Origin: Natronomonas salsuginis
Lineage (GTDB): Archaea > Halobacteriota > Halobacteria > Halobacteriales > Haloarculaceae
Reading direction: 5' to 3'
Assembly (NCBI RefSeq): GCF_005239135.1
Contig: NZ_QKNX01000001.1
Location: 372,001 to 436,000, forward strand
Length of the DNA: 64,000 nucleotides
Shown: positions 1-64,000 of the stretch, piece by piece
Layout of the letters: every line of letters begins with the position of its first letter
Numbering within the stretch: position 1 is the first letter of the stretch
Position numbers and translations under genes: made by a program
The notes under the pieces: model-generated
Seen by the model: the letters and a program-made list of their open reading frames with translations, nothing else
What the model was told of the DNA's origin: nothing
Databases searched by the model: none

Positions 1-117
1 CGCGATCGTGTAGCCGTCGAGCGGGGTCGTCTCGCCGTACTCCGCTTGATACGCGGCGAGAATGGGGGTGTAATCGCGCGCCCAGGACAGCGGATCGTCC
101 TCGTCTGTTTGTGCCAT
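1..117 (-). CDS. N-terminus of a partial gene, possibly adenosylhomocysteinase-like
   Basis: An open frame runs leftward off the window edge from an ATG at 115-117 and gives 39 acidic residues. The pattern W-A-R-x-x-x-P-I-L followed by P-L-D-G-x-x-I resembles the start of archaeal S-adenosylhomocysteine hydrolase (W-A-x-x-x-M-P-I-L ... P-x-x-G-x-x-I). That is the only clue, so the family is a guess, while the existence of a coding start is fairly secure. It is divergent from the epimerase gene, and the roughly 100 bp between them hold both promoters. Confidence 0.5.
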   Translation of the reverse strand, partial: MAQTDEDDPLSWARDYTPILAAYQAEYGETTPLDGYTIA

Positions 118-191
118 AGGCGTAGCTTTCGGCAGATCGGATTAAAGACTCCGCATTCGGTCGTCGACGGTGCGTCGGTGAGTCGGCCGAC

Positions 192-199
192 TTTTTATC
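192..199 (+). promoter_or_regulatory. TATA-like box of the epimerase gene
   Basis: The T-rich block TTTTTATC ends about 22 bases before the ATG at 222. That spacing places the transcription start at or very near the ATG, so the transcript is probably leaderless, as is common in haloarchaea. No Shine-Dalgarno sequence is seen before this ATG. Confidence 0.4.
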
Positions 200-221
200 G
201 GGGGCGTCGACGGATCTGCAT

Positions 222-1097
222 ATGGACATCATCGTCACCGGCGGTCGTGGGACGACCGGCCGCTGGATCGTCGATCGTCTCGCCGACGAGCATCGGGTCG
301 TCTGTCTCGATCGATCGCCCCCCGACGGAGACGGCCACTCGGACGTCGAGTACTATGCGCTCGACCTCACCGACGCCGGGAGCGTCCTCGACGTGATGAC
401 CGATATCGACCCCGATACGGTCGTCCACTGGGCGGCGATCCCCGTCGCGGGCACACACCCCGGCGTCGACCTCTACCGGAACAACACCCTCGCGGCGCAC
501 TCGGTTCTCACGGCATCGGGCCGCGTCGGCGCGCGAGTCGTGCAAGCCTCCTCCGACGGCGCGTACGGGTTCTTCTTCGCCGAGGAGACGCCCGTGCCCG
601 ACTCGATCCCCGTCCCGGAAGCGCACGCATGCCGTCCCGAAGATCCGTACGGACTCTCGAAGGTCGTCACGGAGGAGATCGGCGAAACGATCGCCCGACG
701 CGACGGCGTTTCGATCGCGTCGCTTCGCCCCACGTGGATCCAAGAGCCCGGCGCGTACCCCTGTAGAGACGACTCGTACGTCTCGGATCGGTCGGCCGGG
801 GCCGGGAACTTCTGGTCGTACGTCGACGTTCGCGACGTGGTCGACATGGTCGTGGCCGCGCTCGCCGCCGACATCGACGGTCACGAGGCGTTCAACTGCG
901 CGGCCGCGGACAACGCCCTTGGCGAAACCCTCGCCGAGCTCGTGGAGGAGTATTACGGGAGTCTACCGGACGACTGCGGCGTCGTCGGCGATGCGTCCGT
1001 GTACGACACGTCGAAAGCCGAGCGATTGCTCGATTGGACGCCGACGCACTCGTGGCGCGACGCGGCCGAGGAGGAAATCGACCCGCCGACCGTGTGA
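222..1097 (+). CDS. NAD(P)-dependent sugar epimerase/dehydratase (extended SDR)
   Basis: A 291-residue protein of the extended short-chain dehydrogenase/reductase class, cytosolic. The N-terminus has the Rossmann glycine pattern G7-G-R-G10-T-T-G13 after a beta strand. The catalytic pair Y143-x3-K147 is present, with serines at 110-111 placed where the third catalytic residue is expected. The C-terminal third contains a Y-D-T-S-K-A element typical of the end of NAD-dependent epimerases. The family oxidises or epimerises nucleotide sugars, or acts on uronic acids and similar polyols; the substrate cannot be told from sequence. It is a single gene with divergent and convergent neighbours, which gives no pathway clue. 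Confidence 0.8.
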   Translation: MDIIVTGGRGTTGRWIVDRLADEHRVVCLDRSPPDGDGHSDVEYYALDLTDAGSVLDVMTDIDPDTVVHWAAIPVAGTHPGVDLYRNNTLAAHSVLTASGRVGARVVQASSDGAYGFFFAEETPVPDSIPVPEAHACRPEDPYGLSKVVTEEIGETIARRDGVSIASLRPTWIQEPGAYPCRDDSYVSDRSAGAGNFWSYVDVRDVVDMVVAALAADIDGHEAFNCAAADNALGETLAELVEEYYGSLPDDCGVVGDASVYDTSKAERLLDWTPTHSWRDAAEEEIDPPTV

Positions 1098-1298
1098 GCG
1101 ACCGGGCCCGCGTGCTGAGTGCAGCGGATGTGTTTATCGAATCGAGGCCGCATCGGGACGCCGCTCCGCCGGTGGCCGATCCGGCGGTCTCCCGCGCCAC
1201 CGGCAGCGGGGAGTTACATGCTCCGCTCACGGTGTCGTTGGAAAAGCGCAGCGTGTTTCTCGTACCCAGGGATCGACAGCTCCGGGATCGCAACGGCG

Positions 1299-2225
1299 TC
1301 ACTCCCGGAGACGAGCGGCGGTTTCCTCGCCGGCCTCGACAACGTCGATTAACCCGTCCTCAGCCAGATCTGACAGTAACTCACGGAGCCACTCTCGACC
1401 GTGGGTACCGTCCGGAGAGTAGTCCACGCGGATCCGGTGGCCCAACTCGTCGATTCCGATCTCATCGCACTCGCCGAGCGTTCGCACGATCCGTCCACGG
1501 AACTGCCGACGGCTTCCCTCGAAACTCGGCTGTGTGGGTGCGTCCGGCGCAGTGAAGTCGCCGGTCTGGTAGGCGTGACACCACTCGCGCCACGGACAGC
1601 CCGCAGCGTCGCATTTCGGTCTCTTCTTACAGGCGACACCGCCGAGTTCCATAATCGCGTTGTTCCAGATTCGGGACTCTCCAGGCAGCATGAGGGCGTT
1701 CGCAACGGATTCGTAGTCAGGATCGTCCGCATTATGGATTTCCGAAAATGACCGATACAACACCCGCTTGACGTTCGTGTCGACGACCGCGTCGCCGTCG
1801 TTGAACGCGAAGGAGGCCACCGCGTTCGCGGTGTAGGGGCCGACGCCCATCAGCTCCTGCAACTCGGTCGGCGTCCTTGGGAACGCCCCGTCGTACTCCT
1901 CGACCACCTGTTGCGCCGCCTCGTGGAGGTACTTCGCGCGATTGTTGTAGCCGAGCGAGTGGCTCGTCCAGAAGCCTACGACATCGGCTCTGTCCGCGGC
2001 GGCCAGCGCCTCGGGGGTCGGCCACTCCTCGACGAACTCGCGCCACGGTTCGATTACCCGATCGAGTTGGGTCTGTTGGCTCATCACCTCCGAAACGAGG
2101 ATCCGGTACGGGTCGTCCGTCTCGCGCCACGGGTACGTCCGGTGGTCGGCTTCGTACCACTCGACGAGCGTCTCTCGGATCGCATCGAGGTCGTCCGGGC
2201 GAGTCCAGTCCGTAGCGTCGGCCAT
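1299..2225 (-). CDS. mutY: A/G-specific adenine DNA glycosylase MutY
   Basis: A 308-residue base-excision repair enzyme that removes adenine mispaired with 8-oxoguanine. In order: catalytic Glu46 in the S-E-V-M-S-Q-Q-T-Q helix, a helix-hairpin-helix at 125-136 (L-M-G-V-G-P-Y-T-A-N-A), the conserved catalytic Asp149 in V-D-T-N-V, and four cysteines (199, 205, 210, 216) that bind a [4Fe-4S] cluster. The C-terminal part is shorter than the bacterial MutT-like oxoG-recognition domain and ends in a winged-helix-like stretch, as usual for haloarchaeal members. The start at 2225 gives a full N-terminus. The cysteine spacing (x5, x4, x5) differs slightly from the classical x6, x2, x5. Confidence 0.9.
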   Translation of the reverse strand: MADATDWTRPDDLDAIRETLVEWYEADHRTYPWRETDDPYRILVSEVMSQQTQLDRVIEPWREFVEEWPTPEALAAADRADVVGFWTSHSLGYNNRAKYLHEAAQQVVEEYDGAFPRTPTELQELMGVGPYTANAVASFAFNDGDAVVDTNVKRVLYRSFSEIHNADDPDYESVANALMLPGESRIWNNAIMELGGVACKKRPKCDAAGCPWREWCHAYQTGDFTAPDAPTQPSFEGSRRQFRGRIVRTLGECDEIGIDELGHRIRVDYSPDGTHGREWLRELLSDLAEDGLIDVVEAGEETAARLRE

Positions 2226-2292
2226 CGAGCCGTGGTAGGTGTGTCTCTGGCTTGTGTGTGGCGATCCGACAGCGGTCGATCGCGAGGACGTC

Positions 2293-2985
2293 TCAGATCA
2301 CGAGCGTGACGGCGTCCGAGATCGCCGCGACGACGGTCTCCCAGACCGAGACGTCCATCGTCATGGCCAACACCGTGTCCGCGCCGAAGAACAGAAACAT
2401 CGCCGCGCCCGCAACGTGCGCTTTCCGCACGTCGAAGCGGCCGGCGAACCGATGGAAGAAGAACGCGTTCGCAAGGCTCACGGGAATGATCGCGAGCATC
2501 TCGCCGAGCCAGATGGCCGATCCGGCCGAGTATTGTGCGGCGAGCCCGATCGTGACGAGTTGGGTCTTGTCACCGAACTCGCCCGCGGCCATCATCGCGA
2601 AGATCGGCAGGAACGTCCCGAACCGATCGGGTATCTCACGACCGAGGACGGAGATCTCGCCGTCCACGCCCGGGAGTCCGCCGTCGGTCGTGGTCCCGTC
2701 GTCGTTTCGCTCTGGCATCGATCGCCACAGCAGGACGCCGAAGAGAAAGAACAGCCCGGCGGTGATCCCGTCGAGGACGAGCGGCGAAAGCACGCGTTGG
2801 AGTGTCTGGCCGAACCAGACTTCGAGGGCGGTCCAGCCCGCGAAGGCGCTCGCCGCCGCGGCGACGACGACGAGCGGATTGTATCGCGTCGAGAGTCCGG
2901 CGATGATAAACTGCACCTTCTCGCCGGGCAGCACCGCCAACTGGGCGACGAACGCGATGACGAGTACCTCGAACCATTCGGTCAT
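2293..2985 (-). CDS. GDT1/TMEM165 (UPF0016) family cation transporter
   Basis: A 230-residue integral membrane protein with about six hydrophobic segments arranged as two repeats around a hydrophilic loop (residues 88-122). The second repeat has the family signature E136-F-G-D-K-T-Q. The first repeat has L-P-G-E-K-V-Q at 19-25 instead of the canonical E-x-G-D-K-T. Family members exchange Mn2+ or Ca2+ for protons. The asymmetric pair of motifs is visible here, and its effect on ion selectivity is unknown. The gene is convergent with nothing and divergent from the small gene at 3131. Confidence 0.8.
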   Translation of the reverse strand: MTEWFEVLVIAFVAQLAVLPGEKVQFIIAGLSTRYNPLVVVAAAASAFAGWTALEVWFGQTLQRVLSPLVLDGITAGLFFLFGVLLWRSMPERNDDGTTTDGGLPGVDGEISVLGREIPDRFGTFLPIFAMMAAGEFGDKTQLVTIGLAAQYSAGSAIWLGEMLAIIPVSLANAFFFHRFAGRFDVRKAHVAGAAMFLFFGADTVLAMTMDVSVWETVVAAISDAVTLVI

Positions 2986-3130
2986 CGCTCGGTCACCGCC
3001 ATCGATCCCCCCGCGACTCGACAGCCCTCATCACGCAGGAGTTATCGAGTCCGACGCTTAAGCGTTCATTTCCGTCGCCGCGGTCGAGCGGAACGAAACC
3101 CACTTCCGCGCGCCCGACCCACCCGCGGGT

Positions 3131-3466
3131 ATGGGACTCGACGAACTCTCCGACGATATCGACGCGACGTACGCCGACCTCGGCGAGGAGCTCTCGGTGG
3201 CACTCGACACCGAAACGCGGAACGAACTGGCGATGCTCGAAAGTGTCTACGATCCAGACGAGACGGACGAACTCGTCCGACGCGCGATCCACATGCTGTT
3301 CCAGACCGCCGTCGACACCGGCAATCTCGACTTTCACCTTCGAAGCGGCTACGACGTAACGTACGACGAGTATTTAATGGGCATGACGATGGATACTTAC
3401 AACGAACAACCACAGCAACAACAATACCCTCCCCAAGACGATAACGCTCGCCGATATCAATTTTGA
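3131..3466 (+). CDS. Small conserved haloarchaeal protein; 3' end supplied by an integrated element
   Basis: An acidic, soluble 111-residue protein, mostly alpha-helical, with a Gln/Pro-rich tail (residues 95-103) and the C-terminus D-D-N-A-R-R-Y-Q-F. Its function is not recognised. The last third uses AT-rich codons unlike the first two thirds. The same nine C-terminal residues and stop reappear at 7830-7859 with GC-rich synonymous codons. I read this as an integration into the gene's 3' end, where the element replaced the end without changing the encoded residues. The start at 3131 follows a GC-rich leader and fits the codon bias. Confidence 0.75.
   Translation: MGLDELSDDIDATYADLGEELSVALDTETRNELAMLESVYDPDETDELVRRAIHMLFQTAVDTGNLDFHLRSGYDVTYDEYLMGMTMDTYNEQPQQQQYPPQDDNARRYQF
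3437..3466 (+). other. attL-like copy of the duplicated gene 3' end
   Basis: The 30 bases encode D-D-N-A-R-R-Y-Q-F-stop in frame with the 111-residue gene. Compared with 7830-7859 there are five differences, each at a third codon position (GAT/GAC, GCT/GCG, CGA/CGC, TAT/TAC, CAA/CAG), and all are synonymous. The bias of this copy matches the AT-rich element, so this is probably the element-derived copy. Confidence 0.65.
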
Positions 3467-3524
3467 ATCCGGGTGTGGAGGTTCGGAGAGATTAGTGAAC
3501 AGAAACAACAACCGCTGACTACAC

Positions 3525-3826
3525 CAGTGTAAAACTCAACGGGGGTGTTTTACGGCATTTTACAGGGGTGTAAAACGAAAAACCACAACAGTGCGATACA
3601 ATCAAGCCACCACTTTACGCATTTTACACTTCTGTGTTGGAGGGGTATGTGTTGCAGGTGCGTGTTCCCGCGCGTGCCAGAGATGCCTCTGCCACAAGAG
3701 CGTAAAATCCGTAAACCGGTACACTAATCCCTTGATACCGTGGGTTAGAGCGGTTGAGAAATTCGAATAGCGTTTTACACCCCCATGTAAAACGGGTGTA
3801 AAATGCGTAAACCGATTTACGCCAGT
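3525..3826. repeat. Cluster of GTGTAAAA/TTTTACRC short repeats in both orientations
   Basis: At least ten copies of a 7-9 bp word close to GTGTAAAAC (or its complement) lie within 300 bases, in groups at about 3525-3580, 3615-3630, 3700-3716 and 3771-3826. Some pair into palindromes, for example GTTTTAC-N8-GTAAAAC near 3771-3792. The cluster sits directly inside the left attachment copy. Arm-type integrase binding sites, iterons or operator clusters all look like this; the position next to the attachment site favours the first. Confidence 0.5.
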
Positions 3827-4017
3827 CGCCCCAGATAGCCATCATAGTATCAATGGATTCATCTAGCTGTTCAATCATAATTTCGTAGTCGGTGTGGCTG
3901 TGGGTCGTATGGTTTGAAAAAGCCGAATTCACCGCGTTTGGCTCAAATCAGCGGTGCTTATTTGTTCTTTATCACACACTTATCTGTTGATTAGTATTCC
4001 AACTGTGTAAGTGTTAG

Positions 4018-4224
4018 TCCAGTGGCGGGAAGAAATGGAGACCGAAAACCGCGCGCGAATCACTAGAATCGCCGGATGGGTATCTGGATCGGTTGCCGGA
4101 GAGCGACTATTACGAAGGGAAGCAGGCCGAAGCCGAGTGCATGGCGATTGAACAGGGCTACCACCCGGACGACGGGCCGGCTGCCGAGGGCGATACGTCG
4201 AATGGAACGATCAACCCGCTGTAG
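4018..4224 (+). pseudogene. C-terminal fragment of an unknown gene
   Basis: After a stop at about 4015 an open frame of about 68 codons ends with TAG at 4222-4224. It encodes a typical haloarchaeal acidic tail (D-G-Y-L-D-R-L-P-E-S-D-Y-Y-E-G-K, then A-E-G-D-T-S-N-G-T-I-N-P-L) but has no plausible start codon. Its GC content is higher than the surrounding element. I take it as the broken end of a gene just upstream of the integrase remnant. The family is not recognised. Confidence 0.4.
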
Positions 4225-4438
4225 GCGCACTTAGCAGAACATCGAAGTCACGAGGAACAAGCATCAGTATCGACTGAACAAATTTCTCGACTTCACCGAG
4301 GAGCAAGAGTTGAACGACGTTTCCGAACTCACCGGAATGCACGTCGAACAATTCAGACAGACGCTTGGCGCGAGAGGGTGGAATCCCTTGCGCAAGTGTC
4401 GGATAGCTCAGAGTGGTGCTTCTCGTGCGATTTGTAGC
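4225..4438 (+). pseudogene. Tyrosine integrase N-terminal (core-binding) fragment, frameshifted
   Basis: Two adjoining frames give A-H-L-A-E-H-R-S-H-E-E-Q and then Y-R-L-N-K-F-L-D-F-T-E-E-Q-E-L-N-D-V-S-E-L-T-G, shifted by one frame near 4264-4268. Together they match the SAM-like core-binding domain of haloarchaeal phage-type integrases (a Y-R-L-x-x-F-L-x-F-x-x-E block followed by L-x-x-L-T-G). The catalytic domain is missing: the frame continues with unrelated residues and no R...HxxR...Y set. It is a relic of the enzyme that presumably inserted this element. Confidence 0.55.
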
Positions 4439-4771
4439 ATACAAACTACCTCGATCGGCTGTCTCCTATTTAGATCATATATCCATCTTCGTTAGCCAAT
4501 TGTTTGTTATAAAACATTAAATTTCATAATGGTTAGCTCAGATTCAGCAACATTGTCTGATCCTCAGCGTTGTGTTTGAGTTGTAATCGAACAAAGATGT
4601 GTATAAAAGAACTATGTTCAGCGTGGTTCTAGTGGCACAGGTTTGCCACATAAGGCATTTTAATCAAGAACTTGGTAGAGATTGTGTAAGATGGTGTGAA
4701 TTAGTCATCAGAATTAAAATGGCCATATCAACACACAATATGAATTTAAAACGATTTGAGCCTATGTGTGG

Positions 4772-5476
4772 TTATAGTATTAAATAATAAATAACAGCAA
4801 AAAGACCAACTACAATAACACCAATAATTACAGTAGCTTGTATAATCGCGAGAACCGCTTCCCCCGAACCCATAGACCCGTCTCCTGTTAGTGAATTGTA
4901 TCCCTCTATCCCCCGTACAATTGTTTTGGCGACCTCTTCAATCCCATCACTGTCATCAAGGCCACCTGCTGAGCCCGCAGTCTTGTCAGATAAATAACTG
5001 TCTGCTGCCTTACCCTCGCCGTAATTCGATTTGGATTTATGAATAAACTTTACTGGTGCAGAATTTGGATCCATTCCCATGTTTGATCCATTTTCATAAT
5101 CATTTTTTAATTTCCTCCAACCATCCATATCATCAATTCCACATGCAAGGGCAATTACGTGGGTATACTCTTTTTTATATTCCTCAATCTGTCCACGCAG
5201 TTTCTTTGTCTGGCTATTATTGAGATCGCGCTTTAGCTCAATACCAATTGACCCATTAACGACCACATCTCCATTGACGTTGCCATGTTCACGTTCTACA
5301 ATAATATCGTTTTTTTCTGCAAACATCATGGAACTACCTTCGTTTAATCGCTGATCTAAATACTCCTGTAACTCGTTTTGAAACTTAGACTCGTGGCCAT
5401 ATGCCTTTGAAGGATTCCAGTGTTCGATTGCTGATGCGACCTTACGTGCAAGCTGCTGATTATTCCCTAGTGACAT
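4772..5476 (-). CDS. Membrane-anchored PD-(D/E)XK nuclease-like protein
   Basis: A 234-residue protein from an AT-rich gene. The N-terminal 110 residues carry the spaced residues of the restriction-endonuclease fold: E29/E35 in a first helix, D70 in a G-D-V-V-V strand, E80-L-K82 in the next strand, and Q97 with Y100 in the following helix. Residues 120-205 are a polar, Gly/Ser/Asp-rich linker. Residues 209-233 form a single strongly hydrophobic helix at the extreme C-terminus, so the domain would be tail-anchored with the nuclease part in the cytosol. The function is unknown; defence or element maintenance is an inference. Neighbouring open frames are short relics. Confidence 0.6.
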   Translation of the reverse strand: MSLGNNQQLARKVASAIEHWNPSKAYGHESKFQNELQEYLDQRLNEGSSMMFAEKNDIIVEREHGNVNGDVVVNGSIGIELKRDLNNSQTKKLRGQIEEYKKEYTHVIALACGIDDMDGWRKLKNDYENGSNMGMDPNSAPVKFIHKSKSNYGEGKAADSYLSDKTAGSAGGLDDSDGIEEVAKTIVRGIEGYNSLTGDGSMGSGEAVLAIIQATVIIGVIVVGLFAVIYYLIL

Positions 5477-5670
5477 CTATTTATATATGTTTATAAACTC
5501 TCAAATGCTTATCTTAATAATATTTACACTTTTGCCCCGAACGGGGGGTCTAATTCCCCCGCTATTGCCCCGTTATTGTCCTTTTATACACACAGACGGC
5601 TAAATGTTCGGCTAGTAAAATCCGAACCTGATATGGAATCAATACACAGCGAGAAAGAATTTATAATAGG

Positions 5671-5808
5671 TTAGTCGTCTTGATTATCAATTGCCTCTTT
5701 TTCTCTTTCACGGGCATTATCTCCGTATTCTAAAACGAAATCCCAAAGCAGGTCATACGGTTCATCCGCATTACCTCTAGGATCTATCGGCGAAAGTATT
5801 GATTGCAC
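5671..5808 (-). CDS. Short acidic open frame, possibly a broken gene
   Basis: From a GTG at 5806-5808 the frame encodes 45 residues ending E-K-E-A-I-D-N-Q-D-D. The same frame is open for about 18 codons further upstream (A-G-N-D-D-P-K-G-D-R-G-T-E-F) but has no start there. An ATG at 5877-5879 lies in another frame, so a single-base change may have broken a gene of about 70 codons. The composition is typical of a halophilic protein. It is divergent from the lipoprotein gene. The stretch 5480-5670 holds no gene that I can see, only AT-rich DNA with a G/C-run hairpin near 5537-5570. Confidence 0.3.
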   Translation of the reverse strand: MQSILSPIDPRGNADEPYDLLWDFVLEYGDNAREREKEAIDNQDD

Positions 5809-5930
5809 GACCGTGAATTCTGTTCCCCGGTCCCCTTTCGGATCGTCGTTCCCCGCGAACTTCTACTTCCCCGAGACATGGTTTATCTGATGAAATGAAA
5901 CATAAAAAACCAAGGGGTGAGTGGATTTGC

Positions 5931-5958
5931 TACAACGACTGAACGCCGGTACTGTCGC
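5931..5958. repeat. 28-bp direct repeat, left copy
   Basis: This 28-bp sequence recurs at 6723-6750 with two mismatches, on either side of the lipoprotein gene. After each copy there is a weaker shared word close to TTCGG-N2-CAGATGGT (about 5978 and 6799). The pair may mark an insertion or a duplication that brought the lipoprotein gene in. Confidence 0.5.
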
Positions 5959-6037
5959 CGAGGCCAAAGTCGGCGGGTTCGGAGCAGATGGTTACTCTAA
6001 TCCAAAATATAATACCATTAAAAGGTACATTAGCAGT

Positions 6038-6718
6038 ATGAAACGCCGGAAGTTCGTGGCGACTTCGGGGGCGGCGCTCCTCGCGGGTTGTAATGAAATT
6101 CAAGGACCCGACCCCGACCCCGATGATCCTCGCCCCCCCGAAAACGTATCAGAAGAAGAATCACCAGAGAGCGGTCCGGTGGGGGATGTCGAAATTAAAC
6201 AATTTGAATGGATTATTGACGGGAAAATATCTCAATTCCTTCTAAGTAATGTCGGTGAGGCTCCGGCTGGTCGGGTAACGCTGGTCGTTCAATGGTTTGA
6301 TGCAAACGGGAATTATATCGGGAGTGATCAAGCGTCCTTACCGGTTCTCCCTCCACAAACTGCATGGCTCATAGAAATTGAATCCTCGGTGCCCTTTGAG
6401 ACTGATAGTTTTGATGGGTATGTCGAATTTGACCCTCAATATGAGATGGATGACCTCCCCGTCGAATCACTTGATATTGATCAAAGTGTGCCCGGAGTTA
6501 CGGGTATTGCCCCCCTCGACCGCGACAGCGAAACGGCAATTCAGGCAACGGTTCTTACATTTAATTCTGGGTGGGTGACACACGCGGGGCAGATTACTGA
6601 AAACCATATCCCTGAAAGTACAAATTGGCGGTTTTTAATCCCCCTTACGCAAGTCGGGGGTGATGAATCGTCGATAGGAGACGACGAAATAGAACTCTAC
6701 TTTTCACTTCTTGAATAG
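6038..6718 (+). CDS. Tat-exported lipoprotein of unknown function
   Basis: The start is placed at 6038, not the upstream ATG of the open frame, because it gives a compact signal peptide: M-K-R-R-K-F, a hydrophobic stretch, then the lipobox L-L-A-G-C at residues 14-18. The twin arginines fit the Tat route used by most haloarchaeal lipoproteins. The mature part (about 208 residues) begins with an acidic, Pro-rich linker (D-P-D-P-D-D-P) and continues as beta-rich sequence resembling a FxLyD/CARDB-like extracytoplasmic domain (V-G-D-V-E-I-K-Q-F, then N-V-G-E-A-P-A-G-R-V-T). It is probably attached to the outer face of the membrane. It is flanked by a 28-bp direct repeat. Confidence 0.65.
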   Translation: MKRRKFVATSGAALLAGCNEIQGPDPDPDDPRPPENVSEEESPESGPVGDVEIKQFEWIIDGKISQFLLSNVGEAPAGRVTLVVQWFDANGNYIGSDQASLPVLPPQTAWLIEIESSVPFETDSFDGYVEFDPQYEMDDLPVESLDIDQSVPGVTGIAPLDRDSETAIQATVLTFNSGWVTHAGQITENHIPESTNWRFLIPLTQVGGDESSIGDDEIELYFSLLE

Positions 6719-6722
6719 AGGT

Positions 6723-6750
6723 TACAACGACTGCACGCCGGTACTTTCGC
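6723..6750. repeat. 28-bp direct repeat, right copy
   Basis: Second copy of the sequence at 5931-5958, starting four bases after the lipoprotein stop codon. It differs at two positions. Confidence 0.5.
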
Positions 6751-6886
6751 TACCCCTAAGATATATAATCTGACGCTTTACTAAAATCGGTATGGGGAAG
6801 AATTCGGCTCAGATGGTAAACCAGCAACCCAGAGAGTAAACTTAGCCGCGGAGAGTAAGTGGTGGATATTTCATTTTATAATCACG

Positions 6887-7180
6887 ATGTACATTCCGGC
6901 TATTTTTATTGCTCTTGCAATAACTCCATATCTCCCGGTGGCTATCGCCGATACGCTTCTATTCAGTTTGGTGGGTGTGGCTTTTATTGCAGTCTGGGGG
7001 TCATTAATCGGCTACCATGCCGAAGCCAGAATCATGAAAGAAAACAACGCCGACTGGGTGCCGGGAACGTGGCTTTATACTATCGGTCACTTCTTAATAA
7101 CACCATTTGTCGCCGCCCCGATCTACTTGATAGACCGATGGCTTGCTATTGGGATTGATTGGAGTCATCTAAAATTGTAG
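6887..7180 (+). CDS. Small membrane protein, three hydrophobic segments
   Basis: A 97-residue protein with hydrophobic helices at about 3-18, 22-43 and 66-90, separated by a short charged loop (E-A-R-I-M-K-E-N-N-A-D). No motif identifies it. The ATG at 6887 follows AT-rich DNA and begins directly with the first helix. It lies within the integrated element and is convergent with another small membrane protein of similar size at 7241-7567; the two share no obvious sequence. Confidence 0.5.
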   Translation: MYIPAIFIALAITPYLPVAIADTLLFSLVGVAFIAVWGSLIGYHAEARIMKENNADWVPGTWLYTIGHFLITPFVAAPIYLIDRWLAIGIDWSHLKL

Positions 7181-7218
7181 GAGACGGTGATTTAGTTATT
7201 TGCTGATGGGAGCTGCTT

Positions 7219-7231
7219 GAGGCCGACCTCG
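7219..7231. repeat. 13-bp direct repeat flanking a 382-bp insert, left copy
   Basis: GAGGCCGACCTCG occurs here and at 7614-7626, exactly flanking the segment that contains the 108-residue membrane protein gene. It looks like a target-site duplication. Confidence 0.4.
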
Positions 7232-7240
7232 TTTTACCGG

Positions 7241-7567
7241 TTAGTTCTCGAACACTCGCCCTGTCGATGACCACCGCATGACGACCCACAGGAGGGTCAC
7301 AGGCCACGATGTGAAGATCAACTGGCCGATGATCCACGGCCACGCCCGTTGAGACCACGCGATATTATTGTCGCCTGCGGTTCTCCAGTAGGTGAAAAAT
7401 GATGCTAATCCCGAAACGACTGTAGCAAGAAAAAACAACCACCCGACTGCGGCAAACAGTTCGCCAATGGGGTTATTGATCCTAGAAGCTATTATTAACA
7501 CAACGGCGATAGGAAACGAAATCGTATGCATCACCGGCCACGGAAGCTTCATAAACCGCTTGAGCAT
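7241..7567 (-). CDS. Small membrane protein, three hydrophobic segments
   Basis: A 108-residue protein. Hydrophobic helices lie at about 10-28, 36-58 and 78-97, with tryptophan-rich boundaries (S-Q-R-A-W-P-W-I-I-G-Q). Start and stop are clean and the gene fills almost all of a 382-bp segment bounded by a 13-bp direct repeat. No homology is recognised. It may be a recent insertion into an older open frame whose remains are seen at both sides. Confidence 0.5.
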   Translation of the reverse strand: MLKRFMKLPWPVMHTISFPIAVVLIIASRINNPIGELFAAVGWLFFLATVVSGLASFFTYWRTAGDNNIAWSQRAWPWIIGQLIFTSWPVTLLWVVMRWSSTGRVFEN

Positions 7568-7611
7568 ACTATTTTTCGGCCCCCATCCGTATTAAAATCG
7601 ATTAAACTTTA

Positions 7612-7829
7612 TCGAGGCCGACCTCGGGGAGGTGACCGATCGCGCCGACGCCGAGGCCGCGAGCGCCCAGCGCCGACCGGATCACGCTCCAGTCGGACAC
7701 GTCGGCAATCCGCTCATACTATCTCCCCTCCTCTAGTTGCCGCTGGTTTTCTTCGGGGGCCTCATGAACCGTCGTCACACCCTCTTTGATTACTAATTGT
7801 GTCGTGTTATCGAACTCCGACGTACCAAC
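7612..7829 (-). pseudogene. Decayed open frame interrupted by stops and by the small membrane gene
   Basis: Reading leftward, one frame gives G-T-S-E-F-D-N-T-T-Q-L-V-I-K-E-G and ends at a TAG near 7720. The same frame continues as Y-E-R-I-A-D-V-S-D-W-S-V-I-R-S-A-L-G-A-R-G and then G-H-L-P-E-V-G-L. At the other side of the 382-bp insert, E-V-G-L-K-Q-L-P-S-A-N-N-stop (about 7193-7231) continues in the matching phase. This suggests one ancestral gene split by insertion. The family is not recognised. Confidence 0.35.
7614..7626. repeat. 13-bp direct repeat flanking a 382-bp insert, right copy
   Basis: Second copy of GAGGCCGACCTCG (see 7219-7231). No terminal inverted repeats were found just inside the two copies. 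Confidence 0.4.
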
Positions 7830-7859
7830 GACGACAACGCGCGCCGCTACCAGTTTTGA
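7830..7859 (+). other. attR-like copy of the duplicated gene 3' end
   Basis: It encodes D-D-N-A-R-R-Y-Q-F-stop with GC-rich codons, the presumed original chromosomal 3' end of the gene now starting at 3131. Upstream similarity to that gene stops immediately before this block, as expected for a recombination junction. Confidence 0.65.
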
Positions 7860-7889
7860 TCTCCCCGCCGGGCGGTGTCGCGAAACGGG

Positions 7890-9068
7890 CTACCAGACGA
7901 ACCGAAACAGCGCGGTGAACGCCACGTAGGCCCCGACCGTCGAGATGATCGGGACGACGTTTTGCATGATTATCACGCGCCCGGTCGTCGTGGGGTCGAA
8001 CAGATCCGCTGCGCCCGGGATGTCCGCGGGGTCTTCCTCCCCGATCGGCGGCGCTTTCTCCCCGGGCTGTTCTGCGGCCAGCGCACCGACGGAGACGTTC
8101 GTTTCCTGCTCTCCGCGGACGACCTCTGGGATGGTCGATGTTCGGGTTGCACGCCCCCAGCCGAGCCCCACGATGGACGTCGTCGCGATGATCACGAACG
8201 AGGCCGGAATACCGATCGCCGAGAGCCCGACGACGATCGTCGAGGAGATGATCGCGACGACGATGGCCGCGGTCAGCGGCAGTTCCGTGATGTCATTGCC
8301 GAGCGTATCGAGCGTCCGTCGGGCGATGGTGAACGCGCCGACCGCGACGGCGGCGCAGCCGAGCAGGATCATCAGGTCGATGTCGACGCCGGCCCCGACG
8401 AGCGGTGCGATGGCGTTCGCGATGTTCGAGGTCCCCGACGAGAAGGCCATCAGACAGCCGATACCGACGACGATGACGGCCCCCGTGAGTTCCCGTCGGG
8501 TGGTGTTAGGCCCGGGCGTCGGTCGTGGGACGACCCCGGTTCGGTCGATCTCGACCAACGGCCCGGGCGTCGTGGTGATCGCCACCCATCTGTTGATCCG
8601 CGTGTAGAAGTAGCGTCCGACCATCCCGGAGACCCAAAACCCCACGATCGGGGCGACGATCCACCAGACCGCGATCTCGCCCATCACGGCCCAGTTCAAC
8701 GCGTCCGTAGCGACGCCGAGCCCGGCGATCGCGCCGACGGCAGTCATCGACGTGGACGCGGGCACGCCGTAGTAGTTGCCGACGAACAGCGCGCCGCCGA
8801 TAAAAAACAGCACCACGATGCTGGATTCGATGGTGAACACGCCGGGGTCGGTGACCAAGTCGTTCCCCAGCGTGTCGACGACCTGTCTCCCGATCGTCCA
8901 GCCGCCGATCAAAAAGAAGGCCGACATCAGCGCAGCAGCGCCGGTCTTCGAGATCGCGCCCGCACCGACGGCCGGACCGAAGGCCGGACCCGTAGTCGCC
9001 CCACCGATGTTGAACCCCACGAAGAGGGCGACGACGATACCGACGGCAAGCAAGAGGAGTTCGAACAC
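7890..9068 (-). CDS. pitA: PiT-family inorganic phosphate permease
   Basis: A 392-residue membrane protein of the PHO4/PiT family, which imports phosphate (often as metal-phosphate) with H+ or Na+. It has about ten hydrophobic helices and the two inverted family repeats. N-I-G-G-A-T-T-G-P at about 20-28 corresponds to the first G-A-N-D-V-A-N signature, and G-T-S-N-I-A-N-A-I-A-P to the second. The first signature is diverged (no Asp), as in many archaeal members. The central loop (about residues 320-350) is acidic and hydrophilic. It stands alone, with phoU and AbrB-PhoU genes 20 kb away in the same window. Confidence 0.85.
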   Translation of the reverse strand: MFELLLLAVGIVVALFVGFNIGGATTGPAFGPAVGAGAISKTGAAALMSAFFLIGGWTIGRQVVDTLGNDLVTDPGVFTIESSIVVLFFIGGALFVGNYYGVPASTSMTAVGAIAGLGVATDALNWAVMGEIAVWWIVAPIVGFWVSGMVGRYFYTRINRWVAITTTPGPLVEIDRTGVVPRPTPGPNTTRRELTGAVIVVGIGCLMAFSSGTSNIANAIAPLVGAGVDIDLMILLGCAAVAVGAFTIARRTLDTLGNDITELPLTAAIVVAIISSTIVVGLSAIGIPASFVIIATTSIVGLGWGRATRTSTIPEVVRGEQETNVSVGALAAEQPGEKAPPIGEEDPADIPGAADLFDPTTTGRVIIMQNVVPIISTVGAYVAFTALFRFVW

Positions 9069-9205
9069 ACTAGAAACACTCGTCGGACGCTATTAAACGA
9101 CCCCATCCGCGTCAGGGCACGAACGCGAATGGAGGCCTTTTCCCGTCACGGGACCGATTGTTCGGGTATGACATCAACGACTACACTGGCAGGGGTCGAT
9201 ATCCG

Positions 9206-10000
9206 ATGAACCCGAAACGCGTCGACTTCATCGTCGATCTCGCCTACGGTGTCGCGATCCTCGCCGCCATCGCGCTGATCGTCGTCGTTGAGACGGGGAT
9301 CGGTATCGCGTTCGGGCTCGGTGTGATCCTCTCGTACGTCATCCACATCGTGTGGAAGATGGCCCGCTTCGATCCGGACTGGATGACGAGAGAGGTCGCG
9401 GATCGAGTCGAGAAGACGGTCGGCGACACAGTGGGTAAAGAGGTCGAGAAGACGGTCGGCGAAACGGTCGGTAAGGAGGTCGAGAAGACGGTCGGCAAGG
9501 AGGTCGAAAAGACCGTCGGGGACACGGTGAGCAAAGAAGTCGAGAAGACCGTCAGCGACACGGTGAGCAAAGAAGTCGAAAAGACGGTCGAGGACACGGT
9601 GAGCAAGGAGTTCGAGAAGACCGTCGAGGACACCGTCGGCAAGGAAGTGGAGAAATCTGTGGGCGAAAAAGTCGAGGAGACAGTCGGTGAGACAGTCGAG
9701 AAGACTGTCGAAGAAACGGTCGGTGAGACGGTCGAGAAGACCGTCGAGGAGACGGTTGGCGAAAAGGTCGAAGAAACCGTGGAGGAGACGGTCGAAGAAA
9801 CCGTGGAGGAGACGGTTGGCGAAAAGGTCGAAGAAACCGTGGAGGAGACGGTTGGCGAAAAGGTCGAAGAAACTGTGGAGGAGACGGTTGGCGAAAAGGT
9901 CGAAGAAACTGTGGAGGAGACGGTCGAAGAAACCGTCGACGAAAAAGTCGAAGAAACCGTTAAAAAAGCAGTTGACGAGGGCGACGACGAGTCGCAGTAG
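9206..10000 (+). CDS. Two-helix membrane protein with a long V-E-x-T-V repeat tail
   Basis: Starting at 9206 (a better start than 9158, since M-N-P-K-R leads straight into the first helix) gives 264 residues. Hydrophobic helices lie at about 12-28 and 30-49. From about residue 66 to 255 the chain is a tandem repeat, first with the unit V-E-K-T-V-G-D-T-V-G-K-E, then degenerating to V-E-E-T-V-G-E-K and V-E-E-T. Valines recur every fourth position, alternating with Glu/Lys, which predicts a long charged amphipathic helix or rod on one side of the membrane. The DNA repeats are near-identical at 9760-9930 and are prone to slippage. The function is unknown. Confidence 0.7.
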   Translation: MNPKRVDFIVDLAYGVAILAAIALIVVVETGIGIAFGLGVILSYVIHIVWKMARFDPDWMTREVADRVEKTVGDTVGKEVEKTVGETVGKEVEKTVGKEVEKTVGDTVSKEVEKTVSDTVSKEVEKTVEDTVSKEFEKTVEDTVGKEVEKSVGEKVEETVGETVEKTVEETVGETVEKTVEETVGEKVEETVEETVEETVEETVGEKVEETVEETVGEKVEETVEETVGEKVEETVEETVEETVDEKVEETVKKAVDEGDDESQ

Positions 10001-10051
10001 CGCGGTTGTCCTTTTACTGCCGTGCCCGTTCTCCCCGTCGACGTTCCGTCC

Positions 10052-10471
10052 TCACCGAACGACGGTGACGGGAACTGGCGATCGACGGACGATCGTTTCG
10101 GCGACGTTTCCGACGATCAATCGCTCGGCGAGCGTGCCGCTGTGGCTCCCGATGACGACCGCGTCGAACTCCTCCGCCACGTCGACGATCGTTCTCGCCG
10201 GATGCCCGATCCGCACTTCGGTTTCGATCTCCCGGTCGTGCTCGGCGGCGATCTCGGCGGCGCGCGCCATCACGTTCTTCGCGTGGTCGCTCGCTTCCGC
10301 CTCGGGGTCATCGGCGAGTGCGACGTTGGCCGCCTCCCCCATCATCGAGGAGGGTCCACCGACGACGTGCAGAACGGTTATCTCAGCCGTCGGATGCGCA
10401 TCGAGCGCGTGTCGGAGCGCTTCTTCCGATAGCGCGGAGTCGTCCATCGGCACCAGTACGCGAGCGAGCAT
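10052..10471 (-). CDS. Universal stress protein (UspA family)
   Basis: A 139-residue, single Usp domain, cytosolic. It starts with the family strand R-V-L-V-P-M-D-D-S and has the nucleotide-binding loop G-S-H-S-G with a second glycine in I-V-G-N-V near residues 112-128, so ATP binding is expected. Usp proteins are induced by stress and their partners vary. It stands alone, convergent with the repeat protein. A second Usp gene lies at 18327. Confidence 0.85.
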   Translation of the reverse strand: MLARVLVPMDDSALSEEALRHALDAHPTAEITVLHVVGGPSSMMGEAANVALADDPEAEASDHAKNVMARAAEIAAEHDREIETEVRIGHPARTIVDVAEEFDAVVIGSHSGTLAERLIVGNVAETIVRRSPVPVTVVR

Positions 10472-10574
10472 GCGTCATGCTACGCAGAGCCAACCAATAA
10501 ACGCCGGGTTCGTCGTCGTCTGAACCGAAGCGGAAGAAATCCAGGATACCGAACGCCCGGTTCGAGATCCGGCC

Positions 10575-11444
10575 TCAGATGAACGTTTCGATGTGGTCGG
10601 CGACCTCGTTGGGCGTGTCACCGACCGGAACGCCCGCGTCGTTCAGGGCGTCGATCTTCGATTGGGCGGTGCCGGTGCCGGAGCCCGACACGATGGCCCC
10701 CGCGTGACCCATCCGCTTGCCCGGCGGCGCGGTTCGACCGGCGATGAAGCCGGCGACGGGCGTGTCCATGTGTTCGCCGATGAACGCTGCGGCCTCCTCC
10801 TCGTCCTCGCCGCCGATCTCACCGCACATCACGACGGCCTCGGTCTCGGAATCGTTCTCGAACAGTTCGAGAGCGTCGATAAAGTCCGTTCCGATGATCG
10901 GGTCGCCGCCGATCCCGACCGCGGTCGTCTGCCCGATCCCGCGCTGGGTGAGGTTGTCGACAACCTGGTAGGTGAGCGTCCCGGATCGGGAAACGAGTCC
11001 GACGTTCCCGTCGGCGAAGATGTTGCCCGGCAGGATGCCGAGTTTGGCCTCGCCGGGGGTGATGAGGCCGGGGCAGTTCGGCCCGATCAGGTGGGTGTCG
11101 GTCTCGCTGAGTTTTCGGTAGACCTTCGCCATGTCCTGTTGGGGGACCCCTTCAGTGATGGCGACGGCGAGATCGACGGGCGAGTCGAGCGCCTCGAAGA
11201 TCGCGTCGGCTGCGAAGGCCGGCGGGACGAAGATGACCGAAGCGTTGGCGTCTTGCTCCCGGACGGCCTTGTGAACGGTGTCGTAGACCGGGACGCCTTC
11301 GACCTCTTGGCCGCCGCGTCCGGGCACCGCGCCCGCGACGACGTTCGTTCCGTATTCAAGCATCTGGCCGGTGTGGAACTTCCCCTCACCGCCCGTGATA
11401 CCCTGTACCACGACGCGCGTATCGTTGTCGACAAGAATGCTCAT
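10575..11444 (-). CDS. sucD: Succinyl-CoA synthetase (ADP-forming), alpha subunit
   Basis: A 289-residue subunit of succinate-CoA ligase, which makes ATP from succinyl-CoA in the TCA cycle. It has the CoA-binding Rossmann domain at the N-terminus ([12 protein letters not shown] near 14-25), I-G-P-N-C-P-G-L in the middle, and the phosphorylated histidine in M-G-H-A-G-A near residue 246. It overlaps the end of sucC by 4 bases (ATGA at 11441-11444), so the two are translationally coupled with sucC first. Confidence 0.95.
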
Positions 11445-12583
11445 TGTTCTTCCTCCGCGTAGCTGACGGCGCGCTGGACGGCGTCCTCGAGCGTTCCCTC
11501 GACCGTTACCAGGTCCGTGTTCAGAATCTCCATGCCCTCCTCGGCGTTGGTCCCGGCGAGTCGGACGACGACCTTCTTCGGGATCTCATCGAACTGTTCG
11601 AGCGCCTCGTTGATCCCCTTCGCGACCTCGTCGCCACGGGTGATCCCGCCGAATATGTTGAACACCACGCTGTCGACGTTTTCGTCGGAGAACACCATGT
11701 CGAGGGCGTTCGTCACGCGCTCGGCCTTCGCGCCGCCGCCGATGTCGAGGAAGTTTGCGGGTTCGCCGCCGTAGTAATCGACCAGGTCCAGCGTCGTCAT
11801 GACGAGCCCGGCACCATTGCCGATGATGCCGACGTTGCCCGACAGTCGAACGTAGTCGAATCCGTACTCGTTTGCCTTGGCTTCGAGTTCGTCGCTCGCG
11901 GCCTCCTCCTCCATCTCCGCGAGATCGGGCTGCCGAAACAGCGCATCCTCGTCGATGTTCATCACCGCGTCCGCGGCGATGACCTCGTCGTCGGAGGTAA
12001 CCATGAGCGGGTTGACCTCGATATCCGTCGCGTCCTTGTCGTCCCACAGCTGGTAGAGCTGGGTGAGGATCGACGCGACGTCGTTCGCGACCGTGCGGTC
12101 GACGCCGGCGTCGAAGACCGCCTTTCGGGCCTGGTAGGGATGCATGCCGAACGCGGGATCGATGTGCTCTCGAACGATCGCGTCGGGGGCCTCCTCGGCG
12201 ACCTCCTCGATGTTGACGCCGCCGCGGGTCGAGACCATCGCGACGGGCTTGCCCTCGGTTCGGTCCATCGTCACGCCGACGTAGAGCTCGTCGGTGAAGT
12301 CGACGGCCGCCTCAACCAGCACGCGGTCGACGTGCAGTCCCTTGAGATCCATCCCGAGAATCTCGTCGGCCGCCTCGCGAGCCTCCTCGGCATCGTCGAC
12401 GAGTTTGATTCCGCCGGCCTTGCCGCGGCCGCCGACCTGTACCTGCGCTTTGATTGCGACCGGATAGCCGATCTCGCCGGCCGCCTCGACCGCGTCGTCG
12501 ACGGTCGAGGCGAGCTGCGAGTCCGGAACCGGGATCCCAGCGTCGGCGAACACGCCTTTCGCTTGGTACTCGTGAAGTTTCAT
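11441..12583 (-). CDS. sucC: Succinyl-CoA synthetase, beta subunit
   Basis: A 380-residue ATP-grasp subunit that partners SucD. The N-terminus M-K-L-H-E-Y-Q-A-K is the family hallmark. The ATP-grasp glycine loop V-G-G-R-G-K-A-G-G lies near 50-58 and E-V-N-P-L near 195 binds Mg-nucleotide. The C-terminal domain has D-I-G-G-G-A and N-I-F-G-G-I-T-R. Length is normal. It is the first gene of a two-gene operon, and the promoter must lie in the 100 bases before 12583. Confidence 0.95.
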
Positions 12584-12680
12584 CGCTAGTTCGCCCGAAA
12601 CCTCGAACGACCCGGAGTTAGTATTACCGGAACCGATCGGCTCTCGTCGCGTCGAAGATCCCGCAAATCACGCCATCGCG

Positions 12681-13352
12681 TTAGGCCATCGATCCGGTGA
12701 GCACGTCCGGTCGATCGGCGATGACGCCGTCGACGCCGGCCTGCGCCAGTGTCTCTGCTTCGTCGGACGAGTCGATCGACCACGCCGTGACGCTCATTCC
12801 CGCTCGGTGGGCGTCCGCGACGACCCGACCGGTACAGCGCTCCATCGACGGGTGGAAATACTCGCAATCGAGATCGATCGCTATCTCGATCCCCTCGGCC
12901 GCCGCGTCGTCCGTCAGGTACGCACGCGGTACCGTCGGGTCGATCTCACGGCAGTCCGCGAGCACGTCGCGCGAAAACGACGAGACGATCGCCTGTGGGT
13001 GATGCGCGTCGATCAGTTCGAGCGCGTCCCCTCCGGTCCCCCGCTCCTTGAGCTCGATGTTGACGCCCACGTACGACGGAATCGCTCGCAGCGCTTCCTC
13101 GAGCGTCGGGACGCCCGCTCCGGTCCCGAGGACGTCCAGCGCCTCGAGCTCAGCGAGCGTGTGTTCGGCTACCGGACCGTGGCCGTCTGAGACTCGATCG
13201 ATCGTCTCGTCGTGGATGACGACCAGCTCACCGCTCCCGCACCGCCGAACGTCGATCTCGACCTCGTCGGCGACGGCTGCGGCGGCTTCGACCGCTTTGA
13301 GGGTGTTTTCCGGATACGCCGATCGAAATCCCCGGTGCGCGATGAGACGCAT
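12681..13352 (-). CDS. ugpQ: Glycerophosphodiester phosphodiesterase
   Basis: The start is set at 13352, which gives the family N-terminus M-R-L-I-A-H-R-G-F and 223 residues. It is a TIM-barrel GDPD that hydrolyses glycerophosphodiesters to glycerol-3-phosphate and an alcohol. Catalytic features: His6-Arg7 in A-H-R-G, P-E-N-T near 16-19, E-I-D-V near 34-37 for the metal, and V-I-H-D near 48-51 for the second catalytic histidine. It may act in phospholipid turnover or scavenging. It is divergent from pccB; the roughly 250 bp between them hold both promoters. Confidence 0.88.
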   Translation of the reverse strand: MRLIAHRGFRSAYPENTLKAVEAAAAVADEVEIDVRRCGSGELVVIHDETIDRVSDGHGPVAEHTLAELEALDVLGTGAGVPTLEEALRAIPSYVGVNIELKERGTGGDALELIDAHHPQAIVSSFSRDVLADCREIDPTVPRAYLTDDAAAEGIEIAIDLDCEYFHPSMERCTGRVVADAHRAGMSVTAWSIDSSDEAETLAQAGVDGVIADRPDVLTGSMA

Positions 13353-13469
13353 ACACGCGCCGTGTCGGGCGGAACCGGTAAGTGCGTGTCGTCTCGGTGC
13401 GGCGCTCGATCGCCCCGTGACGGCACGCGAACCGGCAGTGGCCGACCACGACCTCGACGGTTCAAACAC

Positions 13470-13600
13470 GTATATAAATCCGCGCCGTAGGGTGGAAGTT
13501 ATCTTGCCCCCGGACGGTCGATCTGTCGCTCCGGCCGCGCGGCGATTCTATAACGGAACGCCTTTTTCGGTGCTGGTCGTTTCCCGAGCAAGACCAACAC
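13470..13600. promoter_or_regulatory. Divergent promoter region between the GDPD gene and pccB
   Basis: Two AT-rich boxes stand out in GC-rich DNA: GTATATAAAT at about 13470-13479 and TTCTATAACG at about 13546-13555. The second is roughly 50 bases before the pccB start and is the better candidate TATA element for pccB. No clear palindromic operator is seen. Confidence 0.35.
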
Positions 13601-15151
13601 ATGACTATGGACGAAAGCATCGACGAGGTACGCGACAAAAAGCGCGAAGCCGAACTCGGCGGCGGCGAAGAGCGCATCGAAAAGCAACACGAGAAGGGGA
13701 AGCTGACCGCCCGAGAGCGGATCGACTACTTCCTCGACGACGGCACCTTCGAGGAGTTCGACCAACTGAAGACGCATCGCAGCACCAACTTCGACATGGA
13801 CGCCGAGAAGCCCTACGGCGACGGCGTCGTCACCGGGTACGGCGAGGTCGACGGTCGAACCGTTTTCGTGTTCGCACACGACTTTACCGTCTTCGGCGGC
13901 TCGCTCGGCGAGGCGTTCGCCGAGAAGGTGTGTAAGGTGATGGACCGCGCCGTCGAGACCGGCGCACCGATCATCGGGCTCAACGACTCCGCCGGAGCCC
14001 GAATTCAAGAGGGGATCGACTCGCTCGCGGGCTACGCCGACATCTTCCACCGCAATCAGAAGGCTTCGGGGGTCGTCCCGCAGATCTCGGCGATCATGGG
14101 TCCCTGCGCGGGCGGTGCGGTCTACTCGCCCGCGATCACCGACTTCATCTACATGGTGCAGGAGACGAGCCACATGTTCATCACCGGCCCCGACGTGATC
14201 GAGACGGTCACCGGTGAGGAGGTCGGCTTCGAGGAGCTGGGCGGAGCTGGAACCCACACCGCCGACTCGGGCGTCGCGCACTTTTCGGCGGCCGACGAGA
14301 AGGAGGCGCTCGACGATATCCGATACCTCCTCTCGTATCTCCCCTCGAACAACGTCGAGGACCCGCCCCGCGTCGAACCGTGGGACGATCCGGATCGTCG
14401 CGACGACGAACTCGAGGAGATCGTCCCGGATCAGCCGCGAAAGCCCTACGACATCGTCGACGTCATCGACCGGATCGTCGATGAGGACTCCTTTTTCGAG
14501 GTCGCCGAGGCCTACGCCAGAAACCTCGTGACAGGGTTCGGCCGACTCGACGGTCGATCCGTCGGCATCGTCGCGAACCAACCGCGCGTCAACGCCGGCA
14601 CACTCGACATCGACGCCTCGCTGAAGGGCGGGCGGTTCGTCCGCTTTTGCGACGCGTTCAACATCCCGATCGTCACGTTCGTCGATGTCCCTGGGTTCAT
14701 GCCCGGCACCGACCAAGAGCACAACGGGATCATCAAACACGGCGCGAAGCTCCTGTACGCCTACAGCGAGGCCACGGTTCCGCTACTGACGGTCATCACC
14801 CGGAAGGCCTACGGCGGCGCGTACGACGTGATGGCGTCGAAGCACCTCGAAGCGGACGTCAACTACGCGTGGCCGACCGCCGAGATCGCGGTCATGGGGC
14901 CGAAGGGCGCTGTCAACGTCCTCTACCGCGACGAACTGGCCGACGCGGACGACGTGGAGGCCCGCCGCGAACAGCTCATCGACGAGTACCGAGACACCTT
15001 CGCGAACCCCTACACGGCCGCCGAGCGCGGCTTCGTCGACGACGTGCTCGAACCGAAGGACACCCGCCCGCGGCTGATCCACGATCTGGAGATGCTCGAA
15101 TCGAAGCGCAAGGATCAGCCGGACAAGAAGCACGGGAACATCCCGCTGTGA
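13601..15151 (+). CDS. pccB: Propionyl-CoA/acetyl-CoA carboxylase, carboxyltransferase subunit
   Basis: A 516-residue biotin-dependent carboxyltransferase that moves CO2 from carboxybiotin to propionyl-CoA (or acetyl-CoA). It contains two crotonase-like halves. The first has the N-terminal G-K-L-T-A-R-E-R motif and [11 protein letters not shown]-like [13 protein letters not shown]. The second has [14 protein letters not shown] and [11 protein letters not shown]. Either ATG (13601 or 13607) could be the start. It is followed with overlap by pccX, then pccA and birA, forming a functional set for 3-hydroxypropionate-type chemistry, fatty-acid breakdown or PHA precursor supply. Confidence 0.92.
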
Positions 15152-15153
15152 CG

Positions 15154-15390
15154 ATGCACCTCGACATCCCCGACGACGCGGACGAAGCCGAGGCTGCCGC
15201 GATCACCGCCGTCTTCCGGACGCTCGCTGCGGAAGCCGAGGCGGCGGTGAGCCAGGGCTCGACTGAACCGCCGCGGGACCGGTGGGGGTTCACCGGCCGG
15301 ATCGAGGCCCTCCAGAGCCGCCGGGTCCGCGCGCCGATCGACGCGCCGCGCGACGACTGGGCGGCCGCCGGGCGCACCGACCGATTCTAA
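15154..15390 (+). CDS. pccX: Acyl-CoA carboxylase small subunit PccX-like
   Basis: A 78-residue acidic protein placed between pccB and pccA. In Haloferax mediterranei a small third subunit, PccX, encoded in this position is needed for propionyl-CoA carboxylase activity. The position, size and the C-terminal W-G-F-T-G-R-I-E block (also typical of bacterial epsilon subunits, W-x-x-x-x-R) support the call. The ATG at 15154 lies just past the pccB stop; a GTG at 15148 overlapping that stop is an alternative. The longer open frame upstream is only the shadow of pccB. Confidence 0.75.
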
Positions 15391-15459
15391 CTTTTCCGGA
15401 CATTCGGTTCGGTGTCGATCGATAGAATAAGGTGCTCGCCGTAACACCGATTCGACAAC

Positions 15460-17298
15460 ATGTTCGACAAGGTGCTCGTCGCAAATCGCGGCGAGATCGC
15501 GGTTCGCGTGATGCGTGCCTGTGCCGATCTCGGCGTAGACACCGTCGCGGTGTACAGCGACGCGGACAAACACAGCGGCCACGTTCGATACGCCGACGAG
15601 GCGTACAACGTCGGTCCCGCGCGTGCGGCCGACTCGTATCTTGATCACGACGCCGTCATCGAGGCCGCCGAGAAGGCGGGTGCGGACGCCATCCACCCGG
15701 GGTACGGCTTCCTCGCGGAGAACGCGGAGTTCGCCGCGGCCGTCGAGGCCACCAACGGCGTGACGTGGGTCGGCCCCTCCTCGACGTCGATGGAGCAGGC
15801 CGGCGAGAAGACGAAGGCCCGCAAGGTGATGGACGCCGCCGACGTGCCGATCGTCCCGGGGACGACAGACCCGGTCACGTCCGCCGACGAGGTCCACGCG
15901 TTCGGCGACGAACACGGCTACCCGATCGCGATCAAGGCCGAGGGCGGTGGCGGCGGCCGCGGGATGAAGATCGTCCACGACCCCGAAGAGGCCGAAGCCC
16001 AACTCGACGCCGCGAAGCGCGAGGGGGAGGCGTACTTCGACAACGACTCCGTGTACCTCGAACGCTACCTCGAGAACCCGCGTCACATCGAGGTCCAGAT
16101 CCTCGCCGACGAACACGGCAACGTCCGCCACTTGGGCGAGCGCGACTGCTCGCTCCAGCGCCGCCACCAGAAGGTCATCGAGGAGGGCCCATCGCCCGCG
16201 CTCTCGGACGAACTCCGCGAGAAGATCGGCGAGGCGGCCCGCCGCGGCGCGGACGCGGCCGACTACTACAACGCCGGGACGTTCGAGTTCCTCGTCGAAG
16301 AGGAGGATCGGGCGGACGACGAACTGCTCGGTCCCGACGCGAACTTCTACTTCCTCGAAGTCAACACCCGGATTCAGGTCGAACACTGCGTCACCGAGGA
16401 GCTGACCGGCATCGACATCGTCAAGTGGCAGCTGCGGGTCGCCGCGGGCGAGGAGATCGACTTCGAGCAGGACGACGTCGAACTCGAGGGCCACGCGATC
16501 GAGTTCCGGATCAACGCCGAGAACGCCGCCGAGGAGTTCGCGCCGGCGACGGGCGGCACGCTCGAAACCTACGACCCGCCGGGCGGGATCGGCGTTCGCC
16601 TCGACGACGCGCTCCGACAGGGGGACGATCTCGTGACGGATTACGACTCGATGATCGCGAAGCTCATCGTCCACGCCGGCGACCGTCAGGAGTGTTTCGC
16701 CCGCTCGGAGCGGGCGCTGGCCGAGTACGACATCGAGGGGATTCCGACGATCATCCCGTTCCACCGGCTGATGCTTGAGGACGAGGCGTTCGCGGCCGGG
16801 ACGCACACGACGAAGTATCTCGACAACGAACTCGACCCCAAGCGGATCGACACCGCCCAAGAGAAGTGGGGCGGCGACATCGAATCGAGCGATTCGGACG
16901 AGGAGACGGTCGAGCGGGAGTTCACCGTCGAGGTCAACGGCAAGCGCTTCGAGGTCAACCTCGAGGAGAGCGGCGCGTTCGCTGCGATGGCCGGCGGCGG
17001 CAACCCGACGTCGAGCCCCACGGCGCAGCGGCCCTCGCGCGGTCGAGGCGACAGCAGCGACGACGGTCCCGAGATCTCGGCGGACGGTGAGGTCGTCCGC
17101 GCGGAGATGCAGGGGACGATCCTCTCGGTGAACGTCGAGGAAGGCGACGAGGTGGCCGCCGGCGACGTGATCTGCGTTCTCGAGGCGATGAAGATGGAGA
17201 ACGACGTTGTCACCGAGACGGGCGGCACGGTCACCGAAATCGCCGTTTCGGAGGGCGACTCGGTCGATCAGGACGATCCGCTCGTCGTCCTCGAGTAG
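15460..17298 (+). CDS. pccA: Acyl-CoA carboxylase biotin carboxylase/biotin carrier subunit
   Basis: A 612-residue two-domain protein. Residues 1-450 are biotin carboxylase: N-terminal [10 protein letters not shown], the ATP-grasp loop G-G-G-G-R-G-M near 163-169, [11 protein letters not shown] near 227-237, and [10 protein letters not shown] near 304-313. A Ser/Asp-rich linker follows. The C-terminal 75 residues form the biotinyl domain with E-A-M-K578-M, Lys578 being the biotinylated residue, 34 residues from the end as is normal. It works with PccB and PccX. BirA, encoded downstream, would attach the biotin. Confidence 0.95.
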
Positions 17299-17386
17299 TC
17301 GCGACGCGTGACCGGAGCCCGACGACGATTTTCAAACGCGCGTTTCTCGGGACCGTTATCCGTACGCGCCGCGTGAACCACCGCAT

Positions 17387-18307
17387 ATGCAGGCCACTCG
17401 ACGACGAATCCTGGAGTCGCTTTCCGAGGCCCCGGTTTCGGGTCCGACGCTCGCCGACGAACTCGACGTTTCGCGCGCCGCAGTCTGGAAGCACATCGAA
17501 GCGCTTCGAGAACGGGGATTCGAGATCGACAGCCGCGAGGACGGATACGTCCTGTTGGGAACGCCGGAGTTCGGCGGTGCCAGCGTCGAATACGGCCTCG
17601 ACGCGCCGTTCGATATCGAGTACCACGATTCGATCGGGAGCACGAACGACCGAGCCAGGGAGTTGGCCGCAGCGGGCGAGTCGAACGTCGCTGTGCTCGC
17701 GGACGAGCAGATCGGCGCTCGGGGGCGGCTCGATCGCGAGTTCTCGTCACCGTCCGGGGGGATCTGGATCAGTTTCGTGTGTCGGCCGGATCTCCCGCCG
17801 GCACAGGCGCCGATCTACACGCTCGCCGCGGCCGTTGCGACGACCGAAGTCCTCCACGACGTCGGCGTCGACGCGGGCATCAAGTGGCCCAACGACGTCC
17901 TCGTCGACGGCGAAAAGCTCGTCGGGATCCTCACCGAGATGGAGGGTGAGGCCGATCGGGTCTCGTGGATCGTCGTCGGGATCGGGATCAACGCGAACGT
18001 CGATGCCGACGCCGTGCCGGACACGGCAACGACGATCCGCGAATTGATCGGCGACGTCGACCGGGCGGCACTGACGCGCGCGTTGATCGAGCGGTTCGAG
18101 GAGCTACGGAACGCGCCGGAATCCGTGTTGTCGGCCTGGCGCGACACGGCGACCACGCTCGGTCAGCGCGTTCGCGTCGAGACTCCCGGCGGGGATGTCG
18201 TCGGGGAGGCGCTCGATATCGAGTTCCCGGGCACGCTCGTCGTGGCGACAGACGACGGGGAGGAACGCGTCTCCGCGGGCGATTGCGAACACCTCCGCCC
18301 GACCTGA
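17387..18307 (+). CDS. birA: Biotin operon repressor/biotin-[acyl-CoA carboxylase] ligase
   Basis: A 306-residue bifunctional-type BirA. Residues 1-62 form a helix-turn-helix (R-R-I-L-E-S-L then V-S-R-A-A-V-W-K-H-I). Residues 75-260 are the ligase with S-T-N-D-R near 86-90, G-A-R-G-R-L-D-R near 108-115 (biotinyl-AMP loop) and I-K-W-P-N-D-V-L-V near 164-172. A short SH3-like C-terminal domain follows. It activates biotin with ATP and transfers it to the Lys of PccA. The location 89 bases after pccA and the DNA-binding domain suggest it may also regulate biotin-related genes; no operator was identified. Confidence 0.92.
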   Translation: MQATRRRILESLSEAPVSGPTLADELDVSRAAVWKHIEALRERGFEIDSREDGYVLLGTPEFGGASVEYGLDAPFDIEYHDSIGSTNDRARELAAAGESNVAVLADEQIGARGRLDREFSSPSGGIWISFVCRPDLPPAQAPIYTLAAAVATTEVLHDVGVDAGIKWPNDVLVDGEKLVGILTEMEGEADRVSWIVVGIGINANVDADAVPDTATTIRELIGDVDRAALTRALIERFEELRNAPESVLSAWRDTATTLGQRVRVETPGGDVVGEALDIEFPGTLVVATDDGEERVSAGDCEHLRPT

Positions 18308-18326
18308 GAGTTGGCTTTGTTTCGGC

Positions 18327-18830
18327 CTATTCGAGCGCTTCGGTCACCGATGGATCAGCCGTGACCGGTTGTTCGTCGGTGGCTTTCGCCGGCCGTTCGA
18401 TGGGTTCGCCGACCCGGACGGTCATGATCGGGATCGTCGCCGAACGGACGACTCGCTCGGCCACGCTCCCAAGCAGCAGGCGGTTGAGTCCGCCTCGACC
18501 GTGTGTCCCCATGACGACGAGGTCACAGCCGATCTCCTCGGCGTACGTCAGGATCTCACGGCTCGGTGGGCCGTCGACCATCGCCGTCTCGACCCGATCG
18601 GCCGTCGACCGACTCTCGGCGGCTTCGAGCGCAGCGTCCCCGTCCTCGCGGAGCATCACGCCGACGCTCTCCCACGAGGTCTCCATCGGCAGGTTCGCGA
18701 ACGACGCTGTATGGACGGCGTACACGAAGTGGACGGTCGAACCGTGAACGTCGGCGAGCTCCGAGGCGGTGTCTATCACCCGGGCCATCCCCTCCGATCC
18801 GTCAGTCGGGACGAGTATCGTATCAAACAT
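18327..18830 (-). CDS. Universal stress protein (UspA family)
   Basis: With the start at 18830 (M-F-D-T-I-L-V-P-T-D-G-S-E-G) the protein has 167 residues. The ATP-binding signature G-T-H-G-R-G-G with L-L-G-S-V-A-E-R-V-V-R lies near 121-143, in canonical form. A tail of about 20 residues after the Usp fold is Glu/Thr-rich. It is cytosolic with an unknown partner. It is convergent with birA (20 bases between stops). Confidence 0.87.
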   Translation of the reverse strand: MFDTILVPTDGSEGMARVIDTASELADVHGSTVHFVYAVHTASFANLPMETSWESVGVMLREDGDAALEAAESRSTADRVETAMVDGPPSREILTYAEEIGCDLVVMGTHGRGGLNRLLLGSVAERVVRSATIPIMTVRVGEPIERPAKATDEQPVTADPSVTEALE

Positions 18831-18907
18831 AGGTACCACACCACATGATAATATGTCTTCCGCCTACAAACCGGTTTCGACCGTTCACGCGCCGTCTATC
18901 GGTCGAT

Positions 18908-19924
18908 TTAGCCCAATATAACGTTCGTAACGTCGTCGACGCCGGCGCGTCTGACCACGGCTCGGACGGGATCACGCGCGCCACAGAGGTTGTCCGAATC
19001 CCCGTCGAGGACCTGGAGTCGGGCGTCCCGTCCGGGTTCGATGACGCCGTAGTTCAGTCCCGCGATCTCCGCGCCGGCAGCGGTCGCCATCCGCAACACC
19101 TCGGGGGCGGAGACGTCGCACAGCTTCGAGACGAACTCCATCTCGCGGAACATCGACGGGCTGTTCAACATCACGTTGTCCGTCCCGAGTCCGACGGTCG
19201 TCCGTTCGACGAGCTCCGCGACCGGCGGGACCCCCACGTCCGTGACGAGGTTCGAGCGGGGGCAGACGACGACCGGAATTTCGCTGTCCTCGATTCGCTC
19301 GAGGTGCAGCCGTTCCGCGTAGACCATGTGGACGAGGAAGTCGGGATCGAGGTCGAGCGCCGAGTTGATGTCGTAGGGGTCGCGCTCGCCGGCGTGGATG
19401 CCGAACAGCTTGTTCTGCGCTCTCGCCGCGGTCCGCTCGGCCGAGAACTCGCCGTCGCGCGCGCCGCTGGCGCCGTAGCCGTCGGCGACGTCGAGGACGT
19501 CAATCTCGTCTCGACCCATCACGATCGGATCGATGTCGAGCGTCTCGACCGCTGCAGAGAGCGCCTCGACGCCCGCCACACCGCCCTCTCGGAACTCGAT
19601 GAACGCGCCGGTTCCGCCGGCGATCATGTACTCCAGCGAGCGCCGCATCGCTTCGGCCAGTTCCTCACGCGAGGCCTCGGCAAGCAGCCGGTGTTTCAGC
19701 CCGTCCGGCGGTGCGACGAGTTCGTCGAGCGAGAGGCCGCGGCCGGCCTCCTTGGCGATTGAGTCGCCGATGTGCGTGTGCGCGTTGACGAACGCCGGAC
19801 AGATGATGGCCGACGACGCGGTTTCCGCCTCCTCGATCGCCGTGATCTCGCCGTCCTTGACGACGACCCGGCCCTCGACCGGCTCGTACTCGGGGCCGGC
19901 GAGTATCGTTCCCGAAAGCTCCAT
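18908..19924 (-). CDS. Amidohydrolase-family metal-dependent deaminase/hydrolase
   Basis: A 338-residue TIM-barrel amidohydrolase. The first metal site is N-A-H-T-H near 47-51, the later histidine is in G-I-H-A-G-E near 186, and the final Asp is in G-L-G-T-D-N near 252. A beta-sandwich formed by the two ends (residues 1-45 and 295-338) has the usual D-G-x-I-x-x-I pattern. It belongs to the ATZ/TRZ-like deaminase group (SAH/MTA deaminase, guanine deaminase relatives); the substrate cannot be assigned. It is shorter than MtaD (about 430). It is followed by the HD-hydrolase gene in the same direction, 57 bases apart. Confidence 0.78.
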   Translation of the reverse strand: MELSGTILAGPEYEPVEGRVVVKDGEITAIEEAETASSAIICPAFVNAHTHIGDSIAKEAGRGLSLDELVAPPDGLKHRLLAEASREELAEAMRRSLEYMIAGGTGAFIEFREGGVAGVEALSAAVETLDIDPIVMGRDEIDVLDVADGYGASGARDGEFSAERTAARAQNKLFGIHAGERDPYDINSALDLDPDFLVHMVYAERLHLERIEDSEIPVVVCPRSNLVTDVGVPPVAELVERTTVGLGTDNVMLNSPSMFREMEFVSKLCDVSAPEVLRMATAAGAEIAGLNYGVIEPGRDARLQVLDGDSDNLCGARDPVRAVVRRAGVDDVTNVILG

Positions 19925-19981
19925 ACGGGTCCCTGGATCCCCCCGGTTAAATCGCTTGTAGCTTTCGTCCGGCCAGGCGGC

Positions 19982-21199
19982 TCAAAACTCGTCGAGCGTC
20001 GTGTTGATCCCCTTGCGAACGTCGACGACGAGGGCGTCCAGATCCAGTCCAAGCGTCTCCTCGGCCGCCCGTCCGACCGCGTCCGTCGCCTCCTCGGGCG
20101 CGTACACGCCGAGTCGCCACTGCTCCTGTTGCACCCGCCGGAGCGCGTCCACGAGCGTCGATTGGGTGCCCAGCGTCCGGACCTCGCCGTTGACGACGAC
20201 CCGACTCGTCGACTCGCGCATCCGGGGGCGATCGGGGACGTCGATGATGACGGCGTCGGGCTCAACGCCGGCCCGCGTCGCGATCTGCCGCTCGAACTCG
20301 CCGCGCGCCTCGTGATCGGCGTCGAGGAGCTCGTCCGGAACGTCCTGAAGCTCCGCCCAAATCGCCCGCTTGTACAGCGAGCGGGTGTCGAGACGGGTCG
20401 CAAACGCCGCCGTCTCCGGACACGAGCGGAGCGCGACGCGCAACGCCGCGTCGTCCATCCTGCGGAGCGTCTCGGCGGTCGCCTCCTCGGTTTCTAGCAG
20501 CCGCTCCGTCGCCTGTCTGAGCATGGCCTTCGAGATCCGGGCGACGTGATGATTGTAGACGACCGGGTTCATCAGCGCCCGCGCGACGAGCAGCGACTCG
20601 GCCGTCTGCACGTTCCCCTCGCCGAGCACGAGCTCCCCGTCGACGAACCGGAGTTCGCGGATCAATCGCCCGGTGTCGATCGTTCCGTACGGGACGCCCG
20701 TGTGGTGGGCGTCGCGGACGAGGTAGTCCATCCGATCGACGTCCAGCTCCCCCGAGACGAGCTGGCCGAACTCACCATCGCCGGCGATGAGGTCCGCGAC
20801 CGCCCCCGGATCGATGTCGTGCAGCGCGAGCACGCGGGCGATCTCGCCCTCCTCGAGGAGGTCGTCGACCTCGTCGTGCATCCGCCCCGTCAGCCGCGCG
20901 ATGATCGACTCGATGTTGTGGCTGAACGGCGTATGGCCGACATCGTGGAGGATCGCCGCGGCCCGGAGCCGCTCCGCCTGCGCCCCCTCGATCCCCAATC
21001 CGTCGAGCGCGGCGTCCGCGAGGTGATAGACGCCGAGGGAGTGCTCGAACCGGGTGTGGTTCGCGCTCGGATACACCAGCCCGACGGTCCCGAGCTGTTT
21101 GAGCCGTCTGAGCCGCTGGACCGGAGGGGTATCCAGAAGCTCCGCTGCGACTCCCTCGACGGTGATGTGGTCGTGAACGCTGTCCTTGATCGTGACCAT
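19982..21199 (-). CDS. HD-domain phosphohydrolase (dNTPase-like)
   Basis: The open frame extends upstream, but the start at 21199 ([11 protein letters not shown]) matches the family N-terminus and gives 405 residues. The HD metal-binding set is visible: [12 protein letters not shown] near 49-60, then [11 protein letters not shown] near 92-102. The architecture (D-x-V-H-x-x-I, [10 protein letters not shown]) places it with SAMHD1/YdhJ-type proteins that hydrolyse deoxynucleoside triphosphates, although the substrate is unproven here. It is divergent from cofD, with about 110 bases between them. Confidence 0.85.
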
Positions 21200-21307
21200 C
21201 CGCGTCAAGGTTCGTCGCCATCCGTTAAAAACGGTCGCGCCGAATCCGTGGCTGTCGATCCGACCCCCGACGGTCAGATTGAAATCCGTCCACATGATAG
21301 CGGTAGT

Positions 21308-22312
21308 ATGGTAACCTTCCTCGCCGGCGGTACGGGGACGCCGAAACTCCTCCGGGGATCGAAGCCGGTCTTCGCCCCCGAGGAGACCCCCGCCGTCTGT
21401 AACACGGGCGACGACGTCGAACTGAGCGGCGTCCTCGTCTGCCCCGATATCGACACCGTGTTGTTCTCCGAAGGCGGCCTCCTCGACCACGAGACGTGGT
21501 GGGGGATCGACGGCGACACCACGGCGACGCACGCGGAGATACGCCGGCTCACCGACGCGGCCGGACTGTCAGGGGGGCCGCGATATCTCCCTCCGGAGGC
21601 CCAGACGAGCGGACGCGACATCGCCCGCTACAGGCGGTTTTCGGGCGTGGGTGAGTTCATGGAACTGGGCGACCGCGATCGGGCAATTCACGTCACGCGC
21701 ACCGGTCTGCTCGACGAGGGGAACTCCCTCACCGAGGTGACCGAGACGCTCGCGGACGCGCTGGGCCTCGAGCGCCCGGTCCTGCCGATGAGCGACGACC
21801 CCGTCGCCACGATCGTCCACACCGACGAGGGGCCGATGCACTTTCAGGAGTTCTGGGTGGATCGGCGGGCCGACCCCGATATCGAGCGCGTCGAGTTCCG
21901 AGGTGCCGAGGACGCCGAACCGACCGACGCCGCCCTGGCCGTCCTCGACGCGCCCGTCGTGATCGGTCCCTCGAACCCGGTGACGAGTCTCGGCCCGATG
22001 CTCGCCATGGACGCGTTTCGGTCGGCGCTCGAATCGACGCCCGTCGTCGCCGTCTCACCGTTCGTCGAAGATCGGGTCTTCTCCGGACCGGCTGGCGATC
22101 TGCTGGCCGCCACGGGCCACGATCCGTCGACGACCGGCGTCGCCGCGGCGTACCCCTTCGCCGACGCCTTCGTCCTCGACGACGACGACGGGACGGAGCT
22201 CGACCGGCCGGTCGTCCGAACCGACACCGAACTCGGCGACCCCGAGGACGGACTGCGCGTCTGTCGGGCCGTCCGCGAGGCCTTCGAGGCGATCGACGTG
22301 GGGGTCACCTGA
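21308..22312 (+). CDS. cofD: 2-phospho-L-lactate transferase (coenzyme F420 biosynthesis)
   Basis: The start at 21308 gives [15 protein letters not shown], the CofD N-terminal signature, and 334 residues. It transfers the phospholactyl (or phosphoenolpyruvyl-derived) group from an activated guanosine diphosphate carrier to Fo, producing F420-0 (or its dehydro form). Other family marks: V-C-N-T-G-D-D near 34-40, and G-P-S-N-P-V-T-S near 219-226. It is the first gene of a tight four-gene run (1-base overlap with the next). F420 is used by haloarchaea in redox enzymes and photolyases. Confidence 0.93.
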
Positions 22313-23091
22313 TGTTCGAACCGCGCGTCGCAGTCGCCTCACTATCAGGCGAATCCGACGCCGAGTGGGCGCTGACCGCCGAACCGTATGTCGGCTGTGC
22401 CTTTCTCGGCGGGCTGGCACTCGATGCCCCCACGCGCGCTGCCGCCCGAGCGCTCGCCGATCGCGAACGCACCGAGTTCCTCCCCGACTCGCCGATCCGC
22501 TTTCTCGATCGGCAGCTCTCGTCGCTGGCCGACGTCGACCTCACGCCGGCGTTCAACGTCCGGAGCGTCGATCCCGCGGCGACCGCCGAGGCCGCGGCCG
22601 TCTGTGCCGATCACGGCGCGATTCTCGAGGTGAACGCCCACTGCCGGCAGCCGGAGATGTGCGACGCGGACGCGGGCGAAACGTTGCTCAGGGACGAGGA
22701 GCGCCTCCGCGAACAGGTCGCCGCGGCGTCGGACGCTGGCGCGACGGTCAGCGCCAAGGTCCGCGCCGAGGTCCCTGGCGTCGACTTGCCCCGCCTGTCC
22801 CGAGCGCTCGTCGACTCGGGCGCGGACGCCCTGCATATCGACGCCATGGACAGCGAACCGATCGTCACCGAGGTGGTCTCGGCCGCCCCGGAGGCGTTCG
22901 TGATCGCCAACAACGGCGTCCGGGATCGGCGGAGCGCCCACGAGTATCTCGAATACGGTGCAGATGCCGTCTCCGTAGGTCGCCCCTCGGACGATCCGGC
23001 AGTCCTGAAGCGCGTCCAAGCCGCCGTCGACGGCTGGTTCGATGCGGAGGCGACCGAGCCAGCCGACCCCGGAGTGACGCCCGATGCGTGA
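22312..23091 (+). CDS. Dihydrouridine synthase-like TIM-barrel protein
   Basis: A 259-residue protein. The central N-A-H-C-R-Q-P-E-M-C block near 104-113 parallels N-x-x-C-P in tRNA-dihydrouridine synthases, and I-A-N-N-G-V-R-D near 198-205 plus S-V-G-R-P near 220-224 look like the FMN phosphate-binding end of the barrel. It is shorter than true Dus enzymes and lacks their C-terminal tRNA-binding helical domain, so the popular annotation tRNA-dihydrouridine synthase is doubtful. It overlaps cofD by one base and citG-like by 8 bases, which suggests a job in the same cofactor pathway. Confidence 0.7.
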   Translation: MFEPRVAVASLSGESDAEWALTAEPYVGCAFLGGLALDAPTRAAARALADRERTEFLPDSPIRFLDRQLSSLADVDLTPAFNVRSVDPAATAEAAAVCADHGAILEVNAHCRQPEMCDADAGETLLRDEERLREQVAAASDAGATVSAKVRAEVPGVDLPRLSRALVDSGADALHIDAMDSEPIVTEVVSAAPEAFVIANNGVRDRRSAHEYLEYGADAVSVGRPSDDPAVLKRVQAAVDGWFDAEATEPADPGVTPDA

Positions 23092-23917
23092 CCCGGCCGA
23101 GAACGCACAGCTCGCGCTGTTGCTCGAAGTGACGGGGACGCCCAAGCCTGGAAACGTCGACCGACGCCGCGACCACGAGAACCTCCGCTTCGAGCAGTTC
23201 ATGGCCGGTGCGGTCGGGGCGTTCGAGGGGCTGCGCGCGGCGGCCGACGGCGAGCCGATCGGTCGTGCCTTCGAACGGGCAGTCGAGGGGATGGCCGACC
23301 AGTCCGGCGGGAACACCCAGTTCGGCGCGCTCTTGCTCACCGTGCCGCTGGTCCGGGCGGCCGCGACGCACCGTCTCACGCCCGAAGGCGTCGCGGAAAC
23401 GGTGAGGCGGACGACCGTCGACGACGCCTGCGGGTTCTACCGGGCGTTCGAGCACGTCGATGTGGCCGTCGACGATCCGCCAGAGGACCTGGCGGCGTTG
23501 GACGTTCGACGCGGCACGGCGGCCGTCGAGACGCTCCGCAGGCGGGAGATGACGCTGTACGACGTGATGGAACGGTCCGCCGATCACGACGGCGTCGCCG
23601 CCGAGTGGCTCTCGGGATTCGAGCGGAGTTTCGAGGCCGCAACCTGGCTGCTCGAAAACAGCGGCCCCATCGACCGGCGCGTCTCGCGGACGTTCCTCCG
23701 ACTGCTCGCCGACGAGGAGGACACGTTCGTCGTCACGCGAAACGGGGCGGACGCCGCGGCGGAAGCGACCGAGCGCGCACGCGCAGTTCTCGACGGCGCG
23801 GAGGACGCCGACGCGCTCGCCGGTGAGTTCGTCGACCGCGACATCAACCCGGGGACGACGGCCGACATCGTCGCCGGGGCGCTGTTCGTCGCCCTCGAAC
23901 GCGGGTTGGTGGTGTGA
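23084..23917 (+). CDS. CitG/MdcB-like triphosphoribosyl-dephospho-CoA synthase family protein
   Basis: A 277-residue all-helical protein. K-P-G-N-V-D-R near 20-26 and Q-S-G-G-N-T-Q-F-G near 79-87 are the nucleotide-binding signatures of CitG. N-P-G-T-T-A-D near 257-263 completes the set. Haloarchaea do not carry citrate lyase or malonate decarboxylase here, so the classical product is unlikely. Homologues of CitG occur in archaeal and methylotroph gene sets for tetrahydromethanopterin or methanofuran-like cofactors, together with DUF447, which is the very next gene here. The substrate is therefore unknown. Confidence 0.8.
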   Translation: MRDPAENAQLALLLEVTGTPKPGNVDRRRDHENLRFEQFMAGAVGAFEGLRAAADGEPIGRAFERAVEGMADQSGGNTQFGALLLTVPLVRAAATHRLTPEGVAETVRRTTVDDACGFYRAFEHVDVAVDDPPEDLAALDVRRGTAAVETLRRREMTLYDVMERSADHDGVAAEWLSGFERSFEAATWLLENSGPIDRRVSRTFLRLLADEEDTFVVTRNGADAAAEATERARAVLDGAEDADALAGEFVDRDINPGTTADIVAGALFVALERGLVV

Positions 23918-23918
23918 G

Positions 23919-24494
23919 GTGACGCGCGCCGAGTGGCCGGTCGAACTCCGCGGTGTCACGGAGTCCATCGTGACCACGCTCGGCCCGAACGGCCGCTGGA
24001 ACGTCGCCGCGCTCGGTCTGTTCGCCGGTGACCCCGTGACGGCTCGGACGTGGGGGCGAACTCGGACTAGGCGGAACTTCGAGGAACGCGGCGACGGGTA
24101 CGTCCAGTTTTCGAGCGATCCCGTAGACTTCGTCGACGCAGCCTGCTCGATTCGCGAGGAGGACGAGCCGATCTTGGCGAGCGTCGACGCCTGGACGAAC
24201 GTCGAGGTCGAGGCGATCGATCGAGGGACGGAGGGCAAAACCAAGTGGGTCGAGTGGGCGCTCACGCCGACCGATGCGGTGATCGAACGCCGGACCGTCC
24301 CGACGACGAACCGTGGGTACTACGCCGTCGTCGAGGCGACCGTCGCCGCCTCGCGGCTGGACGTGCCCGATTACGATCCGGCGGAACTTCACGACCGGAT
24401 CGGGTACTTCGAGCGCGTCGTCGAGCGCTGTGGCGGCCCCCGCGAGCGCGAGGCGTTCCGAAGGTTGCGTTCGCACGTCGATCTCACGGACTGA
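23919..24494 (+). CDS. DUF447 family protein (flavin-reductase-like split barrel)
   Basis: The start is the GTG at 23919, one base after the CitG-like stop, giving 191 residues; the longer frame is only a read-through of the previous gene. DUF447 proteins have an FMN-binding split-barrel fold. The N-terminal R-G-V-T-E-S-I-V-T-T-L block and the N-R-G-Y-Y-A-V-V-E-A-T block near 126-136 fit. In methylotrophic bacteria and archaea, DUF447 and CitG-like genes cluster with C1-cofactor synthesis genes. Here it is the last gene of the cofD-led operon. Confidence 0.78.
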   Translation: MTRAEWPVELRGVTESIVTTLGPNGRWNVAALGLFAGDPVTARTWGRTRTRRNFEERGDGYVQFSSDPVDFVDAACSIREEDEPILASVDAWTNVEVEAIDRGTEGKTKWVEWALTPTDAVIERRTVPTTNRGYYAVVEATVAASRLDVPDYDPAELHDRIGYFERVVERCGGPREREAFRRLRSHVDLTD

Positions 24495-24546
24495 GTATCG
24501 TGCTACGTCTTTTCGGTCACCTCGGGGACGGATCCCCTCCCATGGT

Positions 24547-24568
24547 TTAGACGCGTCTAATCTTTAGA
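24547..24568. promoter_or_regulatory. Overlapping palindromes upstream of znuA (metal-repressor operator candidate)
   Basis: TTAGACGCGTCTAA (24547-24560) is a perfect 14-bp palindrome. It overlaps a second one, TCTAA-TCT-TTAGA (24556-24568). They lie 45-66 bases before the znuA ATG, where a haloarchaeal promoter would sit. Such sites are typical for dimeric metal-sensing repressors (DtxR/MntR or Fur/Zur type); which protein binds is not known from this window. Confidence 0.55.
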
Positions 24569-24612
24569 TGTGATACAGAAACTTAATATGTAGTCGTGTC
24601 AAATGTGTGGTC

Positions 24613-25650
24613 ATGAAAACGGAACCGACCGGATCTCGGTCGCTCTCGCGCCGGCAGTTCGCGCTCGCGAGCGCCGGCGGCCTCGCGTTCGGACTCGCCG
24701 GGTGCGTCGGAAGCGTTTCGAGTGGCAACGGTAACGACGGGTCAGACGGCGATATCACCGTCGTCGCCTCGTTTTTCACCTTCTACGACTTCGCCCGAAA
24801 GGTGGCCGACGGGACGCCCGTAACGGTCAAAAATCTCGTTCCGACCGGGCTCCACGGCCACGGGTGGGAGCCCGATCCCTCGATCACCCGCGCTATCATC
24901 GACGCGGACGCGTTCGTCAACGTCGGTCCGGGGTTTCAGCCGTGGGCCGATCGCGCGATCCAGACGGTCCGCGACGACGGGGCGGACACGCACATGATCA
25001 ACGTCCGCGAGGGAATCAACTTGCTCGATCTCGCCGACACCGTCGGTGAGGACGAGGCGGTCGAATCCGGGAAAGACCCACACTTCTGGCTCGATCCGGG
25101 GCTGGCGAAACAGTCCGTCGACAACATCGCTGACGGCCTCGCCGAGATCGCCCCGGCGCACGAGTCGGCGTTCACGGAGAACGCGGACGCAGTCAACGCG
25201 GAACTGGACGCGATTGACGCCGAGTGGGAGGCGATTTTCGGGGCCGCCGAGCGCGACGTGGTCTTTCTCGCTGCGCACAACGCCTTCGAGTACGTCGGAA
25301 AGCGCTACGAGGCGACGATCCAGCCGCTGGTGACGAACCTCGCCGCCAACGACGATGTCCGACCGGCCGACATGCGACGCGCACAGGACACGATCGAAGC
25401 ACACGACATCCGGTACATCGGCGCGGCGGTGTTCGAGCCCCGACGCCCCGCTCGGCAACTCCGCGATCAGACCGACGTCGAGGCGTACTACCCGGTGACG
25501 CCGTACGCCGGGACGACGCAAACGTGGGTCGACCGCGGCTGGGGGTACTTCGAGATCGCTCGCGAGATCAACATGCCCACGTTCGAGATCGTCCTCGACG
25601 CCGCCGAACCGGACCCCGACTTCGACGCGGAGTGGCGGAACTTCGAGTGA
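24613..25650 (+). CDS. znuA: Metal (Zn/Mn) ABC transporter substrate-binding lipoprotein
   Basis: The start at 24613 gives 345 residues with a Tat-type lipoprotein signal: S-R-R-Q-F-A near 13-18 and the lipobox L-A-G-C near 32-35. The mature domain is a cluster A-I metal-binding protein. Metal ligands are seen in G-L-H-G-H-G-W-E-P-D near 79-88, D-P-H-F-W-L-D-P near 155-162 and A-A-H-N-A-F-E-Y near 220-227. The G-H-G variant and the short linker instead of a long His-rich loop leave open Zn versus Mn. It is the first gene of znuA-znuC-znuB and is under a palindromic operator. Confidence 0.9.
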   Translation: MKTEPTGSRSLSRRQFALASAGGLAFGLAGCVGSVSSGNGNDGSDGDITVVASFFTFYDFARKVADGTPVTVKNLVPTGLHGHGWEPDPSITRAIIDADAFVNVGPGFQPWADRAIQTVRDDGADTHMINVREGINLLDLADTVGEDEAVESGKDPHFWLDPGLAKQSVDNIADGLAEIAPAHESAFTENADAVNAELDAIDAEWEAIFGAAERDVVFLAAHNAFEYVGKRYEATIQPLVTNLAANDDVRPADMRRAQDTIEAHDIRYIGAAVFEPRRPARQLRDQTDVEAYYPVTPYAGTTQTWVDRGWGYFEIAREINMPTFEIVLDAAEPDPDFDAEWRNFE

Positions 25651-25681
25651 TCACACGACACGATCCAACATCCACACCACC

Positions 25682-26425
25682 ATGACACACATCGCTCTCG
25701 AAAACGTCTCGTTCGGCTACACGGCGAGCCCCGTCATTCGGGATATCTCTCTCACCGTCGACTCGGGCGAGTACGTCGGACTCATCGGACCCAACGGCTC
25801 CGGGAAGAGTACGCTCCTCCGACTCATCTTGGGACTTCACGACCCCGACGACGGCACGGCGACCCTGTTCGGTCAGCCGGCCGGCGCGTTCGTCGACCGC
25901 GCGCGCGTCGGCTACGTCGCCCAGGATGTCACGGAGAACACCAAGCGGATGCCAATCACGGTCGCAGAAGTCGTCCTCATGGGCCGGTTTCCGCACGCCG
26001 GCTTCGGTCGAATCACGACCGAGGACCGGGAACTCGCGCGCGAGGCGCTCCGGACGGTCGGCATCGAGCATCTCGCCGATCGGCGCATCACGAAGCTCTC
26101 TGGCGGTCAGCGCCAGCGCGCCTACATCGCCCGCGCGCTCGCCGGCGAGGCGGACCTGCTCGTCCTCGACGAGCCGACCGTTGGCGTCGACGCCGAATCG
26201 GTCGACGCGTTCTTCGGACTCCTGGACGCGCTCAACGACGACGGCATGACGATCCTGCTCGTCGAGCACGACATCGGTGCCGTCCTCGAACACGCAGGTC
26301 GCGTGGTCTGTCTCAACCGAGAACTGTACTTCGACGGTCCGCCAGTCGAGTTCGCCGAGAGCGACGCCCTCGATCGGGCCTACGGGACGAACGTCCGCCG
26401 TGGTGAGGGGGTAACGATCGCGTGA
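25682..26425 (+). CDS. znuC: Metal ABC transporter ATP-binding protein
   Basis: A 247-residue ABC ATPase. Walker A G-P-N-G-S-G-K-S-T near 38-46, Q-loop A-Q-D near 80, signature L-S-G-G-Q-R-Q-R near 138-145, Walker B L-L-V-L-D-E-P near 158-164 and the H-loop V-E-H near 199 are all present. It energises uptake by ZnuB for the substrate-binding protein ZnuA. The stop overlaps the ZnuB start by 4 bases (26422-26425). Confidence 0.93.
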   Translation: MTHIALENVSFGYTASPVIRDISLTVDSGEYVGLIGPNGSGKSTLLRLILGLHDPDDGTATLFGQPAGAFVDRARVGYVAQDVTENTKRMPITVAEVVLMGRFPHAGFGRITTEDRELAREALRTVGIEHLADRRITKLSGGQRQRAYIARALAGEADLLVLDEPTVGVDAESVDAFFGLLDALNDDGMTILLVEHDIGAVLEHAGRVVCLNRELYFDGPPVEFAESDALDRAYGTNVRRGEGVTIA

Positions 26426-27405
26426 GCGCGGTCGCGGCCGTCAGCGTCGTCGGAGCGCTCTACGAGCTGGCGCTGTGGCTGCTCGGGCTGTGGAGCGGGC
26501 TCATGGTGATTCTCGCCGATCTGTTCGGTATCACCATGCTCGAGTACGGGTTTATGCACCGGGCGTTTCTCGTCGGCGTCCTCATCGCGGTGATGGCCCC
26601 GCTTATCGGCACCTTCCTCGTCCATCGACAGCTCGCGCTGATCGGCGACGCGCTCGCCCACACCGCCTTTGCGGGCGTCGCCGTCGGGCTGTTCGTCAAC
26701 GCAGTCCTGGGAACCGGCATCTCGCCGTATCTCACCGCCGTCGTCGTCGCGATGCTCGCCGCCCTCGCGATCGAGTTGATCTCGGAGGTGACCGACGCGT
26801 ACAACGACGTCTCGATGGCGATCGTGCTGTCGACCGGCTTCGCGCTCGGGGCGGTGCTCATCAGCCTCAACTCGGGTGGCCTCGCCGTCGGCGTCAACCA
26901 GTATCTGTTCGGGAACCTCTCGACGGTGTCCAACGAGAACACGATCTTGCTCCTCGGACTCTTCGCGGTGATCTCGCTCGTGGTCGCGGTGACGTACAAA
27001 CAGCTACTGTACGTCACGTTCGACGAGACGGCCGCCCGGGTCGCGGGGATCAACGTCCCCTGGTACAACCGCGTCGTGGCGATGCTCACGGCGATGGTCG
27101 TCGTCGGGGCGATGCAGATCATGGGCGTCATCCTCGTCGCCGCGATGTTGGTGGTGCCGGTCGCGGGCGCGACGCAGGTCGCCCGGAGCTTCCGCGAGGC
27201 GCTCCTCGCCTCGGTGATCCTCGCGGAACTCGCAGTGTTGATCGGGATCACCCTCTCGTTTCACTACGAGGCGACCGCCGGCGGAACGATCGTCCTCGTC
27301 GCCGTCGGCCTCTACGTCGTCGCCGTCCTCTTCGGCAAACTACAGGCCGAACGGACGGTCGCGGTCGACTCGGCCCCGGCGGCCGCGGACGATCCGGCGG
27401 ATTGA
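26422..27405 (+). CDS. znuB: Metal ABC transporter permease
   Basis: A 327-residue ABC-3 family permease. About eight hydrophobic helices follow a short lead. The cytoplasmic coupling region includes R-Q-L-A-L-I-G-D-A-L-A-H near 71-82, the signature of Zn/Mn permeases. The C-terminal 20 residues are hydrophilic. The GTG start overlaps the end of znuC, indicating translational coupling. Confidence 0.92.
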   Translation: MSAVAAVSVVGALYELALWLLGLWSGLMVILADLFGITMLEYGFMHRAFLVGVLIAVMAPLIGTFLVHRQLALIGDALAHTAFAGVAVGLFVNAVLGTGISPYLTAVVVAMLAALAIELISEVTDAYNDVSMAIVLSTGFALGAVLISLNSGGLAVGVNQYLFGNLSTVSNENTILLLGLFAVISLVVAVTYKQLLYVTFDETAARVAGINVPWYNRVVAMLTAMVVVGAMQIMGVILVAAMLVVPVAGATQVARSFREALLASVILAELAVLIGITLSFHYEATAGGTIVLVAVGLYVVAVLFGKLQAERTVAVDSAPAAADDPAD

Positions 27406-27506
27406 GTCCCCTTCGTCGGTCGAATCGGGGCCGATCGCTCGCTCGCCGTCCGTGCGGCACCCTTTCGAATCTTTTTTAGGTGCCACAGCAGTATCAGGCA
27501 GTATCA

Positions 27507-27698
27507 ATGGCCATCAAACCCGCCTACGTCAAGAAGACGGCGACGCTGCTCATGGAACGCTATCCGAAGGCGTTCGGTGACGACTTCGAACACAACAAAG
27601 CCCTCGTCGAGGAGCTGACCAACATCGAATCGAAGGGCGTCCGCAACCGGATCGCCGGCTACGTCACCCGCAAGCAGCGCGTCCCGCAGACCGCATAA
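27507..27698 (+). CDS. rps17e: 30S ribosomal protein S17e
   Basis: From the ATG at 27507 the protein has 63 residues, the normal archaeal length, beginning M-A-I-K-P-A-Y-V-K-K. The S17e core R-Y-P-K-A-F-G-D-D-F and the N-K-A-L-V-E-E-L stretch are clear. It is a component of the small ribosomal subunit found only in archaea and eukaryotes. The AT-rich block CTTTTTTAGG at about 27472-27481 is the likely promoter. Confidence 0.95.
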   Translation: MAIKPAYVKKTATLLMERYPKAFGDDFEHNKALVEELTNIESKGVRNRIAGYVTRKQRVPQTA

Positions 27699-27788
27699 CT
27701 CCGTATTCTTGACGATCGTTCATTTTCGACCGTCGGAGAGCGGCCGCTTTTCACAACCGTTTTCCTATGGCTCGTCATACCACCGTCA

Positions 27789-28823
27789 ATGTCCACCCGC
27801 GTAGGTGTCCTCGGCGCGACCGGCGCCGTCGGGCAACGGCTCATCCAACTGCTCGTACCGCACCCGGAGTTCGAGATCGCCGCGCTCACCGCCTCGTCGT
27901 CCAGCGCCGGCCGAACGTATCGCGACGCCGCGAAGTGGCGTGTCGACACGCCCATCCCGGACGACGTCGCCGACATCACCGTCGTCGGCACCGATCCCGA
28001 CGAGGTCCCCGACGATGTCGATCTGCTGTTCTCGTCGCTCCCGTCCGACGTCGGTGCCTCGGTCGAACCCGCGTTCGTCGAGGAGGGATACGTCGTCTCC
28101 TCGAACTCCTCGAACGGACGCATGGACGACGACGTCCCGCTCACCATCCCCGAGATCAACGCTGACCATCTCGATCTCATCGAGGTCCAGCGCGACAACC
28201 GTGGCTGGGACGGCGCGCTGCTCAAGAACCCCAACTGCTCGACGATCACGATGGTACCGACGCTCGCGGCGCTCGACGAGTTCGGCCTCGAACGCGTCCA
28301 CGTCTCGACGCTACAGGCCGTCTCCGGCGCCGGCTACTCCGGCGTCACCTCGATGGAGATCATCGACAACGTCATCCCCCACATCGGCGGCGAGGCCGAC
28401 AAGATGGAGACGGAATCGCGCAAGCTTCTTGGCTCTTTCGACGGCGCGGGGATCGAACTCCACGGTGCGGACGTTTCTGCGTCGTGCAACCGCGTCCCGA
28501 CGCTCGACGGCCACCTCGAAAACGTCTGGGCGGATCTCGCTGACGACCCCGATCCAGCGGCCGTCGCCGAGGCGTTCCGCTCGTACCCGAGCATCGATCT
28601 GCACTCCTCGCCCGAGCAGTTGATCGAGGTGTTCGAGGAATTCGACCGCCCGCAGCCTCGACTCGATCGGAACCTCGGTGGCGGGATGGCCGTCTCGGCC
28701 GGCGGCATCGAGACGACCTCGAACGGGATCCAGTACAACTGCTTGGCACACAACACGATGCGCGGTGCGGCCGGTGCGAGCATTCTGAACGGCGAACTGC
28801 TGTTGGAAGAAGGCTACCTGTAA
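27789..28823 (+). CDS. asd: Aspartate-semialdehyde dehydrogenase
   Basis: A 344-residue enzyme that reduces aspartyl phosphate to aspartate semialdehyde with NADPH, on the route to Thr, Met and Lys. G-A-T-G-A-V-G at 9-15 is the nucleotide loop. The catalytic cysteine is C150 in K-N-P-N-C-S-T, and the substrate-binding E-x-R-K segment is near 216 (E-S-R-K). A conserved histidine-containing block with C-N-R-V-P follows near 234-238. Length and motifs are those of archaeal/fungal-type ASD. Rps17e lies just upstream in the same direction. Confidence 0.94.
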   Translation: MSTRVGVLGATGAVGQRLIQLLVPHPEFEIAALTASSSSAGRTYRDAAKWRVDTPIPDDVADITVVGTDPDEVPDDVDLLFSSLPSDVGASVEPAFVEEGYVVSSNSSNGRMDDDVPLTIPEINADHLDLIEVQRDNRGWDGALLKNPNCSTITMVPTLAALDEFGLERVHVSTLQAVSGAGYSGVTSMEIIDNVIPHIGGEADKMETESRKLLGSFDGAGIELHGADVSASCNRVPTLDGHLENVWADLADDPDPAAVAEAFRSYPSIDLHSSPEQLIEVFEEFDRPQPRLDRNLGGGMAVSAGGIETTSNGIQYNCLAHNTMRGAAGASILNGELLLEEGYL

Positions 28824-28853
28824 CGACCGATACTCGACGTTTCTCACCACGCG

Positions 28854-29483
28854 ATGTATCGCGACCTCTCCCATCCGATCGAGACCGGTATGACGACGTT
28901 TCCCGGCGATCCTGACGTCTCAGTCCAACCGGCCGCGACCGTCGAAACCGACGGCTATCACGTCTCGGAGATTCACTGTGGCTCTCACGCCGGGACGCAC
29001 ATCGATGCGCCGAGCCACGTCGGGTTCGACCAGTCGCTCGACGTGTTCGACCTCGATCGGTTCGTCTTCGATGCGACCGTCGTCGACTGCACGGCGTTCG
29101 GCGCGCGCGAAGCGATCGATTCGACGGTGTTGCCGGACGACGGCGGCGACATGATCGTCTTTCGAACCGGCTGGGACGACCACTGGGGCACCTCACGGTA
29201 CCTCGATCATCCGTACCTCAGCGTCGATTGCGTTAATCGCTGTCTCGACGCCGGGTGGTCCGTCGGCATCGACACGCTGAACCCTGACCCGACCCCGAGT
29301 GCGAACGCCACCGACGCGCCGGAAGGGGTTCCGGCCCACCGAGCGCTGCTCGGCGAGGGACTGCTGATCGTAGAGAACCTGACGAACCTCGCCGGATTGG
29401 ATCGGTGTCGACTGTTCGCCGTCCCGCTCTCGCTGCCGGAGGGCAACGGGTCCCCCGTCCGGGCGTTCGCGTGCGAACGATGA
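28854..29483 (+). CDS. Cyclase family (kynurenine formamidase-like) hydrolase
   Basis: A 209-residue metal-dependent hydrolase. The family signature H-A-G-T-H-I-D-A-P-S-H is at about 44-54 and supplies metal ligands. L-S-H-P-I-E-T-G-M near the start and E-N-L-T-N-L near 177-182 also fit. Members hydrolyse formylkynurenine or act as isatin hydrolases; the substrate here is unknown. It lies 30 bases after asd in the same direction and could be co-transcribed, without an obvious functional link. Confidence 0.82.
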   Translation: MYRDLSHPIETGMTTFPGDPDVSVQPAATVETDGYHVSEIHCGSHAGTHIDAPSHVGFDQSLDVFDLDRFVFDATVVDCTAFGAREAIDSTVLPDDGGDMIVFRTGWDDHWGTSRYLDHPYLSVDCVNRCLDAGWSVGIDTLNPDPTPSANATDAPEGVPAHRALLGEGLLIVENLTNLAGLDRCRLFAVPLSLPEGNGSPVRAFACER

Positions 29484-29495
29484 GTTACGATGGAG

Positions 29496-30176
29496 TCAGT
29501 AGATCAGCTCGTCGCTGTTTTCGACCATGTACAGCGTCCGCGCCGCGATGTTGACCGCGTGGTCGCCGACGCGTTCGAGATCACGAATGGTGAGGAGCAG
29601 TCGCGACACCTCGGCCATGAGCGCCTCGATCTCCGCGTCCGACGAATCGCTGTCAATCTCCGTTTCGATGAGGTCCCGGACGACGATGCTGGATGCGCGC
29701 TCACAGCGGGCGTCGACCTCGTCGTCGCGGTCGTTGATCTCGAAACAGGCGTCGGTGTCCTCCTCGGCGTAGGCGTCCATCGCGTCCTCGACCATTTCGA
29801 TGACGTCCACACCGATCCCCTGAATGTCGACGTCGGGATACATGTCCCGGGAGGCCTGCAGCGTGTAATCGCCGAGGTTCGTCGCGAGGTCGGCGACCCG
29901 TTCGAGGTCGGTGATGATCTTGAACGAGGCAGCGATGAACCGGAGATCGCCGGCGACGGGCTGTTGGAGCGCGAACAGATCGATGCAGTCTTGCTCCAAC
30001 TCGAGGTAAATCTCGTTGATCTCGTGGTCGCCTTCGATGACCTCCCTCGCGAGCGCCTCGTTTTTTTCGTCCAGCGCTCGAAGCCCCTTTCGCATCCGTT
30101 CGAGAACGATCTCGCTCATGTAGAGCACGTTCTCACGGAGTTCCGTCAGCTGCTGTTGGAATCCTTTGCGTGCCAT
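29496..30176 (-). CDS. phoU: Phosphate-signalling PhoU protein
   Basis: The start at 30176 (M-A-R-K-G-F-Q-Q-Q-L) gives 226 residues, the usual PhoU length; the longer frame upstream is unlikely. It has two three-helix PhoU repeats, each with an E/D-x-x-x-D metal-binding motif (D-L-E-R-V-A-D-L-A-T near 91-100 and D-L-E-R-V-G-D-H-A-V near 198-207). PhoU proteins dampen phosphate uptake. It is divergent from an AbrB-PhoU fusion, with the shared intergenic region holding both promoters. No pst genes are in the window. Confidence 0.9.
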   Translation of the reverse strand: MARKGFQQQLTELRENVLYMSEIVLERMRKGLRALDEKNEALAREVIEGDHEINEIYLELEQDCIDLFALQQPVAGDLRFIAASFKIITDLERVADLATNLGDYTLQASRDMYPDVDIQGIGVDVIEMVEDAMDAYAEEDTDACFEINDRDDEVDARCERASSIVVRDLIETEIDSDSSDAEIEALMAEVSRLLLTIRDLERVGDHAVNIAARTLYMVENSDELIY

Positions 30177-30239
30177 TGGTTTCGCTTGTCGCTTCTCCTG
30201 TATGGCTTTTCGGGGAGCGTCTGACGCGCGTCGTCCCAC

Positions 30240-30451
30240 GCGCCACTCTGGGGGTCATCGGAGCCGCGATTTTGTCGGAACGTCTGTGAACCCACATTGA
30301 ATATATAGAAGTATATAATTTTGGCTATACAACGGGACAGTATCCGATCGATCGCCTGAAACCCCAACCGTTCGCTGGAAATCGCGTCAAACGGGCCGCC
30401 ATCTTCTATATATCTCGCCAAATATTTATGTACTGGTTTTGTACGCAACGT
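30240..30451. promoter_or_regulatory. AT-rich divergent promoter region of phoU and AbrB-PhoU
   Basis: The 210-base spacer drops sharply in GC and has two blocks: TATATAGAAGTATATAATTT near 30300-30320 and TTCTATATATC plus AAATATTTATG near 30403-30430. The second lies about 25-45 bases before the AbrB-PhoU start and the first can serve phoU. The similarity of ATATAGAAGTATAT and ATATATC elements on both sides suggests shared control by phosphate. Confidence 0.45.
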
Positions 30452-31447
30452 ATGGAAACGAGAAAAGTTCAGGTGACAGGTGGGTCCACGTACACTGTTT
30501 CACTCCCGAAGGGATGGGCGACGGACAACGGGGTCCACGGCGGCAGCGTCGTCGAGTTCCACCCCGAGGAGGATACGCTCCTCTTGACGCCCCAACGGGA
30601 GGAGGAGAAAGTCGAGGGAACGCTCGACATCACCGGCCTGGACGGCGACGAGTTGATGCGCGCGGTCGTGACAATGTACGTCAGCGGCTTCGACATTATC
30701 ACGCTCGAGACCACCCAGGTGACCGCCGCACAGCGCCGGACGATCCGCGAGGCAACCCAGGGACTCGTCGGCCTCGAGGTCATCGGCGAAACGTCCGAGC
30801 GCGTTCGATTGCAGGATCTCCTCGACTCCTCGGAGCTGTCGATGCACAACGCGATCACCCGGATGCAACTCGTCTCGACGACGATGCTCGCCGACGCCGT
30901 GGCGGCGCTCATCGAGGACGACGACGACCTCGCGGCGGACGTCGTCCAGCGCGACGACGACGTCGACCGGCTCTGGTCTATGGTCTCGCGGGTGTTCCGA
31001 TCGGTGCTTCGCGATCCGTCGGCTGTGGCCGGGATCGGCCTCGATCGGGAGACCTGTTTCGACTACCACTCGAGCGCCCGCCAACTCGAACGGATCGGCG
31101 ACCACGCCGCCAAGATCGCCACCCACGCCGGGACGCTCGACGCCCCACCGGACGACGCCGCCGAGGCGATCACCGAACTCCACGCCGAGGCGACGGAGAT
31201 CGTCGAGATGGCGATCGATGCGCTCTTGCAAGACGACTCCGACCGCGCGACGACGCTCGCCAACGACGCCCGACAGCGCGTCACCAGAATCGACGAACTC
31301 GCACGCGTGGTCGACGACACCATTCGAGAGCTCGAACCCCAACAGGCGCAGCTGCTCGGGCTGATCGTCGACTCGCTGTCGAGAAGCGCCGACTACGGCG
31401 GCAACATCGCCGAAACCGCCCTCCAGAACGCCGCACCGCGGCCGTAG
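30452..31447 (+). CDS. AbrB/SpoVT DNA-binding domain fused to PhoU domains
   Basis: From 30452 the protein has 331 residues. Residues 1-45 form a swapped-hairpin AbrB domain (E-T-R-K-V-Q-V-T-G-G-S-T-Y-T-V-S-L-P-K). The rest carries two PhoU repeats with metal motifs such as Q-L-E-R-I-G-D-H-A near 208-216 and R-S-A-D-Y-G-G-N near 314-321. It is a haloarchaeal phosphate-response regulator type, probably binding DNA while sensing the PhoU partner state. The upstream ATG at 30428 is less likely because it adds a short, unrelated peptide. Confidence 0.87.
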   Translation: METRKVQVTGGSTYTVSLPKGWATDNGVHGGSVVEFHPEEDTLLLTPQREEEKVEGTLDITGLDGDELMRAVVTMYVSGFDIITLETTQVTAAQRRTIREATQGLVGLEVIGETSERVRLQDLLDSSELSMHNAITRMQLVSTTMLADAVAALIEDDDDLAADVVQRDDDVDRLWSMVSRVFRSVLRDPSAVAGIGLDRETCFDYHSSARQLERIGDHAAKIATHAGTLDAPPDDAAEAITELHAEATEIVEMAIDALLQDDSDRATTLANDARQRVTRIDELARVVDDTIRELEPQQAQLLGLIVDSLSRSADYGGNIAETALQNAAPRP

Positions 31448-31458
31448 CGGCCGCCACG

Positions 31459-31782
31459 CTATCGAAGCAGTTCTTCCGCGACCGTCTCCGGATCGAGTAG
31501 CGCCGGATCGACAATGTGGCCGATCTGTCCCTTCACGAACTCCGGAACCGAGTCGCGGGTGTACACGACAACTCGGAGCGCGGGGTTGCAGTCGAGCGCG
31601 ACGGTCACCGACGTCGCGAGTCCGGCGTCGGTCAGTACGAAGACGTCCGCCGCCTCGATACCGGCCGCTTCGAGCGACGGACGATCGGCTGTTCCCTCGG
31701 CGTAGCTGACCGTCGCACCCGCCGCCTCGAGTGCGGCTCCCAGCCTGTCCCGATCGCCGCCGGCGACGACGACCTCACTCAT
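31459..31782 (-). CDS. Small TrkA-N-like protein (DUF7126-type)
   Basis: A 107-residue protein with one Rossmann-like half: [12 protein letters not shown] near 4-15, then a D-V-F-V-L-T-D-A stretch near 46-53. It resembles the NAD-binding domain of TrkA/KTN but has no second domain or membrane part. The 8-base overlap with guaAb downstream of pyrG indicates an operon of pyrG, guaAb and this gene. The role is unknown; a link to nucleotide metabolism is inferred only from location. Confidence 0.7.
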
Positions 31783-32692
31783 ACTCGATCGTCGCCGGCG
31801 GTTTGTGCGTCACGTCGTAGACGACGCGGGAGACGTTCTCGTTCTCGCCCGTGATCCGCGATTGGATTCGCTGGAGCGTCGCCCAGTCGACCTCCTGTGC
31901 CCGGGCGGTCATCCCGTCGCGCGACTCGACGGACCGGACGGCGACGACCCAGCCGTGGACGCGGTTGTCGCCCTTCACACCGGTCGCCTTGCCGAGGACA
32001 GCCGCGAGCGCCTGCCACGGCTCGTGTTCTTCGAGTTCCTCCTCGACGACGTGATTCGCCTCGCGGGCTACCGCCAGCTTTTCCTCCGTCACTTCGCCGA
32101 GGACGCGGACGGCGAGTCCGGGGCCGGGGAACGGCATTCGCTCCGAGACGATTTCCTCGAGATCCAGCGCGCGCGCGACCTCTCTAACCTCGTCTTTGTA
32201 CAGGTCCCGCATTGGTTCGACGATCCCCTCGAAGTCGATGACCTCAGGGAGTCCGCCGACGTTGTGGTGGGATTTGATCGTCCCTTCGCTCTCGATGCGG
32301 TCCGGATAGATCGTCCCCTGTACCAAGTAGTCGGCGTCGAGTTCGCGGGCGACGGTCTCAAACTCGCGGATGAACCCCTCGCCGATCACGTGCCGTTTCT
32401 CCTCGGGATCGATGACGCCCGAAAGCGCGTCGAGGAACCGTTCGCGGGCATCGACGACGCGCAGGCTCTCCATGTAGGAGAACGTCTCTCGGATCTCCTC
32501 GGTTTCGCCCTTCCGCATCAGCCCGGTGTCGACGTAGACCGGCGTCAACTGATCGCCAACGGCCTCGTACGCGAGCGCCGCCGCCGTCGAGGAATCGACG
32601 CCGCCGGAGAGAGCGATGACCGCGTTCGAATCGCCGATTGCCTCGCTGATCTCCGCGATCTTCTCCTCGGTGAACGACTCGGTATCGACCAT
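31775..32692 (-). CDS. guaAb: GMP synthase, ATP pyrophosphatase subunit (subunit B)
   Basis: A 305-residue archaeal two-subunit GMP synthase component. It adenylates XMP and aminates it with ammonia from a separate glutaminase subunit (not in the window). The PP-loop S-G-G-V-D-S-S is near 29-35. The C-terminal dimerisation domain has [12 protein letters not shown] near 184-195 and ends in K-P-P-A-T-I-E-Y-E, the standard end. It overlaps the pyrG stop by one base, so the two synthetases are coupled. Confidence 0.94.
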
Positions 32693-34344
32693 CAGGCGGT
32701 CACCTCCTCGTGGTCCGTCTCTGCATCGTCGTGTCCGAGGATCGTCTCGACGAGGCTGACGAACGGCGGCGAGGCCCGCCCCGGCCGCGAGCGGAACTCG
32801 GGGTGGAACTGCGTCCCGAAGAAGAACTCGTTGTCGGGCAACTCGAGGATCTCCATTCGGTTTCCGGCACGCCCGGAGAAGACCAACCCCGCGGCTTCGA
32901 GCTCTTCGATGTACTCCGGATTGACCTCGTAGCGGTGGCGGTGGCGCTCAGTACAGGAGGTTTCGCCGTACACTTCGTGGGCCAACGTCGCGGTGTCGAT
33001 GTCGGTCTCGTGGGCGCCGAGCCGCATCGTCCCGCCCATGTCTTCGACCTCGTACTGCTCGGGCAGAATGTCGATCACGGGGTGGGCGGTCGTCTCGTCC
33101 ATCTCCGCGGAGTGTGCGCCCTCGTACCCGCAGACGTTTCGGGCGAACTCGATAACGGCCATCTGGAAGCCGAGACAGAGTCCAAGGAACGGTACGTCGT
33201 TTTCTCTCGCGTATCGAACGGCCTCGATCTTCCCGCTCGTGCCGCGAGCCCCGAACCCGCCGGGGACGATGATGCCGTCGGCGCGTTCGAGCCGATCCGC
33301 GTGGGCGTCGTCCATCTCGTCGGCGTCGACCCACAGGACGTTGACGTTCGTGTTCGTCTCGAAGCCGGCGTGCTTCAGCGATTCGTGGATCGAGAGGTAG
33401 GCGTCTTCGAGCGCGTACTTGCCGACGAGGGCAACGTCGATCTCGTCGGTCGCCTCCTGCGTGACGATCTCGCGCCACTCGTTCTCCCGGTCGGCCTTCG
33501 GGATCGCCTCGTCGTCGAGGCCGAGTCTCGACATGACGTACTCGTCGAGCCCCTCGTCTTCGACCATCAGCGGGACGTGGTAGATGTCCTCGACGTCGGG
33601 GTTCGAGAAGACGGCGTCGACCGGCACGTCGCAAAAGAGGGCGATCTTCTCCTTCGTCTCCGGGTCGAGTCTGTCGTCACAGCGCCCGACGAGAATGTCG
33701 GGCTGCAGGCCGATCGAGCGGAGTTCCTTGACGGAGTGTTGGGTCGGTTTCGTCTTCTGTTCGCCGTTCTTCGAGTACGGGACGAGCGTGACGTGGGTGA
33801 ACAGAATGTCCTCGTCGTCCTCCTCGTGGGCGAACTGTCGCAGGGCTTCGAGATACGGCATCCCCTCGATGTCGCCGACGGTGCCGCCGACTTCGATGAT
33901 ACAGACGTCGTGACCCTCCGCAGCCTCCCGGATCCGCCGCTTGATGTCGTCCGTAATGTGCGGGATGATCTGGACGGTCTTGCCGAGGTAGTCGCCAGCC
34001 CGTTCCTTTTCGATCACGTGGCGGTAGGTCTTGCCCGTCGTGACGTTGTGGTCGAACGTCATATCGATGTCGAGGAACCGCTCGTAGTTCCCGAGGTCGA
34101 GATCGACCTCCCCGCCGTCTTTCAGGACGTACACCTCGCCGTGTTGATAGGGGTTCATCGTTCCCGCGTCCACGTTGAGGTACGGATCGATCTTCACGGC
34201 CGTCACGTCGAAGCCGGCGTTGGCGAGCAGACGCCCGGTACTCGCTGCGGTGATGCCCTTGCCCAGTCCGGACATCACACCGCCGGTGACGAAAATGAAT
34301 TTTCTCCCAAGAGTGGGATCGTAGTCAGTAAGCTCCGTCGGCAT
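32692..34344 (-). CDS. pyrG: CTP synthase
   Basis: The start at 34344 gives 550 residues (M-P-T-E-L-T-D-Y, then [16 protein letters not shown]). The N-terminal amidoligase has the nucleotide loop G-L-G-K-G and K-I-D-P-Y-L-N-V-D. The C-terminal class I glutaminase has V-P-G-G-F-G-A-R-G and the nucleophile cysteine in F-L-G-L-C-L-G-F-Q. It makes CTP from UTP and glutamine. It is the first gene of pyrG-guaAb-DUF7126; the longer upstream open frame lacks conservation signs. Confidence 0.95.
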
Positions 34345-34404
34345 ACCGACGGTGCGCGAGCGTCGGACAAAACAATTTCGAACGATGTTTTTACACGCTC
34401 TGGT

Positions 34405-34487
34405 GGTCGCGCGCAGCTTGGCGCGCGACCGCCTTCGCGGCAAAAACGTCGATCAAAAATAGCGCGTACTCCTCCGGCAGCCGGAGG
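34405..34487. repeat. GC-rich inverted repeats between pyrG and the DUF429 gene
   Basis: A hairpin with 10-bp arms (GGTCGCGCGC, loop AGCTTG, 34405-34430) is followed by a second with 7-bp arms (CCTCCGG-CAG-CCGGAGG, 34471-34487). More imperfect repeats continue to about 34570. They lie upstream of pyrG and downstream of the oppositely read DUF429 stop. They may be a terminator for the DUF429 transcript or a small dispersed repeat. The 250-base gap has no gene. Confidence 0.4.
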
Positions 34488-34593
34488 CTGCTTTCATTCA
34501 ATGCGCGCTGCCGAGCGCTCCCTTCGGTCGCGCTCGGAGGAACCGCCTTCGGGCGACCGTCGGGCGCCCTCCGGCGGAGACTCGCGGTTCAGT

Positions 34594-35376
34594 TCAAGGC
34601 TCGAGCTCTTCGTGGATCGGTTCGCGGGCCCAGTAGGCCATCTGCATCGGTAATCTCGCACGGTCCGTTTCGGGGTTTTCGGGGAGGGTCCGAGGATCCC
34701 CGGCCGTCTCGTGCGCGGCGATCCCGAGCGCGAGCGCATCGAGCACGTCGTCGACCTCGACGCCGTCCGCGCCCGGCGTGCTCGCCAGATCGTCCGTGAC
34801 CCTTCGGAGCAACGCCCCAGGTTCGTCCACCAGCTCGCCGAGTGCCTCCAGACGCTCGCCGACGCCAGCGGCAGTTTTCTTCGAATGTTGAAGTTCTCGG
34901 CCGAGAAACCCGCGGAAGCATACTTCTGGATGTGATTCGAGTATCACTCCTTTTAACTGTTCGTCCCCTCGGAGTATCGCATCGATCTCGCCGATCCCAT
35001 CGGTGATGTGGTACGATTGGGAGGACAGTCCTTTACCGATATCAGATTCGTTCTGCTTTGCGGCCTCGTCGTACTGGGCCCCGTTTTCATATACCTCCGT
35101 GGCGACGGTTCGCGACGGAACCGGAAAGACGCTGGATGGCCGGCCGGTGATAGAGCGGGCCAGTGAATCGACTGTTTCGCGCTCAATGACCGTCTCATCG
35201 TCCTCCGGAAGGCCGATCGGGACGTCGATGAATACGTGATCAAGGGGTCGGTGCTGTTCCCAGAACCGCCAAAAATCGCCTTCCACGACGCAGTCGGAAT
35301 ACGACCCGCCGTCGAATACGATCGCCAACCACGTGCCTCCGGCCCAATCGACGCCGGCAACCGTTCGCCGTTCCAT
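34594..35376 (-). CDS. DUF429 family protein (predicted RNase H-like fold)
   Basis: With the start at 35376 the protein has 260 residues and begins with G-V-D-W-A-G-G-T (near 8-15), the opening strand and first acidic residue of the DUF429/RNase H-like fold. F-I-D-V-P-I-G-L near 52-59 supplies the second acidic site, and E-V-D-D-V-L-D-A-L-A near 210-219 the third. Several S-H-P-E motifs typical of DUF429 (E-S-H-P-E-V-C-F near 148-155) are present. The function is uncharacterised; hydrolase activity on nucleic acid is suspected for the fold. Confidence 0.78.
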   Translation of the reverse strand: MERRTVAGVDWAGGTWLAIVFDGGSYSDCVVEGDFWRFWEQHRPLDHVFIDVPIGLPEDDETVIERETVDSLARSITGRPSSVFPVPSRTVATEVYENGAQYDEAAKQNESDIGKGLSSQSYHITDGIGEIDAILRGDEQLKGVILESHPEVCFRGFLGRELQHSKKTAAGVGERLEALGELVDEPGALLRRVTDDLASTPGADGVEVDDVLDALALGIAAHETAGDPRTLPENPETDRARLPMQMAYWAREPIHEELEP

Positions 35377-35397
35377 GTTTAACGAGTTGGCGTGATT

Positions 35398-35513
35398 GTT
35401 TATATACTCTTTCGGCTTGTACATGAAGGGATCGCGTTCGGGTCGTCCCCGTGTGGATGTTCAGTTTATATTCTCGGCCGAGTATACACCCGATCGTCCG
35501 TTTATATACTCAA
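35398..35513. repeat. Three short TTTATA(TA)CTC-like repeats
   Basis: TTTATATACTC occurs near 35399-35409 and 35501-35511, and TTTATATTCTC near 35464-35474, with GAGTATACA in the inverse sense beside the last. Two are just upstream of the DUF429 start, consistent with its TATA region; the third sits at the end of the hydrolase gene. The significance is uncertain. Confidence 0.35.
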
Positions 35514-36085
35514 CAGCTCCGCCACCAGTTCGCCGACCTTCGGCGTCTGCCCAACGAAGTGGTGGTCCGCGCTCATCACTTCGACGCGACCGCCACGCGC
35601 TCGGACCCGTGCTGCGACCGCCTCGGCGTCGACGGTCGTGTCCCGCTCGCCGTAGACGATCCCGACTGGGCAGTCGATCTCGTCGACCGCGGCGACCGCG
35701 TCGATCCCCTCGGAGAGTCGTGCGGCCGGCGACAGCGCGACGACCCGTTCGGGCGGCGTCCCAGCGGCCGACTCGCGGGCCGCGGCGACCAGCGCGAGAC
35801 AGCCGCCGAAGCTGTAGCCGAACAGGCTCACGCGATCGTATCTTCCGCCCGCCCACGCGTACGCGGCTCGGACGTCGGCCAGCTCGCCGCGACCCTCGTC
35901 CCACGGCCCGTAGTCGAACCGGAGGCAGGCACTCTCGAGCGCGTCGCTGACCGCCCGGAGTCGGGGATCACTCCGGTTGCCGCCCATCTGCGGATGCGGC
36001 GGACAGGCGACCACGCAGCGATCGCCTTCGGGCGAATCGAGCGTCCCGCGCACGTCCCGATCCGAGGGAACGACGACGGACTCGC

Positions 36086-36089
<4 letters not shown>
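35502..36089 (-). CDS. Alpha/beta hydrolase (dienelactone-hydrolase-like)
   Basis: A 195-residue compact hydrolase. C-P-P-H-P-Q-M-G-G near 29-37 carries the oxyanion region. The nucleophile elbow is L-F-G-Y-S-F-G-G near 88-95 (Ser92). Y-G-E-R-D near 150-154 has the acid, and S-A-D-H-H-F near 177-182 the base histidine. It lacks a signal peptide, so it is cytosolic. The substrate is unknown. The stop/start arrangement with gpmI (4-base overlap at 36086-36089) shows co-transcription after gpmI. Confidence 0.83.
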
Positions 36090-37603
<1,514 letters not shown>

Positions 37604-37714
37604 TACGTGGGGCAAGCGGCGGCCTACCTAAGGCGATATCGCTTCTGAACGTCCGCGCGATCGGGCGCTTCGGTTCTCGGAAACGTTTTCCCGGGTCGGC
37701 CGGTAGCCCGGGGT

Positions 37715-38356
37715 ATGTACCTGCGGCTCATCGGGCTTTTCCTGCTCGTCCCGCTCGTGGACGTCTTGTTGCTCGTCGTCCTCGCGACGGGGCTGGGACC
37801 GGTCACCCTCGGCCCTGCGGCGACGGTCGCGATCGTCGTTCTGACCGCGTTGCTCGGACTGCTCTTGGTCCGCGCGGAGGGTCGACACACGGTTCGAAAG
37901 ATTCAGCGCCAACTCGCCCAAGGGGAGCCGCCGACGAACGCGCTGCTCGACGGCGCGTTCCTCCTCGTCGCCGGGGCGTTGATGCTCACTCCTGGACTGA
38001 TCACCGACCTGATCGGACTGCTCTTGGTGCTCCCCCCGACGCGCTACCCGATCCGACTGGTCGTCAAGCGCTACGTTGTGACGCCGTACCTCGACGGCAA
38101 AACCGGTGGCTTCGCAACCGGCAACGTCTACATCGGCGGCTTTCCGAGCGGCGACGGCGAAGGCGGCGGCTTTCAGGGCGGTTTCGGCGGCGCATCGGGG
38201 CCCGGCGCTGGCCCCAACGCGGGACGCTCTGACGGCGCGGAGACGGTCGACATGGGCGAGGACGACTACGAATTCGAGGACGTCTCGGACGATGGATACG
38301 CCGACGACGACGATTCCGACGCCGAGTCCACCGGCGACGGATTCTCCCGGCGATAA
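37715..38356 (+). CDS. FxsA family membrane protein
   Basis: A 213-residue protein. Residues 1-130 form the FxsA core: helices at about 5-25, 28-50, 80-96 and 100-112, with G-A-L-M-L-T-P-G-L-I-T-D near 88-99 as the conserved block. The C-terminal 80 residues are Gly-rich then strongly acidic and probably disordered in the cytosol. FxsA was first seen as a suppressor of F-plasmid exclusion of phage T7; its molecular role remains unclear. It is the last gene before tRNA-Ile. Confidence 0.85.
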   Translation: MYLRLIGLFLLVPLVDVLLLVVLATGLGPVTLGPAATVAIVVLTALLGLLLVRAEGRHTVRKIQRQLAQGEPPTNALLDGAFLLVAGALMLTPGLITDLIGLLLVLPPTRYPIRLVVKRYVVTPYLDGKTGGFATGNVYIGGFPSGDGEGGGFQGGFGGASGPGAGPNAGRSDGAETVDMGEDDYEFEDVSDDGYADDDDSDAESTGDGFSRR

Positions 38357-38393
38357 TCGTGCCACGGCCCGACGAACTTCGACCGAAAAGAAA

Positions 38394-38403
38394 CGTTTAA
38401 ACG
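38394..38403 (+). promoter_or_regulatory. Promoter of tRNA-Ile
   Basis: CGTTTAAACG with its TTTAAA core lies 35-44 bases upstream of the tRNA, a usual place for the haloarchaeal stable-RNA TATA element. Confidence 0.5.
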
Positions 38404-38437
38404 ACCCACGCGGCTACGGTGAAACGCGCCCAACAAC

Positions 38438-38512
38438 GGGCCAATAGCTCAGCTAGGTATGAGCGCTCGGCTGATAACCGGGAGGTCCTCGGTTCAAATC
38501 CGAGTTGGCCCA
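38438..38512 (+). tRNA. tRNA-Ile (GAT)
   Basis: A 75-nt cloverleaf. The acceptor stem pairs GGGCCAA with TTGGCCC, followed by discriminator A. The anticodon stem CTCGG/CCGGG encloses the loop CTGATAA with anticodon GAT. The T loop is TTCAAAT. CCA is not encoded. The accessory region of the window starts immediately 3' of it, and tRNA 3' ends are common integration sites. However, no second copy of this tRNA's 3' end was found in the window. Confidence 0.95.
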
Positions 38513-38687
38513 TCACGTTTCCGAACGGTCTTTGGCCGTTCACAAAACGGGCGCAGACCTCCCCAGCCAACCAATTTCCGGCGATACCACCTTTCGAGCA
38601 GCGCCGCTTTTCACCCGATCCCAACAGCAAACCTAACGCCCACCCCTCACGTCGTGCGATTCTCTTAGCCGAAACCGGGGGTGCAGC

Positions 38688-38795
38688 ATGAGCCCCTGCC
38701 GCTGTGAGTACGCCCCGACCGCCCGGTACGACGAGTCCGGCGGCCGCTACTGTGCTCGCTGTGGAGCGATGCTCCCCGAGGTGACCGTCCGATGA
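38688..38795 (+). CDS. 35-residue zinc-ribbon-like mini-protein
   Basis: The gene begins with ATG at 38688 and its stop overlaps the next start by four bases (ATGA at 38792-38795). The peptide has C4-R-C6 near the N-terminus and C23-A-R-C26 after a Gly/Arg turn, so a single four-cysteine zinc site is probable. Many haloarchaea encode such mini-zinc-finger proteins. The tight coupling with the SWIM-domain gene suggests a joint function, which is not known. Confidence 0.6.
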   Translation: MSPCRCEYAPTARYDESGGRYCARCGAMLPEVTVR

Positions 38796-39187
38796 CCGCG
38801 AGCCGCCCGCTCAACTTCACCGCCGAACGCGAGCAGGAGACGACGAGCTTCGAGCGCGCCGATCCGACGGCCTCGCTCATCGAGCAGCGATCACCGCAGT
38901 CGTGGACCGTCTCACTTCCCGACGGCGACGGCACCCATCACGTCACTCTCATTCAAGACTACGGCGTTTACATCGGCCGCTGTACCTGCGAGGGCTTTCA
39001 GTACAACGAGGGACCGTGCGCCCATCTCTGCACGATCAGGAAGGCCGATACGATCGGCTACCCCGACGTGAACGGAACCCCCGTCAGCATCGAGCGGGTC
39101 AACCGCGATCTCGACGACGAGCTTGCCGACCACCACGACGACATGGAGACGGTCCGCGCCGACGGCGCCCGGAGGATCCGCCGGTGA
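38792..39187 (+). CDS. SWIM zinc-finger protein
   Basis: A 131-residue protein. The SWIM signature C64-x-C66-x9-C76-x-H78 is complete. SWIM domains bind zinc and mediate DNA or protein contacts. The N-terminal 45 residues are acidic and polar. No catalytic domain is fused, unlike helicase or transposase SWIM proteins. It follows a four-cysteine mini-protein in the same operon. Confidence 0.75.
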   Translation: MTASRPLNFTAEREQETTSFERADPTASLIEQRSPQSWTVSLPDGDGTHHVTLIQDYGVYIGRCTCEGFQYNEGPCAHLCTIRKADTIGYPDVNGTPVSIERVNRDLDDELADHHDDMETVRADGARRIRR

Positions 39188-39345
39188 ATCGCGCACGCAC
39201 GCACCCGCCCGCTCGCGCGAGTTCGGCGAGCGCACCCCGTGGGGGGCGTCATACATACTCCGGTCACACCCCCGAATCCCGCCACCGTATGCGGGTTCGA
39301 TGGCGTCATAAAAACGTCGCGTCTGTCATACGGGAGGGATACTGA

Positions 39346-39624
39346 ATGCCGCGGATGGAATCCCCCGACGAGAACTACGAGCGAGTGAGCGCTCGCCTCT
39401 CGGGGTCTCGACGCGAGCGGTTCAACCAGTACCTTGACGAGAACGACGTGAGCAAGAGCGCCGTCATCCGCCGCGGAATCGACCTCGTAACGAACAGCGC
39501 AGTCGAGATCGGGCGGCTGTCTGGAGAGACCGACGAGATCCCAGCGGCCGGCGAGATCCGAGAGGAACCGTGGTACGCGCTCGGGGGCGTGTTGGTCGGC
39601 TACTTCATCGGTACGCTGCTGTGA
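39346..39624 (+). CDS. Ribbon-helix-helix protein with C-terminal membrane helix
   Basis: A 92-residue protein. Residues 10-45 have the RHH pattern (V-S-A-R-L-S-G-S-R-R-E-R-F-N-Q-Y-L, then S-K-S-A-V-I-R-R-G-I) typical of small DNA-binding antitoxin or CopG-like proteins. Residues 77-92 (Y-A-L-G-G-V-L-V-G-Y-F-I-G-T-L-L) form one hydrophobic helix at the very end. A membrane-tethered RHH would hold a DNA site or partner at the membrane. It lies directly upstream of the split integrase and could be its accessory factor. Confidence 0.6.
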   Translation: MPRMESPDENYERVSARLSGSRRERFNQYLDENDVSKSAVIRRGIDLVTNSAVEIGRLSGETDEIPAAGEIREEPWYALGGVLVGYFIGTLL

Positions 39625-39767
39625 TCCTGTAATATCACCTATCTCGTACCTCTGTACTCCCCCTCAAAATTAAGTAACCTAAAAAAGAATGTGTTTGTAA
39701 CATGTTCGAACGCATTAGTAATTGGCTTTCTTCTCCCCGCGAATACGAGGCAAAGTTAGAGTCTATT

Positions 39768-41226
39768 GACATCCTCCCCGGCCTAAAGGGCGAGGATTCC
39801 CGAGCGTTGGGATATTAAGATTCGCAACCCACCTGTTCGCTCGGTGCGAAACGCCCCGAGGTTTGATTGAACAGGTAGGCTACTGGCCGTGCCAAACGAC
39901 CGTTACTCGTATCCCCCGTAGGAGGATTCTGAGTTATCTTTCTGCGAATGTTCACCGCACCATTCACGTCTGCGTTTATCGTCACACCGCACGACTCACA
40001 GACGTACAGACCACGCTCCACGCGATTCGCATCCTGCTTCCGACCACAGCACGAACACGCCTTCGACGTATCTCGTTCGCTCGTTCGGTCAACGAGGATG
40101 CCGTGTTCCTCGGCTTTGTATTCGAGCAACGTGGTGAAGCGGTCAAACTCCCAGCCGTGGAGTTTCTTGTTCCCACGCTTGCCCCAGTTCCGAGCGTCAC
40201 CATTTTCGTCTTCTCGAATCTTGCTCAAGTCGCCAACAGCGATGCGACCGACCTCGTGGTCGATACACTGCTCAACGGTGTGCTTGGCGAGGGCGTGTAG
40301 GAAGTGGTCTTTCCGACGCGAGAGGGTTTGCCGGGCGCGAAGCGCACGGCGTGACGGGCCGTTATTGCCCTCGGTGTCGTACTCGTCGCGGGTGAAGTAA
40401 TGCTTGTCCTGCTTCAGCACATTCCCCGGGTACAACTCTGCATCACCGTCATCGTAGGCGATAGCGAGGTAGTTGCTGATACCGAGGTCGATTCCAGCGG
40501 TGTTGTCGCCGGGTGCGTCCTCGACGGGAATCTCGACTTTGCAGACGAGGTGAAATTCCCAGTAATCGCCGTTCCACACGGCCCGAACTTGCTGGATGTT
40601 CTCCACGGTCACGTCCGGTCGAGTCTCGTACTCTGCGAGGATGAAGTCCGAGCGGTGGTTCTTGAGATTGAACCCTTTGCTCAGACGGAGTTGGTTGTGC
40701 TTCGAATCGTGCTTAATGCCGTTCTGCTTCCACGTCACGGTGGAGCGTGGGTGATTGTCGCCTTGCTTGCGGTAGCCGGGTGGGTTCGCGTCTGTGTCGC
40801 CGTTCTTGCGCTTTTCGAACCAGCCGTTGAGCGACTCAGCAAGCTCTTCGAGAACTCGCTGACTTGACTGAGAATGGAGGTCACTGTATCGTTCGTGGTC
40901 TTTTAGCTCGCGCTTGAGGTCGGCTTCGGACGGAATCTCGCCAGTGTCATCCCACTCTTGTTGGATGTGGGAGCGTGCGACGTTCCACAGTTTCGAGGCT
41001 GAGTGCCCGCAGTCATCGAGGTCGTCACTCACCTGTTGGTGGTTGACGATTTTCGCTCGATAGGTGCGGGTTGTCTCCAGCATCAGACTGTGTTCATAAG
41101 CACTTATAAAAAATAGGGTATTAAAAGTAACGACTGGGACGTGGAATATCCGATTATACCATCGAACGTGGTTAGTGGAGGAACTGTCGGCTGTATCCCC
41201 GCCCTGAAGGACGGGGTTTTAGCCTT
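39768..41226 (-). mobile_element. IS1341-type (IS200/IS605 group) transposon with tnpB only
   Basis: The element holds a single tnpB and no Y1 transposase. The 5' end relative to tnpB (right end here) begins AAGGCTAAAACCCCG beside GTTAC on the minus strand, and the other end has the hairpin-rich stretch before GATGTC. No target duplication is seen, as usual for this group. Boundaries were chosen because removing 39768-41226 restores the integrase frame; a shift by one base at either side is equivalent. Confidence 0.75.
39815..41083 (-). CDS. tnpB: TnpB-family RNA-guided nuclease (transposon-encoded)
   Basis: A 422-residue TnpB. The RuvC-I Asp is D199 in T-A-G-I-D-L-G. The zinc ribbon has C343-x2-C346 and C362-x2-C365. 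The RuvC-III Asp is D372 in N-A-D-V-N-G-A. The RuvC-II position reads I-A-V-G-D-L, with Gly284 where the catalytic Glu is normally found; E291 a few residues on could be a substitute. TnpB proteins cut DNA guided by an omega RNA made from the element's 3' end. The C-terminal tail of about 40 residues is not conserved. The gene is intact in length. Confidence 0.88.
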   Translation of the reverse strand: MLETTRTYRAKIVNHQQVSDDLDDCGHSASKLWNVARSHIQQEWDDTGEIPSEADLKRELKDHERYSDLHSQSSQRVLEELAESLNGWFEKRKNGDTDANPPGYRKQGDNHPRSTVTWKQNGIKHDSKHNQLRLSKGFNLKNHRSDFILAEYETRPDVTVENIQQVRAVWNGDYWEFHLVCKVEIPVEDAPGDNTAGIDLGISNYLAIAYDDGDAELYPGNVLKQDKHYFTRDEYDTEGNNGPSRRALRARQTLSRRKDHFLHALAKHTVEQCIDHEVGRIAVGDLSKIREDENGDARNWGKRGNKKLHGWEFDRFTTLLEYKAEEHGILVDRTSERDTSKACSCCGRKQDANRVERGLYVCESCGVTINADVNGAVNIRRKITQNPPTGDTSNGRLARPVAYLFNQTSGRFAPSEQVGCES

Positions 41227-41873
41227 GTAACTTCGAAAAATTCGATTATAGTTAGACTCGACGATTCGGCGAGCGTCACGAAATGCTGGCTCTCACCTGA
41301 CGAACTCGACCGGTTCGAACGGACCGCCGGGCACGACGGTTGGAATCGAGAGATCGCTATGCAGTTGATGGGACGCTGTGGCCTTCGAGCGTCCGAGGTG
41401 AGCTACCCGGCCGACAAGCACCTTCGCTGGTCCGAGGACGGCGACATATGGCTATTCGAGGTTCGTGGAAAGAACACGAAAGGCGGCGACCCGAAGATAC
41501 GCGATGTGTGGATGCCGGAGGACGTAGCCGACGACGTGCATAAGTACAGCCGTGAGCGCGGCCTCGTCGCAACCGATAGGTGGGTCGACGCTTCGACGCC
41601 GTCCATACGTCGGTGGGTCAAAGAAACGGCTGAGACGGTCGCACAGGAGACAGGAGATGAACGGTGGTTGAACGTATCGAGTCACAACCTCCGGCGCTCG
41701 TGGGCGACGTACCACCTCGTAGAGCGGCAGGTAGATGTTCGAACCATGATGAGCATCGGCGGTTGGTCCGACTACGAAGCGATTGAACCGTACCTCGCAG
41801 AGCCGACCGAGAAGCGGATCGGCGAAGCGATGGCGGCGAAACACCTACATTGATGAATTCACTACGAATTCAT

Positions 41874-42071
41874 ATGAGCCGAACTTCGATCCCTGTCGAT
41901 TCGACCACCAAAGAGCGGTTAGACCGCTTGAAGCGAGATAACGAGACGTGGGACGAATTCTTAGAGCGGATTACGACGACCGAGGAACCGATCGAAGCCG
42001 GTGCGTGGTCCGACGAGCAGGCAGACCGCGCGAAAGCTTCCATCCGCAAGTCGCGAGAGAATTGGCGATGA
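41874..42071 (+). CDS. vapB: VapB-type antitoxin
   Basis: A 65-residue protein from the ATG at 41874 (M-S-R-T-S-I-P-V-D). The N-terminal half resembles the short DNA-binding region of haloarchaeal DUF7557-like antitoxins (T-K-E-R-L-D-R-L-K-R). The C-terminal half is charged and expected to bind the toxin. The stop overlaps the toxin start by 4 bases (42068-42071). It sits directly after the split integrase, a frequent place for stabilising toxin-antitoxin pairs. Confidence 0.78.
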   Translation: MSRTSIPVDSTTKERLDRLKRDNETWDEFLERITTTEEPIEAGAWSDEQADRAKASIRKSRENWR

Positions 42072-42463
42072 CGTTCCTCGATAGTTCGACGATTATCGAG
42101 TACCTACGCAACAATCAAACCGTTATCGACTACTTAGACAAGCGAGAGCCGTGGTGGACCTCTACAATCTGCATCTTCGAGGTACTGAACGGCCCCGTAG
42201 GATCTCCGAACTTCGATCCGATCGAAGAACGACAGAAATTCAGCGGTGTTCGAGCGCTCGAATTCAACGAACAACTCGCCCTCGAAGCTGCACGACTACA
42301 AGACGCATCGATCAAAGACGGGAGTGAACTCTCTCACCGGGACGCCATGATCGCCGCAACCGCCCGATCAACCGGGGACGAATACGTAGTCGCAGACGGC
42401 GATTTCGAGACCGAACCGCTCGAATCCGTGATGACAGTCACGAACCTCCACGCCGAAAAGTGA
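42068..42463 (+). CDS. vapC: VapC-type PIN-domain toxin ribonuclease
   Basis: A 131-residue PIN domain. The acidic metal-binding set is D5 (F-L-D-S-S), E38 (I-F-E-V-L), D92 (H-R-D-A-M-I-A) and D110/D112 (V-A-D-G-D-F-E). VapC toxins cleave tRNA or rRNA and are neutralised by VapB. The gene is complete and ends two bases before a TnpB-transposon remnant, so that element inserted without destroying it. Confidence 0.85.
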   Translation: MTFLDSSTIIEYLRNNQTVIDYLDKREPWWTSTICIFEVLNGPVGSPNFDPIEERQKFSGVRALEFNEQLALEAARLQDASIKDGSELSHRDAMIAATARSTGDEYVVADGDFETEPLESVMTVTNLHAEK

Positions 42464-42464
42464 A

Positions 42465-42827
42465 CTACCCCTGCCTACTCGCCGCCTTCGGCGGCTCCTT
42501 GAGGCAGGGGCTTCCTGGTTCAACGACTCGCTTTGCAGGAACAACCGCAGTTCCCGTAGGGAGCGCAGTCTTCGCAGGCATTCCTTCGGAGTGACCCACT
42601 CCTAGTTGCGAGAGTCCGCGAGAAAGGATATTCCACGCCGCGTTTGCATCTCTGTCGGCTTCGAACCCACAGGCAGGACAGGAGTGTTCACGCACCCACA
42701 GCGGTTTGTCCGTTTCGACGCCACAGGACGCACACTCTTTGGTCGTTCCAGCCGGCTCGACTTCCACGAAGTGCGTGCCTTCGCGTTTGCACTTGTATTC
42801 GAGTAGATCGGTAAACGCTCCTTACTT
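42465..42827 (-). mobile_element. Truncated TnpB transposon (3' part only)
   Basis: On the minus strand an open frame encodes the C-terminal part of a TnpB: E-Y-K-C-K-R-E-G-T-H-F-V-E-V, then the zinc ribbon C-A-S-C-G ... C-P-A-C-G-F and the RuvC-III block R-D-A-N-A-A-W-N-I. Everything upstream is missing. The 3' end has the usual hairpin (GCCGCCGAAGGCGGC) and ends AGGCAGGGGTAGTTCA. It is a different TnpB lineage from the one at 39815. Confidence 0.65.
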
Positions 42828-42908
42828 GCTTGTGACGCGAGAACATCTCCCTGGCCGACGCGTGTGTCGAGACACCCGTGGCGCCGCTTCGCCCTCGACG
42901 GTCGCTCG

Positions 42909-42932
42909 TGCGCGGGAGCGGATTTGAACCGG
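42909..42932 (-). other. tRNA 3'-end fragment (attachment-site relic)
   Basis: On the minus strand, GGTTCAAATCC-GCT-CCCGCGC-A has the T-loop consensus and an acceptor strand plus discriminator of a haloarchaeal tRNA. The 5' side of the T stem does not pair beyond three bases and nothing of the remaining tRNA precedes it. It is therefore not a tRNA gene but a 3'-end relic like those left by integrating elements. Confidence 0.55.
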
Positions 42933-43023
42933 ACTCAGACGTGCTCGCTGTGTGCGTCTGGCGGGGGTCAAATCGGTCCTCCTCCTTCGCTCGGCTTCTC
43001 GTTCCGCTCGAAAACTCGCTCAG

Positions 43024-43095
43024 TGCGCGGGACCGGATTTGAACCGGCGGACCCCTACGGGACAGCGTCCTAAGCGCTGCTTTGCAGCGCTTAGG
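43024..43095 (-). other. Truncated tRNA-Leu (TAG): anticodon arm to 3' end
   Basis: On the minus strand the stem CAGCG, loop CTTAGGA and stem CGCTG form an anticodon arm with anticodon TAG. It is followed by a long variable arm (TCCCGTAGGGGTC), the T arm CCGG-TTCAAAT-CCGG and the acceptor end TCCCGCGC-A. The acceptor 5' strand and D arm are absent. In their place stands an inverted copy of the anticodon arm: arms CCTAAGCGCTGC and GCAGCGCTTAGG with AAA between (43069-43095). This is a broken tRNA or attachment-site relic. Confidence 0.7.
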
Positions 43096-43230
43096 TCTTG
43101 GCAGTCCAGCGTCGTGCGCGTCTGGAAGCACGAATCGCCGCTGAAGCACTTCGTGCGCCGGTCTTGCCCGCGTTCTCGGACCTTAGCGTCGCGTGAGCTT
43201 TGCCTGTAAATGTCCGGGTCTCACGCCATC

Positions 43231-43240
43231 CACTTAAATA
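43231..43240 (+). promoter_or_regulatory. tRNA-type promoter box before the tRNA-Leu-like pseudogene
   Basis: CACTTAAATA matches the haloarchaeal stable-RNA TATA box and stands about 37-46 bases before 43277, where a tRNA-Leu-like sequence begins. It supports the view that this was a functional tRNA gene once. Confidence 0.4.
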
Positions 43241-43276
43241 CGAGGCCCGGCACAGCGTTCTGCGATGTTACCACTC

Positions 43277-43357
43277 GCGCGGTCAAATTGCTTGCCTGCC
43301 CGGACGTGTTTGACGCTGTCCCGCAGGAATCCGCCGGTTCGAAACCGGTCCCGCGCA
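43277..43357 (+). pseudogene. tRNA-Leu-like pseudogene
   Basis: The 3' part (43312-43357) is clear tRNA-Leu: anticodon-stem half GACGCTG, variable arm TCCCGCAGGAATC, T arm CCGG-TTCGAAA-CCGG, acceptor TCCCGCGC-A. At 43277 the sequence GCGCGGT pairs with six of seven acceptor bases at the right total length (81 nt). In between, neither a D arm nor a paired anticodon stem can be drawn. It is either a decayed tRNA-Leu or a recombined attachment site. Confidence 0.55.
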
Positions 43358-43385
43358 CTGAGGAGCGGAGCGAACAGGATCGATT

Positions 43386-43692
43386 TGAAACCTAGAAGAC
43401 TCGCTGGCACTCGTCTTCTCCACAGTCGAATCGCGCTGCGGGTACCGGTTCGACTGTCAAACGAGTCGTTCATTTAGCCGTGAAGCGTCTAATTTCGGGG
43501 GTTATAGAATAAGATCTCAGAGGTGGAAAGGCTAGAATACGGGCGTTCCACATCCAGAAATCACTAATAGACACTATTGTATTGAAAATCGATAGAGTCG
43601 ACCGGGATAACCGCTTGGAATTCCAGCTGTATTATGCGAGGACAGAGGTCTGTTGAAGACAGGGCACTTATCTGGCACACAGATCTCGGTGA
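43386..43692. other. Non-coding stretch without recognisable gene
   Basis: Moderate GC, with no open frame showing haloarchaeal composition on either strand. It follows the tRNA-Leu relics and precedes a frameshifted small gene. I see nothing functional in it. Confidence 0.3.
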
Positions 43693-43853
43693 CTACTCCT
43701 CCGACTTGGCTAATGCCATAATTTCGAGGCCCCAATCCGGGAGATCCGGTTCGTCATTCAGGACGGGCCAGGCCCCTCAACGTCGATCCCCTTCGAAGCG
43801 GCTTCGTTGACAAGGCGCTTCAGTTGCCAATGGAAGGCTTCTTCCGTGTCCAT
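43693..43853 (-). pseudogene. Frameshifted small acidic protein gene
   Basis: From the ATG at 43851-43853 the frame reads M-D-T-E-E-A-F-H-W-Q-L-K-R-L-V-N-E-A-A and stops early at a TGA near 43767. One base shift near 43770-43778 continues as A-W-P-V-L-N-D-E-P-D-L-P-D-W-G-L-E and ends at TAG (43693-43695). The joined product would be about 53 residues, typical of short haloarchaeal proteins. The function is unknown. Confidence 0.5.
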
Positions 43854-43879
43854 ATGGGTTCATCAGTTGCCATACTCTC

Positions 43880-44062
43880 TCACCTCAATCGCTTGGATGA
43901 TATAGATGAATTTCGTGTATTTGTTTCGGTGAATAACCGTCTGCCCCTGTCTAGTGTTGCGCCACGTCGGATAACTTCAACCGGCGTGAAGTCGAGAAGA
44001 GGCGCGTGCTCCGGGCAGCGTTCGACGGTGTTTACGAGCGGAGTGACATCCCGACGCCCCAT
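43880..44062 (-). pseudogene. Possible gene fragment
   Basis: A 60-codon frame (M-G-R-R-D-V-T-P-L-V-N-T-V-E-R-C) is open also 13 codons upstream of its ATG (K-Y-K-I-E-L-P-S-A-L). The amino-acid pattern looks natural but no family is recognised and the ends are abrupt. The rest of the 430 bases up to 44283 show no other gene; the last 180 bases carry the leader of the next gene. Confidence 0.25.
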
Positions 44063-44282
44063 CAGGGCTGACGGTAACTCGATTTTATATTTCCTGCGAA
44101 GAGGTTCGGAAGTCGTGTTTAGATTCGACTAACTTGACGGCAAGGTTACTTACGTGACTGGTAGATAAATCCAGGTAAGACAGTCGCTCACGGCGGTCTC
44201 CAGACCTGAACCTCGGAAGTAAGGAATGACGGCGCGTCACTACCGCGCCGCCTGTGTGCCGTCTTAAGCACGGAAGCACACA

Positions 44283-44600
44283 ATGACGCATCCGAACTCA
44301 ACGAACAATAAGACTACGGGAAGCATCGACAAATCAGGCACTGCAGTCATCGACATCCCTCACGGTGACGCGCTCGAAGTTGACGTAACGTACATCGACA
44401 CAACCGCACGGAAGACGATCTACTACCTCACCGGTCGGTCAGACGGGATCGACTTCATCACAACTGACAGAGAAGTCGTTGCGCGGTCTGAGCGCGCTCA
44501 GACACTCCTTAACGAGCACACGGACTCTGATACGGAGACAAGTGTGGACGGGCGCACGGACCCACAGCATGCCGTCATGACCGACGGAGGCGAAGAGTGA
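44283..44600 (+). CDS. Hypothetical protein, first of a two-gene unit
   Basis: A 105-residue, acidic, soluble protein. Residues 18-72 look like a small beta domain (A-V-I-D-I-P-H-G-D-A-L-E-V-D-V-T-Y-I-D). The last 30 residues are a charged disordered tail. No family is recognised. The stop overlaps the GTG start of the next gene by 4 bases, so the two products are made together. Confidence 0.6.
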   Translation: MTHPNSTNNKTTGSIDKSGTAVIDIPHGDALEVDVTYIDTTARKTIYYLTGRSDGIDFITTDREVVARSERAQTLLNEHTDSDTETSVDGRTDPQHAVMTDGGEE

Positions 44601-45226
44601 CCCGAGTCACCAACATCGACCACGAACCACTCGACAGTGGGCGTGGGAACGTTTGCATCACCCTGAACGACGACACCCACATTGACCTTACCGCTACCGA
44701 GAACGAAACAAGGATCGCGCGGACAGAAGGCATGCTGTCAACCAACCGAGTCACGGACCCCGCGGTCATCGAACAACACCTCGATGATATCACTGATCAA
44801 CTCCCTGACGACGTCGAACGCACCGCGCGGAGAATCCTGCAGGTAGACGCGTGGATCCGTGAGAAGGATCCGACGCGAGCTGCAGACATCAGCATCCCGA
44901 TTCACGGTCGTTATCGCCCGCTACGCGACCAAACACTCGTGTTGATAGAAGAGACGACGGAATACAAAGGAAACCGCGCACTCCCCATTATCGTCCCATT
45001 CAACGAAGACATCAGTGACGGGAAACAACTGCAGCGACGACTGAACGATATCATGGAGCGTGTGACGATGCGAGCGATGGGGGCTCAGCAAGAATCAGCG
45101 TTCCGCGACGACTTGACCCGACAGGCAGTCGCGGTGAAGTGGAGAGTCGTCGAGTCGCTGGATGACGCGGAGAAAATCGTTCACGGAGAACCGCAGTCAG
45201 CGAAAGCAGCGCTCACAAGCTACTAA
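44597..45226 (+). CDS. Hypothetical protein, second of a two-gene unit
   Basis: A 209-residue protein from a GTG start overlapping the previous gene. The first 60 residues are beta-rich (N-V-C-I-T-L-N-D-D-T-H-I-D-L), resembling the core of the upstream protein in style, and the rest is helical and charged. No catalytic motif, signal or membrane segment is seen. Function unknown; the pair may be cargo of the accessory region. Confidence 0.6.
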   Translation: MTRVTNIDHEPLDSGRGNVCITLNDDTHIDLTATENETRIARTEGMLSTNRVTDPAVIEQHLDDITDQLPDDVERTARRILQVDAWIREKDPTRAADISIPIHGRYRPLRDQTLVLIEETTEYKGNRALPIIVPFNEDISDGKQLQRRLNDIMERVTMRAMGAQQESAFRDDLTRQAVAVKWRVVESLDDAEKIVHGEPQSAKAALTSY

Positions 45227-45528
45227 TAGGGATTAGGGTTAGCAGAATTTCTCATACACTTGGCCGATGTATCCTCCTGTAGCTGATGGATTGGTCGTGA
45301 TGATACAACGTGCTTATTTTGCAGAACCATTGAGCGCGCCTCCGCTAGAGTAACCACCGTTGCTTAAGACCGACGATGGAAAGGGCCAACCCAAGTTATT
45401 GTGTGGCCCTCGTTCATGCTAGCGCTTGATTACGGGCAGTATGACCAATACACTCCGCCACGCTGTAACTCGAATAATCAAAATCCCCTGGAGTGTGAAA
45501 ATGTCGCTCATTAAAGGATTCAGGAGTC
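45227..45528. other. Intergenic stretch, about 300 bases
   Basis: No gene is seen. TTATTTTGCAGAACC near 45313-45327 resembles the terminal sequence of some haloarchaeal insertion sequences (GGTTCTGCAAAATAA on the other strand), but no partner end or transposase was found. The last 60 bases are AT-rich and probably hold the promoter of the next gene. Confidence 0.3.
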
Positions 45529-45879
45529 ATGGAAAAGAACACCATGAATGGCACCAGTCTCGATGCATGTCTCACACTCGTCGCTGATCGACGCCGGCGA
45601 AGACTCCTCGAACACCTACGGCACAACGGAAACGGGGAGGTGCGGATCGATGACCTCGTCGATCAATTGTACCAGGCCGAACTGGCCGCCGCCGATGATC
45701 GACAGATGAATCGGGACCAACTCGCCATTCAACTCAATCACTCCCACCTGCCGAAGTTAGCAGATCACGGCGTCATCGAACACAATCATGAACGCGAAAC
45801 CATCAAGTATCGGCCCGACAACCAGATCGAGACTGTGTTAGAGGGGCTTCCCGAAGAACCGTCGCTTGCCAACCCCTGA
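45529..45879 (+). CDS. DUF7344-type winged-helix protein
   Basis: A 116-residue haloarchaeal regulator fold. L-V-A-D-R-R-R-R-R-L-L-E-H-L starts the helix bundle, and the recognition part contains H-S-H-L-P-K-L-A-D-H-G-V-I-E-H-N near 67-82, the standard DUF7344 block. It probably binds DNA. It is the first of three such genes in 6 kb (with 49835 and 51098), each close to a HalOD1 gene. Confidence 0.8.
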   Translation: MEKNTMNGTSLDACLTLVADRRRRRLLEHLRHNGNGEVRIDDLVDQLYQAELAAADDRQMNRDQLAIQLNHSHLPKLADHGVIEHNHERETIKYRPDNQIETVLEGLPEEPSLANP

Positions 45880-45960
45880 ACGAACACGTCACCCGTTTCT
45901 GAATCGACCGCTCCTGATTAGCTTGGGAAAGCCGATTGACGCCGATTGTCTCGCTCGTTC

Positions 45961-46287
45961 TTAGGCTTCCGATCGTGGCTCAACAGGTCGGACCTCCACC
46001 GAACCGCCATCGTGAACGGTCACGGACTGCCCTCCAAACTCGAACGTAACAGTAACTCCGTCACCCGCTGGCTCGTCCCCATTCGAGCAGACGAGTGCGT
46101 CCAACGCGTCCGGATCGATGACCTCGTACAGCGGTTCAATTCCCACCGGCTCACGATCGGAAGCGACCGCGACCGTCTCAATAACTGCGGTACTCGGCGT
46201 CGTGGATGTCCAATCGTATTTGGTCCGAATCGCGCCGTCCTTCCCTGGCGGAGTGTCGGGTTCATCCGGTCGATCTGCCGTAGTCAT
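45961..46287 (-). CDS. HalOD1 output-domain protein
   Basis: A 108-residue stand-alone HalOD1 domain. The marks are S-T-A-V-I-E-T-V-A near 31-39, the E-P-L-Y-E-V-I-D-P-D-A-L-D-A-L block near 51-65 and the beta hairpin V-T-F-E-F-G-G-Q-S-V-T-V near 79-90. HalOD1 domains are predicted outputs of haloarchaeal two-component receivers; stand-alone copies are probably adaptors. It precedes in reverse order the TrmB-like gene at 46375, which reads in the same direction. Confidence 0.82.
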   Translation of the reverse strand: MTTADRPDEPDTPPGKDGAIRTKYDWTSTTPSTAVIETVAVASDREPVGIEPLYEVIDPDALDALVCSNGDEPAGDGVTVTFEFGGQSVTVHDGGSVEVRPVEPRSEA

Positions 46288-46374
46288 GTCTGATACCCGT
46301 CCTGGATGGAGGCGGTTAGTATTAGTTCTGGATTCATGTGAACGAAGTTGGTGGTACTCACCGTCTGATTCTCT

Positions 46375-47172
46375 CTAGTCGGGATCGACGTTATCGAGTC
46401 GCCAGGTGAAGATTGCCTTCAGGACCACGACCAGGCTGTTCGACTCACCCTCACCCCAAATGGCAGTCTCCGACCGCGGGTCAGACGGGCTCGCTTCCGC
46501 CCCGTTGACGAGCGCGCTCACGAGCGTCTTCTTCCCGTCCACCATCATGAGCCGGCCGGCCGGCGTATCCGACCACACCCACAGCGATTCGAACATCGTC
46601 GCACCGGGAATAGTATCCTGAATGTGGTCCTGGACCTCCTGTGAAATCCCGGCGAGTTTGATCGAAACACCGCGGTCTGCCGCGTCTGCTAACCCCTCGA
46701 TTAGCTCCTCAGTGAGGAGGTCCTCGACGGTCATGTAGACGATCTCCTCCTCCGCGCTGTCGAAGAACTCCAGGACTCGTGTCGTAACTGGCATTTGCCC
46801 GTCGACCGTCCAGACACCGCGCTGTTCCGCCTTTCGCTCGACGGGTTCGAGTTCACCGAGAGCCGTCCGGAGGAGCTCCGTCCGATGTTGCAGTTCGTGT
46901 TCGAACAATCGACTTGCAGTTTCGGCAGAGATCGCCCAAAATTTCCGGGGCGAGGAGTTCTGAATATCGACGAGACCCCGGTCGTGTAACTCGTCAATAG
47001 CATCGTACACGCGGGTACGGGGCACCTCCGAGACCTCGCTTACGTCCCTCGCTGTCCCCGTGCCGAGGCTGGCAAGTGCAACGAACGTCCGCGCAGCGTA
47101 GTTACTCAACCCGAACCGTTCGAGCTGTTCGACCGCAGCAGCCTGTGGGTCCTCGCTCGGATCACTACTCAT
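46375..47172 (-). CDS. TrmB-family transcriptional regulator
   Basis: A 265-residue protein. Residues 12-80 form the TrmB winged helix (L-E-R-F-G-L-S-N-Y-A-A-R-T-F-V-A-L, then V-P-R-T-R-V-Y-D-A-I-D-E-L). The C-terminal half (130-260) is a TrmB-like effector domain with E-F-F-D-S-A-E-E-E-I-V-Y. TrmB regulators sense sugars or other metabolites. It is clearly a paralogue of the gene at 47554, from which it is divergent. The 370-base space between them (47173-47544) has no gene and must hold both promoters. Confidence 0.85.
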   Translation of the reverse strand: MSSDPSEDPQAAAVEQLERFGLSNYAARTFVALASLGTGTARDVSEVSEVPRTRVYDAIDELHDRGLVDIQNSSPRKFWAISAETASRLFEHELQHRTELLRTALGELEPVERKAEQRGVWTVDGQMPVTTRVLEFFDSAEEEIVYMTVEDLLTEELIEGLADAADRGVSIKLAGISQEVQDHIQDTIPGATMFESLWVWSDTPAGRLMMVDGKKTLVSALVNGAEASPSDPRSETAIWGEGESNSLVVVLKAIFTWRLDNVDPD

Positions 47173-47553
47173 CTATGGATTCCGTTTGTCCCGAACCCCG
47201 CCACGGGAGGTGGCGAGTCGGCATGCAGAAGTAAGGTGGTTGGGACACAGAACTTGACTGCATGCCTGTCGAACGATAGGACGTCCCCGGGCATAATGGT
47301 TTTGTGATTAAACGGGTGACAATCTACGTTTCCCGGCCAGCGGAGTTCTATTCTGTGTTTTCGCAGCTCGATACTGTTGTAACGAATCTCATAACACACT
47401 TTCTTCGTCGATTCTGGCGACCGGATAAACCAACAGCGTCGGACCGTATAACCCTGGTTCCCGCTCGTCAATCGTCATGGCGGTAGTGACAATACCTTTC
47501 TATCCCGAGGTTCTCCCTTCAGAGAAGACCCGGATACTCCGGGGTTGGGACAC

Positions 47554-48357
47554 ATGGCTACAACAGATAATTTGGAGGAAGCGATCGAAGTCCTCCAGCA
47601 ACTCGGGCTGAAAGAATACGAGGCACGATGCTTCGTGGGCCTGTCACAGCTAGAGACGGGAACAGCAAAGCAACTCAGCGACATGACCGAGGTGCCTCGA
47701 ACGCGCATCTACGATGCGATTCGGGTGCTGGAGGCGCAAGGGCTCGTCGAAATCCAGCATTCGAGTCCACAACGGTTTCGCGCTGTCCCGCTTGACGAGG
47801 CGACCGAAACACTCCGGGATCAGTACGAGGCCCGCGTCCAACGCCTCCATGATGCGTTAGACCCGGTCGAGATCATTGATTCGGACGACGACTCAGCCAT
47901 CCAGCAGGTGTGGGCGATGTCCGGGCGGACGGCGATCGAGAACCGGACGGACCAGCTTATTTCAGAGGCGACTGACGAGGTCGTACTGGTCATCGGTGAT
48001 GAGTCACTCCTGACGCCCGATCTCGTCGACGTGTTGAATCAGGTCGGTAATGGGGTAAACCTGGTCATCGGCGCGTTAACGAAATCCATTCAGGACCGGA
48101 TTCAGGACGAGGTGCCGGACGCAACAACGTTCATCTCGGGTCTGGAGTGGTTACACGGCGAGGAGGCCATGAAAGACGACACGGCGATCGGTCGGCTCGT
48201 CTTGGTCGACCGATCGACAATCCTGGTGAGCTCGATCATGCCCGAGACAAAGGAGGAACAGGCGATCTTCGGTGATGGATTCGGGAACGGTCTCATCGTA
48301 ATCGCGCGCAGGCTCATGGCCCAAGGACTATTGACCGCTCGTGACCCCGGAACATGA
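47554..48357 (+). CDS. TrmB-family transcriptional regulator
   Basis: A 267-residue protein (start 47554, or 47545 three codons earlier). Winged helix at 5-75 with L-G-L-K-E-Y-E-A-R-C-F-V-G-L and V-P-R-T-R-I-Y-D-A-I-R-V-L. The effector half has L-I-S-E-A-T-D-E-V-V-L-V-I and D-T-A-I-G-R-L-V-L-V-D-R. Both halves align with the product of 46375. It is convergent with a HalOD1 gene, repeating the TrmB/HalOD1 pairing of the first copy in another orientation. Confidence 0.85.
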   Translation: MATTDNLEEAIEVLQQLGLKEYEARCFVGLSQLETGTAKQLSDMTEVPRTRIYDAIRVLEAQGLVEIQHSSPQRFRAVPLDEATETLRDQYEARVQRLHDALDPVEIIDSDDDSAIQQVWAMSGRTAIENRTDQLISEATDEVVLVIGDESLLTPDLVDVLNQVGNGVNLVIGALTKSIQDRIQDEVPDATTFISGLEWLHGEEAMKDDTAIGRLVLVDRSTILVSSIMPETKEEQAIFGDGFGNGLIVIARRLMAQGLLTARDPGT

Positions 48358-48387
48358 TTCGTAACGGACGACCATCGAATCCGATAG

Positions 48388-48690
48388 TCAGTCGGGGTGA
48401 CGGTGACTCGATTTCCGTTCCTGCCTCTCGTACTGTGCCGTTTCGAGCAGGTCGAGGGTGAGATATTCGCCGTTGTCGATGGTGACCACGCAGTTGGAGT
48501 AAATGAACGAGAGTTGGCCACCGATCCGTGGTCGTCCGTTGGACCGCGGTTCGAATAGGGCGTCTAGGGCATCTGGATCAAGCACGTCCGAAAGTGGGCG
48601 CAGGGAAGGCGGCTCACGACCTTCGATAGCGCTGACCGCACGTACCACGGCCGTGCTCACCGATTCGTCCGCGCCGATCTCGTACTCCAC
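48388..48690 (-). CDS. HalOD1 output-domain protein
   Basis: A 100-residue stand-alone HalOD1. The signature is P-L-S-D-V-L-D-P-D-A-L-D-A-L-F-E-P near 32-48, followed by L-S-F-I-Y-S-N-C-V-V-T-I-D near 60-72. It is convergent with the TrmB-like gene at 47554. The following 400 bases (48691-49110) show no gene except for AT-rich promoter-like DNA near 48730-48760. Confidence 0.8.
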   Translation of the reverse strand: MEYEIGADESVSTAVVRAVSAIEGREPPSLRPLSDVLDPDALDALFEPRSNGRPRIGGQLSFIYSNCVVTIDNGEYLTLDLLETAQYERQERKSSHRHPD

Positions 48691-49110
48691 AAGAGCACTT
48701 CGTGCCGGGCAAAATTATGTGAACCGTTTTTCACCCAAATAATCAAAATAGTATAGGACAAGGCGGCAAAGTTCACGGTTCGCGGGTTGTAGACATCCTG
48801 TGAGGCGAAGCGTTTCCTGCTAAACTCATCCTCTGTAGTCAGCACTCCACCCCTGGCAGAAATCAGGTAGGTCGGCCAGGGGTCTGCCGAACACAGGGCG
48901 CGCAGTCACCCGACCTTCTCAGCCTTCGGTGTTACGTATAGAGGATGCTGGCAAGGACCTTGGACGCGTATCGGTGATCCCATTGTGTGGGTCAAGATGC
49001 ACTTGGCACCCATTCTTGGGCCAACAGATCAGGTGTCCGGGCACAGTGGCGGCATGAACACAGAACAAGCAATAGCAGACCTTTACAGCTGGAAGCCGAC
49101 GATACGAACG

Positions 49111-49766
49111 ATGGCTACCGAGGCGACGTTCACGGTTTCGTCAGACCAGTTCCCCTTAGGACAGTGTTCCACCAACTGCCGGACGTGACGGTCACGCTGG
49201 AGCGACTTATCCCCGCACAGGACGTGGTGATCCCCTATTTTTGGGTGCGGGGAACGGAAGTCGACGACATCGAGAGCGCGTTCACCGAGCACCCGGGCGT
49301 GAAGAACATTCGGCTCGTCGACTCTGTCGAGGACGAGTACCTGTTACGCGTCGAGTGGGCGCTGGACTACGGCGACGTGCTAACCGTCCTGGCAGAGACA
49401 GCGGTTCCACTGATCGAGGCCACCGGTACCAAACAACAGTGGACGTTCGAAATCCGCGGTGATGATCGAAGCGGCATTGCTGCCTTTCAACGACGGTGTC
49501 GAGAGCTGGATATCCCGGTCACGTTGACGACGTTGAACGCACTTACGCCGGTTAAGACGGCGACCGAATCCCTTCTCACTGACACGCAGCAAGAGGCGCT
49601 GGTGCTCGCCTACGAGCGTGGGTACTTCGAGTCCCCCCGCGAGGTCACGTTGGAAGCCCTCGGCGAAGAACTCGGCATCTCACAGCAGGCCGTCGGTTCC
49701 CGCCTCCGAGGGGGGATCAAGCACGTCCTCGGGAACACGCTCTCCGCCCTTACAGTCCGACCCTGA
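49111..49766 (+). pseudogene. Bat-type HTH_10 regulator with a one-base deletion
   Basis: From the ATG at 49111 the frame reads M-A-T-E-A-T-F-T-V-S-S-D-Q-F-P-L-G and then leaves the family. The next frame from 49161 gives T-V-F-H-Q-L-P-D-V-T-V-T-L-E-R. A missing A in GGACA (expected GGAACA) at 49159-49161 explains the shift. The remainder (about 200 residues) has the bacterio-opsin-activator associated domain and a C-terminal HTH_10 (T-D-T-Q-Q-E-A-L-V-L-A-Y-E-R-G-Y-F, then L-G-I-S-Q-Q-A-V-G-S-R-L-R). Inactive unless the deletion is a sequencing error. Confidence 0.75.
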
Positions 49767-49834
49767 TAGGGTGCTTAAACGGTTTGTGTATGAAAGAGTC
49801 ACCGTGATTCTCGTCGGTCGGCTGTATTAGGATG

Positions 49835-50134
49835 ATGAGTGTGGATTCTCTCGCCTTCGATTCGGTACTCGATCTGTGTCAACACTAGCACCGGCGGATC
49901 GTGCTTGGGACACTCGCAGGAGAACAGCGGTCTCTAACGCTCGACGACCTTACGGAGGCCGTCCTCAAGTACAATCATCAGACGCCACTTACAGAGGCGT
50001 CTGAGGATGTCCTAACAGAGATTCGCCTCTCGTTATATCATGTCCACCTCCCGAAGTTGGCCTCAGAAGGACTCATAAACTATGATCCTGAGAAACAGCT
50101 TGTGGTACCGACCGAGCAATTCGATCAGGTGTAG
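49835..50134 (+). pseudogene. DUF7344-type winged-helix gene with an in-frame TAG
   Basis: The ATG at 49835 starts M-S-V-D-S-L-A-F-D-S-V-L-D-L-C-Q-H, which is the family N-terminus, then TAG at 49886-49888 interrupts before H-R-R-I-V-L-G-T-L-A. The rest is normal, including L-Y-H-V-H-L-P-K-L-A-S-E-G-L-I-N-Y. A shortened protein of 77 residues from GTG at 49901 is possible but would lack the first helix. It is probably a recent nonsense mutation. Confidence 0.65.
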
Positions 50135-50415
50135 CTGACCCTGTCTACGATTCTTGATGCCGATTCACAGCTCGATACGCCGATGAAACTGTAGGCTTAT
50201 TGAGCCCGACGTTCTGTAGCGATTTCTCGCTAGTCCGCACTGCGGATCTTGGCCCACTCTGGTGGGACAAGGATTCTGTGAACATGTGCCAGTAGTCTTC
50301 GTAGTGGGGGTTGCACAACGGCGCGAGATTCTCAACATCACGCGAACTGCCATATCGAGCGAATTCGATGAATGGCCCATGCAGACTTTTCATTCGCCCC
50401 GTCCAAGGACACGGT

Positions 50416-50934
50416 ATGGACGATCCTTCGATAGACGACGTGGACCGAAGCATACTGCACCAACTGCAACTCAGTGCCCGCCAGACCGATACTGAAATCG
50501 GTGAGGAGGTGGAGGTGACCTCCACGACGGTCCGGAACCGCCTCGACAAACTCGAAGACGGGGGCGTGATCCGGGGCTACCACCCCGAGATCAACTACGA
50601 GCGCGCGGGGTATCCCCTCCACGTCCTGTTCGTCTGCACGGTCGACCCGAACGAGCTAGATTCGGTGGCTGAACAGAGCCTCGACATTCGCGGGGTCGTA
50701 AGCGCCCGGGAGATGCTCGGAGGCGAGCGGAACTTCCACGCCGAGGTCGTCGCCGATACGGTACACGAGATCGAAGAGATTCGCAACGAAGTGGCTAACT
50801 TGGGCCTGACGATTAACAGCTCCGAGATCATCTCCGAGACGCAGGTCCAGCCATGGGATCATTTCTATCCACGGGCGGGCCCCGACGCGCGCCAAGACGA
50901 CAACGACGACGAGTCGCCCACCGATCAAGAATAG
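50416..50934 (+). CDS. Lrp/AsnC family transcriptional regulator
   Basis: From 50416 the protein has 172 residues. The N-terminal HTH reads D-D-V-D-R-S-I-L-H-Q-L then T-S-T-T-V-R-N-R-L-D-K-L-E-D-G-G-V-I-R-G-Y near 30-50. An Lrp ligand-binding (RAM) domain follows at 60-145. The last 25 residues are acidic and disordered. Lrp-type regulators in haloarchaea control amino-acid and metabolic genes. It stands inside the regulatory island. Confidence 0.85.
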   Translation: MDDPSIDDVDRSILHQLQLSARQTDTEIGEEVEVTSTTVRNRLDKLEDGGVIRGYHPEINYERAGYPLHVLFVCTVDPNELDSVAEQSLDIRGVVSAREMLGGERNFHAEVVADTVHEIEEIRNEVANLGLTINSSEIISETQVQPWDHFYPRAGPDARQDDNDDESPTDQE

Positions 50935-51097
50935 CAGGCCGAACTCTTGAAATATTCAAATAAAACGGCTTCTTGAGGGGCTTCTATTCGAATTTGGTTT
51001 CAATATACCCACGAATTTGCTGAAAGTATTGGAATATTCAAACACCCCAATTCTCTTCAAAGAAGGGCTTTTCCGGTAGTACCCCCCATGCCACGTT

Positions 51098-51460
51098 ATG
51101 ACCGAAACAACCGGGGCAGTAACCGACGCCTTCACCGCGCTGACAGACCCCGTCCGCCGGTACGTCCTGTATTACCTCACAAACCAGGAGGCCCCGGTCA
51201 GCTTCGACAGCCTCACCACTCAAGCTGCTGCTTGGGACACCGACAGCGAACCGGACGCCGTCGACGACGAAACCCTCGCCGAGGTGCGCACAGCCCTGTA
51301 TCACGTGCACCTGCCGAAGCTAGCCGATCTCGGCGTCATCACCTACGAGGCCAACCCCGGGGAAATCGCCCTTACCGACGACACCGACTCTCTTGACCCT
51401 TTCCTTGAGCCGGCACGCCAGGCGGATCTCGGGACCGGCACGCCGACCGAACAGGTATAA
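51098..51460 (+). CDS. DUF7344-type winged-helix protein
   Basis: A 120-residue intact copy. A-L-T-D-P-V-R-R-Y-V-L-Y-Y-L leads the helices and L-Y-H-V-H-L-P-K-L-A-D-L-G-V-I-T-Y near 67-83 is the family block. The tail is acidic. It lies 25 bases upstream of a HalOD1 gene in the same direction, so here DUF7344 and HalOD1 are an operon. Confidence 0.82.
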   Translation: MTETTGAVTDAFTALTDPVRRYVLYYLTNQEAPVSFDSLTTQAAAWDTDSEPDAVDDETLAEVRTALYHVHLPKLADLGVITYEANPGEIALTDDTDSLDPFLEPARQADLGTGTPTEQV

Positions 51461-51484
51461 GTCCGGCTACCGCCTTCGGGTTGT

Positions 51485-51772
51485 ATGGCATCCGCTGACG
51501 ACGATACGGAGGCTGTGGTTTTCGAGTCAGCATTCGACCCGACGGATGGTCCCGTGTCTCTACGAGTTGTCGAAGCCGTCGCCACGTTCTACGAAGTCGA
51601 ATCTACAGATATCGACCCGCTATACTCGGTTATCGATTCGGACGCACTTGATGCCCTCTTCGACCCGTCCAGGACCGGCCGGAGATTGAAGGGAGTGGTC
51701 ACGTTCCAGTACGAGAACGTGGCGGTATCCGTGAACGGTGACGGAACGATCCGTCTCAGCGATCCTGCGTAA
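51485..51772 (+). CDS. HalOD1 output-domain protein
   Basis: A 95-residue HalOD1. V-S-L-R-V-V-E-A-V-A-T-F near 22-33, then D-P-L-Y-S-V-I-D-S-D-A-L-D-A-L-F-D near 43-59 and V-T-F-Q-Y-E-N-V-A-V-S-V near 73-84. It is co-directional with the DUF7344 gene just upstream. It is the third HalOD1 in the island. Confidence 0.83.
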   Translation: MASADDDTEAVVFESAFDPTDGPVSLRVVEAVATFYEVESTDIDPLYSVIDSDALDALFDPSRTGRRLKGVVTFQYENVAVSVNGDGTIRLSDPA

Positions 51773-52181
51773 GGTTGTTCCGGTTTGAATTGTCCCCTTC
51801 GCTTTTACCGGATCTACTGTCCACGCTCAGGGGTTGCTACCGTGCGAGATTCGCGCTGTGTATTCAGCAGGGTCGCGGAAGCCTATCACCGACTCAGGGT
51901 TTCAACAGGGCCATTTTCGCCTGTGATGTGATACCTTGATCTCCTACGCTGAGTGATTCTCGGGAAGGCAGTACAGGTACGCCAACTGTGCTATGATACC
52001 CTATTAATTTCCCCTAGTAATACTTCGGTTTGTGACGACGGGACGGGATTCGAGTGGCATCTAGTTCGTGCTCACATCTCCAGCGGCGAGTCACTTTGAC
52101 GCGGCCGCATAAGTCCGCAGGGACGTCCTCGGAAGAAAACGACCCGTAGTGTCTTAGATACCCCCCTTTTAGCCACACCCC
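51773..52181. other. Intergenic stretch, about 400 bases
   Basis: No open frame of convincing composition and no RNA gene is recognised. It separates the regulatory island from the recombinase module. Confidence 0.3.
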
Positions 52182-52216
52182 GAATTAACGTTAGAATTAA
52201 CATTCAGAATAACGTT
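52182..52216. promoter_or_regulatory. Three direct repeats GAATTAACRTT before the AbrB gene
   Basis: GAATTAACGTT (52182-52192), GAATTAACATT (52194-52204) and GAATAACGTT (52207-52216) follow each other with a period of 12-13 bp, ending 10 bases before the AbrB-like start. The spacing of about one helical turn and the position suggest binding sites for the AbrB-like protein or the recombinase. Confidence 0.5.
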
Positions 52217-52226
52217 TGTGGCAACT

Positions 52227-52388
52227 ATGCCGAAACGGACCACTACGACAGTCTCTCAGAACGATAATGGTCAGTATCAGGTCACGATTCCGAAGGCAAT
52301 GGGAGACGCTCTCGACCTCGCCGGTAAAGAGGTGGAGTGGGGTATCGAGTCCTCATCGAAACTCTCCCTGGAGCGGGTAGATGAGTAG
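52227..52388 (+). CDS. SpoVT/AbrB-like DNA-binding protein
   Basis: A 53-residue swapped-hairpin domain: T-T-V-S-Q-N-D-N-G-Q-Y-Q-V-T-I-P-K-A near 7-24 and L-A-G-K-E-V-E-W-G-I near 30-39 are the two AbrB strands. It overlaps the recombinase gene by 8 bases, so it is co-expressed and probably regulates that gene through the repeats just upstream. Confidence 0.7.
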   Translation: MPKRTTTTVSQNDNGQYQVTIPKAMGDALDLAGKEVEWGIESSSKLSLERVDE

Positions 52389-53079
52389 AGCGGTCGCCTT
52401 CTACCGGAAGTCGCAGGGTACCGAGGATGACGTCTCTCTCCAATTGCAGCGAGACCGTGTAGGCGACCTCGCCACCGACCTTGCGGACGAGGTTGAGGAG
52501 GTGGACCTCGGCGTTCACACCGGGTTTAGCATCCACATGCGGCCAGATAGTAAGGAGCGGATCGACACGAATGAGGATGTCCTCGCCCTGTTAGAGAGAC
52601 TCCGCGCCGGCGAGTACGACTATCTCTGTGCGTGGGACGACACACGTCTCGCCCGCGACCAGTTCTTTTGGGAATTGAAGCGTGCTGCGCTGCTCGGTGG
52701 GTGCGAGCTGGCCTTTGTTGAGGAGCCTCCTGAGGATAGCCTCACATTCCGCGTCCAGCGCGCAGTTGAGAGCGATGTCAAGCGCCGCGAGATCGAAAAG
52801 TCGCGGGCAGCCATGGCGGAGCGACAGGAACAAGGACACGATCAAGGCAGACCGCCTTACGGCCTCACCTACGACGACGCTGGCGAGCGGTGGGTTCCTG
52901 ACCGAGAGACGGAGAACGGCGAGGTAAGCGACTTCCAGCAGGCACTGGACGTCATCAAGCACCGGCGAGACAGCGTCTCCTGGCGAAATATTGCTGAGCG
53001 GACCGGCGTCCACAAGGATACGGCTCGGAACATATGGGACCGCCGTGAGCGATACCTACAAGAGACGAACGAAGTATGA
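52381..53079 (+). CDS. Serine recombinase (resolvase/invertase type)
   Basis: A 232-residue protein. The catalytic serine is S11 in F-Y-R-K-S-Q-G-T. The D-D-T-R-L-A-R-D block near 81-88 provides the conserved arginines. A long E helix (E-S-D-V-K-R-R-E-I-E-K-S-R-A-A-M-A) near 129-145 and a C-terminal helix-turn-helix (S-W-R-N-I-A-E-R-T-G-V-H-K-D-T-A-R) near 199-215 complete a small resolvase. The target may be the repeats upstream. It could be the integrase of a small mobile unit reaching into the next genes. Confidence 0.82.
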   Translation: MSRAVAFYRKSQGTEDDVSLQLQRDRVGDLATDLADEVEEVDLGVHTGFSIHMRPDSKERIDTNEDVLALLERLRAGEYDYLCAWDDTRLARDQFFWELKRAALLGGCELAFVEEPPEDSLTFRVQRAVESDVKRREIEKSRAAMAERQEQGHDQGRPPYGLTYDDAGERWVPDRETENGEVSDFQQALDVIKHRRDSVSWRNIAERTGVHKDTARNIWDRRERYLQETNEV

Positions 53080-53301
53080 CCGAGAATAATGTCGATCCCG
53101 AGGATCCACGCCCGAAGACACTAACTGAAGTTCAGAGATAACGAGTGGCACTATCTCCTCGCCAAGTTCACACAGACGATCTCATTTGGGTCGGCCAGCG
53201 CCGAGGAAGACATGATTGGGTGTTACCATGCACCTCCGAGCGGCAGGATGAACCTCCAAGAGGAGACATCTGAAGAGTCCCCTGCGAATAACGACCGATA
53301 G
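53076..53301 (+). pseudogene. Frameshifted small gene after the recombinase
   Basis: The ATG at 53076 overlaps the recombinase stop and starts M-T-E-N-N-V-D-P-E-D-P-R-P-K-T-L-T-E, ending at TAA (53139-53141). A shift near 53128 continues F-R-D-N-E-W-H-Y-L-L-A-K-F-T-Q-T-I-S-F-G-S-A to a TAG at 53299-53301. The joined product would be about 75 residues. The function is unknown. Confidence 0.4.
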
Positions 53302-53376
53302 GCCCTCTGAATTTGTTCTGGCAGCCCATGCGTCAAAGGGCAAGGGCTTATCTGCACCCTTGTTGAACACCTAGTT

Positions 53377-53619
53377 ATGAGCGACGCTCAACCCGACCGA
53401 ACGCGCGATGACAAGGGTCGATTCCAGGCGAGTGCATCACCAAATGATGTATTCCAGCAGATGGAGCCACTGGAACCCTATAGTACGAATGAGATCGCCG
53501 ATCGACTTGGACTACCTCACCGGACAGCTCTCCATTATCTGAACCAACTGGCCGAGAATAATAGGATCCGGAAGAAGAAACCGGGGAAACGTAGCGTAAT
53601 TTGGGTTCGAATGGAGTGA
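53377..53619 (+). CDS. Small winged-helix DNA-binding protein
   Basis: An 80-residue protein. An N-terminal tail (D-D-K-G-R-F) precedes a winged helix with Y-S-T-N-E-I-A-D-R-L-G-L-P-H-R-T-A-L-H-Y-L near 35-55 and a basic wing K-K-K-P-G-K-R-S-V-I-W. It lies 116 bases upstream of the unknown two-gene unit at 53736-55884 in the same direction, and may control it. Confidence 0.7.
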   Translation: MSDAQPDRTRDDKGRFQASASPNDVFQQMEPLEPYSTNEIADRLGLPHRTALHYLNQLAENNRIRKKKPGKRSVIWVRME

Positions 53620-53735
53620 TCTGATGCTTACCTATCATTCTAACTTAGTTAGTGTTATTAACCAGTTGCGAGAGACGTCTGACAGATACCAACCGAACGC
53701 GCCATCATCCACACCGCCACCAGGAGAGAGTATTC

Positions 53736-54884
53736 ATGGACATCAGCCTCGATAACCTCACAGACAAGGATAAAGAGGAGATCATCCACGATCTCGTCGA
53801 ACACGTCGTCAAGACAGAAGAAGAGGTCGAGGAAAAGGAGACACGTGGCGGAAAAACGACGGACCTCAAACTCTATCTCCTAGACAACCAGGGCTTCGAA
53901 ATCGGACAACTCAATCCGACAATCGAGTTCCTCTCTTCTAGTGACAATACCGGCAAGAACGCTAAAAGCTTCATCGCGGACCACGTTATCGACGAAAACC
54001 AGGTCAGTGAGGACATCTCCCTTGTCAAAATTAGCACCCCCTCAGCAAACCGTACTGATGATTTCATCTTCATCCAAAACAACGGGTACCTCTGGATACT
54101 CACTACAGAACGGAAAGAATGGGCGAAAAAGACGGTTGAAAACCTCATCAAGTATCTGCCCGACGTCGAGCGACTCTATCTGTCCTCCGAAGCTCTGGAA
54201 GATATGGTGGAGGATCTCGATGATGCATACGTGAGTGGGTTCACTGCTAAGTACCACTCCCCTAACCGCACCCGCGATGCAACGCTTGTTTTCCACGGTG
54301 CAGAGGAAAACGATCTAGACAAAGCCGAGGAGGCCTTTCAAGCCAGGCCAACTCGTATCGAATTCGACCAAACAAACTCCCCTGCAGCTGCTATCCAGGG
54401 CTCCCAAGCTAACGATGGCGAACTCTCCATAGAGAGCGTCAAAGACGGCTCAGAAGCAAAAGCTGTTGCCACGCTCATCGGTCTCTCAGAAGAGTTCCAA
54501 AACAAGGACCGCGAAACATTCGAAGTCGAGTATCCCGCAGAACGAACTGTTCTTGAGGACGGTGGATTCTCAGTAAACGGCTTCACAGCTATCGAACTCA
54601 CGGATCCTGACCGTGATTCAGCGCCCAATCTCGCAGCTGAACTCCAGGAGGAAATCTTGAGCAGCAATCAGTATGATATGGGCCGGTGGGGAGAAGACAC
54701 GATATTCGTTCACGACTCAGAACATCAGGAAATCTTCGAAGTGGGGCTTGAACCACCGGATATTATCCTATATGCCCGCGAGTCAACTTCGGCACTTAGC
54801 CTCCGAAGTTTCTGCCAGAATATCATTGATGAGTTTGATTCGACCTATTCGGTTCAGAAGCGGCAAAACAGGATAGCCGGGTAG
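53736..54884 (+). CDS. Unknown protein, first gene of a PD-(D/E)XK unit
   Basis: From 53736 the protein has 382 residues; the longer frame adds an unlikely basic leader. The N-terminus is helical and highly charged (residues 1-45). Residues 50-150 look like a beta-rich domain with D-D-F-I-F-I-Q-N-N-G-Y-L-W-I-L near 101-115. A second alpha/beta part follows to 310. No membrane segment, ATPase or nuclease motif is seen, and I do not recognise the family. Only four bases separate it from the nuclease-like gene, so the two products likely work together, perhaps sensing and cutting. Confidence 0.65.
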   Translation: MDISLDNLTDKDKEEIIHDLVEHVVKTEEEVEEKETRGGKTTDLKLYLLDNQGFEIGQLNPTIEFLSSSDNTGKNAKSFIADHVIDENQVSEDISLVKISTPSANRTDDFIFIQNNGYLWILTTERKEWAKKTVENLIKYLPDVERLYLSSEALEDMVEDLDDAYVSGFTAKYHSPNRTRDATLVFHGAEENDLDKAEEAFQARPTRIEFDQTNSPAAAIQGSQANDGELSIESVKDGSEAKAVATLIGLSEEFQNKDRETFEVEYPAERTVLEDGGFSVNGFTAIELTDPDRDSAPNLAAELQEEILSSNQYDMGRWGEDTIFVHDSEHQEIFEVGLEPPDIILYARESTSALSLRSFCQNIIDEFDSTYSVQKRQNRIAG

Positions 54885-54888
54885 TAGG

Positions 54889-55884
54889 ATGACAGGGAAG
54901 CAGAACCATTGGAGCCGACAAGAACGCGAGATCCAGTCGTATAATGTCTTCTTTTCGGCACTCACCGCTCGCGCTGACCCTCCACTTACCCGGCAAGGGT
55001 TTGAGGCACCCGTAAGCTTCCCGGAAATCGAAGGACAACGAGAGAATGTTCAAGCGCACCCTGATTTCTTGCTCTACGATGGAGAAATCTGCCTGTTGGT
55101 AGAAGTCAAGCAAGGCGACAATATCGAAGATGAGCATATCGAGCAGATGGAGGAATGTAATCGGGTCACTATCGAGCGTGCCGAGACATACCTGAAAGAT
55201 GCGGAAGTCCAAGAGAAAACGTCCTATAATGGGGATGTTAGCCAAGTAGAGACCTGCATCTCCTACGCAGGGCTGGACGAAGGCTATATTGAAAAGTGCC
55301 GTCACGAGTGGCCTAACTGTAGTGAACAACTCGAAGAACTCGAAGAGAAAACAGCAATCCTTGGACAAAGCGCGGGTGACTCACTACAGCTTCTCGCTGG
55401 AGAATTCGACTCGTCTGTTCTTCAGTCCCTCTTCGAACGAGGAATACAGCTCCCCGAAACTCCACAAAAGGAGTTCGCCATCACTGAAGGATGGGAAAAA
55501 GAGAGTCTGGCAGTCGCAGTCTGTCAGATTTGGGGGTACGATGCTGCCTCAGGCCCTGTTGAGGTTACGCCCTCGGACATTCGATCACACTTCGCACCAC
55601 GCCATGCGATCCCCATGGGACGAATCAAGCGGGTACTGTATTTCCTCAGTGAGATTGAAGCGTGCGACGATGTCTCTGACAACGACCGGGACCACGTCTA
55701 TTCATTCTCGGTCGAACATATGAATGAGATCTTAGGAATTGTGGAGACAGTACGTGAACAACCCGTGGAAGGGTATCTCCAGGAAGAGGGACAGATGGAT
55801 CTTGACTCGTTTATTGACGAAGATAATGACGAAGAGAGCGACGAGGATGATGAAGGGGAAGAGTCCGGTGATTCTCAGCAGTAA
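54889..55884 (+). CDS. PD-(D/E)XK nuclease-domain protein
   Basis: A 331-residue protein. Residues 10-95 have a restriction-endonuclease-like core: E13 in the first helix, P-D59-F in H-P-D-F-L-L-Y-D, E72-V-K74 in L-L-V-E-V-K-Q-G-D, and Q86 in the next helix. Residues 195-285 are helical and include what may be a winged helix (P-S-D-I-R-S-H-F-A-P-R ... R-I-K-R-V-L-Y-F-L). The last 25 residues are almost only Asp/Glu. It probably cleaves DNA or RNA in a defence or mobile-element process; the target is unknown. It is coupled to the 382-residue protein. Confidence 0.72.
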   Translation: MTGKQNHWSRQEREIQSYNVFFSALTARADPPLTRQGFEAPVSFPEIEGQRENVQAHPDFLLYDGEICLLVEVKQGDNIEDEHIEQMEECNRVTIERAETYLKDAEVQEKTSYNGDVSQVETCISYAGLDEGYIEKCRHEWPNCSEQLEELEEKTAILGQSAGDSLQLLAGEFDSSVLQSLFERGIQLPETPQKEFAITEGWEKESLAVAVCQIWGYDAASGPVEVTPSDIRSHFAPRHAIPMGRIKRVLYFLSEIEACDDVSDNDRDHVYSFSVEHMNEILGIVETVREQPVEGYLQEEGQMDLDSFIDEDNDEESDEDDEGEESGDSQQ

Positions 55885-55966
55885 AGAGAGCGTGTCATAG
55901 AAGTTCGCAATGCCTGCTCCAGTCACCCGTGAACGGCCGATACTGGCTGTGTGGAGCGTGTTGTTA

Positions 55967-56656
55967 CTAATTATCTTGGCGTGTGTGGTCGCGGAACCAT
56001 TTCCGTGAGAAGTCGTTGCGCTGCAACTTTTGGGCGAATTCGTCATATGCTTCTCGCGCTCGGTCTAGTTCTCGGGGGTTGAAAGAGCCGTCTGCGCGGA
56101 TGGCACTGCGGATGTCGAGGTGCGGCCCGATTGACTGGAACACCCGTACTATGTCTTCGGGGGCCCATAGATCGGCACCTAGGGATGCCGCCAGTAGTGC
56201 GTTCTTGTGGAAGGGGACGCCCGTTATTTGTTCGGATAGTTCTGCGGGGTTCCACGGAATCCCGTCTTTTTCAGGGGAGAAGTCTGTGACTTCCACGTTA
56301 CGGTAGGTGCGGTCATCGCCCATGTCGAACGCAAGGCGTACTTCGGTGTAGCCTTCACAGGGAAGCAACAGTAGCCGCGTTGTACAATCTGCGCAGTAGG
56401 TCGCCATCGGTGTGAACGGCCGGGTGCCTGAGCGGACGATGGCCTGTTGCCAGATCGGGTGTTCGTCGTTAATGACGTTGTTGACGATGTACTGACTCAC
56501 TCGGTCGCTCGTCGTGTAGGGCACGCCCGTTGTGCATCCATCACAGATGAAATGGTCTTTCGATGGATCCGCGGCGGTGAAGTCACCTCCCTCGTAATGC
56601 GCTTCTAGATCGCCGACTGTTACGGTGTCGGTCACGTGGTCGTCGACGTCAGGCAT
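55967..56656 (-). CDS. Hypothetical protein with two CxxC pairs
   Basis: Using the ATG at 56656 gives 229 residues (an ATG at 56686 would add ten). Two pairs, I-C-D-G-C near 37-41 and Y-C-A-D-C near 86-90, suggest one zinc site. The C-terminal half is helical. It resembles haloarchaeal proteins of unknown function found in mobile regions. It is convergent with the nuclease unit. Confidence 0.6.
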   Translation of the reverse strand: MPDVDDHVTDTVTVGDLEAHYEGGDFTAADPSKDHFICDGCTTGVPYTTSDRVSQYIVNNVINDEHPIWQQAIVRSGTRPFTPMATYCADCTTRLLLLPCEGYTEVRLAFDMGDDRTYRNVEVTDFSPEKDGIPWNPAELSEQITGVPFHKNALLAASLGADLWAPEDIVRVFQSIGPHLDIRSAIRADGSFNPRELDRAREAYDEFAQKLQRNDFSRKWFRDHTRQDN

Positions 56657-56827
56657 TGGTGCCCTCCTGGTAAACTCTCGGATCAAGGTCGTTTTCTCGT
56701 TGCATTCCGTCTCTACGTAGAATACCCACCACTTTCGCCATTTGAGCGGACTCTATGAAGGGCTCAATTAAGTGAAGAGGTCGCTTGACATGGGGAATTT
56801 AAATAAACGTACTTAGAAATCGGTGCC

Positions 56828-57490
56828 ATGGATCGAATCCTAACTGAGACAGAGCGAGAATTCCTCCGAGGTGAAAAAGAGTACGCGGGTAATAAAACTG
56901 AGAGCAATAAGAGGCGGAATATCAGAGAACGAGTGTTTCAATCGTTAACTGACTTCGAGCTCCTAGCTAACGAATTACCTGAAGATGATCGACGGAAAAT
57001 TTTTGAACGACTCTCCAAAGAATCAGAATCACACGGGGCAGATGAGGCTGCTTCGGTAATTGAGTTCTTGTACAAGGGGTTCAGCGATCTAACAACAGAT
57101 CCGAACCATATTGCAGCTGGCCCTAAAGAGACCTCAGTGGAGCGATTCCTTGCCTTCCGGAACGCATTAACCACCGGTGTTGCAAGAGGAAAGTCTGAAT
57201 TCGAAAATCCACAGGAAGAACCGCCAGATATCGTCACTGTGGCTTCGAATGCCTATCTATTCGAATTTCCTGATGATGAGGACATCCGGGCAGAGCTAGA
57301 GACCGATCAATGGAGAGAGATTAACAAGCAATCACCCGGTGATATCGGAGATCATGACGATGTTGCCTTCTTCTTGCAGGCAATGATTCAACGTCAAATC
57401 CACGAGCGTATCTCTGCGCGCCATGAGACGGCTAATAAAAATCTAAAGGACTACAAAGATTTTGAAGGTGATGTAGCTGACATGAGTTAA
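56828..57490 (+). CDS. Haloarchaeal hypothetical protein, helical N-terminal domain
   Basis: A 220-residue protein with AT-rich codons compared with the core genome. The N-terminal 60 residues (L-T-E-T-E-R-E-F-L-R-G-E-K-E-Y then R-R-N-I-R-E-R-V-F-Q-S-L) form a helical domain that recurs in haloarchaeal viral and plasmid proteins. The rest has no known motif. Function unknown. It lies between the nuclease unit and the MCM gene. Confidence 0.6.
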   Translation: MDRILTETEREFLRGEKEYAGNKTESNKRRNIRERVFQSLTDFELLANELPEDDRRKIFERLSKESESHGADEAASVIEFLYKGFSDLTTDPNHIAAGPKETSVERFLAFRNALTTGVARGKSEFENPQEEPPDIVTVASNAYLFEFPDDEDIRAELETDQWREINKQSPGDIGDHDDVAFFLQAMIQRQIHERISARHETANKNLKDYKDFEGDVADMS

Positions 57491-57658
57491 AACAGAAGCG
57501 AAGTATTATAAATCGAATACGGCATTCAACGAAAACATCGTACAATTACTAGGTCTTATATGAAGAGATTGGTGAATAACACACGATCTGCTGTTGGATT
57601 GATTGAAGATAATCCTCTACGGCCCAACCCTAAGCCGTTGTCTCAGTCAATCAGCCTA

Positions 57659-59722
57659 TCACGTTGTTCTGTAGTGGTCTGTTTGGGGAGTGAACACTTC
57701 GCCCTGGTGAGCTAACTTCTCCAAGGCCTTGTTTGCTTTTTCAACAGGGACATCTAGTTCTGCAGCGATCTCCTCGACAGTCGGGCCATTGCCAGCACTC
57801 CCATCATTGAGTTCTTTGACAACCTGCTTGACAGATTTCATCCGTTCCTTCTGACTCATCGAAGTCCCGGTTTCTATGACATCGGCATCAAATTCTCCAG
57901 TTTCCGGATCGATTCCGACATCTTCCAGTGACTGCCGGATTAATTTCACAGCCCGCTCGACGTCTTCAACCTCGATCGTCTCAGATAGTCGGGCACGTGC
58001 TGACGATCCAGCCAGGCGGAAAATTCCTTCTTGCTTCCGCGCTGTTACCGGCACAGCATTCGGATTTCCGTCGTCATCACCCTGTTGGCGGAGATTTGTA
58101 TAAGCTGCGACCCCTTTCTTCCACACACGCTCGTCTTCGACTGTCGGGACAAGCTCTCGTGCACGCGAGATGTATCCACGAATAATTCGTGACGAGATGT
58201 TCCGTTCAGCCCTATCACGGTCAGTCTCTCCGGTCGCTTCTATCTCTAATGACCCGAGGAAACTCTTCGCAATGGCCTCGCCGACCGCAGCATCGTGTTC
58301 AGCGTCAACCTCATCTTGAAGCAAGAAGATGAGATCGAACCGTGACAACAGCGTCCCTTTGAAGTCAATCTGATCAGGAATCGGTTCGTATTTATCGAAC
58401 CGTCCATACTTGGGATTACCAGCTGCTAGAATGGCCGTATAGGCGGGTAGTGATACGCTCTGATCTGCTAACGACGCATCTACTCTCTGTCGTTCCATCG
58501 GGTTATGGAGCGCCTTAATTGCGTCATCACTAATTTTATCGATCTCGTCGATAGCACAGAGCCCGTCGTTCGCACGAACCAGCACCCCCGCCTTGATCGA
58601 CCACTGAGACCCCCCAAAGCCATCATCAGTCGCCGACACTGTCATGCCGGGAGCTGTGACCCGTTCGCCGACTATTTCTGACCGTGGGGCCAACTGATGG
58701 GCCTCATCAACGGTTTCTGACTTCGCCGTTCCGGGATCACCGAGGAGCAACATATGCCAATCACCGCGAATCCGTGTCCCGTCCTCGTGATCTGCTCGCG
58801 GTGAGCCAACCAACTGTAGCACGAGCGCTTCTTTAATCAGTTCGAGCTTGTCCGTTGTCTGGATTCCCGGTAACAATGACGCTTTCAGGTCTCCAATCGG
58901 CGTGTCTGACTCAGTAAGCACGGCAAGTTCCTCGTCACTCACGTCCTTGTCACCGGTTCCATCACGCAGCTCGATGTCCTCTGCATCCAAGAGATACGGG
59001 TATTCCGTTGACTCGGGGTTGGACCCATCAAGCGTGAGGACGCCAGTAACTGCTACACGCGACCCGACATCGCCTGTATACTCACCAGCTAACCTACCCT
59101 TCACTATCGCTGTAATCTGACTTTCGCCATCAGTAGCATCCTCAGGAGGGGTCTTGATCTGGACCAATTGTCGGTCGCGGAATTCCGAGCTCTCATAATC
59201 TACCTTGAATGGCCCTTGACGTTCACAACCCCGGCATTCGTGGGGTTCCGTCAGCCGGTCATTCTGCTTCGGTTGAGAAATCTGCGTTGTAGTACCGCAC
59301 CGTTGGCAGACAAACGAACCTTTGAGCAACACTGGCTTGACAGCGGTTATTTGTGCGAGTTGGCCGACGACCGTCATTGCCGTCCCCGTGTCTTCCGGTC
59401 GATAACAACCAACCTCTCGCTGGTTCGGGACGTTCCTGAACCGTATCGTAACCCCGCTGGAGATCTCATCCCCGTCGATCGGGTCGGTTGCGTCTAACAT
59501 CTGCAGCGCGTCAACGAAGTGGTCACGCATCCAATTCGGAAACTGCACGATATCATCTGCGAGATCCTGATTGAAGCGTGCGACTTGGCCGCAGTCGATA
59601 ACCAGTGACCGGTAGCCGTCTGCCCACTGTTCGATGAGGGCGTCAATCTCAACCTGATGCGTCTCCTCAAGAAAGTCTGCAATCTGTGCAGATACAGTCC
59701 GATCTATCGGATTATCGGGCAT
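57659..59722 (-). CDS. mcm: Accessory MCM replicative helicase
   Basis: From 59722 the protein has 687 residues. It has the N-terminal MCM domain with a zinc ribbon (C-Q-R-C ... C-R-G-C) near 151-184, and the AAA+ core with Walker A L-G-D-P-G-T-A-K-S, Walker B L-C-A-I-D-E-I-D-K and the arginine finger L-S-R-F-D-L. A C-terminal winged helix (V-E-E-I-A-A-E-L-D-V) ends the chain. No intein is present, although haloarchaeal chromosomal MCMs often have them. The setting in an accessory region with a DNA-binding partner gene indicates a plasmid or provirus replication protein. It overlaps the upstream gene by 11 bases. Confidence 0.88.
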   Translation of the reverse strand: MPDNPIDRTVSAQIADFLEETHQVEIDALIEQWADGYRSLVIDCGQVARFNQDLADDIVQFPNWMRDHFVDALQMLDATDPIDGDEISSGVTIRFRNVPNQREVGCYRPEDTGTAMTVVGQLAQITAVKPVLLKGSFVCQRCGTTTQISQPKQNDRLTEPHECRGCERQGPFKVDYESSEFRDRQLVQIKTPPEDATDGESQITAIVKGRLAGEYTGDVGSRVAVTGVLTLDGSNPESTEYPYLLDAEDIELRDGTGDKDVSDEELAVLTESDTPIGDLKASLLPGIQTTDKLELIKEALVLQLVGSPRADHEDGTRIRGDWHMLLLGDPGTAKSETVDEAHQLAPRSEIVGERVTAPGMTVSATDDGFGGSQWSIKAGVLVRANDGLCAIDEIDKISDDAIKALHNPMERQRVDASLADQSVSLPAYTAILAAGNPKYGRFDKYEPIPDQIDFKGTLLSRFDLIFLLQDEVDAEHDAAVGEAIAKSFLGSLEIEATGETDRDRAERNISSRIIRGYISRARELVPTVEDERVWKKGVAAYTNLRQQGDDDGNPNAVPVTARKQEGIFRLAGSSARARLSETIEVEDVERAVKLIRQSLEDVGIDPETGEFDADVIETGTSMSQKERMKSVKQVVKELNDGSAGNGPTVEEIAAELDVPVEKANKALEKLAHQGEVFTPQTDHYRTT

Positions 59723-60326
59723 CAGAATCACCACCGTTGCGCTTCTGCGCGCTCTTCAACTCGTGTTTTTGACTACTGGCTCCGACATCTGTCGATTGCT
59801 GCGAGCCACCAACGCCACGCCTCAGACGCTCCGGGGCGACACTAATATCATCATGGGCAGACGCTCGCGCCCGGATATCTGCGATAATGTCGTCACGCTT
59901 TGTCTCCGATGGCCCGGAATCATGCTTCACGCGAATTGCGTCCTCAATGCGACTCTTGTAGGCCTCGATCGTCTTGTTCGGATTCTGGTCCATGTCGGTC
60001 AATATGATGTCGAATATCTCAGTGAGGTCCCTGCGCTCTTCCTCAATCCGCTGCAACCGCTCCGTAATTTCACGGTGCTCCTGCCGGACGTCTTGTAACT
60101 CTCCGACGAGTGTCTGAATCTGATCACGGAGCCGTGACTCTCTATCAGCCAGGGTTTCGCTGCGGCGACGAAGATACGCCTCGCTGTCTTCGTCAACTCC
60201 GAGCGTCTTCTCGATGATCTCAATGACTAACTCACTCTGCGCGAGACCTCGTTGCTCTGCGACTTCCTCAATCCGCTCGCACACGTCTTCGGTCAGTCGC
60301 AAGTTCTTTCGGCCAGGATCAGTCAT
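59712..60326 (-). CDS. Coiled-coil DNA-binding protein (RHH-like N-terminus), partner of MCM
   Basis: With the start at 60326 (M-T-D-P-G-R-K-N-L-R-L) the protein has 204 residues. Residues 8-40 fit a ribbon-helix-helix domain (L-R-L-T-E-D-V-C-E-R-I-E-E-V-A ... S-E-L-V-I-E-I-I). Residues 45-110 form a long coiled coil rich in Glu, Arg and Gln. The tail is polar. It is the first gene of an operon with MCM (11-base overlap). The palindromes TGGCAC-N3-GTGCCA 61-94 bases upstream are its probable binding sites. Confidence 0.7.
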   Translation of the reverse strand: MTDPGRKNLRLTEDVCERIEEVAEQRGLAQSELVIEIIEKTLGVDEDSEAYLRRRSETLADRESRLRDQIQTLVGELQDVRQEHREITERLQRIEEERRDLTEIFDIILTDMDQNPNKTIEAYKSRIEDAIRVKHDSGPSETKRDDIIADIRARASAHDDISVAPERLRRGVGGSQQSTDVGASSQKHELKSAQKRNGGDSDAR

Positions 60327-60386
60327 GCTCCCCTCCGAGCAGTCGTTATCGAGTAGTGCTGTTTCCTCTCCAGTTCGGCAATGTGC

Positions 60387-60420
60387 TGGCACGTGGTGCC
60401 AGTTCTGGCACCTGGTGCCA
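60387..60420. promoter_or_regulatory. Two tandem palindromes TGGCAC-N3-GTGCCA (copy 1)
   Basis: TGGCAC-GTG-GTGCCA (60387-60401) and TGGCAC-CTG-GTGCCA (60406-60420) lie with centres 19 bp apart. They sit between divergent genes (RHH-like at 60326 leftward and a small frame at 60449 rightward). They are probably operators for a dimeric DNA-binding protein and may double as origin iterons for the adjacent MCM operon. Confidence 0.7.
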
Positions 60421-60448
60421 CGCGCGTGGGGGACTGGTTCGAGAACGG

Positions 60449-60610
60449 ATGATACGACCTCACGTCCTGACGCAACTGGAGCGGGTCGCCCCGTTTGGCG
60501 CTCGCCGCCTCGACCGAGTCTATCGGTTGGAATGCTCGTTGCATTTCAACCCGACCAACGTGACCGACCTCGGTCGGGATTATTACGTAGTTAGCGATGA
60601 GGTTCTTTAA
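60449..60610 (+). CDS. Small protein, copy 1 of a duplicated frame
   Basis: A 53-residue frame (M-I-R-P-H-V-L-T-Q-L-E-R-V-A-P-F-G) with Y-Y-V-V-S-D-E-V-L at the end. The same frame is conserved in copy 2 (L-E-R-V-A ... D-L-S-R-G-Y-Y-A-V-C-D-E-V-L) despite many substitutions, which argues that it is translated. It is short and has no known family. The stretch 60611-60902 after it has no further gene. Confidence 0.5.
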   Translation: MIRPHVLTQLERVAPFGARRLDRVYRLECSLHFNPTNVTDLGRDYYVVSDEVL

Positions 60611-60902
60611 GACAGCCCGCTACCACCCCGCCAGTCGCCACATATTTCATCGAAATCCGATGAACCGGGCGAGATGGCATGGTTCAGCTGCCGACCCTAA
60701 CCGCGGGCGATACTGAACGGTATCCAACTCGTCTCTGTCGCGCCTCAAATTAACACGCACTTCGGCAGTACAGCGGAACTGGTTCTAGGAATGGGGTGAT
60801 GAATCTCTTTCCTCACGAATTCCGGCGTCTCAGCCCGTCACACACGCCTAGTTGGGCTTGTTAACAGAGAATTCCGCCAGTCTACCCAAGAGCGAAAGAG
60901 CG

Positions 60903-61217
60903 TTACTCTACACTCTCATCATCGTCGCTGTTTGGTACAGCCACCACCTCAACCTTAACGACGCCAACCGCTTTACGGTTACAGCGACCGCAACGCGGCA
61001 TTTCACGCTTCGGGATACCACCAGTGATTGGGATGATATCGTGCCCCTCCCGGCAGGCGACGATCGTCGTCGCACGGTCGAGGTCCCGAGCCAGCGCCAA
61101 TGCCGACTCTGGCGAGTAGCCAGCGCGGAAGGACCCATGAGTCAGGGTTACCACTTCGAAGACGACCTGGCCGGCGTGCGGATCCTGGTCGCTGTCCGCA
61201 GGTTCGTAGTCAGTCAT
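60903..61217 (-). CDS. Hypothetical protein with zinc-knuckle-like C-terminus
   Basis: A 104-residue protein. Residues 15-50 form a mixed fold (V-F-E-V-V-T-L-T-H-G-S-F). C55-R-E-G-H and C76-G-R-C79 could bind a metal. Function unknown. The start overlaps the stop of the 44-residue frame upstream (61214-61217), so the two are a small operon leading leftward from copy 2 of the duplicated module. Confidence 0.6.
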   Translation of the reverse strand: MTDYEPADSDQDPHAGQVVFEVVTLTHGSFRAGYSPESALALARDLDRATTIVACREGHDIIPITGGIPKREMPRCGRCNRKAVGVVKVEVVAVPNSDDDESVE

Positions 61218-61348
61218 ATCTCGGACCCGTGATCTGCGAGCAACTCAACCTCGGCACGATTGTCTCGGTACCTTCGTACGTGAGTTGAGACTTCGCCCCG
61301 CTTGTCGAAACCCAATTCTTCTTTGACCTCTCGGCCAGGATCAGGCAT
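61214..61348 (-). CDS. 44-residue protein at the duplicated module
   Basis: A frame from the ATG at 61348 (M-P-D-P-G-R-E-V-K-E-E-L-G-F). The first five residues and the codons before them resemble the start of the RHH-like gene at 60326 because both starts lie inside the duplicated module; after that the proteins differ. The peptide is short, basic and acidic in turn and may be DNA-binding (R-G-E-V-S-T-H-V-R-R-Y). Expressed with the 104-residue gene. Confidence 0.5.
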   Translation of the reverse strand: MPDPGREVKEELGFDKRGEVSTHVRRYRDNRAEVELLADHGSEI

Positions 61349-61406
61349 GCGTCCCCCGGACCGTCGGCATCTAGTAGTGATGTACTCCCTCGACCCGGCA
61401 ACCTGT

Positions 61407-61440
61407 TGGCACATGGTGCCAGAACTGGCACCTAGTGCCA
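61407..61440. promoter_or_regulatory. Two tandem palindromes TGGCAC-N3-GTGCCA (copy 2)
   Basis: TGGCAC-ATG-GTGCCA (61407-61421) and TGGCAC-CTA-GTGCCA (61426-61440), again with centres 19 bp apart. The palindromic arms are identical in all four sites of the window while the spacers vary, which points to selection for protein binding. Confidence 0.7.
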
Positions 61441-61486
61441 CGCGCGTAGGGGACTGATTCAATGGCGGACGACACGACAGCGCGTC

Positions 61487-61621
61487 GTGACGAAACTGGA
61501 GCGGGTCGCCCTGTGTGGGGTTCACCGCCCTGATCGGTTGGAATTTTCGTTGCATTGCAATTCGACCAACGAGGCCGATCTCAGTCGGGGTTATTACGCA
61601 GTTTGTGATGAGGTTCTTTAG
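61487..61621 (+). CDS. Small protein, copy 2 of a duplicated frame
   Basis: A 44-residue frame from GTG at 61487 (V-T-K-L-E-R-V-A-L-C-G). It aligns with the 53-residue frame at 60449, sharing L-E-R-V-A, S-L-H-x-N-x-T-N, Y-Y-x-V and D-E-V-L at the end. No ATG is available, so expression is less sure than for copy 1. Confidence 0.4.
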   Translation: MTKLERVALCGVHRPDRLEFSLHCNSTNEADLSRGYYAVCDEVL

Positions 61622-61755
61622 GACAGCCCGCTACGAGCGCGTCAGCCGCCACCTATTTCATCGAAAACCGATGAACCCGGGGGGACGGCACGGATCGACC
61701 GCCGGCCCTGTCCGTGGGAGGTGCTGAACGGCGTATAACGCGTTGCTGTACCGGT

Positions 61756-62724
61756 CTATAATCGAGAAGCAGCATCGAAGCTGGTGAGTTCCTCAATCCG
61801 GGTTTCCAGTTCCTCGATTTCCTGTTGGAGCTGTTCGGTATCCTCGTCGGTCGCCGCGAGTTTGTCTTTCAACCCCTGCAGCCGCGTTTCCTTCTGTTCA
61901 TCGTTGACCTCGGCCTTCCGGACATATTCGCTTTCTTCAATCTCGTATACGTCTGATTCGGCGAGTTCCGTCACGTTTAGCGCGTCATCGACCTTGCTCG
62001 CGTCCACGCTGGTCACGTCTTCTCTGTCAATCCCGACGGCCTCCAGTCGCTCCAGCACTTCCTTTTCGTCCTTAAGCGAGCGGTTCCGCCGCGACGTACG
62101 CTGGACTGACCCGTACTGCCCGCTGACGGGCTGGTCGTGGTGGAGCCGGTCGAGCAGGACGCTCCGGGCGTCTTGCCGCAGGTCGTTAGCGTTCCGTTGT
62201 ACATCCGAGAGCAACGTGTAGAGGTTCACGAGTGCGGGCGTGTCCATCCCGTCGAGATCCGATGGGTCGTTCCGTTCGAGCGCGTCAATCAAGAGCAGTG
62301 CATCAGCGTAGATGGGGATGTCTGGTTCTTCCCGGTCGCCGTTTCCTGTCTCGCTGGCTACCTCGTGGGCGTCAACCAAGGGGGAGCTTGACGGCGTCTC
62401 AGTTTTCTGGAGTATCCCCTCGTGGTCGTCAAGCTCGAACCGTGGATGAAGACTCACCACGGTTGCGTACGGTTCGGAGTCGGGTGGGAGGCGGTCAAGA
62501 TCGAACCCACCGGTGGCGTCTTCGACCCGCTGAAATAGCGTTTCGAACTGCTCGCGTTGCAGAGGGATCACCCCGTCATCGTCTCGGTACGTGATGAGAA
62601 TCCGATGTTCCTGCACGTCCGTAATCCGGAACGGCGTGCGAGACAGCGGCGTGAGCAGCGTTGCATCAGCTGGCAGTTCCTCGGCAGTATCCAGCAGATT
62701 GTGCCACGTTGCGCTGAGCGGCAT
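61756..62724 (-). CDS. Haloarchaeal hypothetical protein with C-terminal coiled coil
   Basis: With the start at 62724 (M-P-L-S-A-T-W-H-N-L-L-D-T) the protein has 322 residues. The N-terminal 85 residues form an alpha/beta domain (L-L-T-P-L-S-R-T-P-F-R-I-T-D-V-Q-E-H-R-I-L-I). Residues 125-190 are helical. Residues 275-318 form a coiled coil (E-D-T-E-Q-L-Q-Q-E-I-E-E-L-E-T-R). No known function; such proteins occur in haloarchaeal accessory regions. It ends 25 bases after module copy 2. Confidence 0.65.
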   Translation of the reverse strand: MPLSATWHNLLDTAEELPADATLLTPLSRTPFRITDVQEHRILITYRDDDGVIPLQREQFETLFQRVEDATGGFDLDRLPPDSEPYATVVSLHPRFELDDHEGILQKTETPSSSPLVDAHEVASETGNGDREEPDIPIYADALLLIDALERNDPSDLDGMDTPALVNLYTLLSDVQRNANDLRQDARSVLLDRLHHDQPVSGQYGSVQRTSRRNRSLKDEKEVLERLEAVGIDREDVTSVDASKVDDALNVTELAESDVYEIEESEYVRKAEVNDEQKETRLQGLKDKLAATDEDTEQLQQEIEELETRIEELTSFDAASRL

Positions 62725-62843
62725 ATCTGTTAGTTCGCCGCACAGAGCAAAAGTCCACGGGCGACAGAGAACAGCGAGATTCAAGATGACATGAGGACAG
62801 GGTCAAATGTTCATAGGCGGTGCCCGAGAACGCCGGCTATTGT

Positions 62844-63110
62844 TCAATTCTCACACTCTACTAATGACTGGTTCATCGAATCACGGATGAAACCAACTCC
62901 GCGAAGTTCAGCCGCATACTGCTCGATATCAAATCGCTCCTTGGCCTATTGAACCAGCCCCCCAAGGCACGACTCCGTAACGGAGATATCGTGTGGGTTA
63001 GCTATAGCCATGAAAACGCCGCCTAGTAGTTTTCCGGGCTGTTCGTTCGTGATGATCGCTGCTCTAAGGTAGCTGTCAGCGTTGTCCGTAGACTTATTTC
63101 CTATCAGCTA
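62844..63110 (-). pseudogene. Gene remnant with in-frame stop
   Basis: A leftward frame reads N-A-D-S-Y-L-R-A-A-I-I-T-N-E-Q-P-G-K-L-L then N-P-H-D-I-S-V-T-E-S-C-L-G-G-L-V-Q. It is broken by TAG, and continues in the same frame as A-K-E-R-F-D-I-E-Q-Y-A-A-E-L-R to a final stop at 62844. Another TAG lies near 63110. It looks like the 3' end of a decayed gene; the family is not recognised. The remaining spacer 62725-62843 has no gene. Confidence 0.35.
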
Positions 63111-63121
63111 ATCCACAGACG

Positions 63122-63466
63122 TTACTCAATCGATGCCTCCTCCGGTTTCTCTGGATGGCCATCTAACCCGAGAAGCCGGATCTCAACCATATCTATAAAC
63201 ATCGCTACGGTCATCAATTTCTCCGTTGCGCCCTCTAGATCTGAGACTTTCTTCTCCCGAAGCCCCCAATGATCATCCGGGCGATACCGGTAGGAAATAC
63301 GGTAATGGGCACTATCAATTCGGATTTGACGGCCATCAGGATGATCTATCACAATGTCGTGTTGCTGTTCTGGATGACGAGATGGCTCCCAAGGATCAAT
63401 AATATGTTCGACGAACGATTTGTATTCTGTGTCTGTGAACGGAGTTGCAACCGGAGTGTCACGCAT
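63122..63466 (-). CDS. Hypothetical protein
   Basis: A 114-residue soluble protein. The central H-D-I-V-I-D-H-P-D-G-R-Q-I-R-I-D-S-A-H-Y-R-I-S-Y-R-Y-R is an antiparallel beta sheet, and the end is helical. No motif is recognised. It has AT-rich codons. It is divergent from the EEP-family gene with a strongly AT-rich spacer (63467-63571) that will hold both promoters. Confidence 0.5.
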   Translation of the reverse strand: MRDTPVATPFTDTEYKSFVEHIIDPWEPSRHPEQQHDIVIDHPDGRQIRIDSAHYRISYRYRPDDHWGLREKKVSDLEGATEKLMTVAMFIDMVEIRLLGLDGHPEKPEEASIE

Positions 63467-63571
63467 ACTCAGTCATAGTATAGTTTTAAAGAAAAACGTA
63501 TGGATATCTAATTTACGACATACTATTAACCGACAGATGTTCGAGAGTCAGACAATCTATCCACCAATACA

Positions 63572-64000
63572 ATGAAAGTACTGTCATGGAACGTCCAGGG
63601 AGCATTTCCATACTACACGCCGATTGAGCGTATTGAAAACCAGATTCAGTATATTCGGGAGTCGGCTGAGTATCCGGATATCATCGCACTGAACGAGGTC
63701 AATCGATTCAGGCGTGATATGTGGGTAGATGAGTTAACGGACCTCGGGTACACGGAACTCGTTCACACGCTTGATTGGGCTGAAGAATTAGGAGAGAGCG
63801 ATGTACCGCCCCACCAAGATTTCAACCACGTAAATGGAAATCTCACCGCGGTCCATAAGTCATCTCATGTGCATTCTCTGACTCGATTGTCTCCGAGCAT
63901 TCGTAACGGACCATGGGATGGGGCAGATCTGAAAGATTGGGATACCAATATGCCTGAGAAAATTCTGCACGCGACCGTGGAGCTGGCCGATTCGACGCTT
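63572..64000 (+). CDS. Endonuclease/exonuclease/phosphatase family protein (partial, runs off the window)
   Basis: The first 143 codons are present. M-K-V-L-S-W-N-V-Q-G is the EEP opening with the metal-site Asn (W-N), and D-I-I-A-L-N-E-V near 42-49 contains the conserved Glu. A-V-H-K-S near 91-95 follows. Members hydrolyse phosphodiesters in DNA, RNA or lipids. The rest of the active site (D-x-N, S-D-H) lies beyond the window, so substrate and completeness are unknown. The N-terminus of this fold is normally L-x-W-N, which supports the ATG at 63572. Confidence 0.7.
   Translation, partial: MKVLSWNVQGAFPYYTPIERIENQIQYIRESAEYPDIIALNEVNRFRRDMWVDELTDLGYTELVHTLDWAEELGESDVPPHQDFNHVNGNLTAVHKSSHVHSLTRLSPSIRNGPWDGADLKDWDTNMPEKILHATVELADSTL

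Follow-up and report, generated by a model that had tools for sequence, protein, structure and literature searches.

A decayed mobile element very probably accounts for a 4.4-kb stretch of AT-rich DNA in Natronomonas salsuginis: it would have integrated in a gene for a 111-residue protein, re-supplied the 3′ end of that gene and displaced the native end. The gene (3131–3466, + strand of the window, i.e. the whole 64,000-nucleotide stretch of DNA analysed) is now a chimera of a native body and an element-supplied tail. Its product is conserved throughout the haloarchaea (homologues in 69 of 79 relatives); a variable linker precedes its invariant C-terminal RRYQF, which the intact reading frame in the window has kept. 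Pfam and NCBIfam yielded no named family for the protein, and its structure model, with a mean pLDDT of 57, was too weak for use. The host flank consists upstream of a gene for a 230-residue membrane protein (2293–2985, − strand), which shows 80–82% identity by tblastn in L020/L024 and adjoins the 111-residue gene in the relatives G003 and G019 too, and downstream of a PiT-type transporter gene (7890–9068, − strand), for which a 90% identical protein is encoded 9.7 kb downstream of the 111-residue gene in G003.

A foreign tail and a displaced native end

A preliminary description of this DNA had reported that the last nine codons and the stop of the gene recur downstream with synonymous changes, which our analysis confirmed. 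The left copy of this 30-bp block (3437–3466, + strand; GACGATAACGCTCGCCGATATCAATTTTGA) forms the end of the present tail, and the right copy (7830–7859) reads GACGACAACGCGCGCCGCTACCAGTTTTGA. Both encode DDNARRYQF followed by the stop, being equal at 25 of 30 positions with all five differences in third positions. About 2e-5 matches of this quality are expected by chance in the window, where the next best match to the block on either strand is 19/30. For five mismatches placed at random in 30 bases, the probability that all fall on third positions is ~0.2% (C(10,5)/C(30,5)).

The origin of the two copies was assessed by comparison with G003, which is syntenic with the window on both sides of the insert. 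In blastn, homology extends over 2728–3387, breaks, returns at 7829–7859 on the end of the G003 gene itself (27/31 positions, 87%) and continues in the PiT gene from 7891. Because the homology breaks and resumes in this manner, the right copy represents the native 3′ end, displaced to 7828–7859 (+ strand), and the tail from ~3373 is foreign. The foreign part thereby begins well before position 3437. Furthermore, the right copy agrees with the native end of G004 at 28/30 positions, compared with 25/30 for the left copy.

The replacement 3′ end (3373–3466, + strand) encodes YLMGMTMDTYNEQPQQQQYPPQDDNARRYQF followed by a stop. Among the 56 haloarchaeal loci compared, a native tail of the form YL-SGMT(F/Y)xEM… is near-universal, whereas the ~90-bp alternative tail follows the pattern YL-MGxTMDTYNEQ… and reads YLMGMTMDTYNEQ… in the window, in AT-richer codons. 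The two tails are non-homologous over a linker of ~15 residues and agree in the last nine residues only. The earlier proposal that the element supplies a replacement 3′ end thus holds, with the present end foreign, positions 7830–7859 native and a decayed integrase-bearing element between them; the accompanying claim that the same peptide is re-supplied applies to the last nine residues and fails for the linker.

G003 and G019 are the nearest relatives of the window in the carboxyltransferase tree (branch 100/99), and both keep the native tail, YLSGMTYDEM…DDNARRYQF. Therefore the tail in the window is derived, and the change postdates the split from these relatives. Their GC-rich codons at this position agree with what had been anticipated for relatives without the insert. 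Together with ~50 other loci, all of them from other species rather than from strains of the window's own, these two genomes represent the uninterrupted site.

Content of the insert

As described before, the DNA between the two copies is AT-rich: between ~3.4 and 7.6 kb the GC content lies at 0.38–0.54, down from ~0.65, and beyond 7.9 kb it is back at 0.67. The reported integrase relic (4238–4405, + strand) proved real, if short, comprising the N-terminal SAM-like part of a tyrosine integrase only. Positions 4238–4489 match Phage_int_SAM_1 with E=0.011, below the Pfam cut-off, and 4238–4405 match the N-termini of haloarchaeal open frames of mostly 340–450 residues; such matches occur in a further 18 genomes of the family. 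No integrase with catalytic residues was found in the insert.

Four further open reading frames constitute the element cargo. One encodes a 234-residue nuclease-like protein (4772–5476, − strand; phrog_28707 nuclease, E=9e-6) that occurs sporadically in haloarchaea, being present in 18 of 146 genomes of the family with the window's own included. The second encodes a lipoprotein-like protein with an FxLYD domain (5921–6718, + strand; NCBIfam NF038353, E=4.6e-8). The ORF list and the Pfam, PHROGs and NCBIfam scans add two membrane-protein-like frames of 97 (6887–7180, + strand) and 108 residues (7241–7567, − strand). Comparing the conceptual proteins of the insert with the same three collections revealed no capsid, terminase or other virion protein above chance. 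Just inside the left junction, at 3520–3815, a dense cluster of GTAAAA/TTTTAC in direct and inverted order holds 9 of the 14 copies in the window, and possibly provides arm sites for the integrase or replication repeats. A 28-bp direct repeat with 93% identity (5931–5958 and 6723–6750, 792 bp apart) has the FxLYD frame between its copies.

A second occupied site

The metagenome-assembled genome (MAG) QS_8_69_26 contains a second, cleaner occupied site, which puts the crossover ~65 bp upstream of the 30-bp block. Its order is the gene with the alternative tail, an insert of 1.0 kb, the 13-bp sequence ACGACGAGTACCT and the displaced native remainder. The identical 13 bp, comprising the codons for DEYL, are found at the left junction, where the foreign tail begins; on the right side they encode, together with the native remainder, DEYLSGMTYAEMTGDPIDQVGDDNDRRYRF followed by a stop. 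This is the arrangement expected for an attL/attR pair with the crossover at the DEYL codons. The insert encodes a HalOD1 protein and a PadR-like regulator, no integrase was recognised in it, and it has no sequence in common with the insert of the window. The suspicion that a fragment next to the right junction of QS_8_69_26 represents the C-terminal part of an integrase found no support.

The window matches these junctions on its left side. The putative attL core (3363–3375, + strand; ACGACGAGTATTT) encodes DEYL as well, and agrees in its first 10 bases with the core that QS_8_69_26 has at both junctions. On the right side of the window no clear core is present. The sequence shared by both junctions there is ACGACGA only, a 7-mer common in this DNA (50 times on the + strand); at the start of the displaced end (7828–7859), it may be the leftover of an attR core after loss of the native linker. 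The preliminary description had taken the 30-bp block itself for the attachment site, an assignment that has to be abandoned given that homology to G003 breaks near 3387 and the core in QS_8_69_26 is located at DEYL.

The alternative tail in other species

The carriers of the alternative tail are four Natronomonas species (that of the window, G006, G007 and G011) and QS_8_69_26, a MAG from another family; their gene bodies are otherwise unrelated. Identity between alternative tail segments is 0.72–0.92, compared with at most 0.53 between alternative and native segments, while the third positions of the gene bodies at these loci are 42–66% identical. A single clade of the carriers was rejected by the MutY trees, both for all five (p-AU 5e-5) and for the four Natronomonas species (4e-4), and by the carboxyltransferase tree for the three alternative-tail species testable with it (0.012). 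Third-position GC of the linker was 0.48–0.68 for replacement tails and 0.74–1.00 for native tails in 26 genomes; in a wider sample two native tails were also low (0.56 and 0.59), and this measure alone fails to separate all tails there.

Displaced ends, matching at 26–28 of 30 positions, were confined to alternative-tail loci, where they occurred at two of five; all other loci reached at most 22, the level of shuffled sequence. In G007 no displaced end was seen within 19 kb, and in G006 and G011 none was seen on contigs that stop after 0.9 and 0.3 kb, too early to show one. A second copy was absent up to 15 kb downstream at the ~50 native-tail loci, in line with the earlier expectation that relatives without the element would not have both copies. 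When the genomes were surveyed for repeated use of the site as a hotspot, none of 391 had two DRRYQF ends followed by a stop.

The anticipated free virus or plasmid with the AT-rich tail did not emerge: the 34-residue alternative tail was not found in plasmids and phages, and viral contigs contained no free element according to the patterns DEYLM..TMD, TMD(T/S)(Y/F)N, and DNARRYQF or DDRRYQF followed by a stop. The sole match, L157, lies in an unrelated frame.

Proposed mechanism and alternative explanations

We propose that a mobile element would insert by site-specific recombination in the 3′ part of the gene, at the YDEYL codons, with an attachment site that brings a replacement for all ~90 bp downstream of the crossover. 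In codons richer in A and T, this replacement would encode another linker followed by the unchanged, invariant RRYQF end, so that joining it to the native body would yield an intact 111-residue protein and shift the native 3′ end beyond the element. Subsequent decay would have left a stub of the integrase and no more than the final 31 bp of the displaced native tail; at the right junction of the window, the linker was probably lost, perhaps by a deletion between GACGA repeats. All elements observed are decayed. We infer the action of a tyrosine integrase of the element only indirectly, because neither an intact integrase (at the window or the QS_8_69_26 site) nor a free element or an empty strain of the same species was found. 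The tail would be retained since the gene presumably needs its C-terminus. It is improbable that the foreign linker is functional beyond this, i.e. that one element family swaps the C-terminal tail for a version of altered function which is kept after loss of the element; such a tail could, e.g., block a second integration.

In a two-step course of events, the alternative linker would have entered the gene through a previous insertion or exchange, before the present element crossed over inside the 30-bp block. The sharp start of the window repeat at GACGAC, with no likeness to the native linker upstream of 7828, fits this course, as do the three other species that have the tail and no displaced copy seen. 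We nevertheless consider it unlikely, as the tail comes together with the insert in QS_8_69_26, whose core lies at DEYL, and both nearest relatives of the window have kept the native tail.

Haloarchaea recombine readily, and alternative tails might also have spread between species by homologous gene conversion, with the AT-rich DNA behind them being unrelated; indeed, neither an element nor a displaced end is recognisable beside the tail of G006 and G007. Gene conversion, however, does not place a native 3′ end on the far side of an insert, the arrangement seen at two independent loci, and the gene bodies stay divergent right up to the core, rendering this explanation very unlikely. Neither chance similarity nor a partial tandem duplication of the gene 3′ end with later, unrelated insertions has anything in its favour beyond the shortness of the repeat, and this explanation is practically negligible in view of the ~2e-5 chance expectation, the right copy being nearest to native ends of other species instead of the left copy, and the QS_8_69_26 locus, which already disfavours it.

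Relation to known integration systems

Integration with restoration of the 3′ end of a coding gene is established in bacteria and other archaea, and the replacement of the target gene 3′ end by attP has been stated as a general rule (PMC10111431); protein genes as archaeal targets have been reviewed (PMC8371274). In E. coli K-12, prophage e14 resides inside icd, where it brings a replacement 3′ part and displaces 165 bp of the native one, with 12 nucleotide changes and two conservative residue changes (PMC11148124). The window resembles this case in the insertion inside a protein gene, the element-borne 3′ part and the displaced native part. The e14 replacement, though, is a close homologue throughout, in contrast to the ~15-residue non-homologous linker and nine matching final residues observed here, and the element of the window is decayed and archaeal. 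The thaumarchaeal NitEve-E2 lies in a Zn-finger gene of Nitrososphaera evergladensis with a 13-bp att and replaces eight nucleotides including the stop (PMC6563490). It shares with the window an archaeal element in the 3′-distal part of a protein gene, the end of the frame being replaced by element sequence, and differs from it in these eight nucleotides compared with ~90 bp and a tail in five species. A survey of archaeal tailed viruses placed most of its haloarchaeal proviruses in tRNA genes (PMC8651126); integrase-mediated integration in haloarchaea would be common to them and the window, in contrast to the tRNA-gene sites that most of them use.

In our partial coverage of the literature, we found no publication describing this integration site. 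The target gene, the site, the largely non-homologous linker and its reappearance as a trace in five species from two families look new. They would add one more conserved protein gene to the integration targets of archaea, in a group whose proviruses have mostly been described from tRNA genes. In the form of an alternative gene tail, the trace of such an insertion can persist in species without a visible element. Alternative tails may accordingly serve as markers for past integrations and for the natural attachment site of an unknown integrase.

Variation around the proposed integration site

In another genus of the family, the locus L148 (G025) has a different aberrant tail, YLAGQTFGSEFGADDPLAATDDDRRYQF, which may be another replacement tail. 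The spot between the 111-residue gene and the PiT transporter varies in content between sister species: in G003 (L045, 744–10436) this gap is filled by a GC-rich cluster with two nosD/nosF/nosY-like sets. Further downstream in the window (9158–10000), a gene with long VEETVGEKVEETV-type repeats is present that is also found in G003, where the repeats are arranged differently.

Follow-up and report, generated by a model that had tools for sequence, protein, structure and literature searches.

Many archaeal viruses and plasmids have an MCM helicase of their own, and how it reaches an origin when no cognate Orc1/Cdc6 is present is an unsettled question. The question is raised here by a 64-kb stretch of DNA, referred to below as the window, in which an mcm gene overlaps the gene of a predicted RHH–coiled-coil protein and pairs of the palindrome TGGCAC-N3-GTGCCA lie upstream of both. 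With a probability of roughly one half, we take these pairs to be bound by the RHH–coiled-coil protein, which would autoregulate the rhh-mcm operon and mark an origin that recruits the element's MCM. If true, this would be an initiation system that is compact and free of Orc, and perhaps also an orthogonal origin of use in haloarchaeal genetics. In any case the locus offers a candidate partner protein with its exact sites on the DNA, and four motif–protein pairs, independent of one another, that are open to swaps. A literature search, with the queries made, found no description of an rhh-mcm operon.

Palindrome pairs beside the rhh-mcm operon

The features of the window that bear on the question are the following.

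56828..57490, plus strand: 220-aa open reading frame convergent with mcm; no Pfam match, homologous frame in the same place in Halapricum (L017:6616-7281)
57659..59734, minus strand: mcm gene for a 691-aa MCM helicase of element type (Pfam MCM 1.5e-55, MCM_OB and MCM_lid; NCBIfam MCM domain model 7.8e-119)
59712..60326, minus strand: gene of the 204-aa RHH–coiled-coil protein (P0001), overlapping the start of mcm
about 60309..60680, no strand: conserved non-coding module, copy 1 (alignment, conservation profile, AT profile)
60387..60401, no strand: palindrome 1 of pair W1, TGGCACGTGGTGCCA (motif search)
60406..60420, no strand: palindrome 2 of pair W1, TGGCACCTGGTGCCA, 19 bp from palindrome 1 (motif search)
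60903..61217, minus strand: 104-aa open reading frame located between the module copies; no match to any family, perhaps a gene under pair W2
61330..61697, no strand: second copy of the conserved non-coding module, with 80.6% identity to copy 1 (alignment)
61407..61421, no strand: palindrome 3 of pair W2, TGGCACATGGTGCCA (motif search)
61426..61440, no strand: palindrome 4 of pair W2, TGGCACCTAGTGCCA (motif search)

A motif search of the whole window finds four palindromes, forming the two pairs W1 and W2, while dinucleotide shuffles of the window contain none. Within a pair the centres are separated by 19 bp, and from one pair to the other the distance is 1,020 bp; furthermore, the half-site pitch is 9-10-9 bp both here and in the related pairs of Halapricum described below. 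The arms are identical in all four sites, and the N3 spacers and flanks vary. An earlier note on this DNA had described just such a duplicated module with four palindromes, identical in their arms and variable elsewhere, and its sites and distances are reproduced on recomputation.

Each module is about 370 bp long, with conservation dropping sharply at both ends. Copy 1 forms the region upstream of the leftward rhh-mcm operon and holds, in addition to W1, a G-string GTGGGGGACTGG, the repeat GGTTGGAA..TCGTTGCATT..CAACC, the inverted repeat TTCATCGAAAtcCGATGAA and a locally AT-rich stretch near 60575-60625 in the AT profile; it is a candidate promoter/operator as well as a candidate origin. The start of a leftward gene, which the note had placed in each copy, belongs to the intact RHH gene in copy 1, whereas copy 2 agrees with that gene over no more than the ATG and some 7 codons (M-x-DPGR) and then diverges. 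The small rightward frame which the note had seen in both copies is most likely non-coding, the substitutions between the W1 and W2 copies being spread as 8/16/10 over codon positions 1/2/3 without a codon-position signal. The divergence between the two copies equals that of either from the Halapricum copy, which dates the duplication to roughly the time at which the window and Halapricum elements split. DNA-level relatives of the module were not found in plasmid records.

The note had proposed a genome-wide search for the palindrome, and this shows that the sites are not scattered: the genome (2,904,418 bp) has six exact sites, which are three pairs, the third (W3, G000:C1:437323-437356) lying 1.3 kb beyond the right end of the window. 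All three pairs, the only ones in 2.9 Mb, are thus within 6 kb of the rhh-mcm operon. Allowing one mismatch adds 3 sites genome-wide against 9 for a reversed control pattern, which is the level of chance. With six sites in the genome and one-mismatch sites at chance, a host-wide regulator was rejected.

Across 195 related genomes the paired motif occurs in two, namely the source genome and Halapricum hydrolyticum HArc-curdl7 (G066), in both cases beside an rhh-mcm operon. In the latter, the pairs H1 and H2 lie 454 bp apart next to an RHH gene whose product is 87% identical to that of the window and an MCM that is 83% identical. The same two genomes are the only ones among 392 searched to encode the RHH protein at high identity, although these genomes are a part of the order and the family members found a lower bound, others having probably been missed. 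In viral contigs no palindrome pair was found. H1 aligns with the W1/W2 module, and H2 (L017:10520-10691) and W3 (L007:12210-12383) have about 100 bp in common. It should also be mentioned that this similar flanking sequence of at least about 100 bp adjoins no conserved gene that could be recognised.

The five pairs W1-W3, H1 and H2 agree in every one of their 24 arm bases, while the flanks differ by about 20% (W1, W2 and H1) or more; the chance of such invariance is about 0.005 to 0.001 per comparison. The six-base GC-rich stems and 3-nt loops could be thought to form RNA hairpins acting as terminator or attenuator, yet there is no T-run, the same sequence recurs in all copies, and none of the 60 stem pairs of the 10 palindromes has a compensatory change, which favours recognition of DNA over a hairpin in RNA. 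We reject the hairpin and terminator explanation for these reasons, its probability being very small. The notion of strong selection for binding by one dimeric DNA-binding protein, put forward in the earlier note, is in turn well supported by the invariant arms in ten palindromes of two genera, the absence of the site elsewhere in the genome and the lack of compensatory changes.

The RHH–coiled-coil protein and its counterparts at other mcm loci

In the AlphaFold2 (AF2) model (pLDDT 71.5), the 204-aa protein has RHH-type helices at residues 13-26 and 30-42 following an extended segment, then a long coiled coil (49-114) and two C-terminal helices. The top Foldseek matches, Arc, VapB, MatP, CopG and AvtR among them, are nearly all RHH proteins, the best with E 0.21 and probability 0.96 and none with E<=0.001. 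Pfam RHH_5 scores E=0.0044, below the gathering cut-off, and the assignment is hence made by structure and not by a sequence threshold; a sequence search against solved structures gave weak CopG and coiled-coil matches at best. An RHH fold of the MetJ/Arc/CopG type is nonetheless supported by the model and the Foldseek matches.

The combination of an RHH–coiled-coil protein with an N3-spaced palindrome is reminiscent of MatP, one of the top Foldseek matches, and its site matS, a palindrome with the same spacer, GTGAC-N3-GTCAC. MatP of E. coli is an RHH dimer with a C-terminal coiled coil (PMC12756933). It differs however in having an additional N-terminal four-helix bundle, single dispersed sites, a chromosome-organising role and no replication gene as partner, whereas in the AF2 model of the window protein the RHH begins at the N terminus and the bundle is missing.

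An RHH–coiled-coil gene immediately preceding an element-type mcm is found, by RHH profile and MCM anchor, on plasmids of Natronosalvus halobius (NZ_CP099999.1, 25% identity) and N. amylolyticus (NZ_CP101158.1, 23%), whose MCMs are 38-41% identical to that of the window, and by profile in two further genomes, G062 and G389. With the window and Halapricum these make six plasmid or integrated loci. The arrangement occurs in the viral contigs L082, L097 and L100-L105 as well; peptide patterns detected no RHH relatives in viral contigs, and these pairs came to light via the MCM search.

Each distant homologue has its own palindromic repeats upstream: TTCTAGAA in Natronosalvus, and TTGTACAA and TCCCTATA/TATAGGGA in G062 and G389. 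In N. halobius all 8 copies of TTCTAGAA are at 34189-34444 of the 47.5-kb plasmid, and closely spaced pairs of it occur nowhere else in either Natronosalvus genome, while TTGTACAA has 9 copies within 0.7 kb. The motif sequences are unrelated to that of the window, but a pitch of 19 bp recurs, the centre distances being 19/17 with 7 and 12 in Natronosalvus, 19 and 7+12 in G062, and 19-10-20 in G389. When as many sites are placed at random, this has p = 0.007 (Natronosalvus), 0.002 (G062) and 0.17 (G389), and as the 19-bp criterion was taken from the window, the tests on these three families are fair, though few. Palindromic iterons with 19-bp spacing thus lie upstream in six of six plasmid or integrated rhh-mcm loci. 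The viral contigs with the gene pair have no iterons directly upstream, which limits the association to these six; there the gene pair seems to be embedded in longer transcription units.

Both the motif and the presumed beta-strand of the RHH are preserved within groups (the window and Halapricum; the two Natronosalvus plasmids) and both differ between them. Taken together with the exclusive linkage and the predicted RHH fold, this makes it very probable that the RHH protein binds the palindromes, and its nomination as binder in the earlier note is to that extent upheld, on indirect grounds of sequence and modelled structure.

In a generic 7-mer test the arrays of N. halobius, N. amylolyticus and G062 are strongly above chance and those of G389 and Halapricum marginally so, and the repeats of the window do not exceed chance, since their arms are gapped palindromes and noticeable only as such. 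Twenty element-type mcm loci that have another gene upstream served as a control, and by the same test no repeat family in any of them exceeds a first-order Markov null. That other gene encodes a coiled coil and, behind it, a domain modelled by AF2 as a winged helix, for which Foldseek returns winged-helix matches, none with E<=0.001. The gene of such a protein, of 160-200 aa with a coiled coil and a winged-helix-like C-terminal part, precedes most of the remaining mcm genes of haloarchaeal plasmids and viruses, as in BJ1 (ORF33), Humcor1, Haloarcula and Natrinema (loci L066, L069, L071, L073, L074, L077, L079 and L083-L099). It is a candidate for a second family of MCM partners, one without iterons upstream.

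On a tree of 40 MCMs the partner type is strongly clustered, with 4 changes against a shuffled mean of 16 and a minimum possible of 3, this being a quick tree with two long branches (G062 and L104). Such co-inheritance is in keeping with a functional pair, but is equally to be expected from physical linkage by itself.

An RHH protein together with an array of short sites is typically seen in partition systems, and the pairs might accordingly be a centromere bound by a ParR/ParG-like protein. This is however made very unlikely by the facts that no ParA-type gene was recognised adjoining the RHH gene, that the partner is mcm in every case, and that ParA of the Natronosalvus plasmid is encoded at 75-905, far from the iterons near 34.2 kb.

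Operator, origin and the recruitment of MCM

The geometry suggests how the protein could be arranged. Two RHH dimers would sit side by side on each pair, in keeping with the half-site pitch of 9-10-9 bp and the palindrome pitch of 19 bp, and occupancy of W1, which precedes the start codon of the RHH gene by 61-94 bp, would autoregulate the operon. The position of this pair makes the operator function named in the earlier note likely, and we infer that the protein probably represses or tunes rhh-mcm there. Just downstream of a TATA box is the usual place for an archaeal repressor to bind, and in Natronosalvus one group of sites follows a TATATAA box in this way. ORF56 of the Sulfolobus plasmid pRN1, although a protein of 56 aa without a coiled coil, provides a parallel. 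In the orf56/orf904 operon the gene of a small DNA-binding repressor stands directly before that of the replication enzyme, and the repressor takes part in copy-number control (PMC4234260). The window has the same order, with overlapping genes in one operon, but its enzyme is an MCM and no ORF904 homologue, and the likely origin of pRN1 is a stem-loop downstream of the operon. The rhh-mcm operon is thus one that works like the pRN1 operon without being a member.

Of the alternatives considered, the main ones are that the protein is an autorepressor only and that the palindromes are Orc sites of the ORB type. According to the former, RHH would be a copy-number repressor just as ORF56 and have no part in an origin, with replication starting elsewhere. 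The position of W1, the gene order and downstream origin of pRN1 and the Natronosalvus sites behind the TATA box are all in agreement with this, but the distal arrays of Natronosalvus (6-7 sites, 230-340 bp upstream) and the distal pairs W2, H2 and, at a distance of 5 kb, W3 exceed the needs of a simple operator, and the non-coding module of some 370 bp is conserved well past it. A function restricted to autorepression consequently appears doubtful, although it is the most serious of the alternatives.

In the reading that we prefer, the same bound complex, together with the distal pairs W2 and W3, which the coiled coil could bridge, would mark the replication origin of the element. That the palindromes are part of such an origin is possible, at odds slightly below even. 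The suggestion of origin iterons in the earlier note is plausible, as the downstream gene encodes an MCM helicase and no orc1/cdc6 gene is nearby, but it draws no support from the GC-skew check that the note had proposed: the skew marks no origin at the island, and the skew minimum of the N. halobius plasmid is far from its iterons.

Haloarchaeal origins served by orc1/cdc6 have repeated dyad sites, a G-string beside the dyad and an AT-richer stretch nearby (PMC3528665), and comparable features are seen in the window. A G-string (GGGG) follows four of the five pairs on the same side, H2 being without one, and this is the best point in favour of the idea that the palindromes are ORB-like boxes of an ordinary origin for a host or trans-acting Orc1/Cdc6. 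In the source genome, matches to TIGR02928 over the cut-off are found on contigs C3 and C5, so several host orc genes on other contigs could act at the element in trans, and a Cdc6-like gene is present some 2 kb away from the iterons on each of the Natronosalvus plasmids, where Orc could therefore be the initiator. The dyad is however unlike anything else in the genome, the surroundings of its orc genes included, its motif and pitch are other than those of ORB origins, and rhh-mcm takes the place of an adjacent orc/cdc6. Furthermore, the arrays go with mcm loci of the RHH type and are missing from the others, and by the same TIGR02928 cut-off there is no orc1/cdc6 on the element contig C1 nor on the corresponding contigs of Halapricum (C13), G062 (C24) and G389 (C56). 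An Orc-free reading consequently fits four of the six loci, and we consider Orc boxes rather improbable.

It has also been described that PrpA, an RHH-type regulator, binds the origin iterons of its plasmid and lowers copy number (PMC7848731), and the window protein might by analogy block an initiator. PrpA is however a bacterial antitoxin which inhibits a separate Rep initiator and has no MCM beside it, and at the present locus no separate initiator or toxin gene was identified and the linkage is with mcm, all of which renders negative control of this type improbable, to a slightly greater degree than Orc boxes.

If the RHH-bound pairs do mark an origin, the MCM of the element would be recruited there in place of Orc1/Cdc6 action. 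That RHH recruits MCM directly is the least certain step of the proposal, and we hold it to be tentative and on the unlikely side. The Thermococcales 'Yamaviridae' are reported to have a small RHH-like helical protein at the replication locus with a suggested role in replication control (PMC12934983); there it replaces MCM, whereas the RHH protein of the window accompanies it, and the passage on the protein mentions no iterons. More speculative still is the generalization that RHH–coiled-coil proteins are Orc-independent initiators and MCM loaders on lineage-specific iterons of 19-bp pitch, and that the coiled-coil/winged-helix family does likewise for most of the other MCMs of haloarchaeal viruses and plasmids.

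The surrounding element

The palindromes and the rhh-mcm operon likely reside on an integrated mobile element with its left border at a tRNA-Ile gene (38438-38512). This gene is followed by a tyrosine recombinase fragment at 41359-41853 (C-terminal part, Phage_integrase 1e-10), and the AT content rises rightward. No exact att repeat of the tRNA-Ile 3' end of at least 14 bp occurs within 93 kb. A TnpB-type protein (OrfB_IS605 / Cas12f1-like TNB) is encoded at 39815-41083, and a separate short open reading frame at 42465-42767 resembles, by eye, a C-terminal TnpB fragment. Beyond the second module, at 61756-62784, lies the gene of a 342-aa coiled-coil protein which matches the viral family phrog_35116 (1.6e-130) and thereby points to exchange with a haloarchaeal virus. 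Right of the window, from L007:14170 to L008:20000, there is a defence-like island with genes for a CARF-PIN-like protein, an LmuB/Old-like ATPase, a DNA methyltransferase and a McrC-type McrBC component, next to which an 1128-aa protein has weak matches to type II restriction enzymes.
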